Below, piece after piece: positions 1 through 55,952 of a stretch of 55,952 nt of DNA. This DNA comes from a virus: positions 1 to 55,952 of IMG/VR virus record IMGVR_UViG_3300013099_000023. The stretch is one strand, 5' to 3'. A model generated the notes under the pieces. That model worked only from the letters and a program-made list of their open reading frames with translations. It was not told the origin of the DNA and ran no database searches. A program made the translations under genes and the position numbers. Position 1 is the stretch's first letter. The number at the start of each line of letters is the position of its first letter.

Positions 1-610
1 CACTTAACTCATAACGTGTATACTTTATCTCCAAGCCTCCATTATTTATATTTAAGTAGTCTATATACCTTCTACCATAAGTACTGCAATTATTTTTACA
101 TCTATTAGAACAGTATAAATTAGATTCTCCAGTTATCCTACCATTTAAAGCACCTATTCTAGCCTTTACACTATATAAAGAAGGTGTAAATATCTTAGAA
201 CATTTATGACATTTTACTTGTAAAACTTTTACATCTAAGTCATTGACGTAAAAAGTAACATCTTCTACAAGAGTTAGTTGGTCTTTATAAGTACCATATA
301 AAGGAAGATTAGCTTTCCATAAACCTCCTTTCCAAGAAGCATTTGTTCTTCCTGTATTTCTACCTATTTTAGCTTTTGATATTTTAATTTTAGATTCATT
401 ACTATGTTTTTTTCCATAAAATGAATTTCTATTTCCAGAAAAAGCACAGTTTTTTGAACAGTACTTGGATTGTTTGTATTTATACGTTAAATAAGGATGG
501 CCACAAATGATACAAGATTCTCTCTCTACATAATAACTTTTACCGTCTTTAGTAAAATTTCCGCCCTTAGTTAATCTAAAACCGACTAAGTTAGCGTAAC
601 AAATCTCCAT
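1..610 (-). CDS. NUMOD3-type homing endonuclease, C terminus cut off by window edge
   Basis: An open frame starts at ATG 610 and runs without a stop for 203 codons to the window edge, so the C terminus is missing. An AAGGAGG ribosome binding site sits 8 bases before the ATG. Residues 24-48 hold a CxxC...CxxxC zinc-ribbon pattern (CIICGHP, YCSKNC). Residues about 64-83 match the NUMOD3 DNA-binding motif (FYGKKHSNESKIKISKAKIG), followed by NASWKGG, a signature common before HNH domains. Two further Cys pairs follow (CHKC, CSNRC). This arrangement is typical of phage free-standing homing endonucleases; the catalytic HNH or GIY-YIG part is not visible and would lie beyond position 1. The 90-base leader holds an inverted repeat that may control translation. 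Confidence 0.8.
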   Translation of the reverse strand, partial: MEICYANLVGFRLTKGGNFTKDGKSYYVERESCIICGHPYLTYKYKQSKYCSKNCAFSGNRNSFYGKKHSNESKIKISKAKIGRNTGRTNASWKGGLWKANLPLYGTYKDQLTLVEDVTFYVNDLDVKVLQVKCHKCSKIFTPSLYSVKARIGALNGRITGESNLYCSNRCKNNCSTYGRRYIDYLNINNGGLEIKYTRYELS

Positions 611-623
611 CGAAGCAACCTCC

Positions 624-694
624 TTAAATGAGTTTAATAAGATAAGTAAGGGTATTCGAGCACCCCATAGAATATTGGAACTATACTCATTTAA
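624..694 (-). promoter_or_regulatory. Leader inverted repeat before the homing endonuclease
   Basis: A perfect 10-base inverted repeat (TTAAATGAGT and ACTCATTTAA, plus-strand 624-633 and 685-694) encloses 51 bases that include a small GGGT/ACCC hairpin. On the transcript the second arm ends directly at the GGAGG of the downstream ribosome binding site. This could limit access of ribosomes in long read-through transcripts. It lacks a U-run, so it is not a clear terminator. The structural role is inferred. Confidence 0.45.
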
Positions 695-700
695 TATCCT

Positions 701-1309
701 TTATTTAGGCAAATGACTGGGTAAATAGTCAGCATGTGTACATTGATCTCTAATTATAGTAATAAATTCTTGCCATTGCACTAAGTTATGAGTCCACCTT
801 TGTGTAAATACATTTCTCAAAGTTTTATAATTAGTATTGACTATACGAGACTGTAAAAATCCTTCTGGAATATTCCACTTAACTTTCTGTAAATCTTCTC
901 CAACAAGTCTTTTTTTGTTATTAAAATTATCTGTTACCTCCACTAGAATATCATTAAATATATTAACGATTCTACCGTCAGTACCTAATTCAAAATCAGA
1001 CAACTCTACAGGCCTTCTTTGTATTGTATGCATAGTAGATGCGCTATTTTTAGTCACGCCTGCCCTGTACGTATCAAATTCTTGCCACCAACCACGTGGA
1101 GCTTTAATAAAAATCCATAACTGCATAGACTCTAAAAACTTATTATGACCACCGTCATTAAAAGCCATACCTCTACAAGTAGTTTTCATTTTATTAAACT
1201 TTTCTTTTGTCCACCAAATATCAAAAGGCTCTGCCTCATCTTTAAAAGATAGTGCAGTACCAGCTAAAGCCCATTCATAGCCAGCTTCATCTAAAATTTT
1301 AACTTCCAT
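701..1309 (-). CDS. Conserved phage hypothetical, possible ThyX-like fold
   Basis: This 202-residue protein has a clear ribosome binding site (AAGGAG, 6 bases before ATG). A central segment, residues about 66-95, reads WIFIKAPRGWWQEFDTYRAG followed by NSASTMHTI. I recall similar W...FDTYR.G...S.STMH segments in uncharacterised phage and clostridial proteins. The layout loosely recalls the substrate-binding region of flavin-dependent thymidylate synthase ThyX, but the diagnostic RHRxxSxNExSxRY motif is not present, so ThyX activity is not supported. No membrane segments or signal peptide are seen. It is the second-last gene of the replication operon before the window edge. Function unknown. 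Confidence 0.75.
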   Translation of the reverse strand: MEVKILDEAGYEWALAGTALSFKDEAEPFDIWWTKEKFNKMKTTCRGMAFNDGGHNKFLESMQLWIFIKAPRGWWQEFDTYRAGVTKNSASTMHTIQRRPVELSDFELGTDGRIVNIFNDILVEVTDNFNNKKRLVGEDLQKVKWNIPEGFLQSRIVNTNYKTLRNVFTQRWTHNLVQWQEFITIIRDQCTHADYLPSHLPK

Positions 1310-1323
1310 AAAAATCTCCTTAC

Positions 1324-2598
1324 CTATAGCTGTTCAGAACTAATGGTTTTATTATTTAATTTATTTGAGAATTCAATATGCTTAAGTGCATTTACCTCAT
1401 TATCAAAAACCTTTCTCCACTGTTGTGCTATTTTTCCGTCCCAATTCAACTCCTTAAGTACCCACTTGTACGCATTCTCAGATCTCAGTATTGCTTCTGG
1501 ATAGTTATTATACACTTCTAACATGACCTTTACCATATCTTCTACATCAACTAAAGGTCTTAGTATATCATTATCATTAGGTATACAAGTCCAAAGGCTA
1601 GGATTACTACCACTTTTAACAAGGTAACCTTTATCTTCAGTGATTAGTTCTCGCATAGCAGTATTATCAGGAAAAATTACTGGTGTATTTGTTGCCATGG
1701 CCTCTATCCAACCTAAACCGAAGCCCTCACCTAATGTAGTACTAATAATACAATCTGCACAATTATAAAGTAAATTTAAAATTTCTACTGGGTAAGCCTG
1801 ATTAGGTTCAAAATTTTCTGGCATAATAATATCTTCAGTAGAAGAAAGGTCATAAGCTGCACACACTTCCATTAAATCCCAACCCTGATCTTTTTTTGCC
1901 ATATGCAAGTACAACACTGACTCAGGAACTTCTTTTTTAAACTCTTTAAAAGCTGCGATTGTCCTTGGTATATCTTTACGTTGTTGGTTTCTATTAACAT
2001 TCATAAAAATAAATTTATCTGCATGGGATTTAAAGTAATCTTTTTTAAACTCCAAAACTTTACTCTCAGGCAAAGGATAGAAGTCTTTAAAATTAGCTCC
2101 ATGGTATATAATATCTACATTAGTAACATCTATATGTTTACCTAAAGCTTTTTTACCAAAATCTGTGTAACTTACTAGTTTATCTACATCTTTGATGTTA
2201 CGAGCCCAAACATCTTTTATAATACTGTCTGTAGGATAGTACATTATTGTTCTAAAAGGTTTTCTAGCTCCAGAAGATACTTCACTATTTAAATGATTTA
2301 AAAGTTCTGGTATAAAATCTACTATAAATGTGTCTTGAACAATCCAAAGAATATCAAAGTCATGCTGCATAGCAAAGTAACAAAACTTTTTTCTTCCGTA
2401 AGGGTCTCCCTCTGATGGGTCTGCTGCTGGCCAAATATTAAAAGGCATATCATGTGGAGTACCATGGTAATTGATTCCAAATATATCTATATCATACTTA
2501 CCTGTTTGATACAAAAGTCTTAAAATATTTCTAGATACTGTTCCAAAACCTGTTTTTACATTAGGACTATCACAATATGCCAAAATCTTTTTCTTCAT
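1324..2598 (-). CDS. GT-B glycosyltransferase, family 4-like
   Basis: A 424-residue protein of normal length for a GT4 enzyme. The N-terminal Rossmann half begins KKKILAYCDSP with a Gly-rich TGFGTVSRN loop. The C-terminal donor-binding half holds NVNRNQQRKDIPRTI (about 201-214) and the EX7E motif EGFGLGWIE (Glu291 to Glu299), followed by ATNTPVI. These mark a retaining nucleotide-sugar glycosyltransferase. Acceptor is unknown: in phages such enzymes modify DNA bases, host wall polymers or virion proteins. Its position in a replication and recombination operon makes DNA modification possible, but no base-modifying partner enzyme is recognised here. It is separated by 4 bases from the nuclease gene upstream. 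Confidence 0.88.
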   Translation of the reverse strand: MKKKILAYCDSPNVKTGFGTVSRNILRLLYQTGKYDIDIFGINYHGTPHDMPFNIWPAADPSEGDPYGRKKFCYFAMQHDFDILWIVQDTFIVDFIPELLNHLNSEVSSGARKPFRTIMYYPTDSIIKDVWARNIKDVDKLVSYTDFGKKALGKHIDVTNVDIIYHGANFKDFYPLPESKVLEFKKDYFKSHADKFIFMNVNRNQQRKDIPRTIAAFKEFKKEVPESVLYLHMAKKDQGWDLMEVCAAYDLSSTEDIIMPENFEPNQAYPVEILNLLYNCADCIISTTLGEGFGLGWIEAMATNTPVIFPDNTAMRELITEDKGYLVKSGSNPSLWTCIPNDNDILRPLVDVEDMVKVMLEVYNNYPEAILRSENAYKWVLKELNWDGKIAQQWRKVFDNEVNALKHIEFSNKLNNKTISSEQL

Positions 2599-2602
2599 AA
2601 AA

Positions 2603-3781
2603 TTACTTCCCCTTTACTTTTTTACATTTTTTACTGGCCAAAAATGCTTTAGTATAATTAGTTTCACTCTCTTCTTCTACAACTTGTTTAACTGCAGGAT
2701 TTTTGTCTAAATACTTCCGTAGTTTGGTGGGACTTAAAGATACTAATTCTACAAAGTCGTCATAAGAAATAAGTTTTGCTATAGTAGTTGGTTTATATGT
2801 AGTCCTAGCCATTTGCCTAAGCACCATTTCTTTAGTACCATCTGTCACATTTTCTTCTAAAACCTTTATCTTTTCAATCATGACATCTGCTAATGTACGT
2901 TCCCTCATTTCTAAAATCTTTTTTGTGTTTCTCACCTCATCCCATTCCTGCATCATAGCGGCATCACTCATAGCATCGAGAGATAAATAGTCAAATTCTT
3001 TTTTTTGACACGCCTCTTTGTATTTATCACACATGTGCACATAGTCACACCAACCACATAAGATATTAAGCGTAGGTTCAGCTTTAGTCTTAGTTAGTTT
3101 GGACATCTCTCCATGTACAACTTTTAAGTAATCTTCAAAATCTTCTAGTTCTTCATCTGTTCTATACGTATAAACTAATTCTCCTTTACGTAACATATCT
3201 AAGCTTAAAATAATTCTTTTATATCCGGGGTATAATTTTTTAGCTACTAAATTATACATACTAAGTTGAACGTCTGTACGAAGCTTGTTAGTGTCCGGAA
3301 CAGACTTAGAGGTCTTATAATCAACAATAGCAAGAGTCTCTTTGTCAATTTCTATAGTTTTATCTATGGCACCAATTAATTCTATACCGTCTTTAGTAGT
3401 GATAGTTTGTGTGCCTTCAAACCCGAACTTATCTTCTATACCAACAACCTTACTACCAAGCTTAAAATTAATAAGTCTAGACTTTACTAACTCTTTACCT
3501 GTAATATGGTCTTCTTGTGTTTGAATACCTTCTTCTACTGACATCTTATCATAGTAAGCAAGTAATTCTTTTATTTGCTTTTTTGAAAACTCCACCAAAT
3601 CTTCTGCTTGCCAAAGTCTTCCTGCTTTTTCTAAAGTATCATGACAAGCTAGTCCCAGAGCAAAAACAGGATTAGGTAATTTTTCAACTCTGTCTACATA
3701 ATTAAACCAGTACCGTTGCTTACATTGTAAAAAAGAACTTATCCTTGTTGCACTTAACTTTATTTTTTTATTAGGTGGCAT
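2603..3781 (-). CDS. PD-(D/E)XK nuclease with AddB/Cas4-like iron-sulphur cluster
   Basis: This 392-residue protein carries the RecB/AddB/Cas4 nuclease signature in order: LSATRISSFLQCKQRYWF with Cys20, His47 in LACHDTLE, Asp140 in GAIDK, the core VDYKTSK (Asp154, Lys156), a QLSMY motif near 172, then Cys242, Cys245 and Cys251 in CGWCDYVHMC. The one-plus-three cysteine pattern is that of a 4Fe-4S cluster that staples the nuclease fold. No helicase motifs are present, so it is a stand-alone exonuclease, probably processing DNA ends for RecA or degrading host DNA. The ATG has CAGGAGT upstream and overlaps the RuvC gene end by 11 bases. Confidence 0.9.
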   Translation of the reverse strand: MPPNKKIKLSATRISSFLQCKQRYWFNYVDRVEKLPNPVFALGLACHDTLEKAGRLWQAEDLVEFSKKQIKELLAYYDKMSVEEGIQTQEDHITGKELVKSRLINFKLGSKVVGIEDKFGFEGTQTITTKDGIELIGAIDKTIEIDKETLAIVDYKTSKSVPDTNKLRTDVQLSMYNLVAKKLYPGYKRIILSLDMLRKGELVYTYRTDEELEDFEDYLKVVHGEMSKLTKTKAEPTLNILCGWCDYVHMCDKYKEACQKKEFDYLSLDAMSDAAMMQEWDEVRNTKKILEMRERTLADVMIEKIKVLEENVTDGTKEMVLRQMARTTYKPTTIAKLISYDDFVELVSLSPTKLRKYLDKNPAVKQVVEEESETNYTKAFLASKKCKKVKGK

Positions 3782-4292
3782 ATGTACTCCTGTATAAAAA
3801 TCCGTATTCTTTTTCTTCTTTAAAACTGTATAAGCCTAGTTCTATATCTGTATAATATAAAAGTTGTGCTAATGCATCCATTATATCATTATCCTCCTTA
3901 AATGTCAACTCTTTTCTATCAAAAATATCACAAATGAAATAGAACAGTACTTCTTTAGTCCTAACTTTATAATAAGCTTTGACTGTAGTATTAGCTACCA
4001 CAAAGGGGTCTATACCTGCAAAAAACTTACAAGTAAATTTAGCTACTCCAGAAAATTCACTTAAAATCTTTAGAGTTTTAACATTTTTTCCTCCAAAAGT
4101 ATCTTCTATAACTATACTACTTGGTTTACATTCTTGTAAAATTAAAACAAGTTGTTCATGAAAAGATACTAACCTCTCAGACCTGCTAAATTTTGGTTTT
4201 GTTTCTATAGTTCCCATAACAAAAGTTATACCGTCAGTAGTATAACACCAACCAGTACTTGCTGCAGAAACATCTAAACTTAATGATGACAT
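3771..4292 (-). CDS. RuvC-like Holliday junction resolvase
   Basis: The 173-residue product matches the length of RuvC-family resolvases. It starts LSLDVSAASTGWC with the first catalytic Asp7, has the second acid in SIVIEDTFGG (Glu63), and the C-terminal acidic set in EDNDIMDALAQ (Asp134, Asp136, Asp139). These form the RNase H-like two-metal site that cuts four-way junctions. In phage it resolves branched intermediates before packaging. The start overlaps the preceding gene by 13 bases and the stop overlaps the nuclease gene, indicating translational coupling within the operon. Sequence is too divergent to assign it to a named phage family. Confidence 0.88.
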   Translation of the reverse strand: MSSLSLDVSAASTGWCYTTDGITFVMGTIETKPKFSRSERLVSFHEQLVLILQECKPSSIVIEDTFGGKNVKTLKILSEFSGVAKFTCKFFAGIDPFVVANTTVKAYYKVRTKEVLFYFICDIFDRKELTFKEDNDIMDALAQLLYYTDIELGLYSFKEEKEYGFLYRSTYAT

Positions 4293-4546
4293 TCTGGAAA
4301 CTCCTCATCCACATCGTTTAAAAATCTATCTATATAAGAGGTGAGTTCAATTATATCGGTGTCGCTACATTTTGTAATGTCTTTAGTTTTACCTAAACAC
4401 TCTTGTAAATTATCTCGTAACTCTTTTGATGTAAAAGCAGCACTACCACAAACCTCAAATACTGCATTATCTCTTGTTTCTACATCTGCGTAAGAAACTC
4501 TCCAAAAAGTATACCAATAACTGTGACCCCACCTGCTATAACTCAT
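4280..4546 (-). CDS. Small hypothetical protein
   Basis: An 88-residue protein beginning MSYSRWGHSYWYTFW, an aromatic-rich N terminus, then an acidic helical C-terminal half with SKELRDNLQECLG and ELTSYIDRFLND. No known domain is recognised. It overlaps the dnaJ stop by 11 bases and the RuvC-like start by 13 bases, so it is part of the coupled series. Function unknown. Confidence 0.7.
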   Translation of the reverse strand: MSYSRWGHSYWYTFWRVSYADVETRDNAVFEVCGSAAFTSKELRDNLQECLGKTKDITKCSDTDIIELTSYIDRFLNDVDEEFPECHH

Positions 4547-5333
4547 TACTTATACCCTTAATAACCTCTAGCTGGCTCTCAGTTAGATTTTCCCTCCTAG
4601 GTAATACCAATACAAGCTTTATAAATAAATCTCCATTAGGGGCACCATTTGTACCTTTGGTACCTTGACTTACGAATCTAAGTGTAGAAGCATTATTAGC
4701 CCCAACAGGAATTTTAAATTCAAAATTTCTACTAATATTAATTTTTCCTTGGTTACATTCAGAGCAAGCTTCTTTAATAACGTTCCCTGTACCTCTACAA
4801 CTAGGACAAGGTACATTAGAAACCATATTTATATAACCATTAGAACGCTGCTGCTGTACGACCCCTTGACCAGAGCAAGTACTACAAGTGTCACTCTTGG
4901 AAGCAGCGGTACCGTTACAAGCTGAACAAATATCTGCGTAAACTAAAGTAACTGTTTTTTTATTTGCAGTTATAAGGTCATATAAAGTAACTTTAATATC
5001 TTGTTGTAAATTCTGACCATGTCTAGGGGCAGTTCTAATATTTGTGGGTCTAGAGGACGTAAATCCTTGCCCAAAATGATTTTTAAACATGTCGTTAATA
5101 TCAAAACCTGAAAAACCTGGAGCGAAACCTCCTCTACGGCTTTGTGCATGCATTTTTTCAGGATTAGACAACATGTCATAAGCCTCACTTACTTCTTTAA
5201 ATTTCTTTTCTGCAGCTTTATCTCCAGCATTTCTATCTGGATGGTATTGCATAGCTAATTTTCTATAAGCTTTTTTTATATCAGTTTTTGAAGCTGATCT
5301 ATCTACTCCTAAAATACTATGATAATCTTTCAC
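4536..5333 (-). CDS. dnaJ: DnaJ-type (Hsp40) co-chaperone
   Basis: The start is taken as GTG 5333, because GGGAGGA lies 10 bases before it and it overlaps the previous stop by one base (TAGTG); an in-frame GTG at 5351 would sit over that ribosome binding site. This gives 265 residues. The J domain has DYHSILGV, AYRKLAMQYHPDR with the essential HPD (about 31-33) and FKEVSEAYDMLS. A short Gly/Phe region follows, then a zinc region with four CxxC units (CSAC, CSTC, CPSC, CSEC) at about 136-194, and one beta-sandwich substrate domain. The protein ends about 100 residues earlier than host DnaJ, lacking the second substrate domain and dimerisation region. It likely recruits host DnaK for phage replication or assembly. 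Confidence 0.93.
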   Translation of the reverse strand: MKDYHSILGVDRSASKTDIKKAYRKLAMQYHPDRNAGDKAAEKKFKEVSEAYDMLSNPEKMHAQSRRGGFAPGFSGFDINDMFKNHFGQGFTSSRPTNIRTAPRHGQNLQQDIKVTLYDLITANKKTVTLVYADICSACNGTAASKSDTCSTCSGQGVVQQQRSNGYINMVSNVPCPSCRGTGNVIKEACSECNQGKINISRNFEFKIPVGANNASTLRFVSQGTKGTNGAPNGDLFIKLVLVLPRRENLTESQLEVIKGISNEL

Positions 5334-5671
5334 TAGTAAAGTTCCTCCCACTCATGCCCACAAAATTTATTAGAGCATTTATAATAACCTACTGCCATTT
5401 CAAAAGCTATGCTATTGCATTTTTCACATTTAAAAACACAGTCAAGCATACGCCGTTTTACAACTGCCTCTGTGTAAGCCTCAAAAGAATCTAAAGTTAA
5501 CACGTCTAACATGTCAACTTCGTCTTTAATAGAGTCAATATCAGGTATAAACCCATCAAAATCTCGCCATACCCTACCACAATCTCTACACATATAGCAT
5601 TTCACAGCTTCTTCTTTATCCGCATAAAAAGCGCAAGCAATTTCTCCGCAATTATAACATTTTTTATTCAT
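5333..5671 (-). CDS. Double zinc-ribbon protein
   Basis: A 112-residue protein with an N-terminal CYNCGE...CYMCRDCGRVW ribbon (about 5-35) and a C-terminal CEKCNS...KCSNKFCGHEW ribbon (about 81-108), joined by an acidic helical linker. Each ribbon resembles a four-Cys zinc site of the type found in transcription or replication accessory factors. No enzyme motif is present. It is one base overlapped with dnaJ downstream and eight with the gene upstream. Role unknown; nucleic-acid or protein binding is likely from the fold only. Confidence 0.75.
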   Translation of the reverse strand: MNKKCYNCGEIACAFYADKEEAVKCYMCRDCGRVWRDFDGFIPDIDSIKDEVDMLDVLTLDSFEAYTEAVVKRRMLDCVFKCEKCNSIAFEMAVGYYKCSNKFCGHEWEELY

Positions 5672-6056
5672 TATCTTCTAATACAGATTTTTCAATGACT
5701 TCAATCATCTCTACAACTTGACCAAAGATATCTACAGTGTCTTCATTTACAACTAAAGATATAGGACAGAATAACTGGTTCCCTTTTAAACTAGGGTACT
5801 TCTTTTCTCCAAAAAGTATCTTAGTTAAAGCGGCTATATTAAAAACACTACCATCCTCACTAACAACAGTATAAGAGCCATCCTCTTCTGAAAAAAATTC
5901 TTCATCTAAATCTAAGTATTTACCACTTTTATTTACAGTAATTTTGTATTTATCCGCTAACACTTTAAAGTGGTAATTTTTGGAAGGCATTAAAGCCATA
6001 GTGGGTATACCTACAATATCTATATCTTCTGTGTTACTTACTTTTTCTTTGCTCAT
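5664..6056 (-). CDS. Acidic hypothetical protein next to SSB
   Basis: A 130-residue acidic protein lying between the SSB gene and the zinc-ribbon gene. AGGAGAT lies four bases before the ATG. The sequence alternates hydrophobic strands and acidic turns (KYLDLDEEFFSEEDGSY) and ends with an acidic helix (EVIEKSVLEDNE). The acid-rich tail could mimic the SSB C-terminal tip, which the neighbouring SSB lacks, but this is only a suggestion. No recognised family. Confidence 0.68.
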   Translation of the reverse strand: MSKEKVSNTEDIDIVGIPTMALMPSKNYHFKVLADKYKITVNKSGKYLDLDEEFFSEEDGSYTVVSEDGSVFNIAALTKILFGEKKYPSLKGNQLFCPISLVVNEDTVDIFGQVVEMIEVIEKSVLEDNE

Positions 6057-6057
6057 C

Positions 6058-6378
6058 TCAATCTCCTATAATAATATAATTATCTATGGCCACATTAGTC
6101 CAATAAATAGTATTAGGGCCATTACAATACCTACACTTAGCAGGAAAGGAATGTTTTTCTAAATGCCCTATAATCTTTATGTACTTGCCCTCAGGCACCT
6201 CTTCTAGTTGTTCTGCCATTTCTCCCCAAACACTCACACCTATGTACTGATGAGCATCATTTGGTGTAGGAATAGCTAGGTTACACTTGAACATAATACC
6301 CCCATTATCATAATGGGTAACTTTCTTTTTTGTTATTCTACCTTGTAATTTTACAAAATTTTCACCTAATATACTCAT
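6058..6378 (-). CDS. ssb: Single-stranded DNA-binding protein (OB fold)
   Basis: A 106-residue OB-fold protein: NFVKLQGRITKKKVTHYDNG, MFKCNLAIPTPN, YIGVSVWGEMAEQLEEV and GKYIKIIGHLEKHSF follow the five-strand SSB pattern, including the typical V-W-G-E-A-E-like strand and the K-I-x-G-x-L strand. A CRYC pair lies near 82-85. It lacks the long flexible linker and the acidic C-terminal tip of bacterial SSB, ending IIIGD. It would coat single strands at the fork and in recombination. It overlaps primase by 17 bases; primase, helicase and SSB are adjacent. Confidence 0.85.
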   Translation of the reverse strand: MSILGENFVKLQGRITKKKVTHYDNGGIMFKCNLAIPTPNDAHQYIGVSVWGEMAEQLEEVPEGKYIKIIGHLEKHSFPAKCRYCNGPNTIYWTNVAIDNYIIIGD

Positions 6379-7414
6379 TCAAATACCCGTAAGCCTGGTT
6401 TAATGTTAATTCTGCTGGATCTTCTCCTAAAGCAGGGTCCATTCGTACCTCTACTACGTTCATATATCTACTAAGTATCTGTGTAGCTCCTTCTCGTAGT
6501 AGTCTGCCAAACTGATCCTTCTTTCCTTCCATACCTTCTATACCTGCGCTATCAGGGTCTAACATTAAAATAACACCCTTTATAGCATAGGCTCTTAACA
6601 AGTCTACCTGCCCTTGTGTAATATTTGAGCCCATTATAGCTATAGTATTATATAAACCGTACTCATGAAAACGCCAAACAGATTTAAAACCTTCTACTAC
6701 AATTAAAGGTAGCTCTGTACCAAATACTCTAGCTTTATTTAAGTTATATAAGGTCTTATCCTTTATGAAGCCTTCTGATAATATATACTTCCACTCTTTA
6801 GGAGCATTTTTTCTAATATCTCTTAGGCTGTAGGCAACTAATTTATTATTAACATCCCTTATAGGTACAATGTCACGTAGAATATTAAAATCATCAGTAA
6901 AACCTCCTGCTATATCAAACTTATTCAAAACTTCTTCTGTGAAGCCCTTATTAATAAAGTACTGAGACCTTAAGGGTTTATATAAAAGTAACTTTTCTTC
7001 TGACACATAATCAGGTATCTTATGTTTAGAATATTGCTCTATAAATTGATCTGATTCTTTTTTGAATTTATGTTTATCAATACTTTTTTTATAAGAACTT
7101 ATATCTCCTACTAATTCTTTTAAGTAGTTCAAGGCTCCCATAAAATCTAAACCCATAACTGCTCTAATAAGACTTATGATATCATTACCATGAATATCGT
7201 TACAACCGTGTGTAAAACATACCCAAGTTCTTTTATCTTTATTAAACCTAAAAGCACTCTTATTGTCTCCACCATGAATAATGCATGCAGCTCTTACTTC
7301 TTTACTTGATTCTTTTGTGGCTCTTATACCTAAAGAGTCTAATAGATAGTTTATATCTACCATATCCTTTAAAGCTGTGATATCATCTTTATTAAATAAG
7401 CTTGTCTGCTGCAT
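6362..7414 (-). CDS. dnaG: DnaG-type DNA primase
   Basis: A 350-residue primase, shorter than bacterial DnaG because it lacks the helicase-binding C-terminal domain. Residues 44-71 form the CHC2-type zinc site (CIIHGG...WVCFTHGC; Cys44, His47, Cys66, Cys71). The TOPRIM domain follows with LIVVEGFKSVWRF (catalytic Glu) near 228 and ILMLDPDSAG near 283 for the metal-binding DxD. It makes RNA primers for lagging-strand synthesis. GGAGG is placed eight bases before the ATG, inside the end of the helicase gene, which it overlaps by 23 bases; this coupling suggests balanced helicase and primase synthesis. Confidence 0.9.
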   Translation of the reverse strand: MQQTSLFNKDDITALKDMVDINYLLDSLGIRATKESSKEVRAACIIHGGDNKSAFRFNKDKRTWVCFTHGCNDIHGNDIISLIRAVMGLDFMGALNYLKELVGDISSYKKSIDKHKFKKESDQFIEQYSKHKIPDYVSEEKLLLYKPLRSQYFINKGFTEEVLNKFDIAGGFTDDFNILRDIVPIRDVNNKLVAYSLRDIRKNAPKEWKYILSEGFIKDKTLYNLNKARVFGTELPLIVVEGFKSVWRFHEYGLYNTIAIMGSNITQGQVDLLRAYAIKGVILMLDPDSAGIEGMEGKKDQFGRLLREGATQILSRYMNVVEVRMDPALGEDPAELTLNQAYGYLNEYIR

Positions 7415-8852
7415 TACTCATGCCTCCTAAATTATCAGTGATACCTGTGTCTATACGTTCATTCTCATTTCTAGAGTTCTCAATTTGTTTTGTTATGTCT
7501 ACTTCTTTAATAATTAATTTGCTATGGAAAAAGTGAAACCCAATACCTGCTTCACCTGTTCTACCACCTCTTCTTGAATCCTTAATACTTAAGCCGTAAA
7601 AACCGCAATCTTCTAAATCCCAAGCTTCCTCTTCAGCCTTCTTTTTATCTCGTAGGCCCCAAAAAGCTATCACGTCCCCATAACGAGCTATCCTATCTGA
7701 ATCTGCCACATCTCCTGATCTATTTAACTGTACAGCTGCTAAAAAAGGTATGTTAAGTATACCTGCTAAATCTTTTAATTTAGAAGTTACATCTCCAAGT
7801 ATTTGATGCTCTTTCCTACCTTTTTCTGTACTTGCTGAATCAGGCTCTTTGATGTAGTCAAATACTCCGAGGACTATGTTTTCTTTTAAGTGGTATTTTT
7901 TAAACAAAGCTGATATTTTTTCCACAGTATATCCAGGCATATAAAAATGAAATAGCTTACTCTTTTTTAATAAAGTTGCTGCATTAATAATTCTTTCATA
8001 AATGGTCTTATCTTTTTTAAAGCCACCATGTTTAATTACTCGTTCATCCACACCACTAATTATAGCTATAACCCTATCTCTCCACTCTTTAAATGTCATC
8101 TCAGTATCTATATAAAGTATTGGGTCACCTTGATGTACTGAAACATAAGAAGCTATATTGGTAAGTAAAGTACTCTTACCCATCTTCTTTCTAGCTGCTA
8201 CTATTGTTAAGGTGCCCGCCACTAAACCATCAATCGCTTTATCCAAAACAGGGTAGCCTGTCGAAAGTCCCATAAGTTCTACTTTATTATCTTGAATACT
8301 CTTAAGGTAGTCATCTAAACCATCAGCTACATGTGTAGGTTCTTCTATAGACAAACTAGATGCAGATAAAGAAAGTATATCCGATTGAACCTTACTTAGT
8401 AAGTCGCTACTGGGTGTGGAGCTGAAAGAACTTGCGTTTTCGAATACCATATTGGTATTATTTAGTAAATCATTATATAACTTGTACTTTGTACTGTCGT
8501 CTACTAACTTATCTAAGTAAAGGTCAAAATTTAAACTGGAAACTTCAACATTTTTTAAAGCTTCCACATAATCCTTAGTAAATATAGCACCTTTCCCTAA
8601 GTCTTTTGCTGCTGATAATAATAAAGGCGTGTCAAAAGATCTTACGCCTGCTTCATGTAAAGTTTTCATAAGAAAAAATATAACTTTAGAATCTTCAGAT
8701 AAAAAGTCATCTTGTGAAACTTTACTTAAAAGTGTATAAAAATGATCTTCACTTTGTATAGCTTTAGATATGATAGAACGTTCATTACTATAGTCACAAA
8801 ACCTATAGGTACCTTCTAAATCATTATGAGTTTCGTTGTTGGTATAATTCAT
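7392..8852 (-). CDS. dnaB: DnaB-type replicative helicase
   Basis: The start chosen is ATG 8852, preceded by AAGGG; the frame extends to a TTG at 8888 with no better signal. The 486-residue protein has a DnaB-like N-terminal helical domain (about 20-145) and a RecA-like ATPase domain: Walker A AARKKMGKST at about 219-228, the LYIDTEMT strand with catalytic Glu, Walker B-like GVFDYIKE, and the DNA-contact loop LAAVQLNRSGD. SIKDSRRGGRTGEAG resembles the arginine-finger region. The P-loop has Lys-Lys where many DnaB proteins have Pro-Ser or Pro-Gly. It unwinds DNA at the phage fork with the adjacent primase and SSB. Confidence 0.92.
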   Translation of the reverse strand: MNYTNNETHNDLEGTYRFCDYSNERSIISKAIQSEDHFYTLLSKVSQDDFLSEDSKVIFFLMKTLHEAGVRSFDTPLLLSAAKDLGKGAIFTKDYVEALKNVEVSSLNFDLYLDKLVDDSTKYKLYNDLLNNTNMVFENASSFSSTPSSDLLSKVQSDILSLSASSLSIEEPTHVADGLDDYLKSIQDNKVELMGLSTGYPVLDKAIDGLVAGTLTIVAARKKMGKSTLLTNIASYVSVHQGDPILYIDTEMTFKEWRDRVIAIISGVDERVIKHGGFKKDKTIYERIINAATLLKKSKLFHFYMPGYTVEKISALFKKYHLKENIVLGVFDYIKEPDSASTEKGRKEHQILGDVTSKLKDLAGILNIPFLAAVQLNRSGDVADSDRIARYGDVIAFWGLRDKKKAEEEAWDLEDCGFYGLSIKDSRRGGRTGEAGIGFHFFHSKLIIKEVDITKQIENSRNENERIDTGITDNLGGMSNAADKLI

Positions 8853-9276
8853 TTTCCCTTCTTGTAAGTTCTCTTTTAAAGCTAGCAATTAGTTCTGAAA
8901 TAGTTTTATCTATACCTTCTAACAACAAGATCTCATCTTGTAGAATTTCTATATTATTTCTAATTTCTATAAGCTCAGGTTTATTATGTATAACATAAAA
9001 TCTTAAATCTTTTTTAGTTTTAAACCTTTTTAAATCCTCATCTGTAGTTAGCTCTATAATTTTTAATTCTAAATTTCTAGTATTCCTAGTAAGAAACATC
9101 TTTGTCTCATTAAATTTAGTCTTAAAATATATTAAGTATTGAGACAAAGCAATTATATATTGACTTACTTGTTGAGAATTAGTCTGTCCTAAAGTTCTAG
9201 AATCATAAGCAAATATCTCATCTATAAGTCCTGGATCTGGTGAAGCTTTTCTAAAAGAAACTAAACCTGCTTCCAT
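8824..9276 (-). CDS. Coiled-coil protein, candidate helicase or recombination accessory
   Basis: A 150-residue mostly helical protein with long heptad-like segments (about 40-150, for example IIALSQYLIYFKTKFNETK and ELIASFKRELTRRENEL). It has a strong GAGGAGGTG site and overlaps the gene before it by one base (TAATG) and the helicase by 29 bases. Size, charge and coiled-coil content, together with its place immediately upstream of the helicase and downstream of recA, fit a recombination mediator of UvsY type or a helicase loader. No sequence motif proves this. Function unassigned. Confidence 0.72.
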   Translation of the reverse strand: MEAGLVSFRKASPDPGLIDEIFAYDSRTLGQTNSQQVSQYIIALSQYLIYFKTKFNETKMFLTRNTRNLELKIIELTTDEDLKRFKTKKDLRFYVIHNKPELIEIRNNIEILQDEILLLEGIDKTISELIASFKRELTRRENELYQQRNS

Positions 9277-9506
9277 TAAGACACCTCCTCATCTACACCT
9301 TTCTGTTCTTCTTTTACATAACAACCTGTACAAAAATAATCTGTTTCGTACTCTTTAGTTTCATTATTAAAAAAATTATACCAATCTGTCTTCATACCTA
9401 ACTGCTTACACTCTAAAGATAGATCACAATACTTAGAGTCGCCATGAAAAGTTCCATCTTTTAAAGGTATAAAGTCTTGACAACTTTTAATTAATATATC
9501 ACTCAC
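9276..9506 (-). CDS. Small Cys-containing hypothetical protein
   Basis: A 76-residue protein started by GTG 9506, with GAGG seven bases upstream. Cysteines at KSCQDF, KYCDLSLECKQ and FCTGCYVKEE could form one zinc site. The end is acidic. It overlaps the Vsr-like gene by eight bases and the coiled-coil gene by one. Function unknown. Confidence 0.62.
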   Translation of the reverse strand: MSDILIKSCQDFIPLKDGTFHGDSKYCDLSLECKQLGMKTDWYNFFNNETKEYETDYFCTGCYVKEEQKGVDEEVS

Positions 9507-9843
9507 TCATAGCCTCATATATTCTATTCAGAATTAATTGTTCAGTTATAGTATCTTTTTTATCATAAAAACGAACTAAAGTCAAGTTATTTTCTTCACA
9601 GTATTCTATTTTTAAATTATCCCTTCTTCTCTGAGCATAGAAATCCTCTATCGTATTATGAAAATGGCTTACATATTTGTAATGTTGTTCCCCATCACAC
9701 TCTACAAGTACTTGCAAAGAACGTATAAAAAAATCAAAAAATAACCTTGTATTTTTATAATTAATATAATACTCTTTTTCTATTTTATCAAAACTATACA
9801 AATTTTTTAGAGCTACGTAAGTAGCATCCGCTATTTTACTCAT
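9499..9843 (-). CDS. Vsr-like PD-(D/E)XK endonuclease, probable free-standing homing nuclease
   Basis: A 114-residue protein with the Vsr/DUF559-type nuclease pattern: EKEYYINY (Glu24), FFDFFI (Asp37), the core VLVECDGEQHY (Glu48, Asp50, His54), and QRRRDNLKIEYCEENN followed by LTLVRF, which fits the second helix and last strand of this fold. It is short, like very-short-patch-repair and homing members. Its neighbour is an HNH endonuclease and both follow the twice intein-split recA, so a homing role is more likely than mismatch repair. The start ATGAGTAA overlaps the HNH stop by eight bases. Confidence 0.78.
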   Translation of the reverse strand: MSKIADATYVALKNLYSFDKIEKEYYINYKNTRLFFDFFIRSLQVLVECDGEQHYKYVSHFHNTIEDFYAQRRRDNLKIEYCEENNLTLVRFYDKKDTITEQLILNRIYEAMSE

Positions 9844-10525
9844 TTATATAACCATATTTATTATGCATTAAAGTTTGGTACCACTCTGTATGCCAATCAC
9901 GATCTTTATTTGCTCTAGAGTTACATCCTATACAAAGTGTTATTAAATTACTTGGATGGCAATTCTTTTTATTATAATCTATATGATGGATACTTAAAGC
10001 CCTACTATATACAATTTTAAAACAATACGGATTTTGACACATATTAGAGTCTCTATCTTTTATTGCTTTTTTATAAATGTTGTCTGCCCATATCAAACAA
10101 TAAGGCTCTACAGATAACCCTCCCTGCCAATTCCAATGTTCTGACCCTTTAGGACTATAAATACTTCTACATTTCGGACACCCTAATCCTTTTTTAAAAT
10201 CATCCCATCGAATACTATGGTTATGCTTATTCTTACATATATAATCTAATTTTTCACTTGACCTTACATATTTTTTAGATAGTAAAATACAACCTTTACT
10301 TTCAAAAAAATTTTTAACATAATTGTATGTTGGAGGAGCATTCCCATAGCATCTTGGACAAGCGTGTCCTTGTTGAAAATCTCCCCACCTTATACAAAAT
10401 ATGTGTCCATTTTTACATAAACATTTTAATTTTTTAGTTGAGTTAATATATTTTTTTGAAAGTAAAATAAAGCCTTGTAACTTAAGTTGCTTTTTAATGA
10501 AGCTATATTTTAATTTTTTAGGCAT
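9836..10525 (-). CDS. HNH homing endonuclease with duplicated zinc-ribbon repeats
   Basis: The start is taken as ATG 10525 (a GTG lies just before). The 229-residue protein has two similar repeats of about 43 residues at 16-60 and 77-119, each with LLSKKY, a zinc-ribbon core and a CPRC or CPKC end; the matching IRWGDF and IRWDDF show duplication. Then comes the HWNWQGGLS signature (about 130-138) and an HNH domain: CQNPYC, LSIHHIDYNKKN (His180, His181), NLITLCIGCN. The repeats probably bind DNA and the HNH domain cuts. It overlaps the end of recA by eight bases, consistent with insertion of a mobile endonuclease gene directly behind its likely target. Confidence 0.9.
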   Translation of the reverse strand: MPKKLKYSFIKKQLKLQGFILLSKKYINSTKKLKCLCKNGHIFCIRWGDFQQGHACPRCYGNAPPTYNYVKNFFESKGCILLSKKYVRSSEKLDYICKNKHNHSIRWDDFKKGLGCPKCRSIYSPKGSEHWNWQGGLSVEPYCLIWADNIYKKAIKDRDSNMCQNPYCFKIVYSRALSIHHIDYNKKNCHPSNLITLCIGCNSRANKDRDWHTEWYQTLMHNKYGYINE

Positions 10526-13500
10526 CACCCTTTACCTTCTTATCCCTTGCTTTCTGGGCATCATAATACTCTTTTAATCCTACTATCTCAATAACCTCGC
10601 CTCTTATAACTAAAAATACATCGTAGTTTTCCTTAAAAAATTCACGTAGACCTTTATCACCTTGACCTATGTTTTTATCTGCATAACTATACCACGAACC
10701 TGACTTGTTAATTATTCCTAAATCTACCGCCAATTTTATAATCTCACCTTCCATATCATAACCTACACCATAAAATAAATCTACTTCTGCTGTAGTAAAA
10801 GGTGCAGCTAGTTTATTCTTTTTTATTTCTATTTTAGTTTTATGTCCAATCACAGTACCTTGTTCATTAGTAAGTCTATTACTCTTAGCACCAACACCGC
10901 TAACTCTAAGTCTACCAGTAGAATAAAATGGTAGTGCTTCTCCTGCAGGAGTAGTTTCTGGTGAGTTATGCACTACTATGCCATTAGTGGAACTACCTAC
11001 CATATAAGTAGCATTGTCTTCTACGGTAATGTCAAACTTCCTAAGATTACGTAACTTTCTATCTGATGCCTTTTTAATACCTTTAATTCTAACATAACTA
11101 GTTTTTATTACAGGGCTGTTAGTTAAATTAAAATCTTGGTACTTATTTCTATATTCTACAGGTAATTTATAAGACATACACTCAGGGATAAACCTACATA
11201 TTGTGGAGGCTATTTTATCCGTTGCTTCAGTTTTGAACCATATGCTCCCGTCTTTAATGTTGTAGTTACATAAAAAACCAAGGTCACAAAAAGTTTCCTT
11301 AATCTCTTCTAAAGTAGTTGTGTCTCTTTTAAACCTTTTTATAGAGAGATTATATCTCCTATGACCTGTAGATAAATCTAGATGTCCATCGTCCATTATC
11401 AATAAAGCTAAGCCAAGAGCGCTGAAGTTATTTAAAAAAAACATAGTGTTCCTTTGGCCAATTTCTTTTTTGATTTTTGCAAATTCATAAGTGTAATCAC
11501 TTTCATATCTGATTTTATTTAGGGCTAAATCCCTTCTCTTTAATTTCAAACAAGGAGCTAATTTTTCTACTTTCCATTCTAAATATTCTGGATTAATACT
11601 ATCTTGTAATTTTAAGCATCCTGTATTAATAGACCTAACGTGTATTGTACTATCACAAACTAGAACTGCAGACATAAAATCTCCAAAAGAACCATTCATA
11701 GTCGCGTAATATTTTGAAACTAATAAATCGGCCTGCTTAAGCGAACCTGCAGTTGACCATCCTCTTTGAGTAAGTATTTTATGATAACTTGTACAGGTCA
11801 AACTAAACTTTCCTCCTTTATTATCTATAGCATCTGTTTGTATAGTTAAAAAATCGTTTGTATTTTCCACTTTTCCATTATCGTGCCAAGCTACTATAGG
11901 TTTTAACTCGTAAACATCTTTATTATCATTATAACTCCAAACGTTAGCTTCTATTTTATTATCCACAATATAACCTATAGGTAGACTTTTTCCGTCCTCT
12001 AACACTACTTGTGTATCATAATGAAAACAACCAAACATAACGCCGATTTTCTGTCTAATTTGATTAATAAATATAATACAAATTTGATGTTCAGCAGCTA
12101 ATGGTACATAACGTAATAAAGTTGTACTCATTAACCTAGCAAGTAAAGCAATATTAACATCACCAATCTCTTTTTCAGCCTGCACTTTAGGTATAAGCGC
12201 CGTTACACTATCTACAACAAGCAAATCTACGTTACCAGACTTCATAATCATTTCTGCTGCATCTAAATTGTCTTCTCCAGTGTATAAGTCTATCACCTCT
12301 AATTTAGCCAAGTCTACTCCCATCGATTCAAATAGTACTGGGTCAGCACTTTTTTCTGCATCAATAAACACAGCTTTCATACCTCTTGACTGAGCTTCTG
12401 CTATTATTGACATAGCTAAGGTAGTATTATGGCTAATTAAACCATTAGACAAAAAACTATGTGTTTCTGGCATCACAACATCAAACACTGGTTCTGGGTC
12501 TAATTTTTTTATAGAAGTTACTTTGGTACAAGCATAAAAATTATTCAATAAATTCAAATGTTCTAGTATTAAATTAGCACTTGAACCTTTATTTATTTTA
12601 GAAAAACTATTTATTATAATACTTAATTTTTTACTTGTTAGGTTTTGATTTCTATTTATCAAGGGTTCGACAAGGTCATACTCTAAAGTTGTAGCCTCAG
12701 AATCATTAAGTAAAACTTTTACTAGATCGTTTTGCCTAGGAAACGCCCAACTAAAAGAGGCACAAGGTTTCTCGCATTGTAATAACGTACATTTATCTAT
12801 CTTATTTTTTAAAATAAATCCTATGTTTTTAATGAACTTATTAGTATCATCTGATGATATAGTTATATGATAATAATACTTATCATAACTCTTATTTAAT
12901 TTCTTGTAAGTCTTTGACTTTATACCAAACCTATCTAACAATAGTAACTGAATCTGTTTAAGTAACTCTCTTGAAGCGCTACTTGCAGTTATACGATTTT
13001 TTCGCTCATAGCAACCATCAAGACTAAAATATGCAGACAAAAATTTTGATATAATTCTGGAAGAACTTACCCTTATAACCATAGGTACACTCTTTTCTTT
13101 AGCTAAGCTTTTACTTAATCCATACTTAGTATAAAGTAATTCTCTTAGTACTTTTGAATGCACAGCATATGAAAATGTATTATTATCCTTACTATATTTC
13201 TTTATGTTATTAAAATTAAAAAGCTTATCAACAAGACTTGAAAATAAAGATAGCATTTCAGGATCTTCATTTGTGAATAAAAATTTATTGCTGTAACCTA
13301 AACTACCTTCAGCTAATAGCATACCTAAAAAAGTAGCCTCTCCCTCTGTAACCTTATCTTCGTAAACCATTTCTGAACGGGTTTTATTTACTAGTAAATA
13401 ATCAGAAGTAGTTATATCTTTTGATTTTTTCCAAGATATAAAACCAGTATTATTATCTATAACCCTTAATTTATGATTATCTGTACATTTTATAGACAAA

Positions 13501-13946
13501 CCTGCTACAGTTTTTATATAATTTACTGGTTTTTTATTGCTCCACACAAAATGTGAAGTATTTTCCTCTAAACCTTTTTCATTCCTCAGACAACTTTTTA
13601 TCTCTTTGTTTTTATTAGTCGTAAAGGGCTTTTCGCCTTCAAGTTTAAATAATTCTTCGATTGTAACTAAACCATGTTCACTGTTTACATATGTGTCTTT
13701 AGTAACACATTTACCTCCAGATGTTGGTCCGTATATCTCATAAATCCTACCTAAAGCCACACCACCCCGTCCAAGCGCTGCATCTAGACCTATACTTCTA
13801 GTAGAGATAGTATCTATTATGAGGGGCCTTTCTGACATAGGTTTAACTACATTGCCGTACTTCTTTTCTATAGCTTTTAAAGCTATATCCATTTTAGAAA
13901 CTTTTTTCTTACCTTCTGCTTTTTTTGTTGTTGCTTTTTTAACCAT
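10518..13946 (-). CDS. recA: RecA recombinase precursor with two inteins
   Basis: The 1142-residue precursor has three extein parts: 1-79, 508-639 and 995-1142, which join to a 359-residue RecA of normal length. Extein signatures are GPTSGGK/TTLA (Walker A), FIDAEKSADP, LLVVDSVTAL (Walker B), INQIRQKIGVMFG/SPETTPAG (L2 loop) and YDMEGEI. Intein 1 (80-507) sits between the Walker A Lys and Thr; intein 2 (640-994) sits after MFG in L2. Both start with Cys and end His-Asn, followed by Thr and Ser. Before splicing the protein should lack ATPase and DNA-pairing activity. RecA drives phage recombination and repair. AAAGGAGAGG precedes the ATG, which overlaps the previous stop by eight bases. Confidence 0.96.
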   Translation of the reverse strand: MVKKATTKKAEGKKKVSKMDIALKAIEKKYGNVVKPMSERPLIIDTISTRSIGLDAALGRGGVALGRIYEIYGPTSGGKCVTKDTYVNSEHGLVTIEELFKLEGEKPFTTNKNKEIKSCLRNEKGLEENTSHFVWSNKKPVNYIKTVAGLSIKCTDNHKLRVIDNNTGFISWKKSKDITTSDYLLVNKTRSEMVYEDKVTEGEATFLGMLLAEGSLGYSNKFLFTNEDPEMLSLFSSLVDKLFNFNNIKKYSKDNNTFSYAVHSKVLRELLYTKYGLSKSLAKEKSVPMVIRVSSSRIISKFLSAYFSLDGCYERKNRITASSASRELLKQIQLLLLDRFGIKSKTYKKLNKSYDKYYYHITISSDDTNKFIKNIGFILKNKIDKCTLLQCEKPCASFSWAFPRQNDLVKVLLNDSEATTLEYDLVEPLINRNQNLTSKKLSIIINSFSKINKGSSANLILEHLNLLNNFYACTKVTSIKKLDPEPVFDVVMPETHSFLSNGLISHNTTLAMSIIAEAQSRGMKAVFIDAEKSADPVLFESMGVDLAKLEVIDLYTGEDNLDAAEMIMKSGNVDLLVVDSVTALIPKVQAEKEIGDVNIALLARLMSTTLLRYVPLAAEHQICIIFINQIRQKIGVMFGCFHYDTQVVLEDGKSLPIGYIVDNKIEANVWSYNDNKDVYELKPIVAWHDNGKVENTNDFLTIQTDAIDNKGGKFSLTCTSYHKILTQRGWSTAGSLKQADLLVSKYYATMNGSFGDFMSAVLVCDSTIHVRSINTGCLKLQDSINPEYLEWKVEKLAPCLKLKRRDLALNKIRYESDYTYEFAKIKKEIGQRNTMFFLNNFSALGLALLIMDDGHLDLSTGHRRYNLSIKRFKRDTTTLEEIKETFCDLGFLCNYNIKDGSIWFKTEATDKIASTICRFIPECMSYKLPVEYRNKYQDFNLTNSPVIKTSYVRIKGIKKASDRKLRNLRKFDITVEDNATYMVGSSTNGIVVHNSPETTPAGEALPFYSTGRLRVSGVGAKSNRLTNEQGTVIGHKTKIEIKKNKLAAPFTTAEVDLFYGVGYDMEGEIIKLAVDLGIINKSGSWYSYADKNIGQGDKGLREFFKENYDVFLVIRGEVIEIVGLKEYYDAQKARDKKVKGDA
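10965..12029 (-). mobile_element. RecA intein 2 (L2 loop) with divergent LAGLIDADG domain
   Basis: This 355-residue intein occupies residues 640-994. It begins CFHYDTQVVLEDGKSLPIGY, has block B FSLTCTSYHKILTQRG, and ends FDITVEDNATYMVG...GIVVHN before Ser of SPETTPAG. The endonuclease-like centre has FMSAVLVCDSTIH and LGLALLIMDDGHLD, the latter a good second dodecapeptide, the former degenerate. From memory the site is equivalent to the Mycobacterium leprae RecA intein site. The sequence is unlike intein 1, so the two probably arrived separately. Confidence 0.92.
12426..13709 (-). mobile_element. RecA intein 1 (P-loop) with LAGLIDADG endonuclease
   Basis: This 428-residue intein occupies precursor residues 80-507. 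Block A begins CVTKDTYVNSEHGLVTIEEL, block B is GLSIKCTDNHKLRVI with the TxxH pair, and blocks F/G are VFDVVMPETHSFLSNG and LISHN. The next extein residue is Thr. Two dodecapeptide motifs, FLGMLLAEGSLG and FLSAYFSLDGCY, both keep the acidic residue (Glu, Asp), so the homing endonuclease may be active. Removal leaves an intact GPTSGGKTT P-loop. Confidence 0.94.
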
Positions 13947-14538
13947 TCAACCCTCTCCTTTTATTTATTTCGTCTATATCAAACCCTGTACAAACATCAA
14001 CATTAGCTTTAGAAAAAATCTGAGCTTTATTTAACATAACTGTTTCATTGTACTTTACATAATTGGTATTTAGTAAACTTATAATCTTATCTGTTATCCA
14101 TTTACATTTATCTGTACCAAATATCCATATACCTGCTTCTCTATTAAGTCCTAGATCTTCTTTGTAAATAAATAATGCCTCTATTATAGTAGCAGTATCT
14201 TGCATAGCTTCTTCTAAAGAGCAGTCTAGGTACTCTCTACGTTGTTTAACAAATTTAGATATTAAAATAATATCTTTTTTTCTATTTGCTACTAGAGGAC
14301 AAGCACTACCTTTATGGAAACGATATAAAGAATAGAAGTAATTAACTAAGTCCTCTGCTTTTTTTATGACTTCTCTTTTAGGTAAGGCTATAACTTTAAA
14401 ATCCCTATATTGTAGGTAATCTTTACACAACATGTCTATTTCAGTATAGTTTACTACCTCTGTACCAAAAAGATTTGTTTCCCCTAAACTACCTAAGGAT
14501 TTATACAGACATTTTAGTATTTCTTCTAATTTATTCAT
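13939..14538 (-). CDS. Hypothetical protein between clamp and RecA
   Basis: About 199 residues, mostly helical and mixed charge, with TIIEALFIYKEDLG and GIWIFGTDKCKWITDKII as the most ordered segments. The ATG at 14538 follows the clamp stop directly; an in-frame GTG at 14547 would overlap the clamp end by eight bases, and neither has a clear ribosome binding site. No catalytic motif or family was recognised. Being between dnaN and recA, a DNA-metabolism role is plausible but only by context. Confidence 0.7.
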   Translation of the reverse strand: MNKLEEILKCLYKSLGSLGETNLFGTEVVNYTEIDMLCKDYLQYRDFKVIALPKREVIKKAEDLVNYFYSLYRFHKGSACPLVANRKKDIILISKFVKQRREYLDCSLEEAMQDTATIIEALFIYKEDLGLNREAGIWIFGTDKCKWITDKIISLLNTNYVKYNETVMLNKAQIFSKANVDVCTGFDIDEINKRRGLNG

Positions 14539-14539
14539 A

Positions 14540-15673
14540 TTAGGCACGTTTAATATTTGTTATTAAAGCCTTCTGATCTTTAAAATTAGATGAATCAAAA
14601 ATTAAGTAACCATCCTTATCTGAAAAATACATGTCCAAAATATCGTCCTGTATAGCATCTAAAGTTTGCGCAAGAAATAAGCCGTTAATGTCAATAATAA
14701 ACTCTCCATCAAAATCTATAGGAGATTCGTACTCTGCTTCAAAATAAGGTGAGCTCATACAAAGTTGTTTATTTTTTAATTCTATAGTTAAACGTTTGTT
14801 ATCATCATCATTGAGAACTCCTAAATAAGGTATAAAACAACTCAACATTACTTCTTTATCTATTACTATTTTATGTTTATAGTTATCAAATGTTGATTGG
14901 TAGTCTGGGAAAGCTGCGTCTACAATAAGGTTTGAATGTAGTACAGAATTATTTACTAAGGCTTTTATTTTTCCATCTGAAATATCAAAACTTATATCGT
15001 CAATACTAGCAGCTATTTTTCTTAAAGCTATTATGAAAGAATGTGGGACTATGTAGGAACCTTCAAATAAATTACCAGTATTTTTAGTACTGTATTCAGA
15101 AAGTTTCAAGGCATCAGTAGCTACAAAATAAATATTATCCTGTGTAAAAGAAATGTTCATTCCTTGTATAAAACTTTGTTGAGCGTTAGGGTCAATAGCA
15201 TAAAGTACTTTAGCTATAGCTAATTTTAAAACTACGGATCTTAACCTGAAGGCTTCTTTCTTAAAGGGTTCAGGAACAAAAAATTTCTGTTGAGGAAAAG
15301 TTTTTAACAGTAATTTATTTTTAGAAGTTTTACCTGTTTCAAAAGTATTTGTAAGTCTTACGCTTACATTCTTTTTTAAATTTTTAAATGTAACATCTTT
15401 TACTCCAGAAGTGCCATCCCAAAAAATAAAAGAATTAGCGAAGGAAGCTAATTTAGTAAAAGGTACACAAACAGTTCCTTGTGTTTTAACAACATTACCT
15501 GTCACCATATGAGTAGTGGCTAGCCTACCATTATTCCCTACAAAAACAATTGAGCCATCTTCAGCTATGTCTAATAAAACCTGTCCTGCTGCTTCGGGAG
15601 AATTTGGTTTTGCTACTGCACCTACTACTTTTAAAGCTTTTTGTAACTTGTCTAATCCAATTGTAAATTCCAT
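14540..15673 (-). CDS. dnaN: DNA polymerase III beta-type sliding clamp
   Basis: A 377-residue protein, the normal length for a bacterial beta clamp. It starts MEFTIGLDKLQKALKVVGAV and has the three-domain pattern: VLLDIAEDGSIVFVG in domain 1, FVATDALKLSEYSTKN in domain 2 (matching the VATDGHRLA region), and DINGLFLAQTLDAIQDD followed by YFSDKDGYLIF in domain 3. Homodimer rings hold polymerase on DNA. AAGGAGT precedes the ATG. It is the first gene after a strong promoter at 15722-15750, so it heads the replication operon. No polymerase is present in the window, so the partner lies elsewhere or is from the host. Confidence 0.93.
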   Translation of the reverse strand: MEFTIGLDKLQKALKVVGAVAKPNSPEAAGQVLLDIAEDGSIVFVGNNGRLATTHMVTGNVVKTQGTVCVPFTKLASFANSFIFWDGTSGVKDVTFKNLKKNVSVRLTNTFETGKTSKNKLLLKTFPQQKFFVPEPFKKEAFRLRSVVLKLAIAKVLYAIDPNAQQSFIQGMNISFTQDNIYFVATDALKLSEYSTKNTGNLFEGSYIVPHSFIIALRKIAASIDDISFDISDGKIKALVNNSVLHSNLIVDAAFPDYQSTFDNYKHKIVIDKEVMLSCFIPYLGVLNDDDNKRLTIELKNKQLCMSSPYFEAEYESPIDFDGEFIIDINGLFLAQTLDAIQDDILDMYFSDKDGYLIFDSSNFKDQKALITNIKRA

Positions 15674-15721
15674 AAAATACTCCTTAACTTAAAAAATTAA
15701 CATACACATTATTATTTAATA

Positions 15722-15750
15722 AAAATAACATATAATGCAATAAATGTCAA
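15722..15750 (-). promoter_or_regulatory. Sigma70-type promoter for the replication operon
   Basis: On the minus strand a perfect TTGACA (15750-15745), a 17-base spacer and TATTTT (15727-15722) lie in the gap before dnaN. The start of transcription would fall near 15715, giving a leader of about 40 bases. It is the only site in the window with a full -35 and a good -10 at ideal spacing in an intergenic gap, and it separates virion genes from replication genes. Confidence 0.7.
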
Positions 15751-15761
15751 GGTATTTGTGA

Positions 15762-15995
15762 CTAACTAAAATATTTAGGGTTCTTATACACATTTAATTT
15801 AGAATCAACATCTTCATCACACATAAAATTAAGTTGTCCTACTAAAGCATTAATATTGTCCTTCATACAAACTAAACATAAATTTTTACAAAACTTTGCT
15901 TCAAAAATAGTCTCATCTTCTAAATAAAAACCAAACATATTATTATATGAAGTTACACCTTGTAGCTCTTCTCCACATTCTGTACATTTTAACAT
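15762..15995 (-). CDS. Small zinc-ribbon protein
   Basis: A 77-residue protein starting MLKCTECGEEL with a second pair CKNLCLVCMKD at about 36-44, giving a four-Cys ribbon. AAGGAG lies before the ATG. It is the last gene before the replication promoter and its stop is 12 bases above the -35 box. Function unknown; it could be a regulator but no DNA-binding helix is obvious. Confidence 0.7.
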   Translation of the reverse strand: MLKCTECGEELQGVTSYNNMFGFYLEDETIFEAKFCKNLCLVCMKDNINALVGQLNFMCDEDVDSKLNVYKNPKYFS

Positions 15996-16010
15996 CGTAT
16001 ACTCCTTAAA

Positions 16011-18611
16011 TTAACTATATGTAATTAAATTATCCTTAATACTATCATAAAATAAACTAATCTCCTGTTCTCGATGTGTTTGATTATATAACATTATTTC
16101 ATCTATAAGTCCAGGAAAAAATGTGTCTGGAGTTTTATTAGGTATATTTAAACTAAAATTTGATGTCCATCTTGCATACCCTTTAGTTACTTCTACATGA
16201 CTAACTCTTGATTGTACATCTGCTAACATAATGCCCATAGTAGCAGTTGTAGTATGTATATAAACATCTATGTACTGCTGCCCTTGAATGACCCCGTCTA
16301 TAAATATGTATATTGTAGTGTTTTTCCTAACAATTGCTATATGATGCCAGCCTAACCAACTAAATTTATATACGTTACAGTGTACAGAGTAGATTGTTAC
16401 ACCGGCGGCGTCATATAATACAAAATATACCCTATAATAACTGTTACTTCTATACGCATAAACTCGTAACCCATTATTTTGTCCGTCAGTATTATAAAGT
16501 ACATTTATGTTACCATTTGTTATTACATATACCCAAAATGTAATAGTAAAATCACTATCACCCAATTCAAAATCATCTAAATTACCATTTACTCTGACCC
16601 AATTATAATTATATCCGCCAGGAGCAGGTACACTTGAACCTCTCACAGCTTCCAAAGACCCGTTACCAAATTTACTTACACTGTCATTAATATATAAAGA
16701 AGAATCATTTTTAGCTGTAAAAGTATGTCTTCCTACTTGGTCATAGTACGTTGTACCATTTGAAAGTAGTACCATAACAGTCCCAGATACTACTACACCA
16801 GAAACTGTTACTATTGGGATGGGATCAACGTATGTTACACCATCAACTAAATCCGAATCATAAGCACCCCCTAGATAAGAAGAGCCTATAGCTGTACTGT
16901 TACTTCCTAAAAAATCAGAACTGTACACAGTAGCTTCTGCCTCTAATTCTCCGTCCAAATAAATAGATGTTTTAGACGCATCTACTAAGCAAGTCACTAG
17001 ATGGTAATTATCTACATCAATTCCTGAAATAGTAGTGTTAGCTTCTACTCTAAGATTTGTGGACGTTCTTATAGCTGAAAATAATTGCCCATTATCTATA
17101 CCTATTTCCCAACCTTTATTTTGCCCTCCCAAACAAAATATAGTACCTCTTGCCATTAAGGTATTAAATTTTACTAGAGCATAAAAAGACATTGTACCAG
17201 TATAAGTATTTTTTATATTATCGTCTATCAATAAATAACCATTAGTAAAATTTATTGCTTTTCCTAAGGGTGCATCTTCATGATCATCCCTGTATATATT
17301 GTAAGAAATACAGTTATGCTTTCTTATGGTAGCATCTTGTACAGGATCTACGTCTACCCCTGTTTCTGTCATATGCCAAACACCTAAACTGTTAGATCCC
17401 CAAAGAGCAGTTGTTGTATATGTTCCTGGAGGACTTACATTGTAGTAGTTAGAAGATTTGTTTCTATTATAATATAAGTATAACTCTAAATTATTTAAAG
17501 TCTCTATAAAAGGTATTTGCGCCCATATTATAGCTTCTTTATTAGCAATATCCCATTTAACTATTTCGCAGTACATACGGTTACCTAGGCAGTCTTCTAA
17601 CGACCAAAAAGTCCTAAACTCATCTAAAACTAGGTGATCAAAAATTACTGATGTGTCATAACTCGTTAACCCTGAAGAAGAATCTAAACTAATTAAAACT
17701 ACACTATTATACATATTATACGCAAATGAAGTTACGTCTATTGTCAACTGGAACTTATAACTACCGTACCATTCTGACGGCAGTTTATGTATAGCAGGTG
17801 TAATATTTCTACGTATTAAATCATTGTAGCTTACAACATCATTATCCGCTTTACAGATTAAGTAATGTTCATCTGATACCGGAGTATAAATAGTAAATTT
17901 TCCAGAAGTCTCATCAGACACAGTTGAATTCATAAAAGAATCATCAGAGTGCCTGTAAGCCTTAATTACTCTTGATACAGGTAAGTAGTCCTCTGTTATT
18001 GTACCCTCAAAATAATAGTCTGTTATAGTCTTAAAATAAGACGTTCCGTAATTATAACCGTAGCCTGTGGCAGCATTGTAAACATAGTCTTCATAAGGTA
18101 TAGTTATCTTGTTTTTATCTGTGTATATATGGGTGCGTGTACTTATAACTGTTTCTGTAGTTAAATTAAAACTTGTTAAATCAAAAAAATTAAAAGAACA
18201 ATTAATAAAAGATAGATTCATACCAATAGATCTTATATTATAAATATTATAAGAAGAATAACCACCAAAATAACATCTATTGTATATAAACTCTAATCCA
18301 TCAGGATTTGTATAATCATAAAATTGCAATGAACTATAGTAAGTGCTATTAGCCTGAATATATAACTTCTCCCACACTATTTTTGTAGTTTGTTTTGTAA
18401 CTGCTGGTCTAGAATATATTCTTATCTCATAAAAATAAACCTTATTACCTGATACGTTGTCTGTATTACCTACCAAATGTATATTTTTATCGCATATAAA
18501 AAACCCATAATTACCTGGTTCAAGTAGTAACATATCACCATCTTCGGCATTATCATATGCTAAAGTTAAAGTTTCAAATTCTAATCCTGGCCCTACTCTA
18601 AGTACTCGCAT
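16011..18611 (-). CDS. Tail-fibre adhesin with beta-helix, DUF2341 and two LamG domains
   Basis: An 866-residue protein. Residues 1 to about 210 look like a right-handed beta-helix (TLAYDNAEDGDMLLLEPGNY, then YFYEIRIYSR strands), the pectin-lyase-like start seen in many fibres. About 274-390 matches DUF2341 (EIVKWDIANKEAIIWAQIP, LELYLYYNRN). LamG-like jelly rolls lie at about 450-600 (YHLVTCLVDASKTSIYLDGE) and 670-855 (GWHHIAIVRKNTTIYIFIDG), each ending in the usual IDEI or VEVTKG strand. These bind glycans, so it is a likely receptor-binding protein. No enzyme motif is visible. The ribosome binding site is weak (CGGGTAAA). It ends the fibre cluster. Confidence 0.82.
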   Translation of the reverse strand: MRVLRVGPGLEFETLTLAYDNAEDGDMLLLEPGNYGFFICDKNIHLVGNTDNVSGNKVYFYEIRIYSRPAVTKQTTKIVWEKLYIQANSTYYSSLQFYDYTNPDGLEFIYNRCYFGGYSSYNIYNIRSIGMNLSFINCSFNFFDLTSFNLTTETVISTRTHIYTDKNKITIPYEDYVYNAATGYGYNYGTSYFKTITDYYFEGTITEDYLPVSRVIKAYRHSDDSFMNSTVSDETSGKFTIYTPVSDEHYLICKADNDVVSYNDLIRRNITPAIHKLPSEWYGSYKFQLTIDVTSFAYNMYNSVVLISLDSSSGLTSYDTSVIFDHLVLDEFRTFWSLEDCLGNRMYCEIVKWDIANKEAIIWAQIPFIETLNNLELYLYYNRNKSSNYYNVSPPGTYTTTALWGSNSLGVWHMTETGVDVDPVQDATIRKHNCISYNIYRDDHEDAPLGKAINFTNGYLLIDDNIKNTYTGTMSFYALVKFNTLMARGTIFCLGGQNKGWEIGIDNGQLFSAIRTSTNLRVEANTTISGIDVDNYHLVTCLVDASKTSIYLDGELEAEATVYSSDFLGSNSTAIGSSYLGGAYDSDLVDGVTYVDPIPIVTVSGVVVSGTVMVLLSNGTTYYDQVGRHTFTAKNDSSLYINDSVSKFGNGSLEAVRGSSVPAPGGYNYNWVRVNGNLDDFELGDSDFTITFWVYVITNGNINVLYNTDGQNNGLRVYAYRSNSYYRVYFVLYDAAGVTIYSVHCNVYKFSWLGWHHIAIVRKNTTIYIFIDGVIQGQQYIDVYIHTTTATMGIMLADVQSRVSHVEVTKGYARWTSNFSLNIPNKTPDTFFPGLIDEIMLYNQTHREQEISLFYDSIKDNLITYS

Positions 18612-18616
18612 ACATT

Positions 18617-20839
18617 TTACCCGTTTTTAAAATTTAAATTAACTACTTTATGTAAGGATTCTACTATATCTTTTTCTGTAAAATTAAACCAAATATTATC
18701 ACCTTTTGGAGATGTGTACTCATAATCTCCTACTATACTTGCTTCGAGATTTATTTGCAAGTGTTTTCCCACAATACTACCTAAAATATCTCTTTGAATA
18801 CCTTTGTACATGGCCCTTATTCTACCTTTTAACTCTGAAGATCCGTAACCTACGTACCTAGAGTAAATATAACTACTTAAATTTTTAAAAGGTAACTCAG
18901 ATAAAATCACATTTAAATTAGCTTTTAAATTACCTTTTCTAAAAGTACTTACTCTATCAATAGCATCTTTTATTGCCTCATCTATGTTTTTATATTTACT
19001 TAAATTAAATATGTACTTAGTAAGTACCTTTCCTTTTTCAACTCCTATACCAGGTCTATAACTAAAACCTACTACTCTGATTACCCAATGCTTTTCTCTG
19101 TTAGTTCTATAAACTTTTTTGTTCGATGAAACATACCTATAATAGCGTGCTTGCTCATTAAAATAAAGTTCAATATTTCTTTTCCAATCTAGTGTACTGT
19201 CATACGTTAAATTAAGTACATTACCTTTCGTTTCTATATTATTTGTATTAAATATTTTATCTGTGTAACAAATCAACTCTGATGTAAGACCTACAAAAGA
19301 TGTTCTATACTTAGTAGCTATTATAACAGCCTTTAAATTTTCCGCATTTCTAAAATAAGGACTACTTAACACGTCTATAGTATTATAGCTCAATCCTGCA
19401 TTGTCACTTTGTATTTTTATGTTTAAAGATGAGTACTTAGTTATAGGTATAAAATTGATATTAATAGAATTTAGTACAATATCAGTCCTGTCATTTATAT
19501 AAGCTTTTAAATTACCACTGTACCCATCATCCATATTTATATGAGCGTTTAAAGCTACGCTAGCATAGGAATGTAAAAAAGCTTTTAAATCCTTGTAATC
19601 CGTACTTAAACATGTAGTATTTATAGTGCAAAATAAGGATTTATAACTTAATAAATTTACATGGAAAGCTTTTTTTACATGTACTACCTTAGGAAACAAT
19701 CTAGCATATAAATTAGAAGCTGCTCCTGAAGCATTTAAATTAGCTTTTAAATTATTACCTAAAGACACATATAAGTGTGCGTACAATTCTTGAGTATAAA
19801 AACTACTTACAGATGCTTTTAAATTAGAGGTAACATTTAAACCCCTATAGGCATTAATACTGGTTTTTAAATCAACACCCGTAACAACATTTATACTTGT
19901 ATTTAAATCTCCTGGACCGTATACGGCTACCATTTTAACAAGTAGATCTTTACTATCCCAGCCGTGCAAATTTCCTAACAGATTTTTAGGTTCTATTAAA
20001 TAAATAGATGTAGGTAAATCTAAATAAAATGTAGCTAATATATTTGCTTTCAAATTTTTACTATACAGTTGGTATATATAAGCACTAAGATCTTTGTTGT
20101 CCCAACTGTGTAAACTAACACCAAAATCTTTGTAGTACCTAAAAAAACTTTTACTATAAGCACTTAAATTACTAGAAGCATGCCACAAATTTGGAACTAT
20201 ATTAGAAAACAAATCTCGTACTTCTATTATGTTCAAGTATGAATGTAAATTCTTAGGTTGTCTGTAGAAACTTTTACTATAAGCGCTTAAATCTATTGAA
20301 CCATGAAGAAGATTTGGAATTATACTGGAAAGTAAATCTTTTACTTCTATTACATTTAAATAGGCATATAAGTCCTTTTCAACATAATTACCTAGCAAAA
20401 TTCCACTTAAATCAAAACTTTTTCTTAGGTGACTTCTTAAATTAGCAGCAAGAAACTCAGTTCCGTAAAAATTACTACGTATAAATACACTTAAATTTTT
20501 AAAGTTGGATACTGCATTCAAATACGCCTTTAAATCTACGTTAGGAGGATTTATGTGTATAAACGACCCTAAATCTCTGATACCTCCAAAACTACAAGGC
20601 AGTTTTAGAGTTTGAACATTGTTATTTTTATATCCTACTATAATACTTCTACATTCTTTTACGTAAGTATAAGCCTCTTCTTGATATAGTTGAGAGACTT
20701 CTATAAAAGCATTTAAGTCACTAGATGTGCTTTTAAATGAAAAATTAAAATTTAAAGAGCTAAATTCAGGAGAAACATAACTACCATCCTTAAAACTAAA
20801 CTTTAAATAGTCTATTTTTGGAGGAATATATTGTGACAT
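18617..20839 (-). CDS. Virion protein with about 28 short [DN]LxAxL repeats
   Basis: A 740-residue protein with residues about 102-475 built from short units of 11-17 residues with the core [DN]L-x-[AST]-x-[IL] and often Lys before the next Asp or Asn, for example DLKAYLN, NLKANILATF, DLNTSINVV, NLKANLN. A few more copies occur near 650-720 (NLKANLNVIL, ELKGRIRAMY). Residues 157-197 and 198-238 are a recent 41-residue duplication. Such regular strand-turn units suggest a beta-solenoid shaft. The N terminus has a conventional globular look (YLKFSFKDGSY). No known domain was recognised. By location it is a fibre or tail-appendage protein. No clear ribosome binding site is seen before the ATG. 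Confidence 0.78.
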   Translation of the reverse strand: MSQYIPPKIDYLKFSFKDGSYVSPEFSSLNFNFSFKSTSSDLNAFIEVSQLYQEEAYTYVKECRSIIVGYKNNNVQTLKLPCSFGGIRDLGSFIHINPPNVDLKAYLNAVSNFKNLSVFIRSNFYGTEFLAANLRSHLRKSFDLSGILLGNYVEKDLYAYLNVIEVKDLLSSIIPNLLHGSIDLSAYSKSFYRQPKNLHSYLNIIEVRDLFSNIVPNLWHASSNLSAYSKSFFRYYKDFGVSLHSWDNKDLSAYIYQLYSKNLKANILATFYLDLPTSIYLIEPKNLLGNLHGWDSKDLLVKMVAVYGPGDLNTSINVVTGVDLKTSINAYRGLNVTSNLKASVSSFYTQELYAHLYVSLGNNLKANLNASGAASNLYARLFPKVVHVKKAFHVNLLSYKSLFCTINTTCLSTDYKDLKAFLHSYASVALNAHINMDDGYSGNLKAYINDRTDIVLNSININFIPITKYSSLNIKIQSDNAGLSYNTIDVLSSPYFRNAENLKAVIIATKYRTSFVGLTSELICYTDKIFNTNNIETKGNVLNLTYDSTLDWKRNIELYFNEQARYYRYVSSNKKVYRTNREKHWVIRVVGFSYRPGIGVEKGKVLTKYIFNLSKYKNIDEAIKDAIDRVSTFRKGNLKANLNVILSELPFKNLSSYIYSRYVGYGSSELKGRIRAMYKGIQRDILGSIVGKHLQINLEASIVGDYEYTSPKGDNIWFNFTEKDIVESLHKVVNLNFKNG
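20126..20371 (-). repeat. Two 123-bp tandem direct repeats in the 740-residue protein gene
   Basis: The copies at 20126-20248 and 20249-20371 are in frame and encode 41 residues each. Both translations contain a YLN[VI]IEV[KR]DL segment, I[IV]PNL[LW]H and LSAYSKSF[YF]R. The DNA shares long blocks such as acttttactataag spaced by exactly 123 bases, showing recent duplication by unequal recombination or slippage. Confidence 0.75.
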
Positions 20840-20854
20840 AATGTTATGTATTAA

Positions 20855-23194
20855 TTATATATACCACCAACAACGTAACTTAGTAGTATAATTTATCTGG
20901 TCTTCATTACCTGTGTAAGCTGTTTTTATATACAAGTCTTTTGTGCTATTTACAGGTATGTCAGGTATAATTACTGGTAAAGGTATTGTAACATTACTTA
21001 AGACAGGTGATACTCCTGATTGTGTTGTACGCAAAACAAAACGTGTCTGATGATACTTTGTTTTAGGTAAAAAATAGCCAGAAAGAGCAACTTTTTTCCA
21101 TTCTAATGTACCTTCATCCCCCCAGACTGGGTCATCTGCATAAGGTAGTAAATGTTCGCCTGTTTCTGTGTAATAACTGTAATCTATGATTCTAATATGA
21201 GGAGTTCTTAAATTATAACTATCTATTATATTGCCCGACGCATCTAAAGTTACAGTAGGATTACTAGTTGCTGCATAATTATTACCATAATTCTCGTTTA
21301 TGTATATAACAAGAACCCTGTCTAAAGAAACTACTAATTTATTGTACATAGTTGAGCCCGCAATATAAGTTTCTGATAAAGTAATACCATAACTATCTAT
21401 GTGTATAACATGTGGGCCATTAATATACCACAAACCATCTTTTCCCGTTTTATCATTAGAAATACATTTAACACTGTTATAACCCACATAAGAATCTTTA
21501 GAAATAGTTTTTATGTACTGTATTTCCGCTGAGTCGCTAGTTGTTTGTTCATATTTTTGCAACTGTCGTGTAGATTCTTCTAATATCCAACAGCCCCCAT
21601 CATAATTTCCCGCAACATACTTGGCACTAATAACAGGTATATGAGCTTCTGTACTTTCACTGTAACTTAATCTAGTAACTCCACCTACTAGCGCAGAAAT
21701 GTACCATACTGAATTACCTCCTGAGTCTTTACAAGTTGAAAATGTAGCTACGTTTTCAACAAAATATATATGTTTTACTGGATAAGAATCATTGTTACCA
21801 TGTGCTACTAAAGCTAAACATTCAAGTTTATCATTGTAGTAAGGCAAAATCCAGTAATAACTGTGTGTAGCTTGGCACTTGCTATATCTATCCACTATCT
21901 GAGAATAGGTCTGAGAACCACTGTACCAATAATTAGCAGGCAGCTGTGGAACCCACGTCGCTATAGAGTAACTCACACCGTACTTATTAAATCTATACGT
22001 TTGTATTTGACCATGATTAGAGTCCTTATTATTCATGGTCATTACTATGTCACCAGTACTAGAAACCTCACATATACCTAAACAAACGAAGTGTGTCGAT
22101 GTGGCATAAGTACCATTTACCAATAAAATATAGGAACAAAAAGCTGTCTCTACGTTGGTTTTTAAATCTTTAGAGTACATTGTTGTTAATAAGGTATTAC
22201 CTGAGTCAATAATACCTGAAATATACAAAAGATCTCTTTTACTTTCCGGTTCTGAATTAGAACTTCTAACTTCTATTGTATAGTCATTGTCAGTAGGGTC
22301 TGTCTTTATAACACTAGTACCTGAGCAAGTAGACTTTGTCACTAAAAAACTTGAACTATGTCTATTAAAAGAAGTTATAGGGCAATTTAAACTACTTACG
22401 TAATTTTCCATATTAAATATTTGGGTGGTATAAATCCCTACAGGATTTTCTTGTGATACATCATCTATAGTTATGTAAATGTTATCTATAATAGTTATAT
22501 TATCCATGTACCCATAAGACCATCTATACGTAGAAGAAGCTGAGTCATCTTTTAAACTTACCCCATCTAAAACGCCATAAAAATACTTATTATCATTAGA
22601 AAGCTTTATGTAATCATCTGCAGGAGAAGCGCTGTAATCTACACACACGTAAGCGGTGGCCATTTCTACTGAACTTTGATTTTTTATTTTTAGTACATGT
22701 GCATCAGATAAGTTATCGGATTCACTATCTCTTATGTCAACCATAGTCTGGTTACCATCTTCCCCAAAACTAACAGAATAATCTTCATTATAAACTACAA
22801 GTTCTGAAAAATAAGTAGCTACTCCTGAAATTGTAATTAAAACTTTTTCTGGAGTAAATATTGTTGGAAGATTAGGCACAAAATAATACTCTCCATTATG
22901 TTGCTTGTCTAAAAGTATATAATTATCTGAGTAAGAATACTCTTTATAATAAAAATTTATATTATTTAATACTTGATAATTAGAAAGGTACATTCTAAAA
23001 TTATCTACTCTAATTTTACTTGAAAAATCTGCTTCTAAAAACAAAACATTAGAAGCATTTAAATTTATTTTTGTAGAGTCTAGCTCACTATCATACAAAG
23101 AACTTAGTTGATTGTAAGTAAGCGTAGTATTACCCAAACCTGGACCTGTAAGGCATGTAAGATTACTGTTAGCTATTATATTATATTTTGCCAT
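20855..23194 (-). CDS. Virion protein with propeller-like middle, probable fibre component
   Basis: The start is taken as ATG 23194, two bases after the stop of the giant adhesin gene; a TTG at 23215 would overlap it. The 779-residue protein begins MAKYNIIANSNL. The centre (about 300-680) has repeated strands typical of NHL or WD-like propellers: HSYYWILPYYNDKLECLALV, VWYISALVGGVTRLSYS, GGCWILEESTRQLQKYEQ, DGLWYINGPHVIHIDSYG. The C terminus (VTIPLPVIIPDIPVNSTKDL) is a beta-sandwich. A propeller here suggests a protein- or sugar-binding platform. No catalytic residues can be assigned. Context places it with receptor-binding proteins. Confidence 0.75.
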   Translation of the reverse strand: MAKYNIIANSNLTCLTGPGLGNTTLTYNQLSSLYDSELDSTKINLNASNVLFLEADFSSKIRVDNFRMYLSNYQVLNNINFYYKEYSYSDNYILLDKQHNGEYYFVPNLPTIFTPEKVLITISGVATYFSELVVYNEDYSVSFGEDGNQTMVDIRDSESDNLSDAHVLKIKNQSSVEMATAYVCVDYSASPADDYIKLSNDNKYFYGVLDGVSLKDDSASSTYRWSYGYMDNITIIDNIYITIDDVSQENPVGIYTTQIFNMENYVSSLNCPITSFNRHSSSFLVTKSTCSGTSVIKTDPTDNDYTIEVRSSNSEPESKRDLLYISGIIDSGNTLLTTMYSKDLKTNVETAFCSYILLVNGTYATSTHFVCLGICEVSSTGDIVMTMNNKDSNHGQIQTYRFNKYGVSYSIATWVPQLPANYWYSGSQTYSQIVDRYSKCQATHSYYWILPYYNDKLECLALVAHGNNDSYPVKHIYFVENVATFSTCKDSGGNSVWYISALVGGVTRLSYSESTEAHIPVISAKYVAGNYDGGCWILEESTRQLQKYEQTTSDSAEIQYIKTISKDSYVGYNSVKCISNDKTGKDGLWYINGPHVIHIDSYGITLSETYIAGSTMYNKLVVSLDRVLVIYINENYGNNYAATSNPTVTLDASGNIIDSYNLRTPHIRIIDYSYYTETGEHLLPYADDPVWGDEGTLEWKKVALSGYFLPKTKYHQTRFVLRTTQSGVSPVLSNVTIPLPVIIPDIPVNSTKDLYIKTAYTGNEDQINYTTKLRCWWYI

Positions 23195-23196
23195 AG

Positions 23197-26100
23197 TTAC
23201 ACCGTCACTATCCAATCAATGAGTAAATTTGCAGATTTATTTTTAAGTTTTCTAAATTCTTTATTTTTTATGGACTTTACGTACAAGGTGACTTCTTCTA
23301 ATGGAGCAACCCCAGAAACTGTTAAAGGCATCACACTAGCATGTCTGCCATAAAAATTAATATTGTCTAAAGATAAGTAAACAAAATCATTAACATCATA
23401 AGTAACAAGATCTTCACCTATTTTGGCAGTGTAGTCTGACACTTCTATACAGTAGTTATACACCTTTAAATTTTTAAATATAGCTGCTCCACTAGATTCA
23501 TTATTAAAAGCACCTTCGGGTGCTCCGCCGCCTAATATTAATCTAGAAGCTGCATCACTGGATACATTCCATAAAAACTTACTGTACCATGTCAATTTAC
23601 CATTAAAATATAACCTGAAGGAGTCCCCATTAGACATGTTACCCTTGTTATCCCACATTACAGTTATATGAAAGGGTTCGTCATACTCTAAAAAATCATC
23701 TTTATGTATTTTATTATCACCTGTTAATGAAAAAGTAACGTACTTTTCAGATACATCTCCCACACCGAATTCGAACCATTTTCCTGATTTTAAACCAAAA
23801 GTTACTATGTCATTATCAGGAGATGTGACAGAAAAAAATGTTCTTGAGGTGTATCTATCAAATAAATCTAATCCTACAGAGTTATTGTACATCTTTGCAA
23901 AAAATGATACAGTGCCTTTACTTATAGTCAAGTTAGATAAAGGTACCTCTACAAGTTCTGCATAAGATAAGCATAAAGAATTTTCACCTAAAACTTTTTC
24001 TTCATATAAACATCTTTTTATACCTATATTTTCTATGTACATACTAAGATCCCCTATACCGGTACCTCTGTAATTAAGCATGAAGCCTGCTAAAAAAGCA
24101 TTCCTTACTTCTGTATCTTTTTCCTGGGAAAAAGAATTTTTACTGTTTAAATTTATAGGAAATATAGTGCTATATTTACTGAATTGTAATTTTAGTTTAT
24201 TCCAACCAGAATGTAAAGACATCTCAGAAAAATCCCAAGCGTAAGCAAACGTTCCTCTATTTCTATTTCTATATCTTCCATTAGGATCGTAACCATTAGG
24301 GCATCCAAAGCCTATGCCTCCATAAGACACATCTAAATTATTTACGTCACTAATGTACAAATTTAAGCGTAAAAAATCTTTCTCCAGCCAGTAGGCATCT
24401 TTATAAAAAGAATCCCCCTCAATAAATTCTACACTGTCTTCTTTAGTACTTTTTGCATACGCTATTTTAAGTGACGCCTTATCTACTAGTACTCTCGTAA
24501 CGCTTGTACTTAAGGTAGAAAAGCTTGACTTCCACCAATTAGAGCTTTCTGTTATTTGATGAATGCTACCACTATTTATTTTAAACTCTTTGACATAGTG
24601 TGGATGGGCATTATCCACATTAGCATCAAAAGAATAATCTGTAGCTGTGTTGTCTATGGCGCATACCCAACGTGTATATTCTAAGGTTCTTTTTATTGTT
24701 ATATCTTTAACGCTACAAATAATCATGTTACCATCATCATCTGTTAAGTCATCGCTAGTTATTCCAAATATAAATTTAAAGAGTCCTGTAGTTTTAACAA
24801 TTAAAGTGTTTTGCTGAAATGTCCAAGCATCTTTTAGTTCTTGCACTGGAAAAAATTTATTACTTAAATCTGGGCCTATAATTTGTAAATAAAATAAATC
24901 TGAGGTGGTATTATTAAAAGCATACCAATTAAGATCATAAGCTCCAGCGTCTAAAAATAAAGAGTTATCTAATATATAAATAGATGCGCTTAACATATTG
25001 GTACTAACGGCATCTGGAAAGTTTAAATAGGTAAATTCATTATTATTACTAAAAAAAGCTACTTTTTTGGGGTCTGCTATATCTACATCAGAATATTTAA
25101 TGTAATTAAATTTATTTTCAGCGTAAGACAACCATAATGCCCCATCTATCTGATTACTAGGAAAAAGGCCGTCTCTATAAAAACTAAAATTAGATACGTT
25201 AAATTTACGTATAAGGTCTATACAGACTACGGGGTAATCTTCAGATGAAATAGTTTCTTTATTTTTAGGAGTATAAGCTTCAAACTCTCTAATAAAGCCG
25301 CCACTTAAAGTAGTATAAGTAACAAAACCACTTTCATCTTTTCTAGGTATTTCGTCTTCTCCAGAAATATATTTTGTGATAATAAACTCAAGTTTTTCAA
25401 TAGTTACTGTGTCAAACGTATGTGTAGTGACTTCAGAGGTATTACCTGTGATACTAAATAATTCAGTATATTCTAACCCAGAAGAAGTGGTATAACCATT
25501 AACTTTAAAATCTTCTGAAAAATACCCAGAACCGGTCTTTAAACCATGATAAATATCTATAGAACTTATTGTATAATGTTTATCAAAAAGTAAAGTCAGT
25601 GTAGGTTCAAGATCATCTACATCAAAACCCCAACAATCCTCATAATTAAGACCCTTTCTATCTCCTGTAATAGTATTACTAGCATCACAATTCTCTATAC
25701 TAGAAGTAGCTACTGTTTTTATACAAGCAGTTGTAATATTAATGGGAGACGAAAAGTAATTCGTTAATGCTTGACCTAAAGGCTGCCAAGTACAATTAAA
25801 CCCACCAGTACTTAATAAAGGCCTTTCAATGTTTGGATATAACCCTAACTTATCTAAAGATTTATTGCCTGTAGTGGGTATGTTTATTCTAAGCCATCTA
25901 TATTCTTCTAAATTAGCGATCTTTAAAGAGTTGTTATAAGTACTGACTGTAAAATCAGAAACATTTATAGGTTTACCTTTTCTTACGTGTAAATTATCTA
26001 TATAGCCATAAAAATTAGAAGAAGGACTATCAGGAAGACCTCCTACATATAAGTTACTTGCATTACTTTTAATATAAAAAATACCTATATCAAATAAACC

Positions 26101-29100
26101 TGATAATTTTCCATCTATAAATATATATAAATTCCAATCTTGTCTATTTACTTGTATATTTACCCACTTACCTACTACTAAAGTTACATCAGAGTACACA
26201 GTGTTAGTGCTGCTACCATCTGTGTACTTAAAAAATATTTTTCTGTCTTTAGTTATTCCTAACGAGTAGGAGTAACTACCCGACCATTTACCTACTAGAT
26301 GTTTATCTTCTATTATACTTGAGAGCATAAATACAAATAAAGAAATACCAAAACTGTTGTAGCCAAATTCAAAATCTCCCTTACATTCCATCTGAAAAAA
26401 AGAGCTGCCATTAAAATAACCACTAGAACTGCCGGATATATACTCTAAAGTAGACATGTGTACTTTATTATTTATATAAATTCTAGTAGTATCTTTGTAA
26501 TCACTAAAATTAGTAGAATAATCTATATCATTAAATAAAGTTATGCTTACATCATAACTATACCACCAATCTACATCTTGAATTGAAGATGTATCTGTAG
26601 AAGATAAACTTATGTAAGATCCTAATAAATTTAAGTAAAGTTTATCTTGCATATTTCCATAGTTACGTATAAAATCTAATGCATGCCTTTCTTCCAAATC
26701 TATGGCAATATAAGTATAAGAGTGTAAAGATTCTATTTTAAGTAATTCTGACGAGTACACTAATTTATTGTATTCAAAACTGTTGTTAAATTTTATATCT
26801 ATATTTGCAATATATTTATCCGCTAAACATTTTACACGATCTACTTCAGTAGTAGTATTAAAACTAACTATTATATGATCATTAGAAGTTAGAACATTTA
26901 GAACTTTTAATAACACATTATCTATATATAAGTAGTTAAAACCGCTATATAATGTGTCACTATCATTTATAAAAACACACTCCAATTTTGATATTGGAAA
27001 ATCTATAAAATCTTCGATAGTTTTATCTACATAAGGGTTAGTAATACCATCTGTCACTAAAACAACACGTATATCAGAATTTTTAACTGTTATTTTGACT
27101 TTCTGAGGATTTCCTAGCCATGCTACATTATTAAATAAAAATATCCAATTATTATGATTATCTACAAGGTAAGCATCCCCACTACCTCCTGTAGCTGTAT
27201 TCCTTCTATAAATTAAATAAAAACTATCACCTAGATTATTACTAAACTTAAATTTAATGTGAGTACTTTTATTATCATAATTTGTGGAGTTTATATATTT
27301 ATATAGATTTACAACAGCCTCAAAGTAGAAACAACTAGTATTATCAAAAGTACTTTTTAAACCTACGTAAGTTTTATTAAAAAATACTTTTGGATATAAA
27401 AAACCTCCAGTAACATCTATAGAGTTTTCATATACACCTGTGGTATGCGTAGTAGACCATTTAGAAGAATCTATATATTCACCTAAAAACACATCGTTGA
27501 TTATATCAAAGTCATCAAATTTAGATATTTCATTTCCTGTAGAAGTAACTCTTAAACCAGACCCAGTATTTTTTAAAGTTGCTCCTATACGCATACTATA
27601 ATTTCTTAAAAGTTTGCCTTTAGAATATAGATAAATATTAGATAGCTCATACTCTTCTGAATCTACATATAAATATAAAACTTTAGTATTTAAGGTTTCA
27701 AATATTAAATATGTATACTCTAACTCTAAAGGAAAATTTTCATTTAAAGACTCACCATGAGTTAGCGTCTTGTAAAATTGCCAACCTTCATACTCGTTTA
27801 AATATATATAACTTTTTTTATTGTCTATTAAATTTACAAGTCCGTAAGACTGACAATTAATAGCTACCTGACTATTTTCTAAAAATAGATTTAAGTCTGG
27901 ATTTTTTCTAATAATTACATTGGTTACATCTTCTGCTTCTCCGGAAAAATTTATATCCACAGTCTTAATATCAGCTTGAATAAAACCTGTAGGTAAATAA
28001 GCAGAAAAATCTGACAGACTATTATATGTATTAGTAAAAACACTGGAAGTAACTTCGCTTACATCAGGATCTTTAAAAAAATCTAGGGCTATTGTATCAC
28101 TACAATCAGCCCCTTTAACGGTGTCTGTGACCTCCAATAAAAACCCAAATAAAGACAATAAATCTTGTGAAGCTACTTTTAAACGCATAAATCTAGGAGA
28201 AATACTTACTACTGCTTCTACTTCAAAAGGTTTACCTGTAGTATCAAAAGCTACTGGTTGCCACGTATTGTTGTCTATAGAAATATCCAGAGACATGTTG
28301 TCTAACACAGAAGGTTCTAAAGGAAAAGAACTATAGACCTCAAATTCTGTAATTTTAGTACTTATATGGTGATTCACTAATAGCTTGTAGCCACTACAAG
28401 CTACTTTATCAAAATTAAATTCTAGGATATTCCAGGTTAAGTCCATAGCTGTTTGTACAACTCCCCAATTAGTACAAACACTATTTATATATATAGGTTC
28501 TACCGAGGGTGTTGGGTTAACAAAAAGATAGTCCTTTACTCTGCCAGTAACATAAACAGGCTCTGAGTTGTTAGTTTCATTAAACTCATAACCATCTAAA
28601 GTGACGGTATTTATATTGTTTATATATTTAAATCCTACAGATTGCCCAGTTTTTTGAGAAATAACACTGTTTACATAATAACTCTGTGAAAAACTTTTAA
28701 AATTTTTGCCGTCCTTAAAATAAATAATAGTTTTATGTATGTCTACTACATTATCTCCTGGAAAATTCAAACTAAACTCAATAGGATCATATTTATAATT
28801 ATCTACTACTTGACTGCAATAAGGTGGAGAATCAAATTCAAAAACTGCACTGGTTTCAGGTGAAGAACCTGGAGTACCTAGACCCCATTCAGCATCCCCA
28901 TTAACATAAAAGTAGTCATGGGCTCCTATAGTTTCTATACCATTACTACCTTTAGAAAAGGAGTCTCCCTGTTTTGTTCCTGTAGGACTACTAATACCGT
29001 CATCTAGACATTCTATTCCAAAGTATAAATTTTTATGCGTGTATTTTTGCCATAGAGTACAAAGACTACCACGTGTTGTAATATGATCGTGAGAATCATC

Positions 29101-30801
29101 AAAACAATCTACATTCCAATTTAAATCTTCACAAATAGCTAGATTATATTCAAATACGGAACTGTACTCTTCTGCTTTTATAAAAAAAGACGAGGCATTT
29201 ACCCTACTACCTAAATCTATGTCTAAAAGTAGATTATCCCTTTTACGATCTCCTCTAGCATATATATGAAAGCCTACGGTCCCTTTACTTTTAGGCGCTC
29301 CTGGAAAAAATCTTCCTTTAGGCTTCCTTAGATAACTAAAAAAACAAGCATCTATATCACCTGAAGGCTGTTTATGTAACACTGCAAGTGCCGCTCCATA
29401 TACTGCTATAACGTCACCTTTTACTACCCTTACATCACAAGAAATATGGTGTGAAGTCTGGTTAGCAGAATATAATACCCCTGCAACTTCTGTAGGTATA
29501 GGTACTTCCGACATAACTGTGTAAGAACCATCCATATGAGGTGATAAAAAAAACACTGATGCACCCTCAGGTACTAAACTGCAGTTTAAATATAAATCTG
29601 TTATATTTCCTGTAGAAGTTACTGGGTGTGAAATATCAATAATAGTAGTACCAGCATTAGCTACATACCTTAAATAACTGGTAACTGACTTTTTACTAGT
29701 TTTGTTAGAATTTATTTTTTTAAAAAAATCTCTGTTTCCAACTTCAACACTATAAGTATTAGGGTCATTTGTATAGTAAGCTGTTTCAGAATATTCTAAT
29801 AAACTTAAAATATTAGACATATTTAACCTAAAACTAGAAGCAGCATTGTAATGTGAAGCAGAGTCTTGACCTAAAGTTTTCGTGTGCTCGATATCAAATG
29901 TTAATTCTAACGCTGCTGAACCTCCTATAATTGATACGTCTGACCTTTCTCCTACTGTTCCAGATTTTATCTCTATTTTATTATCTATAGTAGGAGTTAC
30001 CTCTACATAGTTATAACCACCTATACCTAAAGTGCTTATACATTGTTCCAATAGTTTACAGATATTAAGTATAGTTAAATTATAATTGCTACCTAAAAGT
30101 ATACTATAATCTCCGTAGTTATCTATATTGAGTACAAGAGAGTCAGATACACCCTCTATTGTGGTGTAATGTTTTTTATTTTCTGAAGAGGTAGCCGTAG
30201 CAGCTTTACCTGAACCTTTACATGGATGTGAGTAATTTAAAAAATAACTACAGTTAGTCTGCCTACACTTATAGTTACTGTGTGAAACTATACTAATTTC
30301 TTTAAATGCAAATTTACAACCTCTATGACCATCTAATGCTGGGTAAATTCTTAAATTATTAATAGTGCCCTGCCACCATCTTTCTGGCCCTAAATTTATA
30401 GTGTACCTATACCAATTATCACTTATGTCTAAATCAAAATCTATTGAATTATGGTCTTCCCAAGTAGAATTGTCTGTTCTTGTCCACATAATTCTACCTG
30501 TAGTCGGTGGATACGGTTTAGACTCAAGAGGTGTGAGCTTCATCACTAAAACTATAGTATAATATTCCTCGGCTTCTATAGGCAAAAAATTATTGGATCT
30601 TTGTATATAACTGTTTGTAGAAGACATGCTTCCAAAAAGAACATTACTCCAACAACCATACAAATGTACATTATTATATATGTCCCAGCCATCTACATCA
30701 CCATTTCTAGCCAAGTCTACAGAATAACCTAGTAAAGTATCATTAAGGCACAGCGTAGAATTACGTATTGTCCTGGCCTCTTTAAGATAATTATATGGCA
30801 T
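23197..30801 (-). CDS. Giant 2534-residue multidomain tail adhesin
   Basis: The largest gene here. N terminus about 20-180: galactose-binding-like sandwich (WYRYTINLGPERWWQGTINN, LRIYP), then a Cys cluster (CRQTNC). About 217-302: the flagellin-like module also found in the 528- and 328-residue proteins. Middle: several beta-sandwich units, one beginning EYIDSSKWSTTHTTG. About 1450-1610: LamG (GKWVNIQVNRQDWNLYIFID). About 1689-1844: discoidin/F5-8C-like domain (SSIDIYHG, GFIREFEAY). About 2287-2454: second LamG (FHITVMWDN, FRLYFNGKLTW). The last strands end LLIDWIVTV. Such chains of sugar-binding sandwiches mark a long host-surface adhesin. Its start overlaps the previous stop by one base. 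Confidence 0.82.
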   Translation of the reverse strand: MPYNYLKEARTIRNSTLCLNDTLLGYSVDLARNGDVDGWDIYNNVHLYGCWSNVLFGSMSSTNSYIQRSNNFLPIEAEEYYTIVLVMKLTPLESKPYPPTTGRIMWTRTDNSTWEDHNSIDFDLDISDNWYRYTINLGPERWWQGTINNLRIYPALDGHRGCKFAFKEISIVSHSNYKCRQTNCSYFLNYSHPCKGSGKAATATSSENKKHYTTIEGVSDSLVLNIDNYGDYSILLGSNYNLTILNICKLLEQCISTLGIGGYNYVEVTPTIDNKIEIKSGTVGERSDVSIIGGSAALELTFDIEHTKTLGQDSASHYNAASSFRLNMSNILSLLEYSETAYYTNDPNTYSVEVGNRDFFKKINSNKTSKKSVTSYLRYVANAGTTIIDISHPVTSTGNITDLYLNCSLVPEGASVFFLSPHMDGSYTVMSEVPIPTEVAGVLYSANQTSHHISCDVRVVKGDVIAVYGAALAVLHKQPSGDIDACFFSYLRKPKGRFFPGAPKSKGTVGFHIYARGDRKRDNLLLDIDLGSRVNASSFFIKAEEYSSVFEYNLAICEDLNWNVDCFDDSHDHITTRGSLCTLWQKYTHKNLYFGIECLDDGISSPTGTKQGDSFSKGSNGIETIGAHDYFYVNGDAEWGLGTPGSSPETSAVFEFDSPPYCSQVVDNYKYDPIEFSLNFPGDNVVDIHKTIIYFKDGKNFKSFSQSYYVNSVISQKTGQSVGFKYINNINTVTLDGYEFNETNNSEPVYVTGRVKDYLFVNPTPSVEPIYINSVCTNWGVVQTAMDLTWNILEFNFDKVACSGYKLLVNHHISTKITEFEVYSSFPLEPSVLDNMSLDISIDNNTWQPVAFDTTGKPFEVEAVVSISPRFMRLKVASQDLLSLFGFLLEVTDTVKGADCSDTIALDFFKDPDVSEVTSSVFTNTYNSLSDFSAYLPTGFIQADIKTVDINFSGEAEDVTNVIIRKNPDLNLFLENSQVAINCQSYGLVNLIDNKKSYIYLNEYEGWQFYKTLTHGESLNENFPLELEYTYLIFETLNTKVLYLYVDSEEYELSNIYLYSKGKLLRNYSMRIGATLKNTGSGLRVTSTGNEISKFDDFDIINDVFLGEYIDSSKWSTTHTTGVYENSIDVTGGFLYPKVFFNKTYVGLKSTFDNTSCFYFEAVVNLYKYINSTNYDNKSTHIKFKFSNNLGDSFYLIYRRNTATGGSGDAYLVDNHNNWIFLFNNVAWLGNPQKVKITVKNSDIRVVLVTDGITNPYVDKTIEDFIDFPISKLECVFINDSDTLYSGFNYLYIDNVLLKVLNVLTSNDHIIVSFNTTTEVDRVKCLADKYIANIDIKFNNSFEYNKLVYSSELLKIESLHSYTYIAIDLEERHALDFIRNYGNMQDKLYLNLLGSYISLSSTDTSSIQDVDWWYSYDVSITLFNDIDYSTNFSDYKDTTRIYINNKVHMSTLEYISGSSSGYFNGSSFFQMECKGDFEFGYNSFGISLFVFMLSSIIEDKHLVGKWSGSYSYSLGITKDRKIFFKYTDGSSTNTVYSDVTLVVGKWVNIQVNRQDWNLYIFIDGKLSGLFDIGIFYIKSNASNLYVGGLPDSPSSNFYGYIDNLHVRKGKPINVSDFTVSTYNNSLKIANLEEYRWLRINIPTTGNKSLDKLGLYPNIERPLLSTGGFNCTWQPLGQALTNYFSSPINITTACIKTVATSSIENCDASNTITGDRKGLNYEDCWGFDVDDLEPTLTLLFDKHYTISSIDIYHGLKTGSGYFSEDFKVNGYTTSSGLEYTELFSITGNTSEVTTHTFDTVTIEKLEFIITKYISGEDEIPRKDESGFVTYTTLSGGFIREFEAYTPKNKETISSEDYPVVCIDLIRKFNVSNFSFYRDGLFPSNQIDGALWLSYAENKFNYIKYSDVDIADPKKVAFFSNNNEFTYLNFPDAVSTNMLSASIYILDNSLFLDAGAYDLNWYAFNNTTSDLFYLQIIGPDLSNKFFPVQELKDAWTFQQNTLIVKTTGLFKFIFGITSDDLTDDDGNMIICSVKDITIKRTLEYTRWVCAIDNTATDYSFDANVDNAHPHYVKEFKINSGSIHQITESSNWWKSSFSTLSTSVTRVLVDKASLKIAYAKSTKEDSVEFIEGDSFYKDAYWLEKDFLRLNLYISDVNNLDVSYGGIGFGCPNGYDPNGRYRNRNRGTFAYAWDFSEMSLHSGWNKLKLQFSKYSTIFPINLNSKNSFSQEKDTEVRNAFLAGFMLNYRGTGIGDLSMYIENIGIKRCLYEEKVLGENSLCLSYAELVEVPLSNLTISKGTVSFFAKMYNNSVGLDLFDRYTSRTFFSVTSPDNDIVTFGLKSGKWFEFGVGDVSEKYVTFSLTGDNKIHKDDFLEYDEPFHITVMWDNKGNMSNGDSFRLYFNGKLTWYSKFLWNVSSDAASRLILGGGAPEGAFNNESSGAAIFKNLKVYNYCIEVSDYTAKIGEDLVTYDVNDFVYLSLDNINFYGRHASVMPLTVSGVAPLEEVTLYVKSIKNKEFRKLKNKSANLLIDWIVTV

Positions 30802-31199
30802 TATATTTTTAATCCCTTATATATACTACAATGTTTAGCTACACTTAATAAACAATTTCCAGGATTATCACTATCTATACCCATACATTTTCCACAATAA
30901 AACATTTTACTGTCAAGGTCTAAATCTTTAGGTAATCCTTGAGCATTAGAGTACATTCTACAGTCTAAAGCTTGCTTAGCAATAGACCTCCTTATATGTA
31001 ATTCTACCTCCTGTAAAGAATATTTTTTTATTTTTTTACAATCATCACATAAATACACTATGTAGTCTTGTAATGTTAAATCATCTATACTTCCATCAAG
31101 TAGTAATTTATACCCAAGCTCTCTAGTGTAATTTTCAAAAGTATTTTTCTCATACACTTGCATATTACCATTACAACTCTCACATATAAAATTTATCAT
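30801..31199 (-). CDS. Cys-rich small protein upstream of the giant adhesin
   Basis: A 132-residue protein with ten cysteines: CESCNG near the start, CDDCKK in the middle, CGKCMG and later single Cys near the end. The pairs would make zinc sites or disulphides. AGAGGAAG precedes the ATG and the stop overlaps the adhesin start (TAATG), so the two are translationally coupled. It could be a chaperone or accessory for the adhesin, but no family is recognised. Confidence 0.68.
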   Translation of the reverse strand: MINFICESCNGNMQVYEKNTFENYTRELGYKLLLDGSIDDLTLQDYIVYLCDDCKKIKKYSLQEVELHIRRSIAKQALDCRMYSNAQGLPKDLDLDSKMFYCGKCMGIDSDNPGNCLLSVAKHCSIYKGLKI

Positions 31200-31219
31200 A
31201 TACTTCCTCTGCTTAAAAA

Positions 31220-34200
31220 TTAAAAATCATATTCTGCTGATCCTAAACGTGTCCAACCTATTGACATTCCTCTCCAAGTTGTAAAAGTTACTGGGTAAGT
31301 TGTTGAGGGCCCTAAATCTTTCGAATACACTCCAGGCAAGCAGTAAAAGCCAGGAACACTTAAGTTAGCAACTTCTCCTTCTTCAAATACTTTACCTTTA
31401 GGTACAACTACATTCTCAAAACTTTCTGCTATTTTATCTACTAACCACCAAGCTATTATAAGCCTTTGCATATATAGCAATGTTCCTGTAGAATAAATAA
31501 TGGAGGCATCAAAATACCTAGTTAAAGATTCTCCTGTAAACATATTATACCTACTATACATGTAATGTCCCCCTACTGTACCACAACCTTCTCTATTTCC
31601 ATATGGCCTGCAATATACACCTTCATAAGGCTCTGAAGGTAATAGTTTGAAACCTTTTCCTGCCATTACTGGGTACTTTATTAGTGTACCTAAAGGATAT
31701 ACAGCTTTATTTTCGCTAAGACCTTGACTAGTTAAAGATGAAACTATTCTTAAACTATGTAAGTCTAAAAAGTATTCCATGTCAGGGTATAAAATAGAAG
31801 TAAAACTATCTACATTTTCACATTCCTTATAAGGTTTATTGTATATTAAGTTTTGTTCTTTCTCTAAATCATATATATCTTTGTATATAATTTTTTTGTC
31901 TTGAACTACTTCATGAACTAATCTTGATCTAGTTTTATGTATAAATTTATGTTTACCTGAACTATTGGGCAAACGAGAAACACTTTCGCCATCATCTCTT
32001 TGCCACACTGTGTCTAACTCCATTAAATCTTCTCTAGGCTGTAAAACAGGTTGCGAACTGTTTAAAACTGTTCCGTGTGGGGGTATAAAATCATGTTTAA
32101 AAAAAGATACTTTATATTTTCTTTCGTGTACAAATATATTCTCTACAGCTTGTATTATAATTGTATCAAATAAAACGACAGGCTCTTTTTCTACCAAAGA
32201 CGCCCTGTACTTAAAATCCTTAGTAGTTAATAGTTTACTAACCTCTTTAGCTTTATACTTTTCATAATACAAAGTTAGACTAAATGACTCTGATCTATCT
32301 ACAAGCTTATCCACATTTAAATCTAAACTAAAACTAACTGTCTCCTCCCTAACGCCCAAAAAATTTGGAATTTTAACTGATGTTACTATAATAGAGTCTA
32401 TTATTATAGAAGGTACACAATATACTATAGCGCCCTCTTTATTTTGTTGTATTCCATATTTAAACTTAAGCTCTCCTTTAGTAATTGCTACTTTATATCC
32501 TGAGGTATCTATATGCATCACTGTGCTTACAGAAGGAAGTATCTCAACAGGAACGCCTGTATAACTAAAACCAGACATACGTAAAAACTCAATAGGTAAA
32601 TTCAACGTACCTAGTAGATTTAAACTATCTATATTAATACCTCTATTATAGTACGTTATAGTACTAGGACCTCCTACAGTACCTCCTGCTACTACTATTT
32701 TTTTACCATTAACTGTAGCCTCTTCTATGGTTTTGTCCCAAGTAACATCAAATAACCCTATGTCTTCCCAAGGTGTACTAGTTAATTCAGAATACTTACA
32801 TTCACCCTCTTCTGCTAATCCTGCATTAGGGTCTAAGGCTCCTTGCCATGTAAACTCTCTTGGCGGGCCGTTACCCAGCTGTAGAGTAGGAAATTTACCT
32901 TCCTCATAAACGCCCCCACTATCTAACATAGGCGGCTTAAAAATTAAATCATACTCCCCTTCAGCGCAAACAATGCTATGTTCTATATTCATAGTAGCGT
33001 ATCTATATTTTGGGCTGCTAACATCTACAAATTTTAGAGCTGTATAAAAATCATCTAAAGTAAATTCTCTTGTTAACTCTTTATAAATTTCTCTCCAGGC
33101 CCATTGTATAGTTTTGCCGTTTATAGTATTAAATTGAGGAACAGGTCTTGCCTCCGCATTTACAGGCATTTCTGTTATAGGGTAAGCTATAGGTACAAAG
33201 TTAAAAATATTTGTGTATATTTCTTTAAAAGTATATCTTTCCTCTGCTATATACTCACCTACGCTTTCTCCGTCTAAAACATTATATAGTACTGTTCCAA
33301 GACCTTGTATAGGGGTGCCACTAGCAAGACTACAATAATTATAGTATATATTGTCTATATTATTATTATAATCTATGTCACTATAAGACATATTATGTGG
33401 CATCCACATTAGGGATTCATAATACTCTGTGGGTGGCCATTGTGTTGTGTAGTAATAACGCACACAATCAGTTGTCCTATATGACTTAAGTTGTGGTCGT
33501 AGAGTATTACCATAAGTTGGGCTTGTACCTTTGGAGTAAGCTGTGCCATTTATAGTGTCAATATTAACGTCGCCTCTATATCTAGCTACCCCAGAAAATG
33601 TATATTCCGCATCGGCAACCTTTGAAATATTACCTGTATGTAAAAGACAGGAGCATCTTGCTAGTAAAAAATTACAATAATCTCCTGTTGTATACATATT
33701 TTCATCTGGTCCCTCCATCCTTAAATTCCAACTACCATTTTTAGGAGGCAAGTCTCTACCATACTCATCTTTTTTTACGTTGCCGTCTTCATCCTTTGGA
33801 GGTAGGTACATCTCTCTAACTTCGGTTATCTCGCCATAAGTCTGGTTACTAACATAATAATAAATAGAGTAGTCTTCACAAGCCGTGTAAGGAAACCACA
33901 TGTATCGGCCATTATGATCCCCACATTTAGGTGTGTGTGCTAAGCTAGATTTTCCATCAGATATTTCTTCATGCGGCCCACAACAATGGCACCAAGGTTC
34001 ATTATGTAAACTTTCTACCTGTGTTCTCCATTTATAACTAATTTCCACGTTAGGCACTAAAGGCTGTTTTATTGTAATAAACAACTTAATTCTTACTAAA
34101 CTTACCACTCTACCATCTATACCTGTAATAGCTGTAGTTGCTACGATAGATGTGTCAAAATCTTTAATTGTAAAAAAATTATCTAAAATTTGTAACGAGA

Positions 34201-36508
34201 CACCTCCCTCAGGTAAAGAAGGTTGGGTTATTATTTTTTTCCAGCCAGGTAAATCAGGAGGCTCTAAACCAAAGGAGTATTTAACTTTAAAAGAAATATT
34301 CTTTATATAAATAGTAGAGTTATCTTCACAAATACTGAAAGCCTCACTCATATTCTTAGGCTTTAAAATTAATTGATTACTTGAAAGACCATTAGACATG
34401 CCATACTTATACACCTCTAAGTTACAATATCTTTTTGTATCTTTATCTATAACAACTTCTATGTATATATCATTATCTTCTTCCTGTTGTATCTTCACAG
34501 AAGAGTAGGCTTCTGTAATTTTTCCTTCAGCATCTTCAGGAAGCACTAGAAGTAGCATACAATTACTAGAAATAACATAAAAGTCTTCAGACGTTAGTAA
34601 AAAATCTCTTTCATAAGTACATTCAGCGTAACTTTTAGATGTCGCTGTGGGATCTTTTAAAGAGGGTTGTTCAAAATCATTATAAACATTTTCTATTTTA
34701 GTATAAAATTGCAAGTATTTATGCATAAAAGGAATGAACTCAACTTTCACCTCTGTATCCATACCAGAAATACTACGCCTATAATCATGTAAAGTACTTA
34801 CTATATCAGCCCTGCCTTCAGGCTGAGCAGGTTTTTCTATGCTATAACTAAGTTGTCTTAAAAATCCTGCTACTAGCACTTTATAAAAGTTTATACTAGC
34901 AAAAGACCAATACAAAGAATTAAGCTCGTATGAATAGTATTTAGACAGAACTAAAAGATTATTGTTATTGTATAGAGTATCTACATTAAACATGAAACAT
35001 TTATCATCAGCAGATAAAGTATTTTCTGAGATACTTGAACTATTATTTTTTCTTAAATTACTGACTAAACTATCAATCTCTAAATTTAGATCTAAAAAAC
35101 TACTGTTAGAATTAAGGTCGTACGTATCTGTAACTACACCTATTAACTCTGTGTATAAAATATTTACATCTGCTACTTCTAACAACTTTTCTAGGATTTT
35201 GGGAGTGCTATCTAATTTAGAGATGTTAATACAAATAGTATCATAAGTATAAGTATGTAAATCTCCAAATATTAAAGTAGAACTACTATAAGCCTTGTTT
35301 GTCTCTATTACCAGTTTTTCTTCTATACTTAAAAAAATATTTTTTATTATAGGTGAATTTAATAGGATATCATTTTTAAATATTAAAGTAGGAAAACTTA
35401 CTGTGTCTTCAGGACTGCCACTACTTTTAGATGCCTTTACGTCCGTTCCCGCTACTAGTAACTCTTTCTTACAACTTATATTAAAAAAATTAAAATCCGT
35501 ATCTAAACTAGTATTATTAACATAGTAAGTAGTATATTCACCCAAAGGTGTATAAACTTGTTCCTTTTCTCCTAGCCAAGCGTATAAACATAACTTGTCA
35601 AAAAATAAATTATTGTAGTTTTCCTCTGTCCAAGTATTTTCTTTTACGTAGTATCTTAACTCTAAAACTTGTTCAGCAGAAATGTAGTCTCCTGGCCTTA
35701 TTTTAGTATTAGAAACGTACTTCCAACACTTACCTGTATAATGTGAGCATTCAGTATTAGAACCGTTACAAGGATAGTTTGTAAAGGACTCGTTTATAAA
35801 CTCAGAAGTATCACTTCTTCTACAAGAATGTTGATATACGGGCTTATCTATATTTTTTAATAATATTTTAGGTACTGTTCCTAGTGAATTTCCTACAAGT
35901 GATATGTCTCTAGGTGGATGTAAATCAGCAGGTAATTCTTCTAAATAAAACTCGGATTGATTTTTTTTCCACCAGTAACACGTAGACACATGTGTTCTAG
36001 AATTTAATAATTTATACGGGGCGGGCAGTCTAAAAGCTAAATTAGGTTGTTTTTTTGTACTGACACTGGTGGGTAATATTTTCCCAAAACCCATCCTATT
36101 AGGATTATACCCTAAACATTCTACATTAGCACCCTTACCTGAATTTACCCCTTCACAAGAAGCGTCCGAAGGCAGTACATACTCATTTATAAGAGTAGTA
36201 TTTAGGTAAAAAGACTTTTCTAACTCTTCTATCCAAGCCCAGACGCTTGCTTTTTTTAAATTTCCACTGCTTATAGTTAAATCAGGAAGTACACATATAT
36301 CCTGCTTTTCCCCTGGAGAAAATTTAGAACAGTCATAAGCTGTACCTATATTATTACAAAAAGGAAAATATGTAGGCGAACTATCGCCTTCAAAAGTACA
36401 GCCACACTGTACTCTTGTTCCTTCTGAAGTGCCTACCCATTCAGATTCCCAATATTTACATAAAGTAGAAGCTATCCAGTATTGACACTTAGCATATTTT
36501 ATTGCCAT
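31220..36508 (-). CDS. Large Cys-rich virion protein (1762 residues)
   Basis: No family recognised. The first 260 residues hold more than a dozen cysteines in dense groups (VQCGCTFEG, CNNIGTAYDCSKF, HSCRRSDTSEF, ECSHYTGKCW). A second dense block follows near 860 (WCHCCGPHEE, KCGDHNGRYMWFPYTAC), and a third near the end (YCRPYGNREGCGTVGGHYM). Between them are beta-rich stretches. The C terminus (LIIAWWLVDKIAESF, then GFYCLPGVYS) is compact. Location and length suggest a tail-tip or fibre component stabilised by metal or disulphides. It has only a weak ribosome binding site (TTGG). Confidence 0.72.
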   Translation of the reverse strand: MAIKYAKCQYWIASTLCKYWESEWVGTSEGTRVQCGCTFEGDSSPTYFPFCNNIGTAYDCSKFSPGEKQDICVLPDLTISSGNLKKASVWAWIEELEKSFYLNTTLINEYVLPSDASCEGVNSGKGANVECLGYNPNRMGFGKILPTSVSTKKQPNLAFRLPAPYKLLNSRTHVSTCYWWKKNQSEFYLEELPADLHPPRDISLVGNSLGTVPKILLKNIDKPVYQHSCRRSDTSEFINESFTNYPCNGSNTECSHYTGKCWKYVSNTKIRPGDYISAEQVLELRYYVKENTWTEENYNNLFFDKLCLYAWLGEKEQVYTPLGEYTTYYVNNTSLDTDFNFFNISCKKELLVAGTDVKASKSSGSPEDTVSFPTLIFKNDILLNSPIIKNIFLSIEEKLVIETNKAYSSSTLIFGDLHTYTYDTICINISKLDSTPKILEKLLEVADVNILYTELIGVVTDTYDLNSNSSFLDLNLEIDSLVSNLRKNNSSSISENTLSADDKCFMFNVDTLYNNNNLLVLSKYYSYELNSLYWSFASINFYKVLVAGFLRQLSYSIEKPAQPEGRADIVSTLHDYRRSISGMDTEVKVEFIPFMHKYLQFYTKIENVYNDFEQPSLKDPTATSKSYAECTYERDFLLTSEDFYVISSNCMLLLVLPEDAEGKITEAYSSVKIQQEEDNDIYIEVVIDKDTKRYCNLEVYKYGMSNGLSSNQLILKPKNMSEAFSICEDNSTIYIKNISFKVKYSFGLEPPDLPGWKKIITQPSLPEGGVSLQILDNFFTIKDFDTSIVATTAITGIDGRVVSLVRIKLFITIKQPLVPNVEISYKWRTQVESLHNEPWCHCCGPHEEISDGKSSLAHTPKCGDHNGRYMWFPYTACEDYSIYYYVSNQTYGEITEVREMYLPPKDEDGNVKKDEYGRDLPPKNGSWNLRMEGPDENMYTTGDYCNFLLARCSCLLHTGNISKVADAEYTFSGVARYRGDVNIDTINGTAYSKGTSPTYGNTLRPQLKSYRTTDCVRYYYTTQWPPTEYYESLMWMPHNMSYSDIDYNNNIDNIYYNYCSLASGTPIQGLGTVLYNVLDGESVGEYIAEERYTFKEIYTNIFNFVPIAYPITEMPVNAEARPVPQFNTINGKTIQWAWREIYKELTREFTLDDFYTALKFVDVSSPKYRYATMNIEHSIVCAEGEYDLIFKPPMLDSGGVYEEGKFPTLQLGNGPPREFTWQGALDPNAGLAEEGECKYSELTSTPWEDIGLFDVTWDKTIEEATVNGKKIVVAGGTVGGPSTITYYNRGINIDSLNLLGTLNLPIEFLRMSGFSYTGVPVEILPSVSTVMHIDTSGYKVAITKGELKFKYGIQQNKEGAIVYCVPSIIIDSIIVTSVKIPNFLGVREETVSFSLDLNVDKLVDRSESFSLTLYYEKYKAKEVSKLLTTKDFKYRASLVEKEPVVLFDTIIIQAVENIFVHERKYKVSFFKHDFIPPHGTVLNSSQPVLQPREDLMELDTVWQRDDGESVSRLPNSSGKHKFIHKTRSRLVHEVVQDKKIIYKDIYDLEKEQNLIYNKPYKECENVDSFTSILYPDMEYFLDLHSLRIVSSLTSQGLSENKAVYPLGTLIKYPVMAGKGFKLLPSEPYEGVYCRPYGNREGCGTVGGHYMYSRYNMFTGESLTRYFDASIIYSTGTLLYMQRLIIAWWLVDKIAESFENVVVPKGKVFEEGEVANLSVPGFYCLPGVYSKDLGPSTTYPVTFTTWRGMSIGWTRLGSAEYDF

Positions 36509-36565
36509 TTAAATACCAAAATTTAAAATTATACTTAATTGTAATACTTACACCTAGCTTAAACT

Positions 36566-38152
36566 TTATGCGTAATCAAAGTACAATCTATAATTTATAG
36601 AAGAGTTTGCACCTGTTTCTGCTGAACCTAGTTTTATATTTATCCAAACATTATCTGAAACCAAACCCGTACTTCCTATGTCAATACTATCATCCGCAGT
36701 AGCTGCCACAGGTAGATTACCTTTTGTAAAATATAAGTAACTTGGAGGTGTATCAGAAGAAATATCACTTGGAACAAGATTCTGAACCCACTCTATACCG
36801 TTGTCTGGAGCTAAACCTGCCTTATTGCCTTGACCCACTGTACCTAATCTAAACATGGTATCATTATTGTTTCCATTATGGTGTACAAATGAACCGTGTG
36901 ATTGTAAACCAAATCTAACAGTTGACATATCAACTGCTCCTGATATTATTTCAAATGTCACAGATTTTAACAAGGACTCTGTACTTACAGTAACGTTGCC
37001 GTAATTTATACCTGAAATATCATAAGCTGCTGGTTTTGGTGCGGAACATTTTATATAGAATTCATCTCCAGCATGAAATTCATCTGCTCCCCCAGTAGGA
37101 TTAAATTTTAATGTTAAACCTCTAGAGCCTAAACGAGTAAAAACTCCTGAAGAAGTCGTTATAGGTAAACTACTAAAGTCATCTCTGCTTGAAGAAAAAA
37201 CATATTGTGCTAGACCTACAGGACCTGCAGCGTTAGTACCTTGTACATAATCAGGCTTATAACAAGAAATTTGCCAAGCGGGAGAAGAAGTATTAAATAC
37301 AGCATCTGAAAATTTAACTTTTAGTCCCCAATCTCCAACATGGTACCAAAAGTCCGCATAAAGTAACTCTGTGGAACTAGTTGAACTATCTGAACCTGTA
37401 GATGTCCAAGTCATAGTAGGAACATTACTTGTACCTGCGCCTACAGTAGTACCATTAGCAGTATTTATAGAAATTGTATAAATAATATTTGCTGCAGCAT
37501 TAAATGCTCCACCTGTAGACATATTACCTGTATAGCTATTTAAAACATCTTTTATAGGTTCAGCTATACCTCTTACAGCTACTACTGACTCAGAAAATGT
37601 GTCATTACTTATAACTACTTTATATATTTCATCATCTTTTCCTTGGTAAATACCTGATACTGTAACAGTACCGTCAAAACCATAAGCATTCCCATGTGCA
37701 GGTGAAGATAAGCCTCCTTGCTCTAACTTAGTACCAAAACCTAAAATTTCGGCACAACTATCTATACCTGAAGAAACAATTACGCTAGAAGCTGAACCTA
37801 AAGTTCCAGATTCTATTCTAAAATTTGCTCCTGAAGACTTATTATTTTCCCAAACACATATAGAGTTTTCCCATCTCACTGTATTTTTACCTAAATCGTG
37901 CAATCTTTCTGTTATTTCTTTAGCTATGAACCTAGGATCTAATTCTATTCCTGAGGCTAAAGTTATGTAAGGAGCAGCCTCGTTATCTAAGGATATATAT
38001 AATCTATTTGTGGTGCTTCCCAACGTATACACGTCAGACGTAGAAGAGGTGCTTATAGAATAGCCACTAGTGCCTCTACACCCAGTTGTACCATCTGAAG
38101 ACACACCTATTGCTGATGTATCATATTGAACCCATCGCGTCTTTGCTGCCAT
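36566..38152 (-). CDS. Virion protein with flagellin-like module, probably abundant
   Basis: A 528-residue Gly/Ser/Thr-rich beta protein. Residues 41-140 form a module (YTLGSTTNRLYISLD, ITLASGIELDP, IAKEITERLHDLG, FRIESGTLGSASSVIV, AEILGFG) that also occurs in the 2534- and 328-residue proteins and recalls the hypervariable strand-helix-strand units of flagellins and hook-associated proteins. The rest is beta-rich and lacks recognised domains. A strong TAGGAGATAGAT signal precedes the ATG, and the 101-base gap upstream contains a hairpin, which fits a well-expressed structural protein. Tail-surface or fibre protein by context. Confidence 0.78.
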   Translation of the reverse strand: MAAKTRWVQYDTSAIGVSSDGTTGCRGTSGYSISTSSTSDVYTLGSTTNRLYISLDNEAAPYITLASGIELDPRFIAKEITERLHDLGKNTVRWENSICVWENNKSSGANFRIESGTLGSASSVIVSSGIDSCAEILGFGTKLEQGGLSSPAHGNAYGFDGTVTVSGIYQGKDDEIYKVVISNDTFSESVVAVRGIAEPIKDVLNSYTGNMSTGGAFNAAANIIYTISINTANGTTVGAGTSNVPTMTWTSTGSDSSTSSTELLYADFWYHVGDWGLKVKFSDAVFNTSSPAWQISCYKPDYVQGTNAAGPVGLAQYVFSSSRDDFSSLPITTSSGVFTRLGSRGLTLKFNPTGGADEFHAGDEFYIKCSAPKPAAYDISGINYGNVTVSTESLLKSVTFEIISGAVDMSTVRFGLQSHGSFVHHNGNNNDTMFRLGTVGQGNKAGLAPDNGIEWVQNLVPSDISSDTPPSYLYFTKGNLPVAATADDSIDIGSTGLVSDNVWINIKLGSAETGANSSINYRLYFDYA

Positions 38153-38184
38153 ATCTATCTCCTAAATATTTTTACTATGATTAG

Positions 38185-38214
38185 TAACTAACCTAATTAT
38201 TATAAGGTTAGTTA
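38185..38214. repeat. Perfect 10-bp inverted repeat in the 101-base gap
   Basis: TAACTAACCT at 38185-38194 and AGGTTAGTTA at 38205-38214 can form a 10-bp stem with a 10-base loop in either strand. It lies 33 bases above the ATG of the 528-residue virion protein. No U-run follows on the minus strand, so a leader hairpin that stabilises mRNA or a processing site is more likely than a terminator; on the plus strand a T-run begins 15 bases later. Confidence 0.55.
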
Positions 38215-38253
38215 ATTATTTATTATCGTTTTTTTTACACTTATACATCTAAT

Positions 38254-39648
38254 TCACTTCTCTTCTATAATAAAGCTAAGTACTACGGGTGACATTACAT
38301 TACCAGAATAATCTTTAATATTAGCTATTTTAATGTCATACCTTTTACCATAGAAAAAAGCTGTAGATTGAGGGAAAATACTAGCAGCAAGATTCTCATT
38401 AAGTACACATGAAATGGAGGCACTTAAATTATAACTAGGATAATCTACAGTAGTAAAAACAAAAGAGTTACATTCTGTATTAGGACAACTTACTGCATTA
38501 GTAGCACAACTGTGTACTATTATATCTTTAGTGTACTCAAATTTAGTAGGAACGTTTAACTCTAAAGAATAACCAAAAAGAAGAGGAAAATTTTTATAAA
38601 AAATATCTCCTGCCATATTAGTAGCTACTACTTTTATGTAAGTTCTTCCTTCAAAATTAAAAGAAGTATCTATAGTACAACTAACAGTTACTTTTCTATT
38701 ATTACCATTAAAAGTGGTACTTAATCTTACACCTTCAAGCTCAAAATAAATTTCAGAAATATTCAAGTCAAAAATAAAATCCTCAATATCTACTTGAATT
38801 ACGTCACCAAAATATCTAAAATCATCATATCTAGGAAAAAAATTAAAGATGTATAAACTATTAAGCCTTATGTCAGTACTTAAACTTTCCACTTTTAAAT
38901 CCGAAGATAGTACCTCCAAATCTATACTACTTATTTTCCCCTGCCTATTTAAAACGTCTAACCTTGTATTACATATTTTTAATTCTGATGAAAAAACGTC
39001 ATACTTGGATTGTTGTATTCCTAAGGTACAATTAGTTATATCTGTATGAATAGCAAAAATACTACCTGTACCTAAATATACATCATATATACTTGAAGTT
39101 AGTAAAAGTTCGTTCGCTGAAAATACATCTACAAGATAACTGTAGACTTTATACTTTGAAAAATAAGCTTCAGAGTATAAATCTCTACTGTATTTGACTG
39201 TACCTATATAAATTTTAAAGTCTGTAAGAAAATCATGTTTATAATTTAACATATAGCCAGTATTATAAAAACTAACTGCTAGATTACTTGGCCATGAATT
39301 AGTTAACCCTACAAAAAAGTAACTATTTACATCGGATGCTAAATTTACTTTTACATCCTTAAAAGTAATATTAGTTACAAAGTATTTATATGTAGGTATG
39401 TCCAATGTTGTTAAATAGTAAGCGTTACTGACTGTATTATGATTATTTAGGACTGCCTCATTAGTACTAAAAAGCGTATACTGCACATGAAAAAAAGTTA
39501 CTGGATCTGTTAAAATATAAGTACTACTTAAAAATATATTTTCAACCTTAGGCTGGCCTAAGGTTGTAACTGTAGGAAAATATTGTTCTATGTTTTTAGA
39601 TTCTTTAACATCAAAGGTGACATCTATGTTGCTAACGCCTAAGGTCAT
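38254..39648 (-). CDS. Virion protein with C-terminal Ig-like domain
   Basis: A 464-residue beta-rich protein beginning MTLGVSNIDVTFDVKES. The last 100 residues fit a bacterial Ig-like domain of the SbsA/Big_5 kind: SASISCVLNENLAASIFP, FFYGKRYDIKIANIKDYSGN and a final VLSFIIEE strand; the Y-x-I-x-I-x4-D-x2-G-N pattern is characteristic. A second sandwich (about 300-370; IYFELEGVRLSTTFNGNNRK) precedes it. A Cys cluster (SCATNAVSCPNTEC) sits between. No ribosome binding site is seen, so it may be translated by coupling to the gene before it, four bases away. Probable tail-appendage protein. Confidence 0.72.
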   Translation of the reverse strand: MTLGVSNIDVTFDVKESKNIEQYFPTVTTLGQPKVENIFLSSTYILTDPVTFFHVQYTLFSTNEAVLNNHNTVSNAYYLTTLDIPTYKYFVTNITFKDVKVNLASDVNSYFFVGLTNSWPSNLAVSFYNTGYMLNYKHDFLTDFKIYIGTVKYSRDLYSEAYFSKYKVYSYLVDVFSANELLLTSSIYDVYLGTGSIFAIHTDITNCTLGIQQSKYDVFSSELKICNTRLDVLNRQGKISSIDLEVLSSDLKVESLSTDIRLNSLYIFNFFPRYDDFRYFGDVIQVDIEDFIFDLNISEIYFELEGVRLSTTFNGNNRKVTVSCTIDTSFNFEGRTYIKVVATNMAGDIFYKNFPLLFGYSLELNVPTKFEYTKDIIVHSCATNAVSCPNTECNSFVFTTVDYPSYNLSASISCVLNENLAASIFPQSTAFFYGKRYDIKIANIKDYSGNVMSPVVLSFIIEEK

Positions 39649-39651
39649 GGT

Positions 39652-40617
39652 TTAGGTGTACTGGTAATGAAAAGTGGTTACAAAATCATAATTACCACTT
39701 ACATAGGAAGCATCTATAGAATCCAAACGAGGTGTAAAATAAAAAAACTCCCCTTGTTGTGTACCAGTAGTCCCACCATTAGCTATATACCTTAAATCAA
39801 AATCCCCATAATAAGAGATATCACCTGACAAAATAACATCTATTCCTGGAGGAAAGGGCATTGTATCTGCATCTTGATCAGGTATAGGCTCTGCTTTTGT
39901 ACCACTTCCCAATTTATATGAACAACAAGTTACTTTATACTTACCATCTTTTAATATTTTATTATCAGTTGTTGTATGTGTATCATCATCCCAGGCTGTT
40001 AATCTACAATTATAAGCCTCTCCTTGACTTACTTCAAAAATAATAGAATTCTTAGGATTAGCCCAACAAGTATCTACATTAGTATTTTCTTGCCATACAT
40101 ACATAGTTCCTGGTAAGGTATTACTACCACTATATGTAGGAGGAGGATTATCATAAAACAAATGACTGCCAGAAACTGTTGCGGTTCCATTAGTACTTAA
40201 AAAAGTAAAATCATACTTAAAATAATTTATGCCATTCTTACTAACTGTACCATTAGCAACTATACTATTGACTACTGCTACATTAGAGTTGTCATAATAC
40301 ACGGTACCACTAGTGGTCACTAAGTACTTAGATAAAAAAGCCGCTGAACTATCTGTACCAAAAGTAAAAGTATTTTGATACAAATGCATTTGATTAAATA
40401 GACATTCTTTTTTATCTGGAGGATCTTGGTTTTCCTTTTTCCTGTACTGCAAATCCACTGCTTCATACCAAGTGCCTACATAGGGTGATCCTGGAAGAAT
40501 GTGAGACCTTGTACCTGCTGCGGCGGGACTTTCTATATTAGCAGAAGTAAACACCAGTTTAGATACATCTACAAACTGATCCCCATTCCAAAATTTCCTA
40601 GTTAATGTTACTGACAT
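39652..40617 (-). CDS. Virion protein with AWDDD-motif domain
   Basis: A 321-residue protein beginning MSVTLTRKFWNGDQFVDVSK. Residues about 200-215 contain CRLTAWDDDTHTTTDN, closely like LYLEAWDDDNYISYTS in the 227-residue protein encoded nearby, showing a shared domain. The beta-rich sequence has Gly/Thr/Asn repeats and ends FDLRYIANGGTTG...FHYQYT. AGGAT precedes the ATG. Probable fibre or tail-decoration protein; no sequence family recognised. Confidence 0.72.
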   Translation of the reverse strand: MSVTLTRKFWNGDQFVDVSKLVFTSANIESPAAAGTRSHILPGSPYVGTWYEAVDLQYRKKENQDPPDKKECLFNQMHLYQNTFTFGTDSSAAFLSKYLVTTSGTVYYDNSNVAVVNSIVANGTVSKNGINYFKYDFTFLSTNGTATVSGSHLFYDNPPPTYSGSNTLPGTMYVWQENTNVDTCWANPKNSIIFEVSQGEAYNCRLTAWDDDTHTTTDNKILKDGKYKVTCCSYKLGSGTKAEPIPDQDADTMPFPPGIDVILSGDISYYGDFDLRYIANGGTTGTQQGEFFYFTPRLDSIDASYVSGNYDFVTTFHYQYT

Positions 40618-40620
40618 AAG

Positions 40621-41052
40621 CTATCCTATAATTGATTTTTTCCAATGTTTTGATTTTAAATTTTCAGAGTCAAAAACTAAAACATCTCCTATTTTTAAAC
40701 CTTTACTATTGTCTTCTTTCAGAGATATTCTATAGTCTATAACCGTATTTTCTATAGTCTTACATTTAATGTATACAAAATGGTATATCTTTTTAGCATC
40801 TAAAACTGCCTGAGAAACTTCTACTAAATGTAAATATTCTTTAAATATGTTAGGTATTTCTATATTAATTCCGGTGGATAGGTGATAAGAAATCTTATAA
40901 ATATCATTACCTACATTATCCCAACCTGTATTGGCTAAACCTGTACCATTAATAATCTCTCCATCAGTGTATTCTACTATAAAATAAGTATCTTTAGGCA
41001 CTACACATTTTATAGTATTTTTGCCACCTGTTACTTCTGTATAACCTTTCAT
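40621..41052 (-). CDS. Hypothetical virion-region protein
   Basis: A 143-residue beta-rich protein (MKGYTEVTGGKNTIKCVVPK, FVYIKCKTIENTVIDYRISL, GLKIGDVLVFDSENL). It lies between the two AWDDD-domain genes with AAAGG eight bases before the ATG. No family recognised. A small virion or assembly factor by context. Confidence 0.68.
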   Translation of the reverse strand: MKGYTEVTGGKNTIKCVVPKDTYFIVEYTDGEIINGTGLANTGWDNVGNDIYKISYHLSTGINIEIPNIFKEYLHLVEVSQAVLDAKKIYHFVYIKCKTIENTVIDYRISLKEDNSKGLKIGDVLVFDSENLKSKHWKKSIIG

Positions 41053-41067
41053 TATTTAAACCTTTTT

Positions 41068-41751
41068 TTAAATGTATAAGTATCTAAAAGCTTCTATTGG
41101 TTGATTGTGAAAAAGTGGGGAATCAAAAGGTAAATTCACATATATATTGTAGTATAGAGTTTCGTTTAAAATATTATCAGTACCTTTAAGTCTTACTCTA
41201 CTATTGCTACCACGTAAACAAACGCCTTTACCATTTGGAGGAACATCTGCTGAGCCACTTAAAGTCACTCCTTCCCAATTAGGCGGTGGTGCTGCATTGA
41301 ATGTAGATATAGCTGTAATCATACTATCAGGATAAGTAAGTGTTCCTGACAGTACAGGAGAAGTGTAGGAGATGTAATTATCATCATCCCAAGCTTCTAA
41401 ATACAAATCAGAAGTAATTTCTCCATCAACATGTACGGCAAACACATATCTTCCTGTAGTTTTTCCGGCTAAAGGTACATGCACCATATTACCTGAAAAA
41501 ATAGGCTCTATAAAAGTTTGTGGTATAGGTATTCTTCCAATAGAGGGTCTTAGAGTGGCATCTCTACTTCCCCATGGGGCTTCTGGCGTAGAAATGCCAT
41601 TATTTATACCACCACCAGTAAAAATTTTTCTATGTGACATTACACCAGAAATTGTAATTTTAGACCACTGTGTAGTAGGTTCGCCTATTCCTGTATAAGG
41701 TGTGTCAGTTAAAGTTCTATTATAAAAAAATGAAAGCTTAGGTTCAGACAT
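41068..41751 (-). CDS. Virion protein, AWDDD-motif paralogue
   Basis: A 227-residue protein. Residues about 85-130 hold GNMVHVPLAGKTTGRYVFAV and LYLEAWDDDNYISYTS, matching the AWDDD segment in the 321-residue neighbour. This suggests a beta-sandwich with an Asp-rich loop, perhaps calcium-binding. The N-terminal region is rich in Gly, Pro and Ser. AGGT lies before the ATG. Tail-appendage location by context; no family recognised. Confidence 0.72.
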   Translation of the reverse strand: MSEPKLSFFYNRTLTDTPYTGIGEPTTQWSKITISGVMSHRKIFTGGGINNGISTPEAPWGSRDATLRPSIGRIPIPQTFIEPIFSGNMVHVPLAGKTTGRYVFAVHVDGEITSDLYLEAWDDDNYISYTSPVLSGTLTYPDSMITAISTFNAAPPPNWEGVTLSGSADVPPNGKGVCLRGSNSRVRLKGTDNILNETLYYNIYVNLPFDSPLFHNQPIEAFRYLYI

Positions 41752-41811
41752 GCAATTTACCTATTATATTGTTTAAAATTAATTGTTATGTTTTCACTAT
41801 ACTAAGGTTAC

Positions 41812-44529
41812 TTAATTTTTATGTGCTACTATAGGAAAAAAATCCATTTTATCTTCAAAATTTTTAGAATCTACCAGTACCTTAATGGATTCAAAATCTA
41901 TGTATGTATAGTCTATAGCATATATTTGAAATGTTAGCTCGTCTACTAAAACTCCTACACCCCTAGAACACCTAGAAGGTCTAGCGTTCTCCATATCAAT
42001 ATAAGGGCCTGTACTTTTTTCAAAAGTTAATGTCCAGAAGTCAAAAACAGTGTTTTTAAACTTTGAAGAATCACTTGCTACAACGTTTACAGTTATAGTA
42101 GTGCCATAACTAAATTTTACAGTATTATCAATAGTTATTTTATAATTAAACTCTGCCAACTCTATGTAAGTATAACTAGCAGAAGTATCATTAACAAAAA
42201 CTTCTACATCCTTTATATCTAAACCTATGCCTTTATCTATTATACTAAAATATATTAGTGTTCCAAGGGGGACTTCCTTTGATTCTTTTGGAGGATGTAC
42301 ATTATAAACTACAGGACCTTTATAGTCATCTATTATTTTAAACCAGTAGTTGAATTTTATATAATTAGGTGTAGGAGCAAAATCCAAAATGCTTATGTTT
42401 ACATATATAGTACTTTCATTAGTATAAAAATTTCCAGGTTGATATAAGAAATCCACACCATACATACCACTACCTGCATCATAAAGAGTTTTAGTACCTA
42501 AAGAACTCACATCAATAAAACCTGTATCAATATTCTTAGTCAAATTAACTTCTTTAACCTCGAAAATCAGAGAATCTGGGTCTAAAGAATACGCAAAAGG
42601 CCTCATTCTAACCCATATGTAAGTATTTACTGGTATTTTTTCTGACCAGAAAGGGGGTATAGCATCTGCTATAAACACGTACTGGTCTATAGCTACATTA
42701 TCTTTGTTTAAATCTAGTAAATGTCTACTAGATTTCATTTGACTTAATGCAATATCATCTTTTACACTGGCTATTTGCGAAATAGACATTTCACGTGTTA
42801 TGTCTAACTGCATAATATTAATAGTTACTAAAGGTTGTAATTTACCCATAGTAGTAAATCTTGTAGGCGTCTTTATTTGACTAACTATCGCACATTCCAT
42901 TTCGTGTATGGGTGGTTTAAACTTATCTGGTACGTCCACGCTGCCAAGCCCAAACATATACCTACCTAAACATGTTATTGTTAGATCGGATGCTTTTTCT
43001 AAAAGCTGTGTTATAAAATGTGTACTTTTAAAAGTAGGTACACTTTGTAGTATACTTGTGGCTGTAAAAGAGTTGTGACTTAGCTTAACGAGACTCTTTG
43101 TACAATTTATGTAACTACTTCCATGGGTTACATTTCCTTTATCTGAGCGGGCATTAAACTTTATAGTACCTGTATAAGAAGATCCTGTAGTAAAAGTAAG
43201 GTAGCAATTACCATCTACATCGGTAGTTAAATTACCAGAACTAGGGTCTAAAATACCTTCAAAATCATTTGTAAAAGTAAATAAAACATTTGCTCCCAAA
43301 ACGCCTATATTAAACTGGTCTCTAACAGTTATTTTGACTTCTATTTGCGAAAACATAGTCAAAACATCTTTTTGTGTTATTAAATTTATAGAATATCCGT
43401 AAGGTATTATACTATCTTTTACATAATTATATGTTGTCCAAAAAACTACCTGCTCTTGTCCTTGATCATCTACTTTAATGACCTTCTTTTGTAAAAAGTA
43501 CAAATCTGTGCCATAACTGTCTACAGCATACACGGGTAACTCCTCTAATGTTAAAGCTATAACTTTTACTATACGTGTTTTTAAATTATCGTAGTTACTG
43601 TTGACATCTACTGTAGTATATGTACTAGATTTTAAAAATGATAATCCTCCCGTATAATTATTCCAATTAGAGGCTACTATATCTTTATATCTAGCATTTT
43701 CATCTTTATCTATGACATTACCATAGTCACTTTGTGACAGTCTATAAACTGTACCTTGGCCCTCAAAATAACTCAAAAAATTATTATATATTATTGGCTT
43801 AGGATTACTAAATAGAAAAATGTCTCTTAACACAGTTATGTAGTCTCCTACTACATATTCGTACCTAGTAGGCGTTGTACCATCAAAACTTCTTATATGT
43901 ACTGTATTACCATCCACTGAATGTACATACACAAGTTCTACTTGACCTGTATTATCTACATCGGTGCTTGGGCCTAATAGTAAGATATCTTTTGCATGAA
44001 TGTCATTAGTATTTGTAATAGAAATAATTTCAGTTTGTGTAGTTGTACTTTCCAAAAAAGTAGTTTCTGTGTATTGCACAGAAAAAGTTTTAGGGTCTAT
44101 ATAACCATCTATAGTACTATTTATATGAAAAGTATTGATTAGGGTTAATGTAAATAAAACACTGTCTAATGACCATTTTCTGATAATACACCCATCTGAG
44201 TATTCAATATCATCTTCTCTATCTTGTATGGAGTACTTTCCTACAACAATTCCTTCTAAGGTGTAAAAAACTGCTCCGGTATAAAAGTAAGCCAAGTCCC
44301 TAGGACCTACGTATTTTAAGCAGGTTATTTCTTTATGAGGATATATAGACTTATCTGTATAAAAAATGTCATGAGGTAAAAAAGAATAGTTACGTATTAA
44401 ATCGCCAGAATTATTTTTTACTTGTAACACGACGTTATTTATATCTGAAGTGTTTACCATACAAAAAGAACCTGTCTGAGGACCAACACAGAAAGTTTTT
44501 TCTGAAAATTTTATATTCTCGTATGCCAT
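41812..44529 (-). CDS. Tail protein, paralogue A: propeller-like N terminus, Ig-like C terminus
   Basis: A 905-residue protein, the longest of three adjacent paralogues. Its N terminus (CLKYVGPRDLAYFYTGAVFY, CIIRKWSLDSVL) corresponds to EYDGANFWTLE...IKRWKIQNY and EFDGVYFYSLH...IIRKWRIDN in the other two. It has DIFLFSNPKPII and the GTVYRL strand, then a Big_1-like Ig domain near 400-480 (VKITVRDQFNIGVLGANVLF, LTTDVDGNCYLTFTTG). It has an extra C-terminal part with another Ig-like domain (GPVVYNVHPPKESKEVPLGT), which is similar to the C terminus of the 176-residue protein. No catalytic motif. Probable tail-tip or fibre component. The ribosome binding site is weak and the start is one base from the preceding stop. 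Confidence 0.75.
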   Translation of the reverse strand: MAYENIKFSEKTFCVGPQTGSFCMVNTSDINNVVLQVKNNSGDLIRNYSFLPHDIFYTDKSIYPHKEITCLKYVGPRDLAYFYTGAVFYTLEGIVVGKYSIQDREDDIEYSDGCIIRKWSLDSVLFTLTLINTFHINSTIDGYIDPKTFSVQYTETTFLESTTTQTEIISITNTNDIHAKDILLLGPSTDVDNTGQVELVYVHSVDGNTVHIRSFDGTTPTRYEYVVGDYITVLRDIFLFSNPKPIIYNNFLSYFEGQGTVYRLSQSDYGNVIDKDENARYKDIVASNWNNYTGGLSFLKSSTYTTVDVNSNYDNLKTRIVKVIALTLEELPVYAVDSYGTDLYFLQKKVIKVDDQGQEQVVFWTTYNYVKDSIIPYGYSINLITQKDVLTMFSQIEVKITVRDQFNIGVLGANVLFTFTNDFEGILDPSSGNLTTDVDGNCYLTFTTGSSYTGTIKFNARSDKGNVTHGSSYINCTKSLVKLSHNSFTATSILQSVPTFKSTHFITQLLEKASDLTITCLGRYMFGLGSVDVPDKFKPPIHEMECAIVSQIKTPTRFTTMGKLQPLVTINIMQLDITREMSISQIASVKDDIALSQMKSSRHLLDLNKDNVAIDQYVFIADAIPPFWSEKIPVNTYIWVRMRPFAYSLDPDSLIFEVKEVNLTKNIDTGFIDVSSLGTKTLYDAGSGMYGVDFLYQPGNFYTNESTIYVNISILDFAPTPNYIKFNYWFKIIDDYKGPVVYNVHPPKESKEVPLGTLIYFSIIDKGIGLDIKDVEVFVNDTSASYTYIELAEFNYKITIDNTVKFSYGTTITVNVVASDSSKFKNTVFDFWTLTFEKSTGPYIDMENARPSRCSRGVGVLVDELTFQIYAIDYTYIDFESIKVLVDSKNFEDKMDFFPIVAHKN

Positions 44530-44530
44530 A

Positions 44531-46315
44531 TTAGTTTTCTTGTACCCCTTCTACAGATAATTTCACTTCTCTTGGAGTTATTCCTGCTTTATAATAACTA
44601 ATTGCCTTTCCTACTAAATCTGTGTATGTTACAGGTATAGTTATATAACCAACATTATCATCATCTGTTACATGTACTTTTAAAAATTGTTGTGGAGAAG
44701 CGTATTGATCTTTTACAACTACCTTTATGTCTACTACACTTATTCCATCTGAATTAATTAATTTTGGATAAGCTGAAATTAAAGTAGAATCAATATAAGA
44801 ATTTACAGGGGTTACTTGTGTGTTATAAGTGCTCCAAGAGTAATCCACTCCATAATAGTTAGCACTTTTTTGTAGTCTATAAATAGCTTCATCGTGTACT
44901 TCTATATCTACTATAGGTATGACAGTTGCCTGATCAGTTTTTACATTCTCCATATTCATAACATCATCTAATAACAGAGTATCCGTAATCTCAAGTGAAA
45001 TAAGATTAGTACCATACACATATCCTATTAAATACTTAGATTTATAAGTATAAAAACAACCTGAAAGTATATTACTATAGTTGTCACTGTCAAAGGTGTC
45101 TACTACAAGTCCATTTGTAATATTTATTTTGTATATGGAGCCTCCAGGAGAGGATCTCTGGTAATTATTAAACAAATATATATTTTTAGCGAAATTAACT
45201 TTCTCTCCCTCTGAGTGCTCAAAATACGTAAAAAAATTAATACCCAATATTCCTGGAGATATAGTACCTGTAACAGTCACTTCTTCATAAGTAGTACCAT
45301 AAGGGTCGCCTAAGTAAAGAGTGGTTCCAGGTGGTATTTCGGGGTCTGTACTAGCTAAAATTAATTGATTAGAGGCTTTAGGAGTATACTCTTTAAATGT
45401 ATTAGTATATTTATCTATAACTAGTGTAGAAGTGGCAACTCTATATTGATTTGTAAAACTATATAAGTCTAGACTGTAAATTTTAAAATAATTTACAGGC
45501 TTATATATAGAATATCTATAGATAGAAACACGTACACTATTAAAGTGATCATCAAAGGTACTACCTATAAAAAGAACTTTAGTATTTATACTTAAATAAA
45601 TTTTAGTGTTGTACCTTTTCAACTCTAAAAAGTCATACTCATCATACTTAGAATTATTAGTACCATTATCATACGTATAAGCATTTTTCTCTTTTAGCCA
45701 ACATTTATCATGACTTATTAAAAGTTCGTACTTTAAATTCCCAACATCATCTACAAATTGTACACTTATTCTATTGTAATAATTAATACCTGTACCTAAA
45801 TGGTATTTAAACTTAAAATAAAAATCAAATACATTATTAACATGCCTAGTTATTCTAGGTCCCTGCCAATACTGAGTAGTTGTATGTCCGTAGTCAGCTA
45901 CTACTAGATTATTATCAATAATACCATAATGAGCATCACTTGAAACAACACTACTTTCTACCCAACCATCTGCTGTTACGTCATCACTGAAATATTTATT
46001 AAACTCTAAAGTTTTTTCTGCTAATACTCCTATACTACTATAATCATATTCGTAAATATACTTAAGAGTATAATTATCTATTCTCCATTTACGTATTATG
46101 TCCCTACTATACTCTAAATGAAGTGAATAAAAGTACACACCATCAAACTCTAATTTCAAAGGATCAGTGGCAACATACTTAGAAATTGGGTACGTGAACA
46201 CTACTTTGCCGCCTACAGATTTTGCAAATAAAGATCCATATTCTATACTAATATAATAGTATAAACCATCTACGTAACAATAATTACTATGTTCTAGCTC
46301 AATATTTTCATACAC
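44531..46315 (-). CDS. Tail protein, paralogue B with inserted lectin-like domain
   Basis: A 594-residue paralogue. The N terminus has DGVYFYSLHLEYSRDIIRKW, and after about residue 340 come YLFNNYQRS, GGSIYKINITNGLVVDTF and the Ig-like VKVVVKDQYASPQQFLKVHV. Between them, about 100-300, an insert absent from its neighbours looks like a concanavalin/LamG sandwich (TADGWVESSVVSSD, FDFYFKFKYHLG, NSVRVSIYRYS). A similar DSSKW-type unit occurs in the giant adhesin. AGGT precedes the ATG. Probable receptor-binding tail component. Confidence 0.75.
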   Translation of the reverse strand: MYENIELEHSNYCYVDGLYYYISIEYGSLFAKSVGGKVVFTYPISKYVATDPLKLEFDGVYFYSLHLEYSRDIIRKWRIDNYTLKYIYEYDYSSIGVLAEKTLEFNKYFSDDVTADGWVESSVVSSDAHYGIIDNNLVVADYGHTTTQYWQGPRITRHVNNVFDFYFKFKYHLGTGINYYNRISVQFVDDVGNLKYELLISHDKCWLKEKNAYTYDNGTNNSKYDEYDFLELKRYNTKIYLSINTKVLFIGSTFDDHFNSVRVSIYRYSIYKPVNYFKIYSLDLYSFTNQYRVATSTLVIDKYTNTFKEYTPKASNQLILASTDPEIPPGTTLYLGDPYGTTYEEVTVTGTISPGILGINFFTYFEHSEGEKVNFAKNIYLFNNYQRSSPGGSIYKINITNGLVVDTFDSDNYSNILSGCFYTYKSKYLIGYVYGTNLISLEITDTLLLDDVMNMENVKTDQATVIPIVDIEVHDEAIYRLQKSANYYGVDYSWSTYNTQVTPVNSYIDSTLISAYPKLINSDGISVVDIKVVVKDQYASPQQFLKVHVTDDDNVGYITIPVTYTDLVGKAISYYKAGITPREVKLSVEGVQEN

Positions 46316-46320
46316 ATTAA

Positions 46321-47559
46321 CTATACCTGGTCTATAACAGCTGTAATTTTAACTTCTGTAGCCTTAGTACCAGATTTATATATAGTACCTGCCTCTCCTA
46401 AAGAATTAGTATTTACAGGATTGCCTCCTATAATATCGCCAGTAGTAGTTTCATCATGTGAAAAATAAACTAGCCTACCAGAAATTGGCTGCCAGAATTG
46501 GTCTTTTACTCTTGCTAATATACCAGTAGTAGCAGAACCATTGGCTGAAATTATACTAGGGTCTGCTAGCAAAGAAATAGAAGTCACTATTTTTGCCTGA
46601 GTAGCAACGTTATATTGAGCATAACTATAAGATTCTGTTTGTCCAAAATAATTAGCTTTACGTTGTAACTTATAGATATTATCACCTTCTATAGCTAAAT
46701 CATACACAACTATTACCTTGTTAGTAGTAATCTCTACGTTATCTAGTAACATTGAGCCATAATTATGTAAATTTATACCTGTGCCAGAAACGTCTATAAA
46801 TAACATATTTGTAGCTTTTACATAACAAAGCATATCTGTTGCTCCATACTTATCTAAAGCATATATTTTATAGAATGTGCAGGCTGTAATATCCTTATAC
46901 TCAGCTGCCTCATACCTTGTTATATAACTACCTGTATAAGCATTTATTTTATATAAAGCACCAGTATTAGCTAAAGTTCCACTATAATTATTAAATAACC
47001 ATATATTTGTATAAAAAACTACGTCAGTACCATAAGCGTATTCCTCTTCTACAGTGTCGGCTAAAACTATAACTCCAGTTTCCCACGCTTGTACGTTCAA
47101 AGTTTCTGATACACCAAGACTATTAGGCCCTATAGTAATAGTCATACCACTACTTAATTTATCCCAATAATCTTGTACAGGTATTCTATCTGTACCTATA
47201 GGTATTGTACCGGAAGTAGTTGTATGATAATGTTCTAAAGTAAAAGCATCAGCATTATATTTATGTCCTACGCTTTCGTTTAAATTTATAATTTGTTCTT
47301 GTATACATACATAATTTTGTATTTTCCAACGTTTAATAGCTAAAGAATTTGTAGCTGTGGTCTCCAACGTCCAAAAATTAGCGCCATCATACTCAAGAGA
47401 CGTGACTGGGTTATCTAGTAACGTGTCTAAAGGACTAGAAAAGGAAGTATTTCCATCAGAAGTTCTTTGGTAAAGTACATTAGTCTCATCATCAAACATG
47501 TAAAAGTAACCATCTACTAAAGTAAAATGATCCTTTTTAAAATTTATATTAGTTGACAT
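46321..47559 (-). CDS. Tail protein, paralogue C (shortest form)
   Basis: The 412-residue basic form of the three-gene family. It has an N-terminal part with LVDGYFYMFDDETNVLYQR and LEYDGANFWTLETTATNS, AIKRWKIQNYVCIQ, then a middle beta part (IPIGTDRIPVQDYW, IWLFNNYSGTL, GALYKINAYTGSYITRY), and the Ig-like Big_1 domain at the end (ARVKDQFWQPISGRLVYFSH). The beta repeats fit a propeller platform. AAAGAGAAAAA precedes the ATG. The tandem order C, B, A along the transcript suggests duplication then growth. Confidence 0.75.
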   Translation of the reverse strand: MSTNINFKKDHFTLVDGYFYMFDDETNVLYQRTSDGNTSFSSPLDTLLDNPVTSLEYDGANFWTLETTATNSLAIKRWKIQNYVCIQEQIINLNESVGHKYNADAFTLEHYHTTTSGTIPIGTDRIPVQDYWDKLSSGMTITIGPNSLGVSETLNVQAWETGVIVLADTVEEEYAYGTDVVFYTNIWLFNNYSGTLANTGALYKINAYTGSYITRYEAAEYKDITACTFYKIYALDKYGATDMLCYVKATNMLFIDVSGTGINLHNYGSMLLDNVEITTNKVIVVYDLAIEGDNIYKLQRKANYFGQTESYSYAQYNVATQAKIVTSISLLADPSIISANGSATTGILARVKDQFWQPISGRLVYFSHDETTTGDIIGGNPVNTNSLGEAGTIYKSGTKATEVKITAVIDQV

Positions 47560-47586
47560 TTTTTCTCTTTATATGTTTATTAATAT

Positions 47587-48117
47587 TTAAATTACCCTTA
47601 TCTTAGGCGACCATAATATACTATATTCAAAAGGATCTCCGTACACTTCTACCTCAGAAGTTATATCAAAAACTGTTTCTCCGTTATCTAAAGTCACTAG
47701 CATATCAGATAAATCTACACCCGCAGAAGGTACGTCATCTTTAATGTTAAACATAACATTAGAATATATAGAAACATCTCTACCTACAGGCTCCATGTAA
47801 GAAACATAAGGAGCTTTTAAATCTGTTAGAAGAGTTCCCCAATCTATAAAAGAACTTAGTTTACCTACTATTTTTGAAAGTTCTCCGTCCAACTCTTCCT
47901 CAGTTATACGATCTAAATAACCTGGCCTAATATGCACATAGTTTGAGCCGCTATAAGTAGTATTTTCATCGTTATAGATACCACTATGTGTTGTACCTAC
48001 CTCTATATAATACTTAGCCTCCCCTTCAAATTCATGTGCGAAAAACTTTTTTATAGATACATTAAACTTTACAGATTTATAAGGATTTAAACTGTTTTTT
48101 ACAAATATGTCAGCCAT
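47587..48117 (-). CDS. Small tail-region protein with Ig-like C terminus
   Basis: A 176-residue protein. Its second half (APYVSYMEPVGRDVSIYSNV, then MFNIKDDVPSAGVDLSDMLV) resembles an Ig-like unit in the 905-residue paralogue A, where GPVVYNVHPPKESKEVPLGT and IYFSIIDKGIGLDIKDVEVF hold the same positions. The N-terminal half (YKSVKFNVSIKKFFAHEFEG, YVHIRPGYLDRITEEELDGE) has no recognised match. It comes first in the paralogue cluster. No clear ribosome binding site before the ATG, which is four bases from the previous stop. Confidence 0.7.
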   Translation of the reverse strand: MADIFVKNSLNPYKSVKFNVSIKKFFAHEFEGEAKYYIEVGTTHSGIYNDENTTYSGSNYVHIRPGYLDRITEEELDGELSKIVGKLSSFIDWGTLLTDLKAPYVSYMEPVGRDVSIYSNVMFNIKDDVPSAGVDLSDMLVTLDNGETVFDITSEVEVYGDPFEYSILWSPKIRVI

Positions 48118-48121
48118 AAGT

Positions 48122-49108
48122 CTAACTAGAAAAATCTATTTGATTTATCATAATTTTAGACATGTACCTAAGTAACTCATCTAAATCTTTAAAATAACCA
48201 CTAGGTTTATTGTCAGGATCTTGTTTACGCATTATCTGTACATAGGTACCATCAGATATTAAATATGAGTTAGTTATTCCTGTAAAGCTATTTGTATTAG
48301 ACGTGGCTACAGTAATTACATTAGAGGCAACACCTAAAGCTGTAAAATAATCATGGTTAGTACCGTCAGTTATGTATAAAGCATCTCCCACCATCACTCC
48401 TGTATCAAATCCTATTGTTATAGTAGAAGCATCAGGAGCGGAAGTGTAGTCAGCTATTAAAAGAGACTCTGTTACAACTGTGTTTAATAGATTCTCCGAT
48501 GTGACTGGGAAATCAAAACCTAGTACAGATGTACAATCATCAGATACGGCTGGAGCTACGGCTACAGCAGTTTTATTTTTTCCGCTATACGCTGTACCTA
48601 TAGTTCCTGAAGAAATGTAAAATTTTCCAGACTCAAATTTTACAGAACAATTTTTATAAGCCAATTGAAAACCTATATCTTCTGAACCACATTTTATTGC
48701 TCGTAACTTGCTTTGTAAATCTTCTGCTATATTTTCTCCTAAAATAGAAGTGTCGTCATCATAATCTAAGGATATCTCATAGTAGTTTCTATCCCCGTAA
48801 GTATACGTACCACTAACTGTAGAGTCCATACTTACTCCAAGTTTATAACTGTTATTTTTTAAATTAAATCTGCCTGCTGCTCCCCTTAAGCCTGAGGACT
48901 TCGCCCAACCTACTTTACTTTCCAATATGTACAGACTTTGAATAGCTGTTCTTTCTTCATTATCAGAATAAGCAGAAGTTGCTGCTGTAAGCATCATTTT
49001 CTCATCGCCTTCTGTTCCTACAGGCACTGCTTGAGCTACGTCTAAAGTTACTTGTTTTACTGTTCCAGGATACAGTTCTAAGTTCTGGACACTTTGATTT
49101 ATAGCCAT
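48122..49108 (-). CDS. Virion protein with flagellin-like module
   Basis: A 328-residue beta-rich protein with a strong AGGAGAAATAAT signal before the ATG. Residues about 84-200 form the module shared with the 528- and 2534-residue proteins: NYYEISLDYDDDTSILGENI, AEDLQSKLRAIK, FESGKFYISSGTIGTAYSG and SVLGFDF. The C-terminal part (GVMVGDALYITDG) is a small beta barrel, followed by a helix (DELLRYMSKIMINQIDF). The strong translation signal suggests a protein made in quantity. Its exact place in the tail is unknown. Confidence 0.75.
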   Translation of the reverse strand: MAINQSVQNLELYPGTVKQVTLDVAQAVPVGTEGDEKMMLTAATSAYSDNEERTAIQSLYILESKVGWAKSSGLRGAAGRFNLKNNSYKLGVSMDSTVSGTYTYGDRNYYEISLDYDDDTSILGENIAEDLQSKLRAIKCGSEDIGFQLAYKNCSVKFESGKFYISSGTIGTAYSGKNKTAVAVAPAVSDDCTSVLGFDFPVTSENLLNTVVTESLLIADYTSAPDASTITIGFDTGVMVGDALYITDGTNHDYFTALGVASNVITVATSNTNSFTGITNSYLISDGTYVQIMRKQDPDNKPSGYFKDLDELLRYMSKIMINQIDFSS

Positions 49109-49140
49109 ATTATTTCTCCTAATATTTTTTAATTTATTTT

Positions 49141-49488
49141 CTATTTATAAAAATAACGCGTCCCTGTATCTAGTAAGTGCAAACAACCACTAAAAGTACA
49201 AGTGTAACCCCAAGAACCTCTGTTATCTGTTTTCATAAAGTATGATCTACCATTACCATCCACATGTGGTGACCTATTAGGAAGTGTTCCAGATATAGAA
49301 ATACCTAATAAATTTCTTGTGCGCATGTCTGTAGCATTTGAATCATAAGGACATGATGCCCAACAATGCCCTGTGTGATTGTTAACTAAATACTCAGGTA
49401 AATTTCCAAAATTATCTGTACCATTTATTTTTCTCCATTTTTCTTCTGGCGTTAAATCTTGATCTTTGCATATATCTTTAGCACGCAT
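49141..49488 (-). CDS. Small hypothetical virion-region protein
   Basis: The start is taken as ATG 49488, with AGG nine bases before it; an upstream ATG at 49512 has no ribosome binding site and overlaps the previous gene more. The product is about 115 residues with four Cys (HCWASCPYD, TCTFSGC) and aromatic Gly turns (NGRSYFMKTDNRGSWGY). HTGHCW recalls HYTGKCW in the 1762-residue protein, hinting at a shared Cys motif. Function unknown. Confidence 0.65.
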   Translation of the reverse strand: MRAKDICKDQDLTPEEKWRKINGTDNFGNLPEYLVNNHTGHCWASCPYDSNATDMRTRNLLGISISGTLPNRSPHVDGNGRSYFMKTDNRGSWGYTCTFSGCLHLLDTGTRYFYK

Positions 49489-49897
49489 ATTGATATACCT
49501 GTGTATTTTCATTTAAAACATATGTATTGTAGTTAGGATAAAAGTCATGTGTCTCTCTTTCATGTAACTTACAATCTATAATTAACATATCACTATCTAA
49601 TAACTTAGGTGCTTTATTGACTTCGGACTTATGGGTTAACCTACAGTCATATAAAAATACTTTATCTTTCAAATATTCTACTTTATGCCAGGATAATTTT
49701 CCTATATATACATTTTCTACTATAATGAAGTAGTGTTTATAAAAATCAAGCTCTATACTATTATCAGGTTCTATTTTCTCAGCTCTACTTAAAACTGGGC
49801 CTGAAAAATAAGCGCCTTCTAAGAGGCAAATATTGTCTTCATATCTAATTTTTTGCCATCTCAACTCTAACTTATACTTATCTTCTAAATTTAACAT
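49478..49897 (-). CDS. Small beta-rich hypothetical protein
   Basis: The start is taken as ATG 49897, just after AAAGGAAG; the frame stays open to 50005 but that part overlaps the previous gene. The 139-residue product alternates short strands (LLEGAYFSGPVL, VYIGKLSWHKVEYL, VFLYDCRLTHKSE, MLIIDCKLHERE) like a small beta-helix or repeat fold. No family recognised. Virion region by context. Confidence 0.68.
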   Translation of the reverse strand: MLNLEDKYKLELRWQKIRYEDNICLLEGAYFSGPVLSRAEKIEPDNSIELDFYKHYFIIVENVYIGKLSWHKVEYLKDKVFLYDCRLTHKSEVNKAPKLLDSDMLIIDCKLHERETHDFYPNYNTYVLNENTQVYQYAC

Positions 49898-49907
49898 AAA
49901 TCTTCCT

Positions 49908-50582
49908 TTAATTAACCCCATAAAGTGGTGTATAAGGCATAGAACAGCTACCACTTTCAATTTTTCCGGTATCACTTTCTGAATTCCCAACCTCCACGAT
50001 AACATGTGAATATTGAAAATCTGCTCTACCTATTTGACCAGCACTTACACTACCTGTAGATCCTATAGATATATCACCTTCATTATTAAAATTTATACCT
50101 GTAGTCCTTTGAGCTTCTGTTACTGTTTGAGATGACGTTATACTACCTTCTGATATACCTCTCATATTATAATCTGGTAAGACTACACTATTATCACCTA
50201 AGGTTACGTATTGCATCATAGCCCAAGACTCAGTAGCAGGTTGTCTGGCGTCACCTTTACTGTAATTGTAACTAGTTACAAACCAGTGTATGGATGAAGG
50301 TGCTACATCGCCTGTTATACACCCTGCAGGATCTACTGTGACAGTTAATTGATTAGCATCTACACAACTAATTGTAGGTGTTGTAGCATACTCTGGTCCA
50401 GGTGAATACAGGGTGACATTTAATGTCTCTGTGGGGCTTTTGACTTCTGCTCCTGGATAAGGGTCCCAAGAACCTAGTATATACGCCCTTTGTACGTTAG
50501 GGTTTATATTCCAAGAAACCTGTGTAGGATGCCCTCCTCCAGCTATAGTAACCGTTGTGCCTGCTCCTATTATTACTCCCAT
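49908..50582 (-). CDS. Hypothetical virion protein
   Basis: A 224-residue protein beginning MGVIIGAGTTVTIAGGGHPT after a GAGGG ribosome binding site. The N-terminal 90 residues look like one beta sandwich (VSWNINPNVQRAYILG, TETLNVTLYSPGP). The C-terminal half (NNEGDISIGSTGSVSAGQIG, QYSHVIVEVGNS) is Gly/Ser-rich. This kind of protein, between hub and fibre genes, is often a tail-tip or tail-completion component, but the family is not recognised. Confidence 0.7.
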   Translation of the reverse strand: MGVIIGAGTTVTIAGGGHPTQVSWNINPNVQRAYILGSWDPYPGAEVKSPTETLNVTLYSPGPEYATTPTISCVDANQLTVTVDPAGCITGDVAPSSIHWFVTSYNYSKGDARQPATESWAMMQYVTLGDNSVVLPDYNMRGISEGSITSSQTVTEAQRTTGINFNNEGDISIGSTGSVSAGQIGRADFQYSHVIVEVGNSESDTGKIESGSCSMPYTPLYGVN

Positions 50583-50628
50583 CTTTTACCCTCAAAAATT
50601 TAAATTTTATTACTATATTAAAGTTAGA

Positions 50629-50835
50629 TTATTTAGGTCTTTTAGTACACCTAGTATAATTAGCAAAATCACATGTATACCGTTCATCACAATCTTTACA
50701 ATGTCTTTTTTTAAAAACAGCTAAACGTGCTCTAAGTTGTCTATCGGGTAAATACTTATGCCCACCCATCACTTGATATACAGCATTAGAATTTGAACTT
50801 GTACTTCTTCTTTTACCACATGCTCCGCAAGACAT
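50629..50835 (-). CDS. Small Cys-rich protein
   Basis: A 68-residue basic protein with CGAC at positions 3-6 and CKDCDERYTC near 46-55, plus a last Cys, enough for a zinc knuckle. AGGGGAG precedes the ATG. Basic (RKR, KKRH) and small, it could bind nucleic acid or zinc. It sits among small virion genes. Function unknown. Confidence 0.65.
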   Translation of the reverse strand: MSCGACGKRRSTSSNSNAVYQVMGGHKYLPDRQLRARLAVFKKRHCKDCDERYTCDFANYTRCTKRPK

Positions 50836-50844
50836 AAACTCCCC

Positions 50845-51084
50845 TTAATTTGTAATAGCAGTTAGCACAACAGATGTTTCATACCAACCACTTGTACCTG
50901 TTATCTGTTTTAAGGTCATTGATGATACATAGCCAGAAAAAATTACTCCACCAGCATTTATTGTCGTCACGTAACAGAACTCTGAATCATTATGTACCAT
51001 AGTATAAGATACCGAAACTATACCATAAATATCATAACTAAAAGATAAGGAGGTGCATTCTATAAAACTATTGGTACAAGCCAT
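50845..51084 (-). CDS. Small beta-rich hypothetical protein
   Basis: A 79-residue protein (MACTNSFIECTSLSFSYDIY, VIFSGYVSSMTLKQITGTSG). It reads as one small beta barrel. AGGAT lies before the ATG. It is part of a run of five short genes between the hub and the fibre genes. Function unknown. Confidence 0.65.
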   Translation of the reverse strand: MACTNSFIECTSLSFSYDIYGIVSVSYTMVHNDSEFCYVTTINAGGVIFSGYVSSMTLKQITGTSGWYETSVVLTAITN

Positions 51085-51088
51085 ATTA

Positions 51089-51373
51089 TTATCCTATATC
51101 ACTCTCTCGTACTGGTACTGGTGCATGTGTAACTGTACCTTGAAAACTATTACCACCCTTATCTAATATCCTGCTAAAATTTGCAGACACATAATCACCA
51201 CCTTGGCCTCTAAAATCATCACTTCTTTTTAAATAGTTAGTATATAGATAGGTGTCTACTTGAGATTTATCAGCCATAAAAGTATGTGTAACAAAATCTC
51301 CTATCCCTATAGGCATAGGCGAACCTGCTCTTAACTTATATGTATAACCCGTCTCTACTATTTCTTGTCCCAT
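51089..51373 (-). CDS. Small hypothetical virion-region protein
   Basis: A 94-residue protein beginning MGQEIVETGYTYKLRAGSPM with a strong GGAGG site. It includes DFVTHTFMADKSQVDTYLYT and is mixed alpha-beta. No family recognised. Tail-tip region by context. Confidence 0.65.
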   Translation of the reverse strand: MGQEIVETGYTYKLRAGSPMPIGIGDFVTHTFMADKSQVDTYLYTNYLKRSDDFRGQGGDYVSANFSRILDKGGNSFQGTVTHAPVPVRESDIG

Positions 51374-51383
51374 ACATCCTCCA

Positions 51384-51995
51384 TTAATTATCTATTGAAT
51401 ATACAAAATCTAAATTAACTGTAGGAACCTGCCCAGGAGTGCATGTTAAGTTTAAACTTTGTAACATACACTTTCCATAACCTCCTATACCCCAAGAAGA
51501 TAAATCTATTATACAGTCACTTTCAATTGTTGTATCTATTCTCCAAGGAGTACCATCAAATACTAACCCAAAACCATCTTGTTGTACGTCTACAGTATAC
51601 ATAGACGCAGGACCTGAGGAAGAAGAAGCATCGACTATTTCATACTCATTTACAGGATTATTCACTCCTGCTAAACTAGGAAAATAAGCTAAGCCTGCTG
51701 TAGGCCCTTGTATATAAGACTTTCCTGGTCCTCCGAATAAATAAATATTTTTGTCACAATCAGTACGTGTAATCCAATTAACAGATACTCCAGCCTTGGC
51801 TGCACACTCTGAATGTACTACTGTGCCTGCATAAGCCGTTATGGACACTGAACCAGAACTTGGAGCGATAGCTAAAGCACTGTTGCCACCACTTGTAAAT
51901 AACTGCACTGGAGTGGCTCCTTTTGAAGATACTGAGATAATTCCATCAGCCTTAATGTCAAAATTTCCTACTAAATTACAGCAGTTATTAGCCAT
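51384..51995 (-). CDS. Hypothetical tail-region protein
   Basis: The start is taken as ATG 51995, preceded by a GAGGAGG site; the frame extends upstream over the previous gene with a basic, unlikely N terminus. The 203-residue product begins MANNCCNLVGNFDIKADGII. It is beta-rich with Gly/Ser loops (SGGNSALAIAPSSGSVSITA) and ends SLNLTCTPGQVPTVNLDFVY. No family recognised. It overlaps the previous stop by eight bases. Confidence 0.68.
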   Translation of the reverse strand: MANNCCNLVGNFDIKADGIISVSSKGATPVQLFTSGGNSALAIAPSSGSVSITAYAGTVVHSECAAKAGVSVNWITRTDCDKNIYLFGGPGKSYIQGPTAGLAYFPSLAGVNNPVNEYEIVDASSSSGPASMYTVDVQQDGFGLVFDGTPWRIDTTIESDCIIDLSSWGIGGYGKCMLQSLNLTCTPGQVPTVNLDFVYSIDN

Positions 51996-52395
51996 CACTT
52001 TCCTCCTCTTCCTCTTCATAGTCAGAGTAATAAGTACCAAAAGCCGGACCACCTTGTATAAGCGAAGAATGATCATGTATTGGTATTATAACTATGTCTA
52101 TAACAACTATTTCTCCGCTATCGGCATAGTAATACACGGAATTTTCTTTGTTCTCAACTTGCCTATATACTACAGCTACACCCTCAGTACTTCCTTCGGG
52201 CAACTCTAGTATACCTATCGCATCATGTTTTACTGCAAATCCCCTTAATAATTCTTTTTTAGATCCTCCTAATAAAACTTCTCCATGTTTATAGAATGTT
52301 CCATAACCTTGTTTTAAATCTACTACAGTCTGTAACTCAATCTGTGTTCCTGCAGGTAGAGTAATCGTATAAGATCTTCTAGATTGCTTAGCCAT
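51988..52395 (-). CDS. Small tail-region protein with acidic tail
   Basis: A 135-residue protein (MAKQSRRSYTITLPAGTQIE; YGTFYKHGEVLLGGSKKELL) with a beta-barrel look and a very acidic end of Glu, Ser and Asp. No ribosome binding site is seen, and the ATG follows the previous stop by two bases, suggesting coupling. No family recognised. Confidence 0.68.
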   Translation of the reverse strand: MAKQSRRSYTITLPAGTQIELQTVVDLKQGYGTFYKHGEVLLGGSKKELLRGFAVKHDAIGILELPEGSTEGVAVVYRQVENKENSVYYYADSGEIVVIDIVIIPIHDHSSLIQGGPAFGTYYSDYEEEEEESDG

Positions 52396-52397
52396 GT

Positions 52398-52976
52398 TTA
52401 AACTACAAATTTCATATTAGAGGTTTTTATAGAGACTACCTCTCCACCGTCCCCAGGAACTGGGGACGACAGAGATGCTAAAACATCTACAGAAGTATTA
52501 TAATCTTTTTGTGCATCTGTTGTATGGTCACCATCTGTAGGCATAATAACCTCATGATTGACTAATTTAAATTGTGACCCCTTAGGCGCTTTTCTATTTA
52601 TACCTGTTATAAGTGCCCATTTACTATCTTGAGTTTCTTGCATTCTAGTATACTTCTCATTTTCTAACCTATGTAGAATATCAGCACCTTGAATATTTAA
52701 AACTACATATTTAGGATCGTCCCATGAGGGGGTTGGATTTGAACTTAATACGTCCCCAGTAAATATCTTATTTAAATTTCCCTCTATGCCTGCCTCTATA
52801 ATTATACTACTGTTACCTAAAGAATTTAAAGACGTAGCTAATATCTTTAAGGAAGCTTGAAAAGTAGATCTATTATTTCTTTCTTTTTTGACATTAAAAC
52901 TTAGAATATCAGGAGTTTTTATTATTAAACTTCCCAAACTAATTTTAGCTCTTATTGGTACAGTATTTAAAGCCAT
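52398..52976 (-). CDS. Baseplate-hub-like protein (gp27/gpD N-terminal type)
   Basis: A 192-residue protein with the pattern of the first beta-barrel domain of tail hub proteins: ILSFNVKKERNNRSTFQASL, IIIEAGIEGNLNKIFTGDVL, YVVLNIQGADILHRLENEKY. The G-x-V-x-S and Q-G-D-x-L elements are typical of the late-control-D/gp27 family. The domain stands alone here, with the following larger gene likely supplying the remainder. GAGGA precedes the ATG. It would sit at the tip of the tail tube. Confidence 0.65.
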   Translation of the reverse strand: MALNTVPIRAKISLGSLIIKTPDILSFNVKKERNNRSTFQASLKILATSLNSLGNSSIIIEAGIEGNLNKIFTGDVLSSNPTPSWDDPKYVVLNIQGADILHRLENEKYTRMQETQDSKWALITGINRKAPKGSQFKLVNHEVIMPTDGDHTTDAQKDYNTSVDVLASLSSPVPGDGGEVVSIKTSNMKFVV

Positions 52977-52979
52977 ACT

Positions 52980-55031
52980 TTAGTCCTCTACAGGATTATT
53001 ATAAAGTGTTACTGATACCCTATCTTTAACATCTAATACACCTGGGTACCCGTTTATAGCTGATATATCCCCCATACCATCTACTCTTATTTTAAAATCT
53101 ATATGATTACCCAAATCTTGAAGGACGGTTGCCACAGCATTAATTGTTTCGGTTTGCTTTTTGTAAATTCCACTATTTAAGCTTGCAAAATTACCATAGT
53201 ACTCAGGTCCTTCTACTACATTAATTAAATATGAAGCTTGGTCTTGATAATTATAGGATATAGAGTTAATTACTCCTCCATTTGGACCTCTTTGCCCTAA
53301 TTTAGGCGTAGCAGTAGGAGCACAAGTATGTGCATAGGTCATACCTGTATCTTTTTTTATTAAATCATATAAATTCTTAGATAATCCAATTGTTTGTGCT
53401 TCGCTTAAAGAACCTAGACTGATATTAGCAGTTCTACCTGAGTCTAATAACTTCATAGCTTTAGACATGGCTGTTTCTTCAAAATCTTGAACCGTAGTAG
53501 GATCATTATCAGGAAGTCCATCTGCTTGGTCAACTAGATCACCATTAACAGCTATTGGATTGGGAAGCTCTTCTAAAGCTATAGCTGTTAAATTTACCTC
53601 TAACTCTTTAGCTTTATCTGCTGCTTGTCCACTTGGATCTTGTATTACAAAACAAGGTGTATCTAAAGAAACTTTTATCCAAACTTGTTTTATTAAAAGT
53701 CCGCCTCCAGCTGATTTTGTAGGTAGAATAGTACCTAAACCTTTTAAGGCTAAGTCATCTATAGGCCCATCACTGTTCCCAGAAAATAGATTGAACAACT
53801 CTGTACTATCATGCTGAATATAAAAAGGTACATGGGTACCAAAAGTGCCTTTATCTTTATAAAAAGAATTATTAGCAAATTGTATCTCTATTTTATCTGC
53901 TTCTGTAAGTTCCCCATATGAGCTGTAATCTACTGTATACTCCTCTGATTCTGATAAAGAGTATACACTTTCTTTAGTATTTTCTGAGGCTGTTATTATT
54001 ACTGTATTTTCTTTTGTATTATCAGCTACAGCCGCTTCTAATTTAGGTACTCCTCTACAAGTAGTAAGATTAATACCTACAAAATAAACACCTGCTACAT
54101 TGATAAATTTATTAACTATTGTAGAACCATATTTACGATAAGTTAAACCTTCTTTAAGTGGTATTGACACCACTAGAGGCTTACCCCCTTGTACTGACCC
54201 ATCTTCATAATCAAAACAAGGATCATCTTTAGGTCCCTCATTGGCTCTCCTACGAGGCACACCTATATTTGGACTTCTAGCATTCTGACCTAAAGTAAAA
54301 CCTGGATCTCCATTTTCAGGTAACACCCCATTACCCTCAAAATCTAAAAGCATAGGTACAAGTGAATTACTTTGTTGAGATATTTTAGTTAGTTTATCGT
54401 ACTTGGAATTCCAACTAGGAATTATTTGCCAAGCATAACCAACAATACTTTGAAAGGTATTGGCCACTTCAAATAATTCTTTTATCCCATTAGCATAACT
54501 AGAATTTCCGCTTGTATAGATAGGGTCATTATAAGTAATTATAGAAGTAGTTGTAAATCCTGGAGCTATACAATTAGAATTCATGTGCGTAGCATCCCAT
54601 ATAGTATAATTTTCTCTATTTTTACCTATTACATTTTCCCAAGGAAAAACTATTCTTTTAATTTTAGGCTTTCCGCCTGTTACCATCACTCCAACTCTTT
54701 TAGGGGTATAACCTACAGAAGAAATGGTGTAATAAATATTTAGTGCGCTAAAAGATCCTTCCCCTACTTTATATGTAATAACTCTACCATTTTCATCTAC
54801 ACAAAACTCTGTTGGTGCTTCATCTTCTGACATTAACTCCAATAAGGATGCTTTTATAGCATCCATAGGATTTACTCTTTTTAGATTTACATTTTGTAAC
54901 TTACCCCCAATCACACCTCCTGAAGGTATATCAAAAGTTTCTAAAACATCAGTAATTATTACAGAAGCCTCAGGAACCTCTGGAGCTTTGTAACCATCAA
55001 TACTTTGAAAAGTGGGCCAAAAATTACCCAT
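52980..55031 (-). CDS. Tail hub or tip protein
   Basis: A 683-residue protein directly after the tape measure gene, overlapping its stop by eight bases (ATGGGTAA). This position is usual for distal tail or hub proteins. It has an N-terminal region with NPMDAIKASLLELMSEDEAP and FCVDENGRVITYKVGEGSFS, a beta domain with WIKVSLDTPCFVIQ, and a C-terminal part (FKIRVDGMGDISAINGYPG, VLDVKDRVSVTLYN) that fits a hub barrel. No lysozyme or peptidase motif is visible. Product family not assigned precisely. Confidence 0.68.
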   Translation of the reverse strand: MGNFWPTFQSIDGYKAPEVPEASVIITDVLETFDIPSGGVIGGKLQNVNLKRVNPMDAIKASLLELMSEDEAPTEFCVDENGRVITYKVGEGSFSALNIYYTISSVGYTPKRVGVMVTGGKPKIKRIVFPWENVIGKNRENYTIWDATHMNSNCIAPGFTTTSIITYNDPIYTSGNSSYANGIKELFEVANTFQSIVGYAWQIIPSWNSKYDKLTKISQQSNSLVPMLLDFEGNGVLPENGDPGFTLGQNARSPNIGVPRRRANEGPKDDPCFDYEDGSVQGGKPLVVSIPLKEGLTYRKYGSTIVNKFINVAGVYFVGINLTTCRGVPKLEAAVADNTKENTVIITASENTKESVYSLSESEEYTVDYSSYGELTEADKIEIQFANNSFYKDKGTFGTHVPFYIQHDSTELFNLFSGNSDGPIDDLALKGLGTILPTKSAGGGLLIKQVWIKVSLDTPCFVIQDPSGQAADKAKELEVNLTAIALEELPNPIAVNGDLVDQADGLPDNDPTTVQDFEETAMSKAMKLLDSGRTANISLGSLSEAQTIGLSKNLYDLIKKDTGMTYAHTCAPTATPKLGQRGPNGGVINSISYNYQDQASYLINVVEGPEYYGNFASLNSGIYKKQTETINAVATVLQDLGNHIDFKIRVDGMGDISAINGYPGVLDVKDRVSVTLYNNPVED

Positions 55032-55952
55032 TTAAACTACTCTGTGCGGCTGTAGCATAAACTTTTGTCATTATGCTGTTTAATCTTGTATCGAATCCAG
55101 ATAATTTTTCATTCATAACCATAGCTTGCCTATCCTGAGCTGATATTATATTTCCTATACTACTATCAACTTCATTTATTTGTTTTATTATGTTAGCATT
55201 ATCCAATTGGCTCTGCTCTATAATAGAAGCTACTCTTGAATCTCCAGCAGATGCTTCTATTTTTGTATTTAACATTTCTATATCTGATTCCCTTAAATCT
55301 TTTAAGTTGGTTATTTGAGAATTTAATTCTTCTAGAACTCCTGCTAATTTATCCTCTTTTTCTGCACCAACAGCGTTTGAACCTTCTATACTAATGGAGG
55401 CTAGTTTATTTATAGAAGCATCTAGGCCTGTAGTATCTACCTTAATTCCCTCTGAAGGTAAATCAACTGGTATAGATAACCCTTCTACATTAACTTTTAA
55501 AGCCTCTGTGGGCACTTCTACTGGAACAGATACATCCCCTACATCTACTTTTATAACTGCGCCTTCAGTATCTACAGGTACTTTACTATCCCCTACATCT
55601 ACTTTTACTGTTTTATCTTCTACTTTTAATTCTACAGAAGATAAAGCATCTACTATAGCGTTTTCTATTACTGAAGTATCGATACTTTGTGTGCTAGGTA
55701 TTTTATTTGGTCCTATCTCGCCTCCTTCAGCGTAACTTCTAAAGTTATTAGCCACTGCTCCACCGTTTTTAAAATTCTTAGATACTACCAATTCACCTCT
55801 TTCTAAGAAGTAGTTACCTGTACTACCTACCATACCACCTGTATGTTTACCAGGAGCACTTCCTGTACCGCCAGCTCCTTGAAGCATTTTCATCATTTTC
55901 AGAAACGCTTCATTTCCTTCTCCGCCTAAAGACATTTTAAATTTTGGGCTAC
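55024..55952 (-). CDS. C-terminal part of probable tape measure protein, 5' end outside window
   Basis: The frame is open to the right edge; the first in-window ATG (55935) has no ribosome binding site, so this is most likely the C terminus of a longer protein. Visible features are a Gly-rich segment (HTGGMVGSTGNYFLERGELV, then a second SYAEGGEIGPNKIP) typical of tape-measure C termini, three 18-residue tandem repeats with KVDVGDVSVPVE, and a helical coiled-coil end (LEELNSQITNLKDLRESDIE). Tape measure proteins set tail length and leave through the tail tip. The order tape measure then hub supports the call. Confidence 0.65.
   Translation of the reverse strand, partial: SPKFKMSLGGEGNEAFLKMMKMLQGAGGTGSAPGKHTGGMVGSTGNYFLERGELVVSKNFKNGGAVANNFRSYAEGGEIGPNKIPSTQSIDTSVIENAIVDALSSVELKVEDKTVKVDVGDSKVPVDTEGAVIKVDVGDVSVPVEVPTEALKVNVEGLSIPVDLPSEGIKVDTTGLDASINKLASISIEGSNAVGAEKEDKLAGVLEELNSQITNLKDLRESDIEMLNTKIEASAGDSRVASIIEQSQLDNANIIKQINEVDSSIGNIISAQDRQAMVMNEKLSGFDTRLNSIMTKVYATAAQSSLNG
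55444..55605 (-). repeat. Three 54-bp tandem repeats in the tape-measure-like gene
   Basis: Three in-frame units of 18 residues each read KVDVGDSKVPVDTEGAVI, KVDVGDVSVPVEVPTEAL and KVNVEGLSIPVDLPSEGI, with a partial fourth starting KVDTTGL. The strict 18-residue spacing shows duplication. Alternating hydrophobic residues suggest short beta strands. Confidence 0.78.

Follow-up and report, generated by a model that had tools for sequence, protein, structure and literature searches.

What is the insert that interrupts the L2 DNA-binding loop of a viral RecA also split at its Walker A loop, and how did two inserts come to share one gene? The locus lies in a 55,952-nucleotide stretch of viral DNA, positions 1 to 55,952 of IMG/VR record IMGVR_UViG_3300013099_000023, which we refer to as the window. 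Our analysis makes it very likely that the L2 insert is a class-1-type intein of full length, in which a probably active LAGLIDADG endonuclease is nested, and that it is fixed in a phage recA together with a remotely related Walker A intein. The element is ordinary in kind: its site is known, the two-intein combination is uncommon, and the comparison with empty sites is unusually clean.

The recA precursor gene (10518–13946, minus strand, as are all of its parts) is an open reading frame of 1142 amino acids, made up of a 359-amino-acid spliced RecA and two inteins. The N-extein (13710–13946) runs up to the Walker A sequence GPTSGGK and is collinear with the intein-free recA of a sister phage, the IMG/VR contig L092. 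Intein 1 (12426–13709; 428 amino acids) is inserted at GPTSGGK^TT, between the Walker A Lys (K72 in E. coli) and Thr. The middle extein (12030–12425; 396 bp) extends from that Thr to the MFG of L2 and is 83.7% identical to L092 in nucleotides along its whole length. It is followed by intein 2 (10965–12029; 355 amino acids) and by the C-extein (10518–10964), which begins at SPETTPAG, continues to the end of RecA, and is 81% identical to L092 in nucleotides. With both inteins removed in silico, the protein matches PF00154 (8.5e-79), the RecA_C domain PF21096 (1.8e-17), and single-chain RecA entries in the PDB (~1e-78). It thus passes as a bacterial-type RecA recombinase, having a RecA core with Walker A, L2, and a C-terminal domain. 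The source virus infects bacteria, and both inteins sit in a gene for DNA repair. Loop L2 comprises about residues 195–209 of E. coli RecA. The spliced protein aligns with the E. coli protein without gaps through KIGVMFG(S/N)PETT, which places the insertion at MFG^SPETT, between G211 and S212 of spliced RecA (G204/N205 in E. coli). An earlier note, made from the sequence alone, had placed the insert after MFG in L2 and described both inteins as occupying functional motifs; both statements hold, the motifs being the Walker A loop and L2.

The boundaries that had been proposed for intein 2 are exact. The element begins with C1 (CFHYDT) and ends with IVVHN, immediately upstream of S+1 in SPETT. 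Models for the N-terminal (TIGR01445; 5.7e-9) and C-terminal (TIGR01443; 4.6e-5) intein regions both match. Block B, TSYH (11781–11792), contains Thr80 and His83, and the C-terminal splicing block FDITVEDNATYMVGSSTNGIVVHN (10965–11036), recognized by TIGR01443, contains His354 and Asn355. We aligned intein 2 with 17 relatives and assessed conservation across the resulting 18 L2-loop inteins, the nearest of which are only ~53% identical to intein 2. His83 and Asn355 are invariant in this alignment, and C1 and His354 are nearly so. Intein 2 therefore has the full set of class 1 splicing residues (C1, T80/H83, H354, N355, and S+1). Between the splicing blocks, residues ~113–300 (11130–11693) form a LAGLIDADG homing-endonuclease domain. 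The Pfam model LAGLIDADG_2 gives only a sub-threshold match to intein 2. The assignment draws instead on the two catalytic acidic positions, D126 (AVLVCDSTI) and D213/D214 (LLIMDDGHL), all of which are invariant in the 18 sequences, and on the endonuclease fold. An AlphaFold model that drew on sequences from the window and the collection reaches a mean pLDDT of 93.4 and consists of a Hint domain and an I-SceI-like LAGLIDADG domain. In Foldseek searches, this model superimposed on the splicing domain of the Mycobacterium tuberculosis RecA intein (2in0/2imz) with an rmsd of 1.8–2.3 Å over 105–110 columns, and it also matched the homing endonucleases I-SceI and I-WcaI.

Intein 1 is bounded by CVTKDT and LISHN, the latter followed by T+1. 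It contains PF14890 (3.2e-17) and the LAGLIDADG_3 endonuclease domain PF14528 (2.6e-18), and its AlphaFold model has a pLDDT of 88. As had been noted, the two inteins differ in sequence and size (355 versus 428 amino acids), and they also carry endonucleases of different subfamilies, LAGLIDADG_3 in intein 1 and a LAGLIDADG_2-like domain in intein 2. The earlier description of the inteins as unrelated is right only in that neither is a close paralogue of the other: a BLASTP comparison yields E=0.15 with short matches only. Their profiles do align (hhalign probability 96.8%, E 2.6e-10), so that "unrelated" should become "remotely related". The two are distant homologues built on a common Hint and LAGLIDADG plan.

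Comparison with L092 establishes that the L2 insert is an insertion. Synteny between L092 and the window extends from window position 15750 to 5862, with a nucleotide identity of about 81–84%, and the RecA protein of L092 is 91–92% identical to that of the window. BLASTN alignment of the two breaks at 13710/12428 and at 12031/10964, such that both inteins are missing at codon boundaries. Because L092 lacks both inserts so precisely, intein 2 is a true insertion and not an odd RecA, and both inteins are mobile passengers. Recombinase genes of other sibling phages, at 58–69% identity, are likewise intein-free reading frames of ~350–370 amino acids. The GC3 values of the two inteins (0.19, 0.24) resemble those of phage genes (0.18–0.24), which means that the inteins either did not arrive very recently or had donors of like composition. 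We had also considered co-conversion from a bacterial recA, an idea prompted by the different L2 sequence, AYGDP, of siblings L069, L081, and L098, from which it seemed that MFGSPETT had arrived together with the intein. This candidate was dropped because L092 carries MFGSPETT although it has no intein there, and because sequence identity close to the site does not stand out.

The relatives of the two inteins are distributed differently. Intein 2 is 49–53% identical to same-site inteins in L016, L017, and L002 and in the Campylobacterota loci L008–L010, the RecAs of which are only 38–45% identical to that of the window. Its best relative, in L016 (53%), resides in a gene whose Walker A site is empty. 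Direct peptide patterns retrieved no close viral relatives of intein 1; an alignment query found phage recA inteins in L069 (51%) and L081 (46%), with which intein 1 groups and both of which have an empty L2. The intein and extein trees disagree. Since the nearest relatives differ, each occurring at its own site, the inteins were gained separately as the earlier note had supposed, and the sequences are most simply explained if each intein came in horizontally and on its own. The L2-loop family to which intein 2 belongs is common to viruses and Campylobacterota chromosomes, a distribution consistent with phages taking inteins into cellular recA. In a class sample of 397 Campylobacterota genomes, L2 inteins were rare, with a single close match, which is the centre genome itself, and a single weak partial match. 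Across this superfamily, L2 inteins are found in three registers: MFG^SPETT; MFGDPT^CTPGG, in L012, L020, and L021 and further copies (L021–L031); and KIGV^SFG, in L034 and L037. A single intein superfamily thus uses shifted sites within one loop. The Sulfurovum L2 intein in L011 (2905–3972) contains an in-frame TAA, which is either a sequencing error or the mark of a broken copy.

These data bear on other accounts of how the gene arose. Both inteins might be ancestral to the phage lineage and have been deleted precisely from sister phages. Clean loss could occur through recombination with intein-free alleles, and the phage-like GC3 of the inteins bears no mark of recent arrival. We regard this history as improbable, given that L092 and the siblings at 58–69% identity all lack both inteins and that, among distant recAs, the inteins are more alike than the genes that host them; with both L092 sites exactly empty, gain by homing is the most parsimonious reading. 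Copying of one intein to the other site within the same recA would explain why two Hint and LAGLIDADG elements that align at the profile level occupy one gene. It is nevertheless highly improbable in view of the poor BLASTP alignment, the different endonuclease subfamilies, and the occurrence, for each intein, of same-site relatives of 46–53% identity in recAs from which the other intein is missing. A recent duplication in particular is refuted by BLASTP and by the intein tree. The window is a virus record from an assembly collection, and an intein from another molecule could in principle have been joined into recA during assembly. The chance of such an artefact is negligible: the inserts are in-frame and codon-exact at two conserved intein sites, their flanks are collinear with L092, and their GC3 is like that of neighbouring genes.

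A different question is whether intein 2 is a decayed passenger that splices but carries a dead endonuclease. Two features count against our preferred reading here. Block F has lost its His (DNATYM for DNHNYM), and a Cys stands in place of the usual Gly just before D126 in the first endonuclease motif. In addition, part of the endonuclease is visibly missing from a related Walker A intein, that of L081. Set against these points are the invariance of both catalytic Asp positions and a domain that is full length with a fold predicted at high confidence. Both substituted positions also vary among the related inteins of the 18-sequence alignment; we therefore set aside the notion that loss of the block-F His marks a dead intein. 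A decayed endonuclease is unlikely on balance, though it deserves more weight than the other alternatives. The L081 intein itself (6001–7116), from a sibling phage, is cut to 372 amino acids and represents a homing endonuclease in decay.

We next consider how intein 2 relates to known RecA inteins. It had been asked whether its site equals that of the Mycobacterium leprae RecA intein, which we take to lie at this position in L2. The M. leprae sequence served as a lead only in our tree; it groups (97/97) with a Chloroflexi recA intein (L014), inserted at MFG^SPETTTGG. Intein 2 shares its L2 site with the inteins of L014, L033, and L036, which supports the equivalence. Intein 2 is also similar to the M. 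leprae element in size, in its LAGLIDADG domain, and in its +1 Ser. In sequence, by contrast, it falls outside the M. leprae-type clade. It is 28–31% identical to the inteins of L014, L033, and L036 (~25–31% for the clade as a whole), lies in a separate deep clade defined by a 100/100 split, and clusters with viral and Campylobacterota recA inteins. The M. tuberculosis RecA intein shares with intein 2 a RecA host and class 1 chemistry and is among its best solved splicing-domain matches, but its insertion site is a different one, directly following VKNK in the C-terminal portion of the core of RecA. That site is vacant here, the extein sequence IKKNKLAAPF being uninterrupted. P-loop inteins are known in RecA/RadA, and splicing of M. 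leprae RecA has been reported to be host-dependent (PMC5874633). Intein 1 shares its Walker A site and its intein family with RecA inteins (~31–35%) of Escherichia phages PhiR41_1 and Cyrano and of Bacillus phage fHSPT3; of these recA genes, the two that we read, from PhiR41_1 and fHSPT3, have no L2 intein.

The earlier note had called two inteins in one phage RecA unusual. The arrangement is indeed uncommon, but it is not unique. RecA/UvsX genes of the jumbo phages Erwinia phage pEa_SNUABM_17 and Yersinia phage fHe-Yen9-02 carry an L2 intein at the same site (39% and 36% identical to intein 2, respectively) together with a second intein located downstream, at ALKFY^SDVRV, rather than in Walker A. 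These jumbo phage genes (L005, 3083–6658; L006, 3125–6628) are annotated simply as UvsX-like recombinases. A viral RecA in L036 (4513–7053) contains inteins at GPES^CGKTT and MFG^SPETT, the first of which lies three residues ahead of the K^T position that is usually occupied. The chromosomal recA of a Campylobacterales MAG (L010, 2087–5446), followed by an enolase gene, is interrupted at GPESSGK^TT and MGYG^SPETT, the same two sites as in the phage gene. This is a cellular gene, and its inteins are only ~30% (Walker A) and ~50% (L2) identical to those of the phage, from which we infer that the pair was probably assembled independently. The L2 intein of L010 ends in VSN, not VHN, and thus lacks the penultimate His. 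Outside RecA, inteins interrupt both the P-loop and a DNA-binding loop of DnaB in Mycobacterium smegmatis (PMC6195587), and a two-intein TerL has been described from a crAss-like phage (PMC7886860). The DnaB pair resembles the present one in residing in one ATPase and in differing in sequence and site; it differs in its host protein and in that DnaBi1 is a class 3 intein without an endonuclease, whereas both inteins here have endonuclease domains. Our literature search, which reached few subscription papers, found no published two-intein RecA and no paper naming PI-MleI.

Under the preferred reading, in which both inteins were acquired by homing, the Walker A intein may have been present before the L2 intein or gained after it. 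Each would excise itself after translation through attack by C1, transfer to S+1 or T+1, and cyclization of Asn. RecA would become able to bind ATP and DNA only once excision, in either order, had restored the P-loop and L2. Because each intein must excise itself, active RecA would require two independent splicing events, and the unspliced precursor is presumably inactive. Each endonuclease is predicted to cut intein-free recA at its own site, after which double-strand-break repair would copy the intein in. In the empty allele, 396 bp separate the two sites, and the repair of one break could bring in the second intein as well. One could go further and envision a double lock on phage recombination, in which one intein blocks ATP binding and the other DNA binding, single-stranded DNA triggers splicing of the L2 intein, and the closely spaced inteins co-convert each other and move jointly among recA alleles of phages and bacteria. 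We consider this extended scenario a long shot.

The 3' end of recA carries further nuclease genes. A free-standing HNH endonuclease gene (9836–10528, minus strand; phrog_559 and phrog_144) overlaps the end of recA and constitutes a third insertion relative to L092, where it is absent. In L094, this junction holds a different HNH reading frame of 365 amino acids, and the recA 3' boundary thus looks like a place where insertions land repeatedly. The window and its sister phage (~82% identical in nucleotides) therefore present a clean natural experiment, one having a two-intein recA with an HNH gene and the other lacking all three insertions; with this pair, one can test directly how the insertions were gained, how targets are chosen, and whether homing events are coupled. 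The adjacent 114-amino-acid reading frame (9499–9843, minus strand) encodes a small homing-endonuclease-like nuclease (phrog_559 and phrog_9084). Sister phages L092 and L094 keep it beside recA, which suggests a conserved role rather than that of a passing selfish gene. Elsewhere in the window, reading frames 46321–47559 and 16011–18611 contain Big_1/invasin-like and LamG-like domains and probably encode virion surface proteins.
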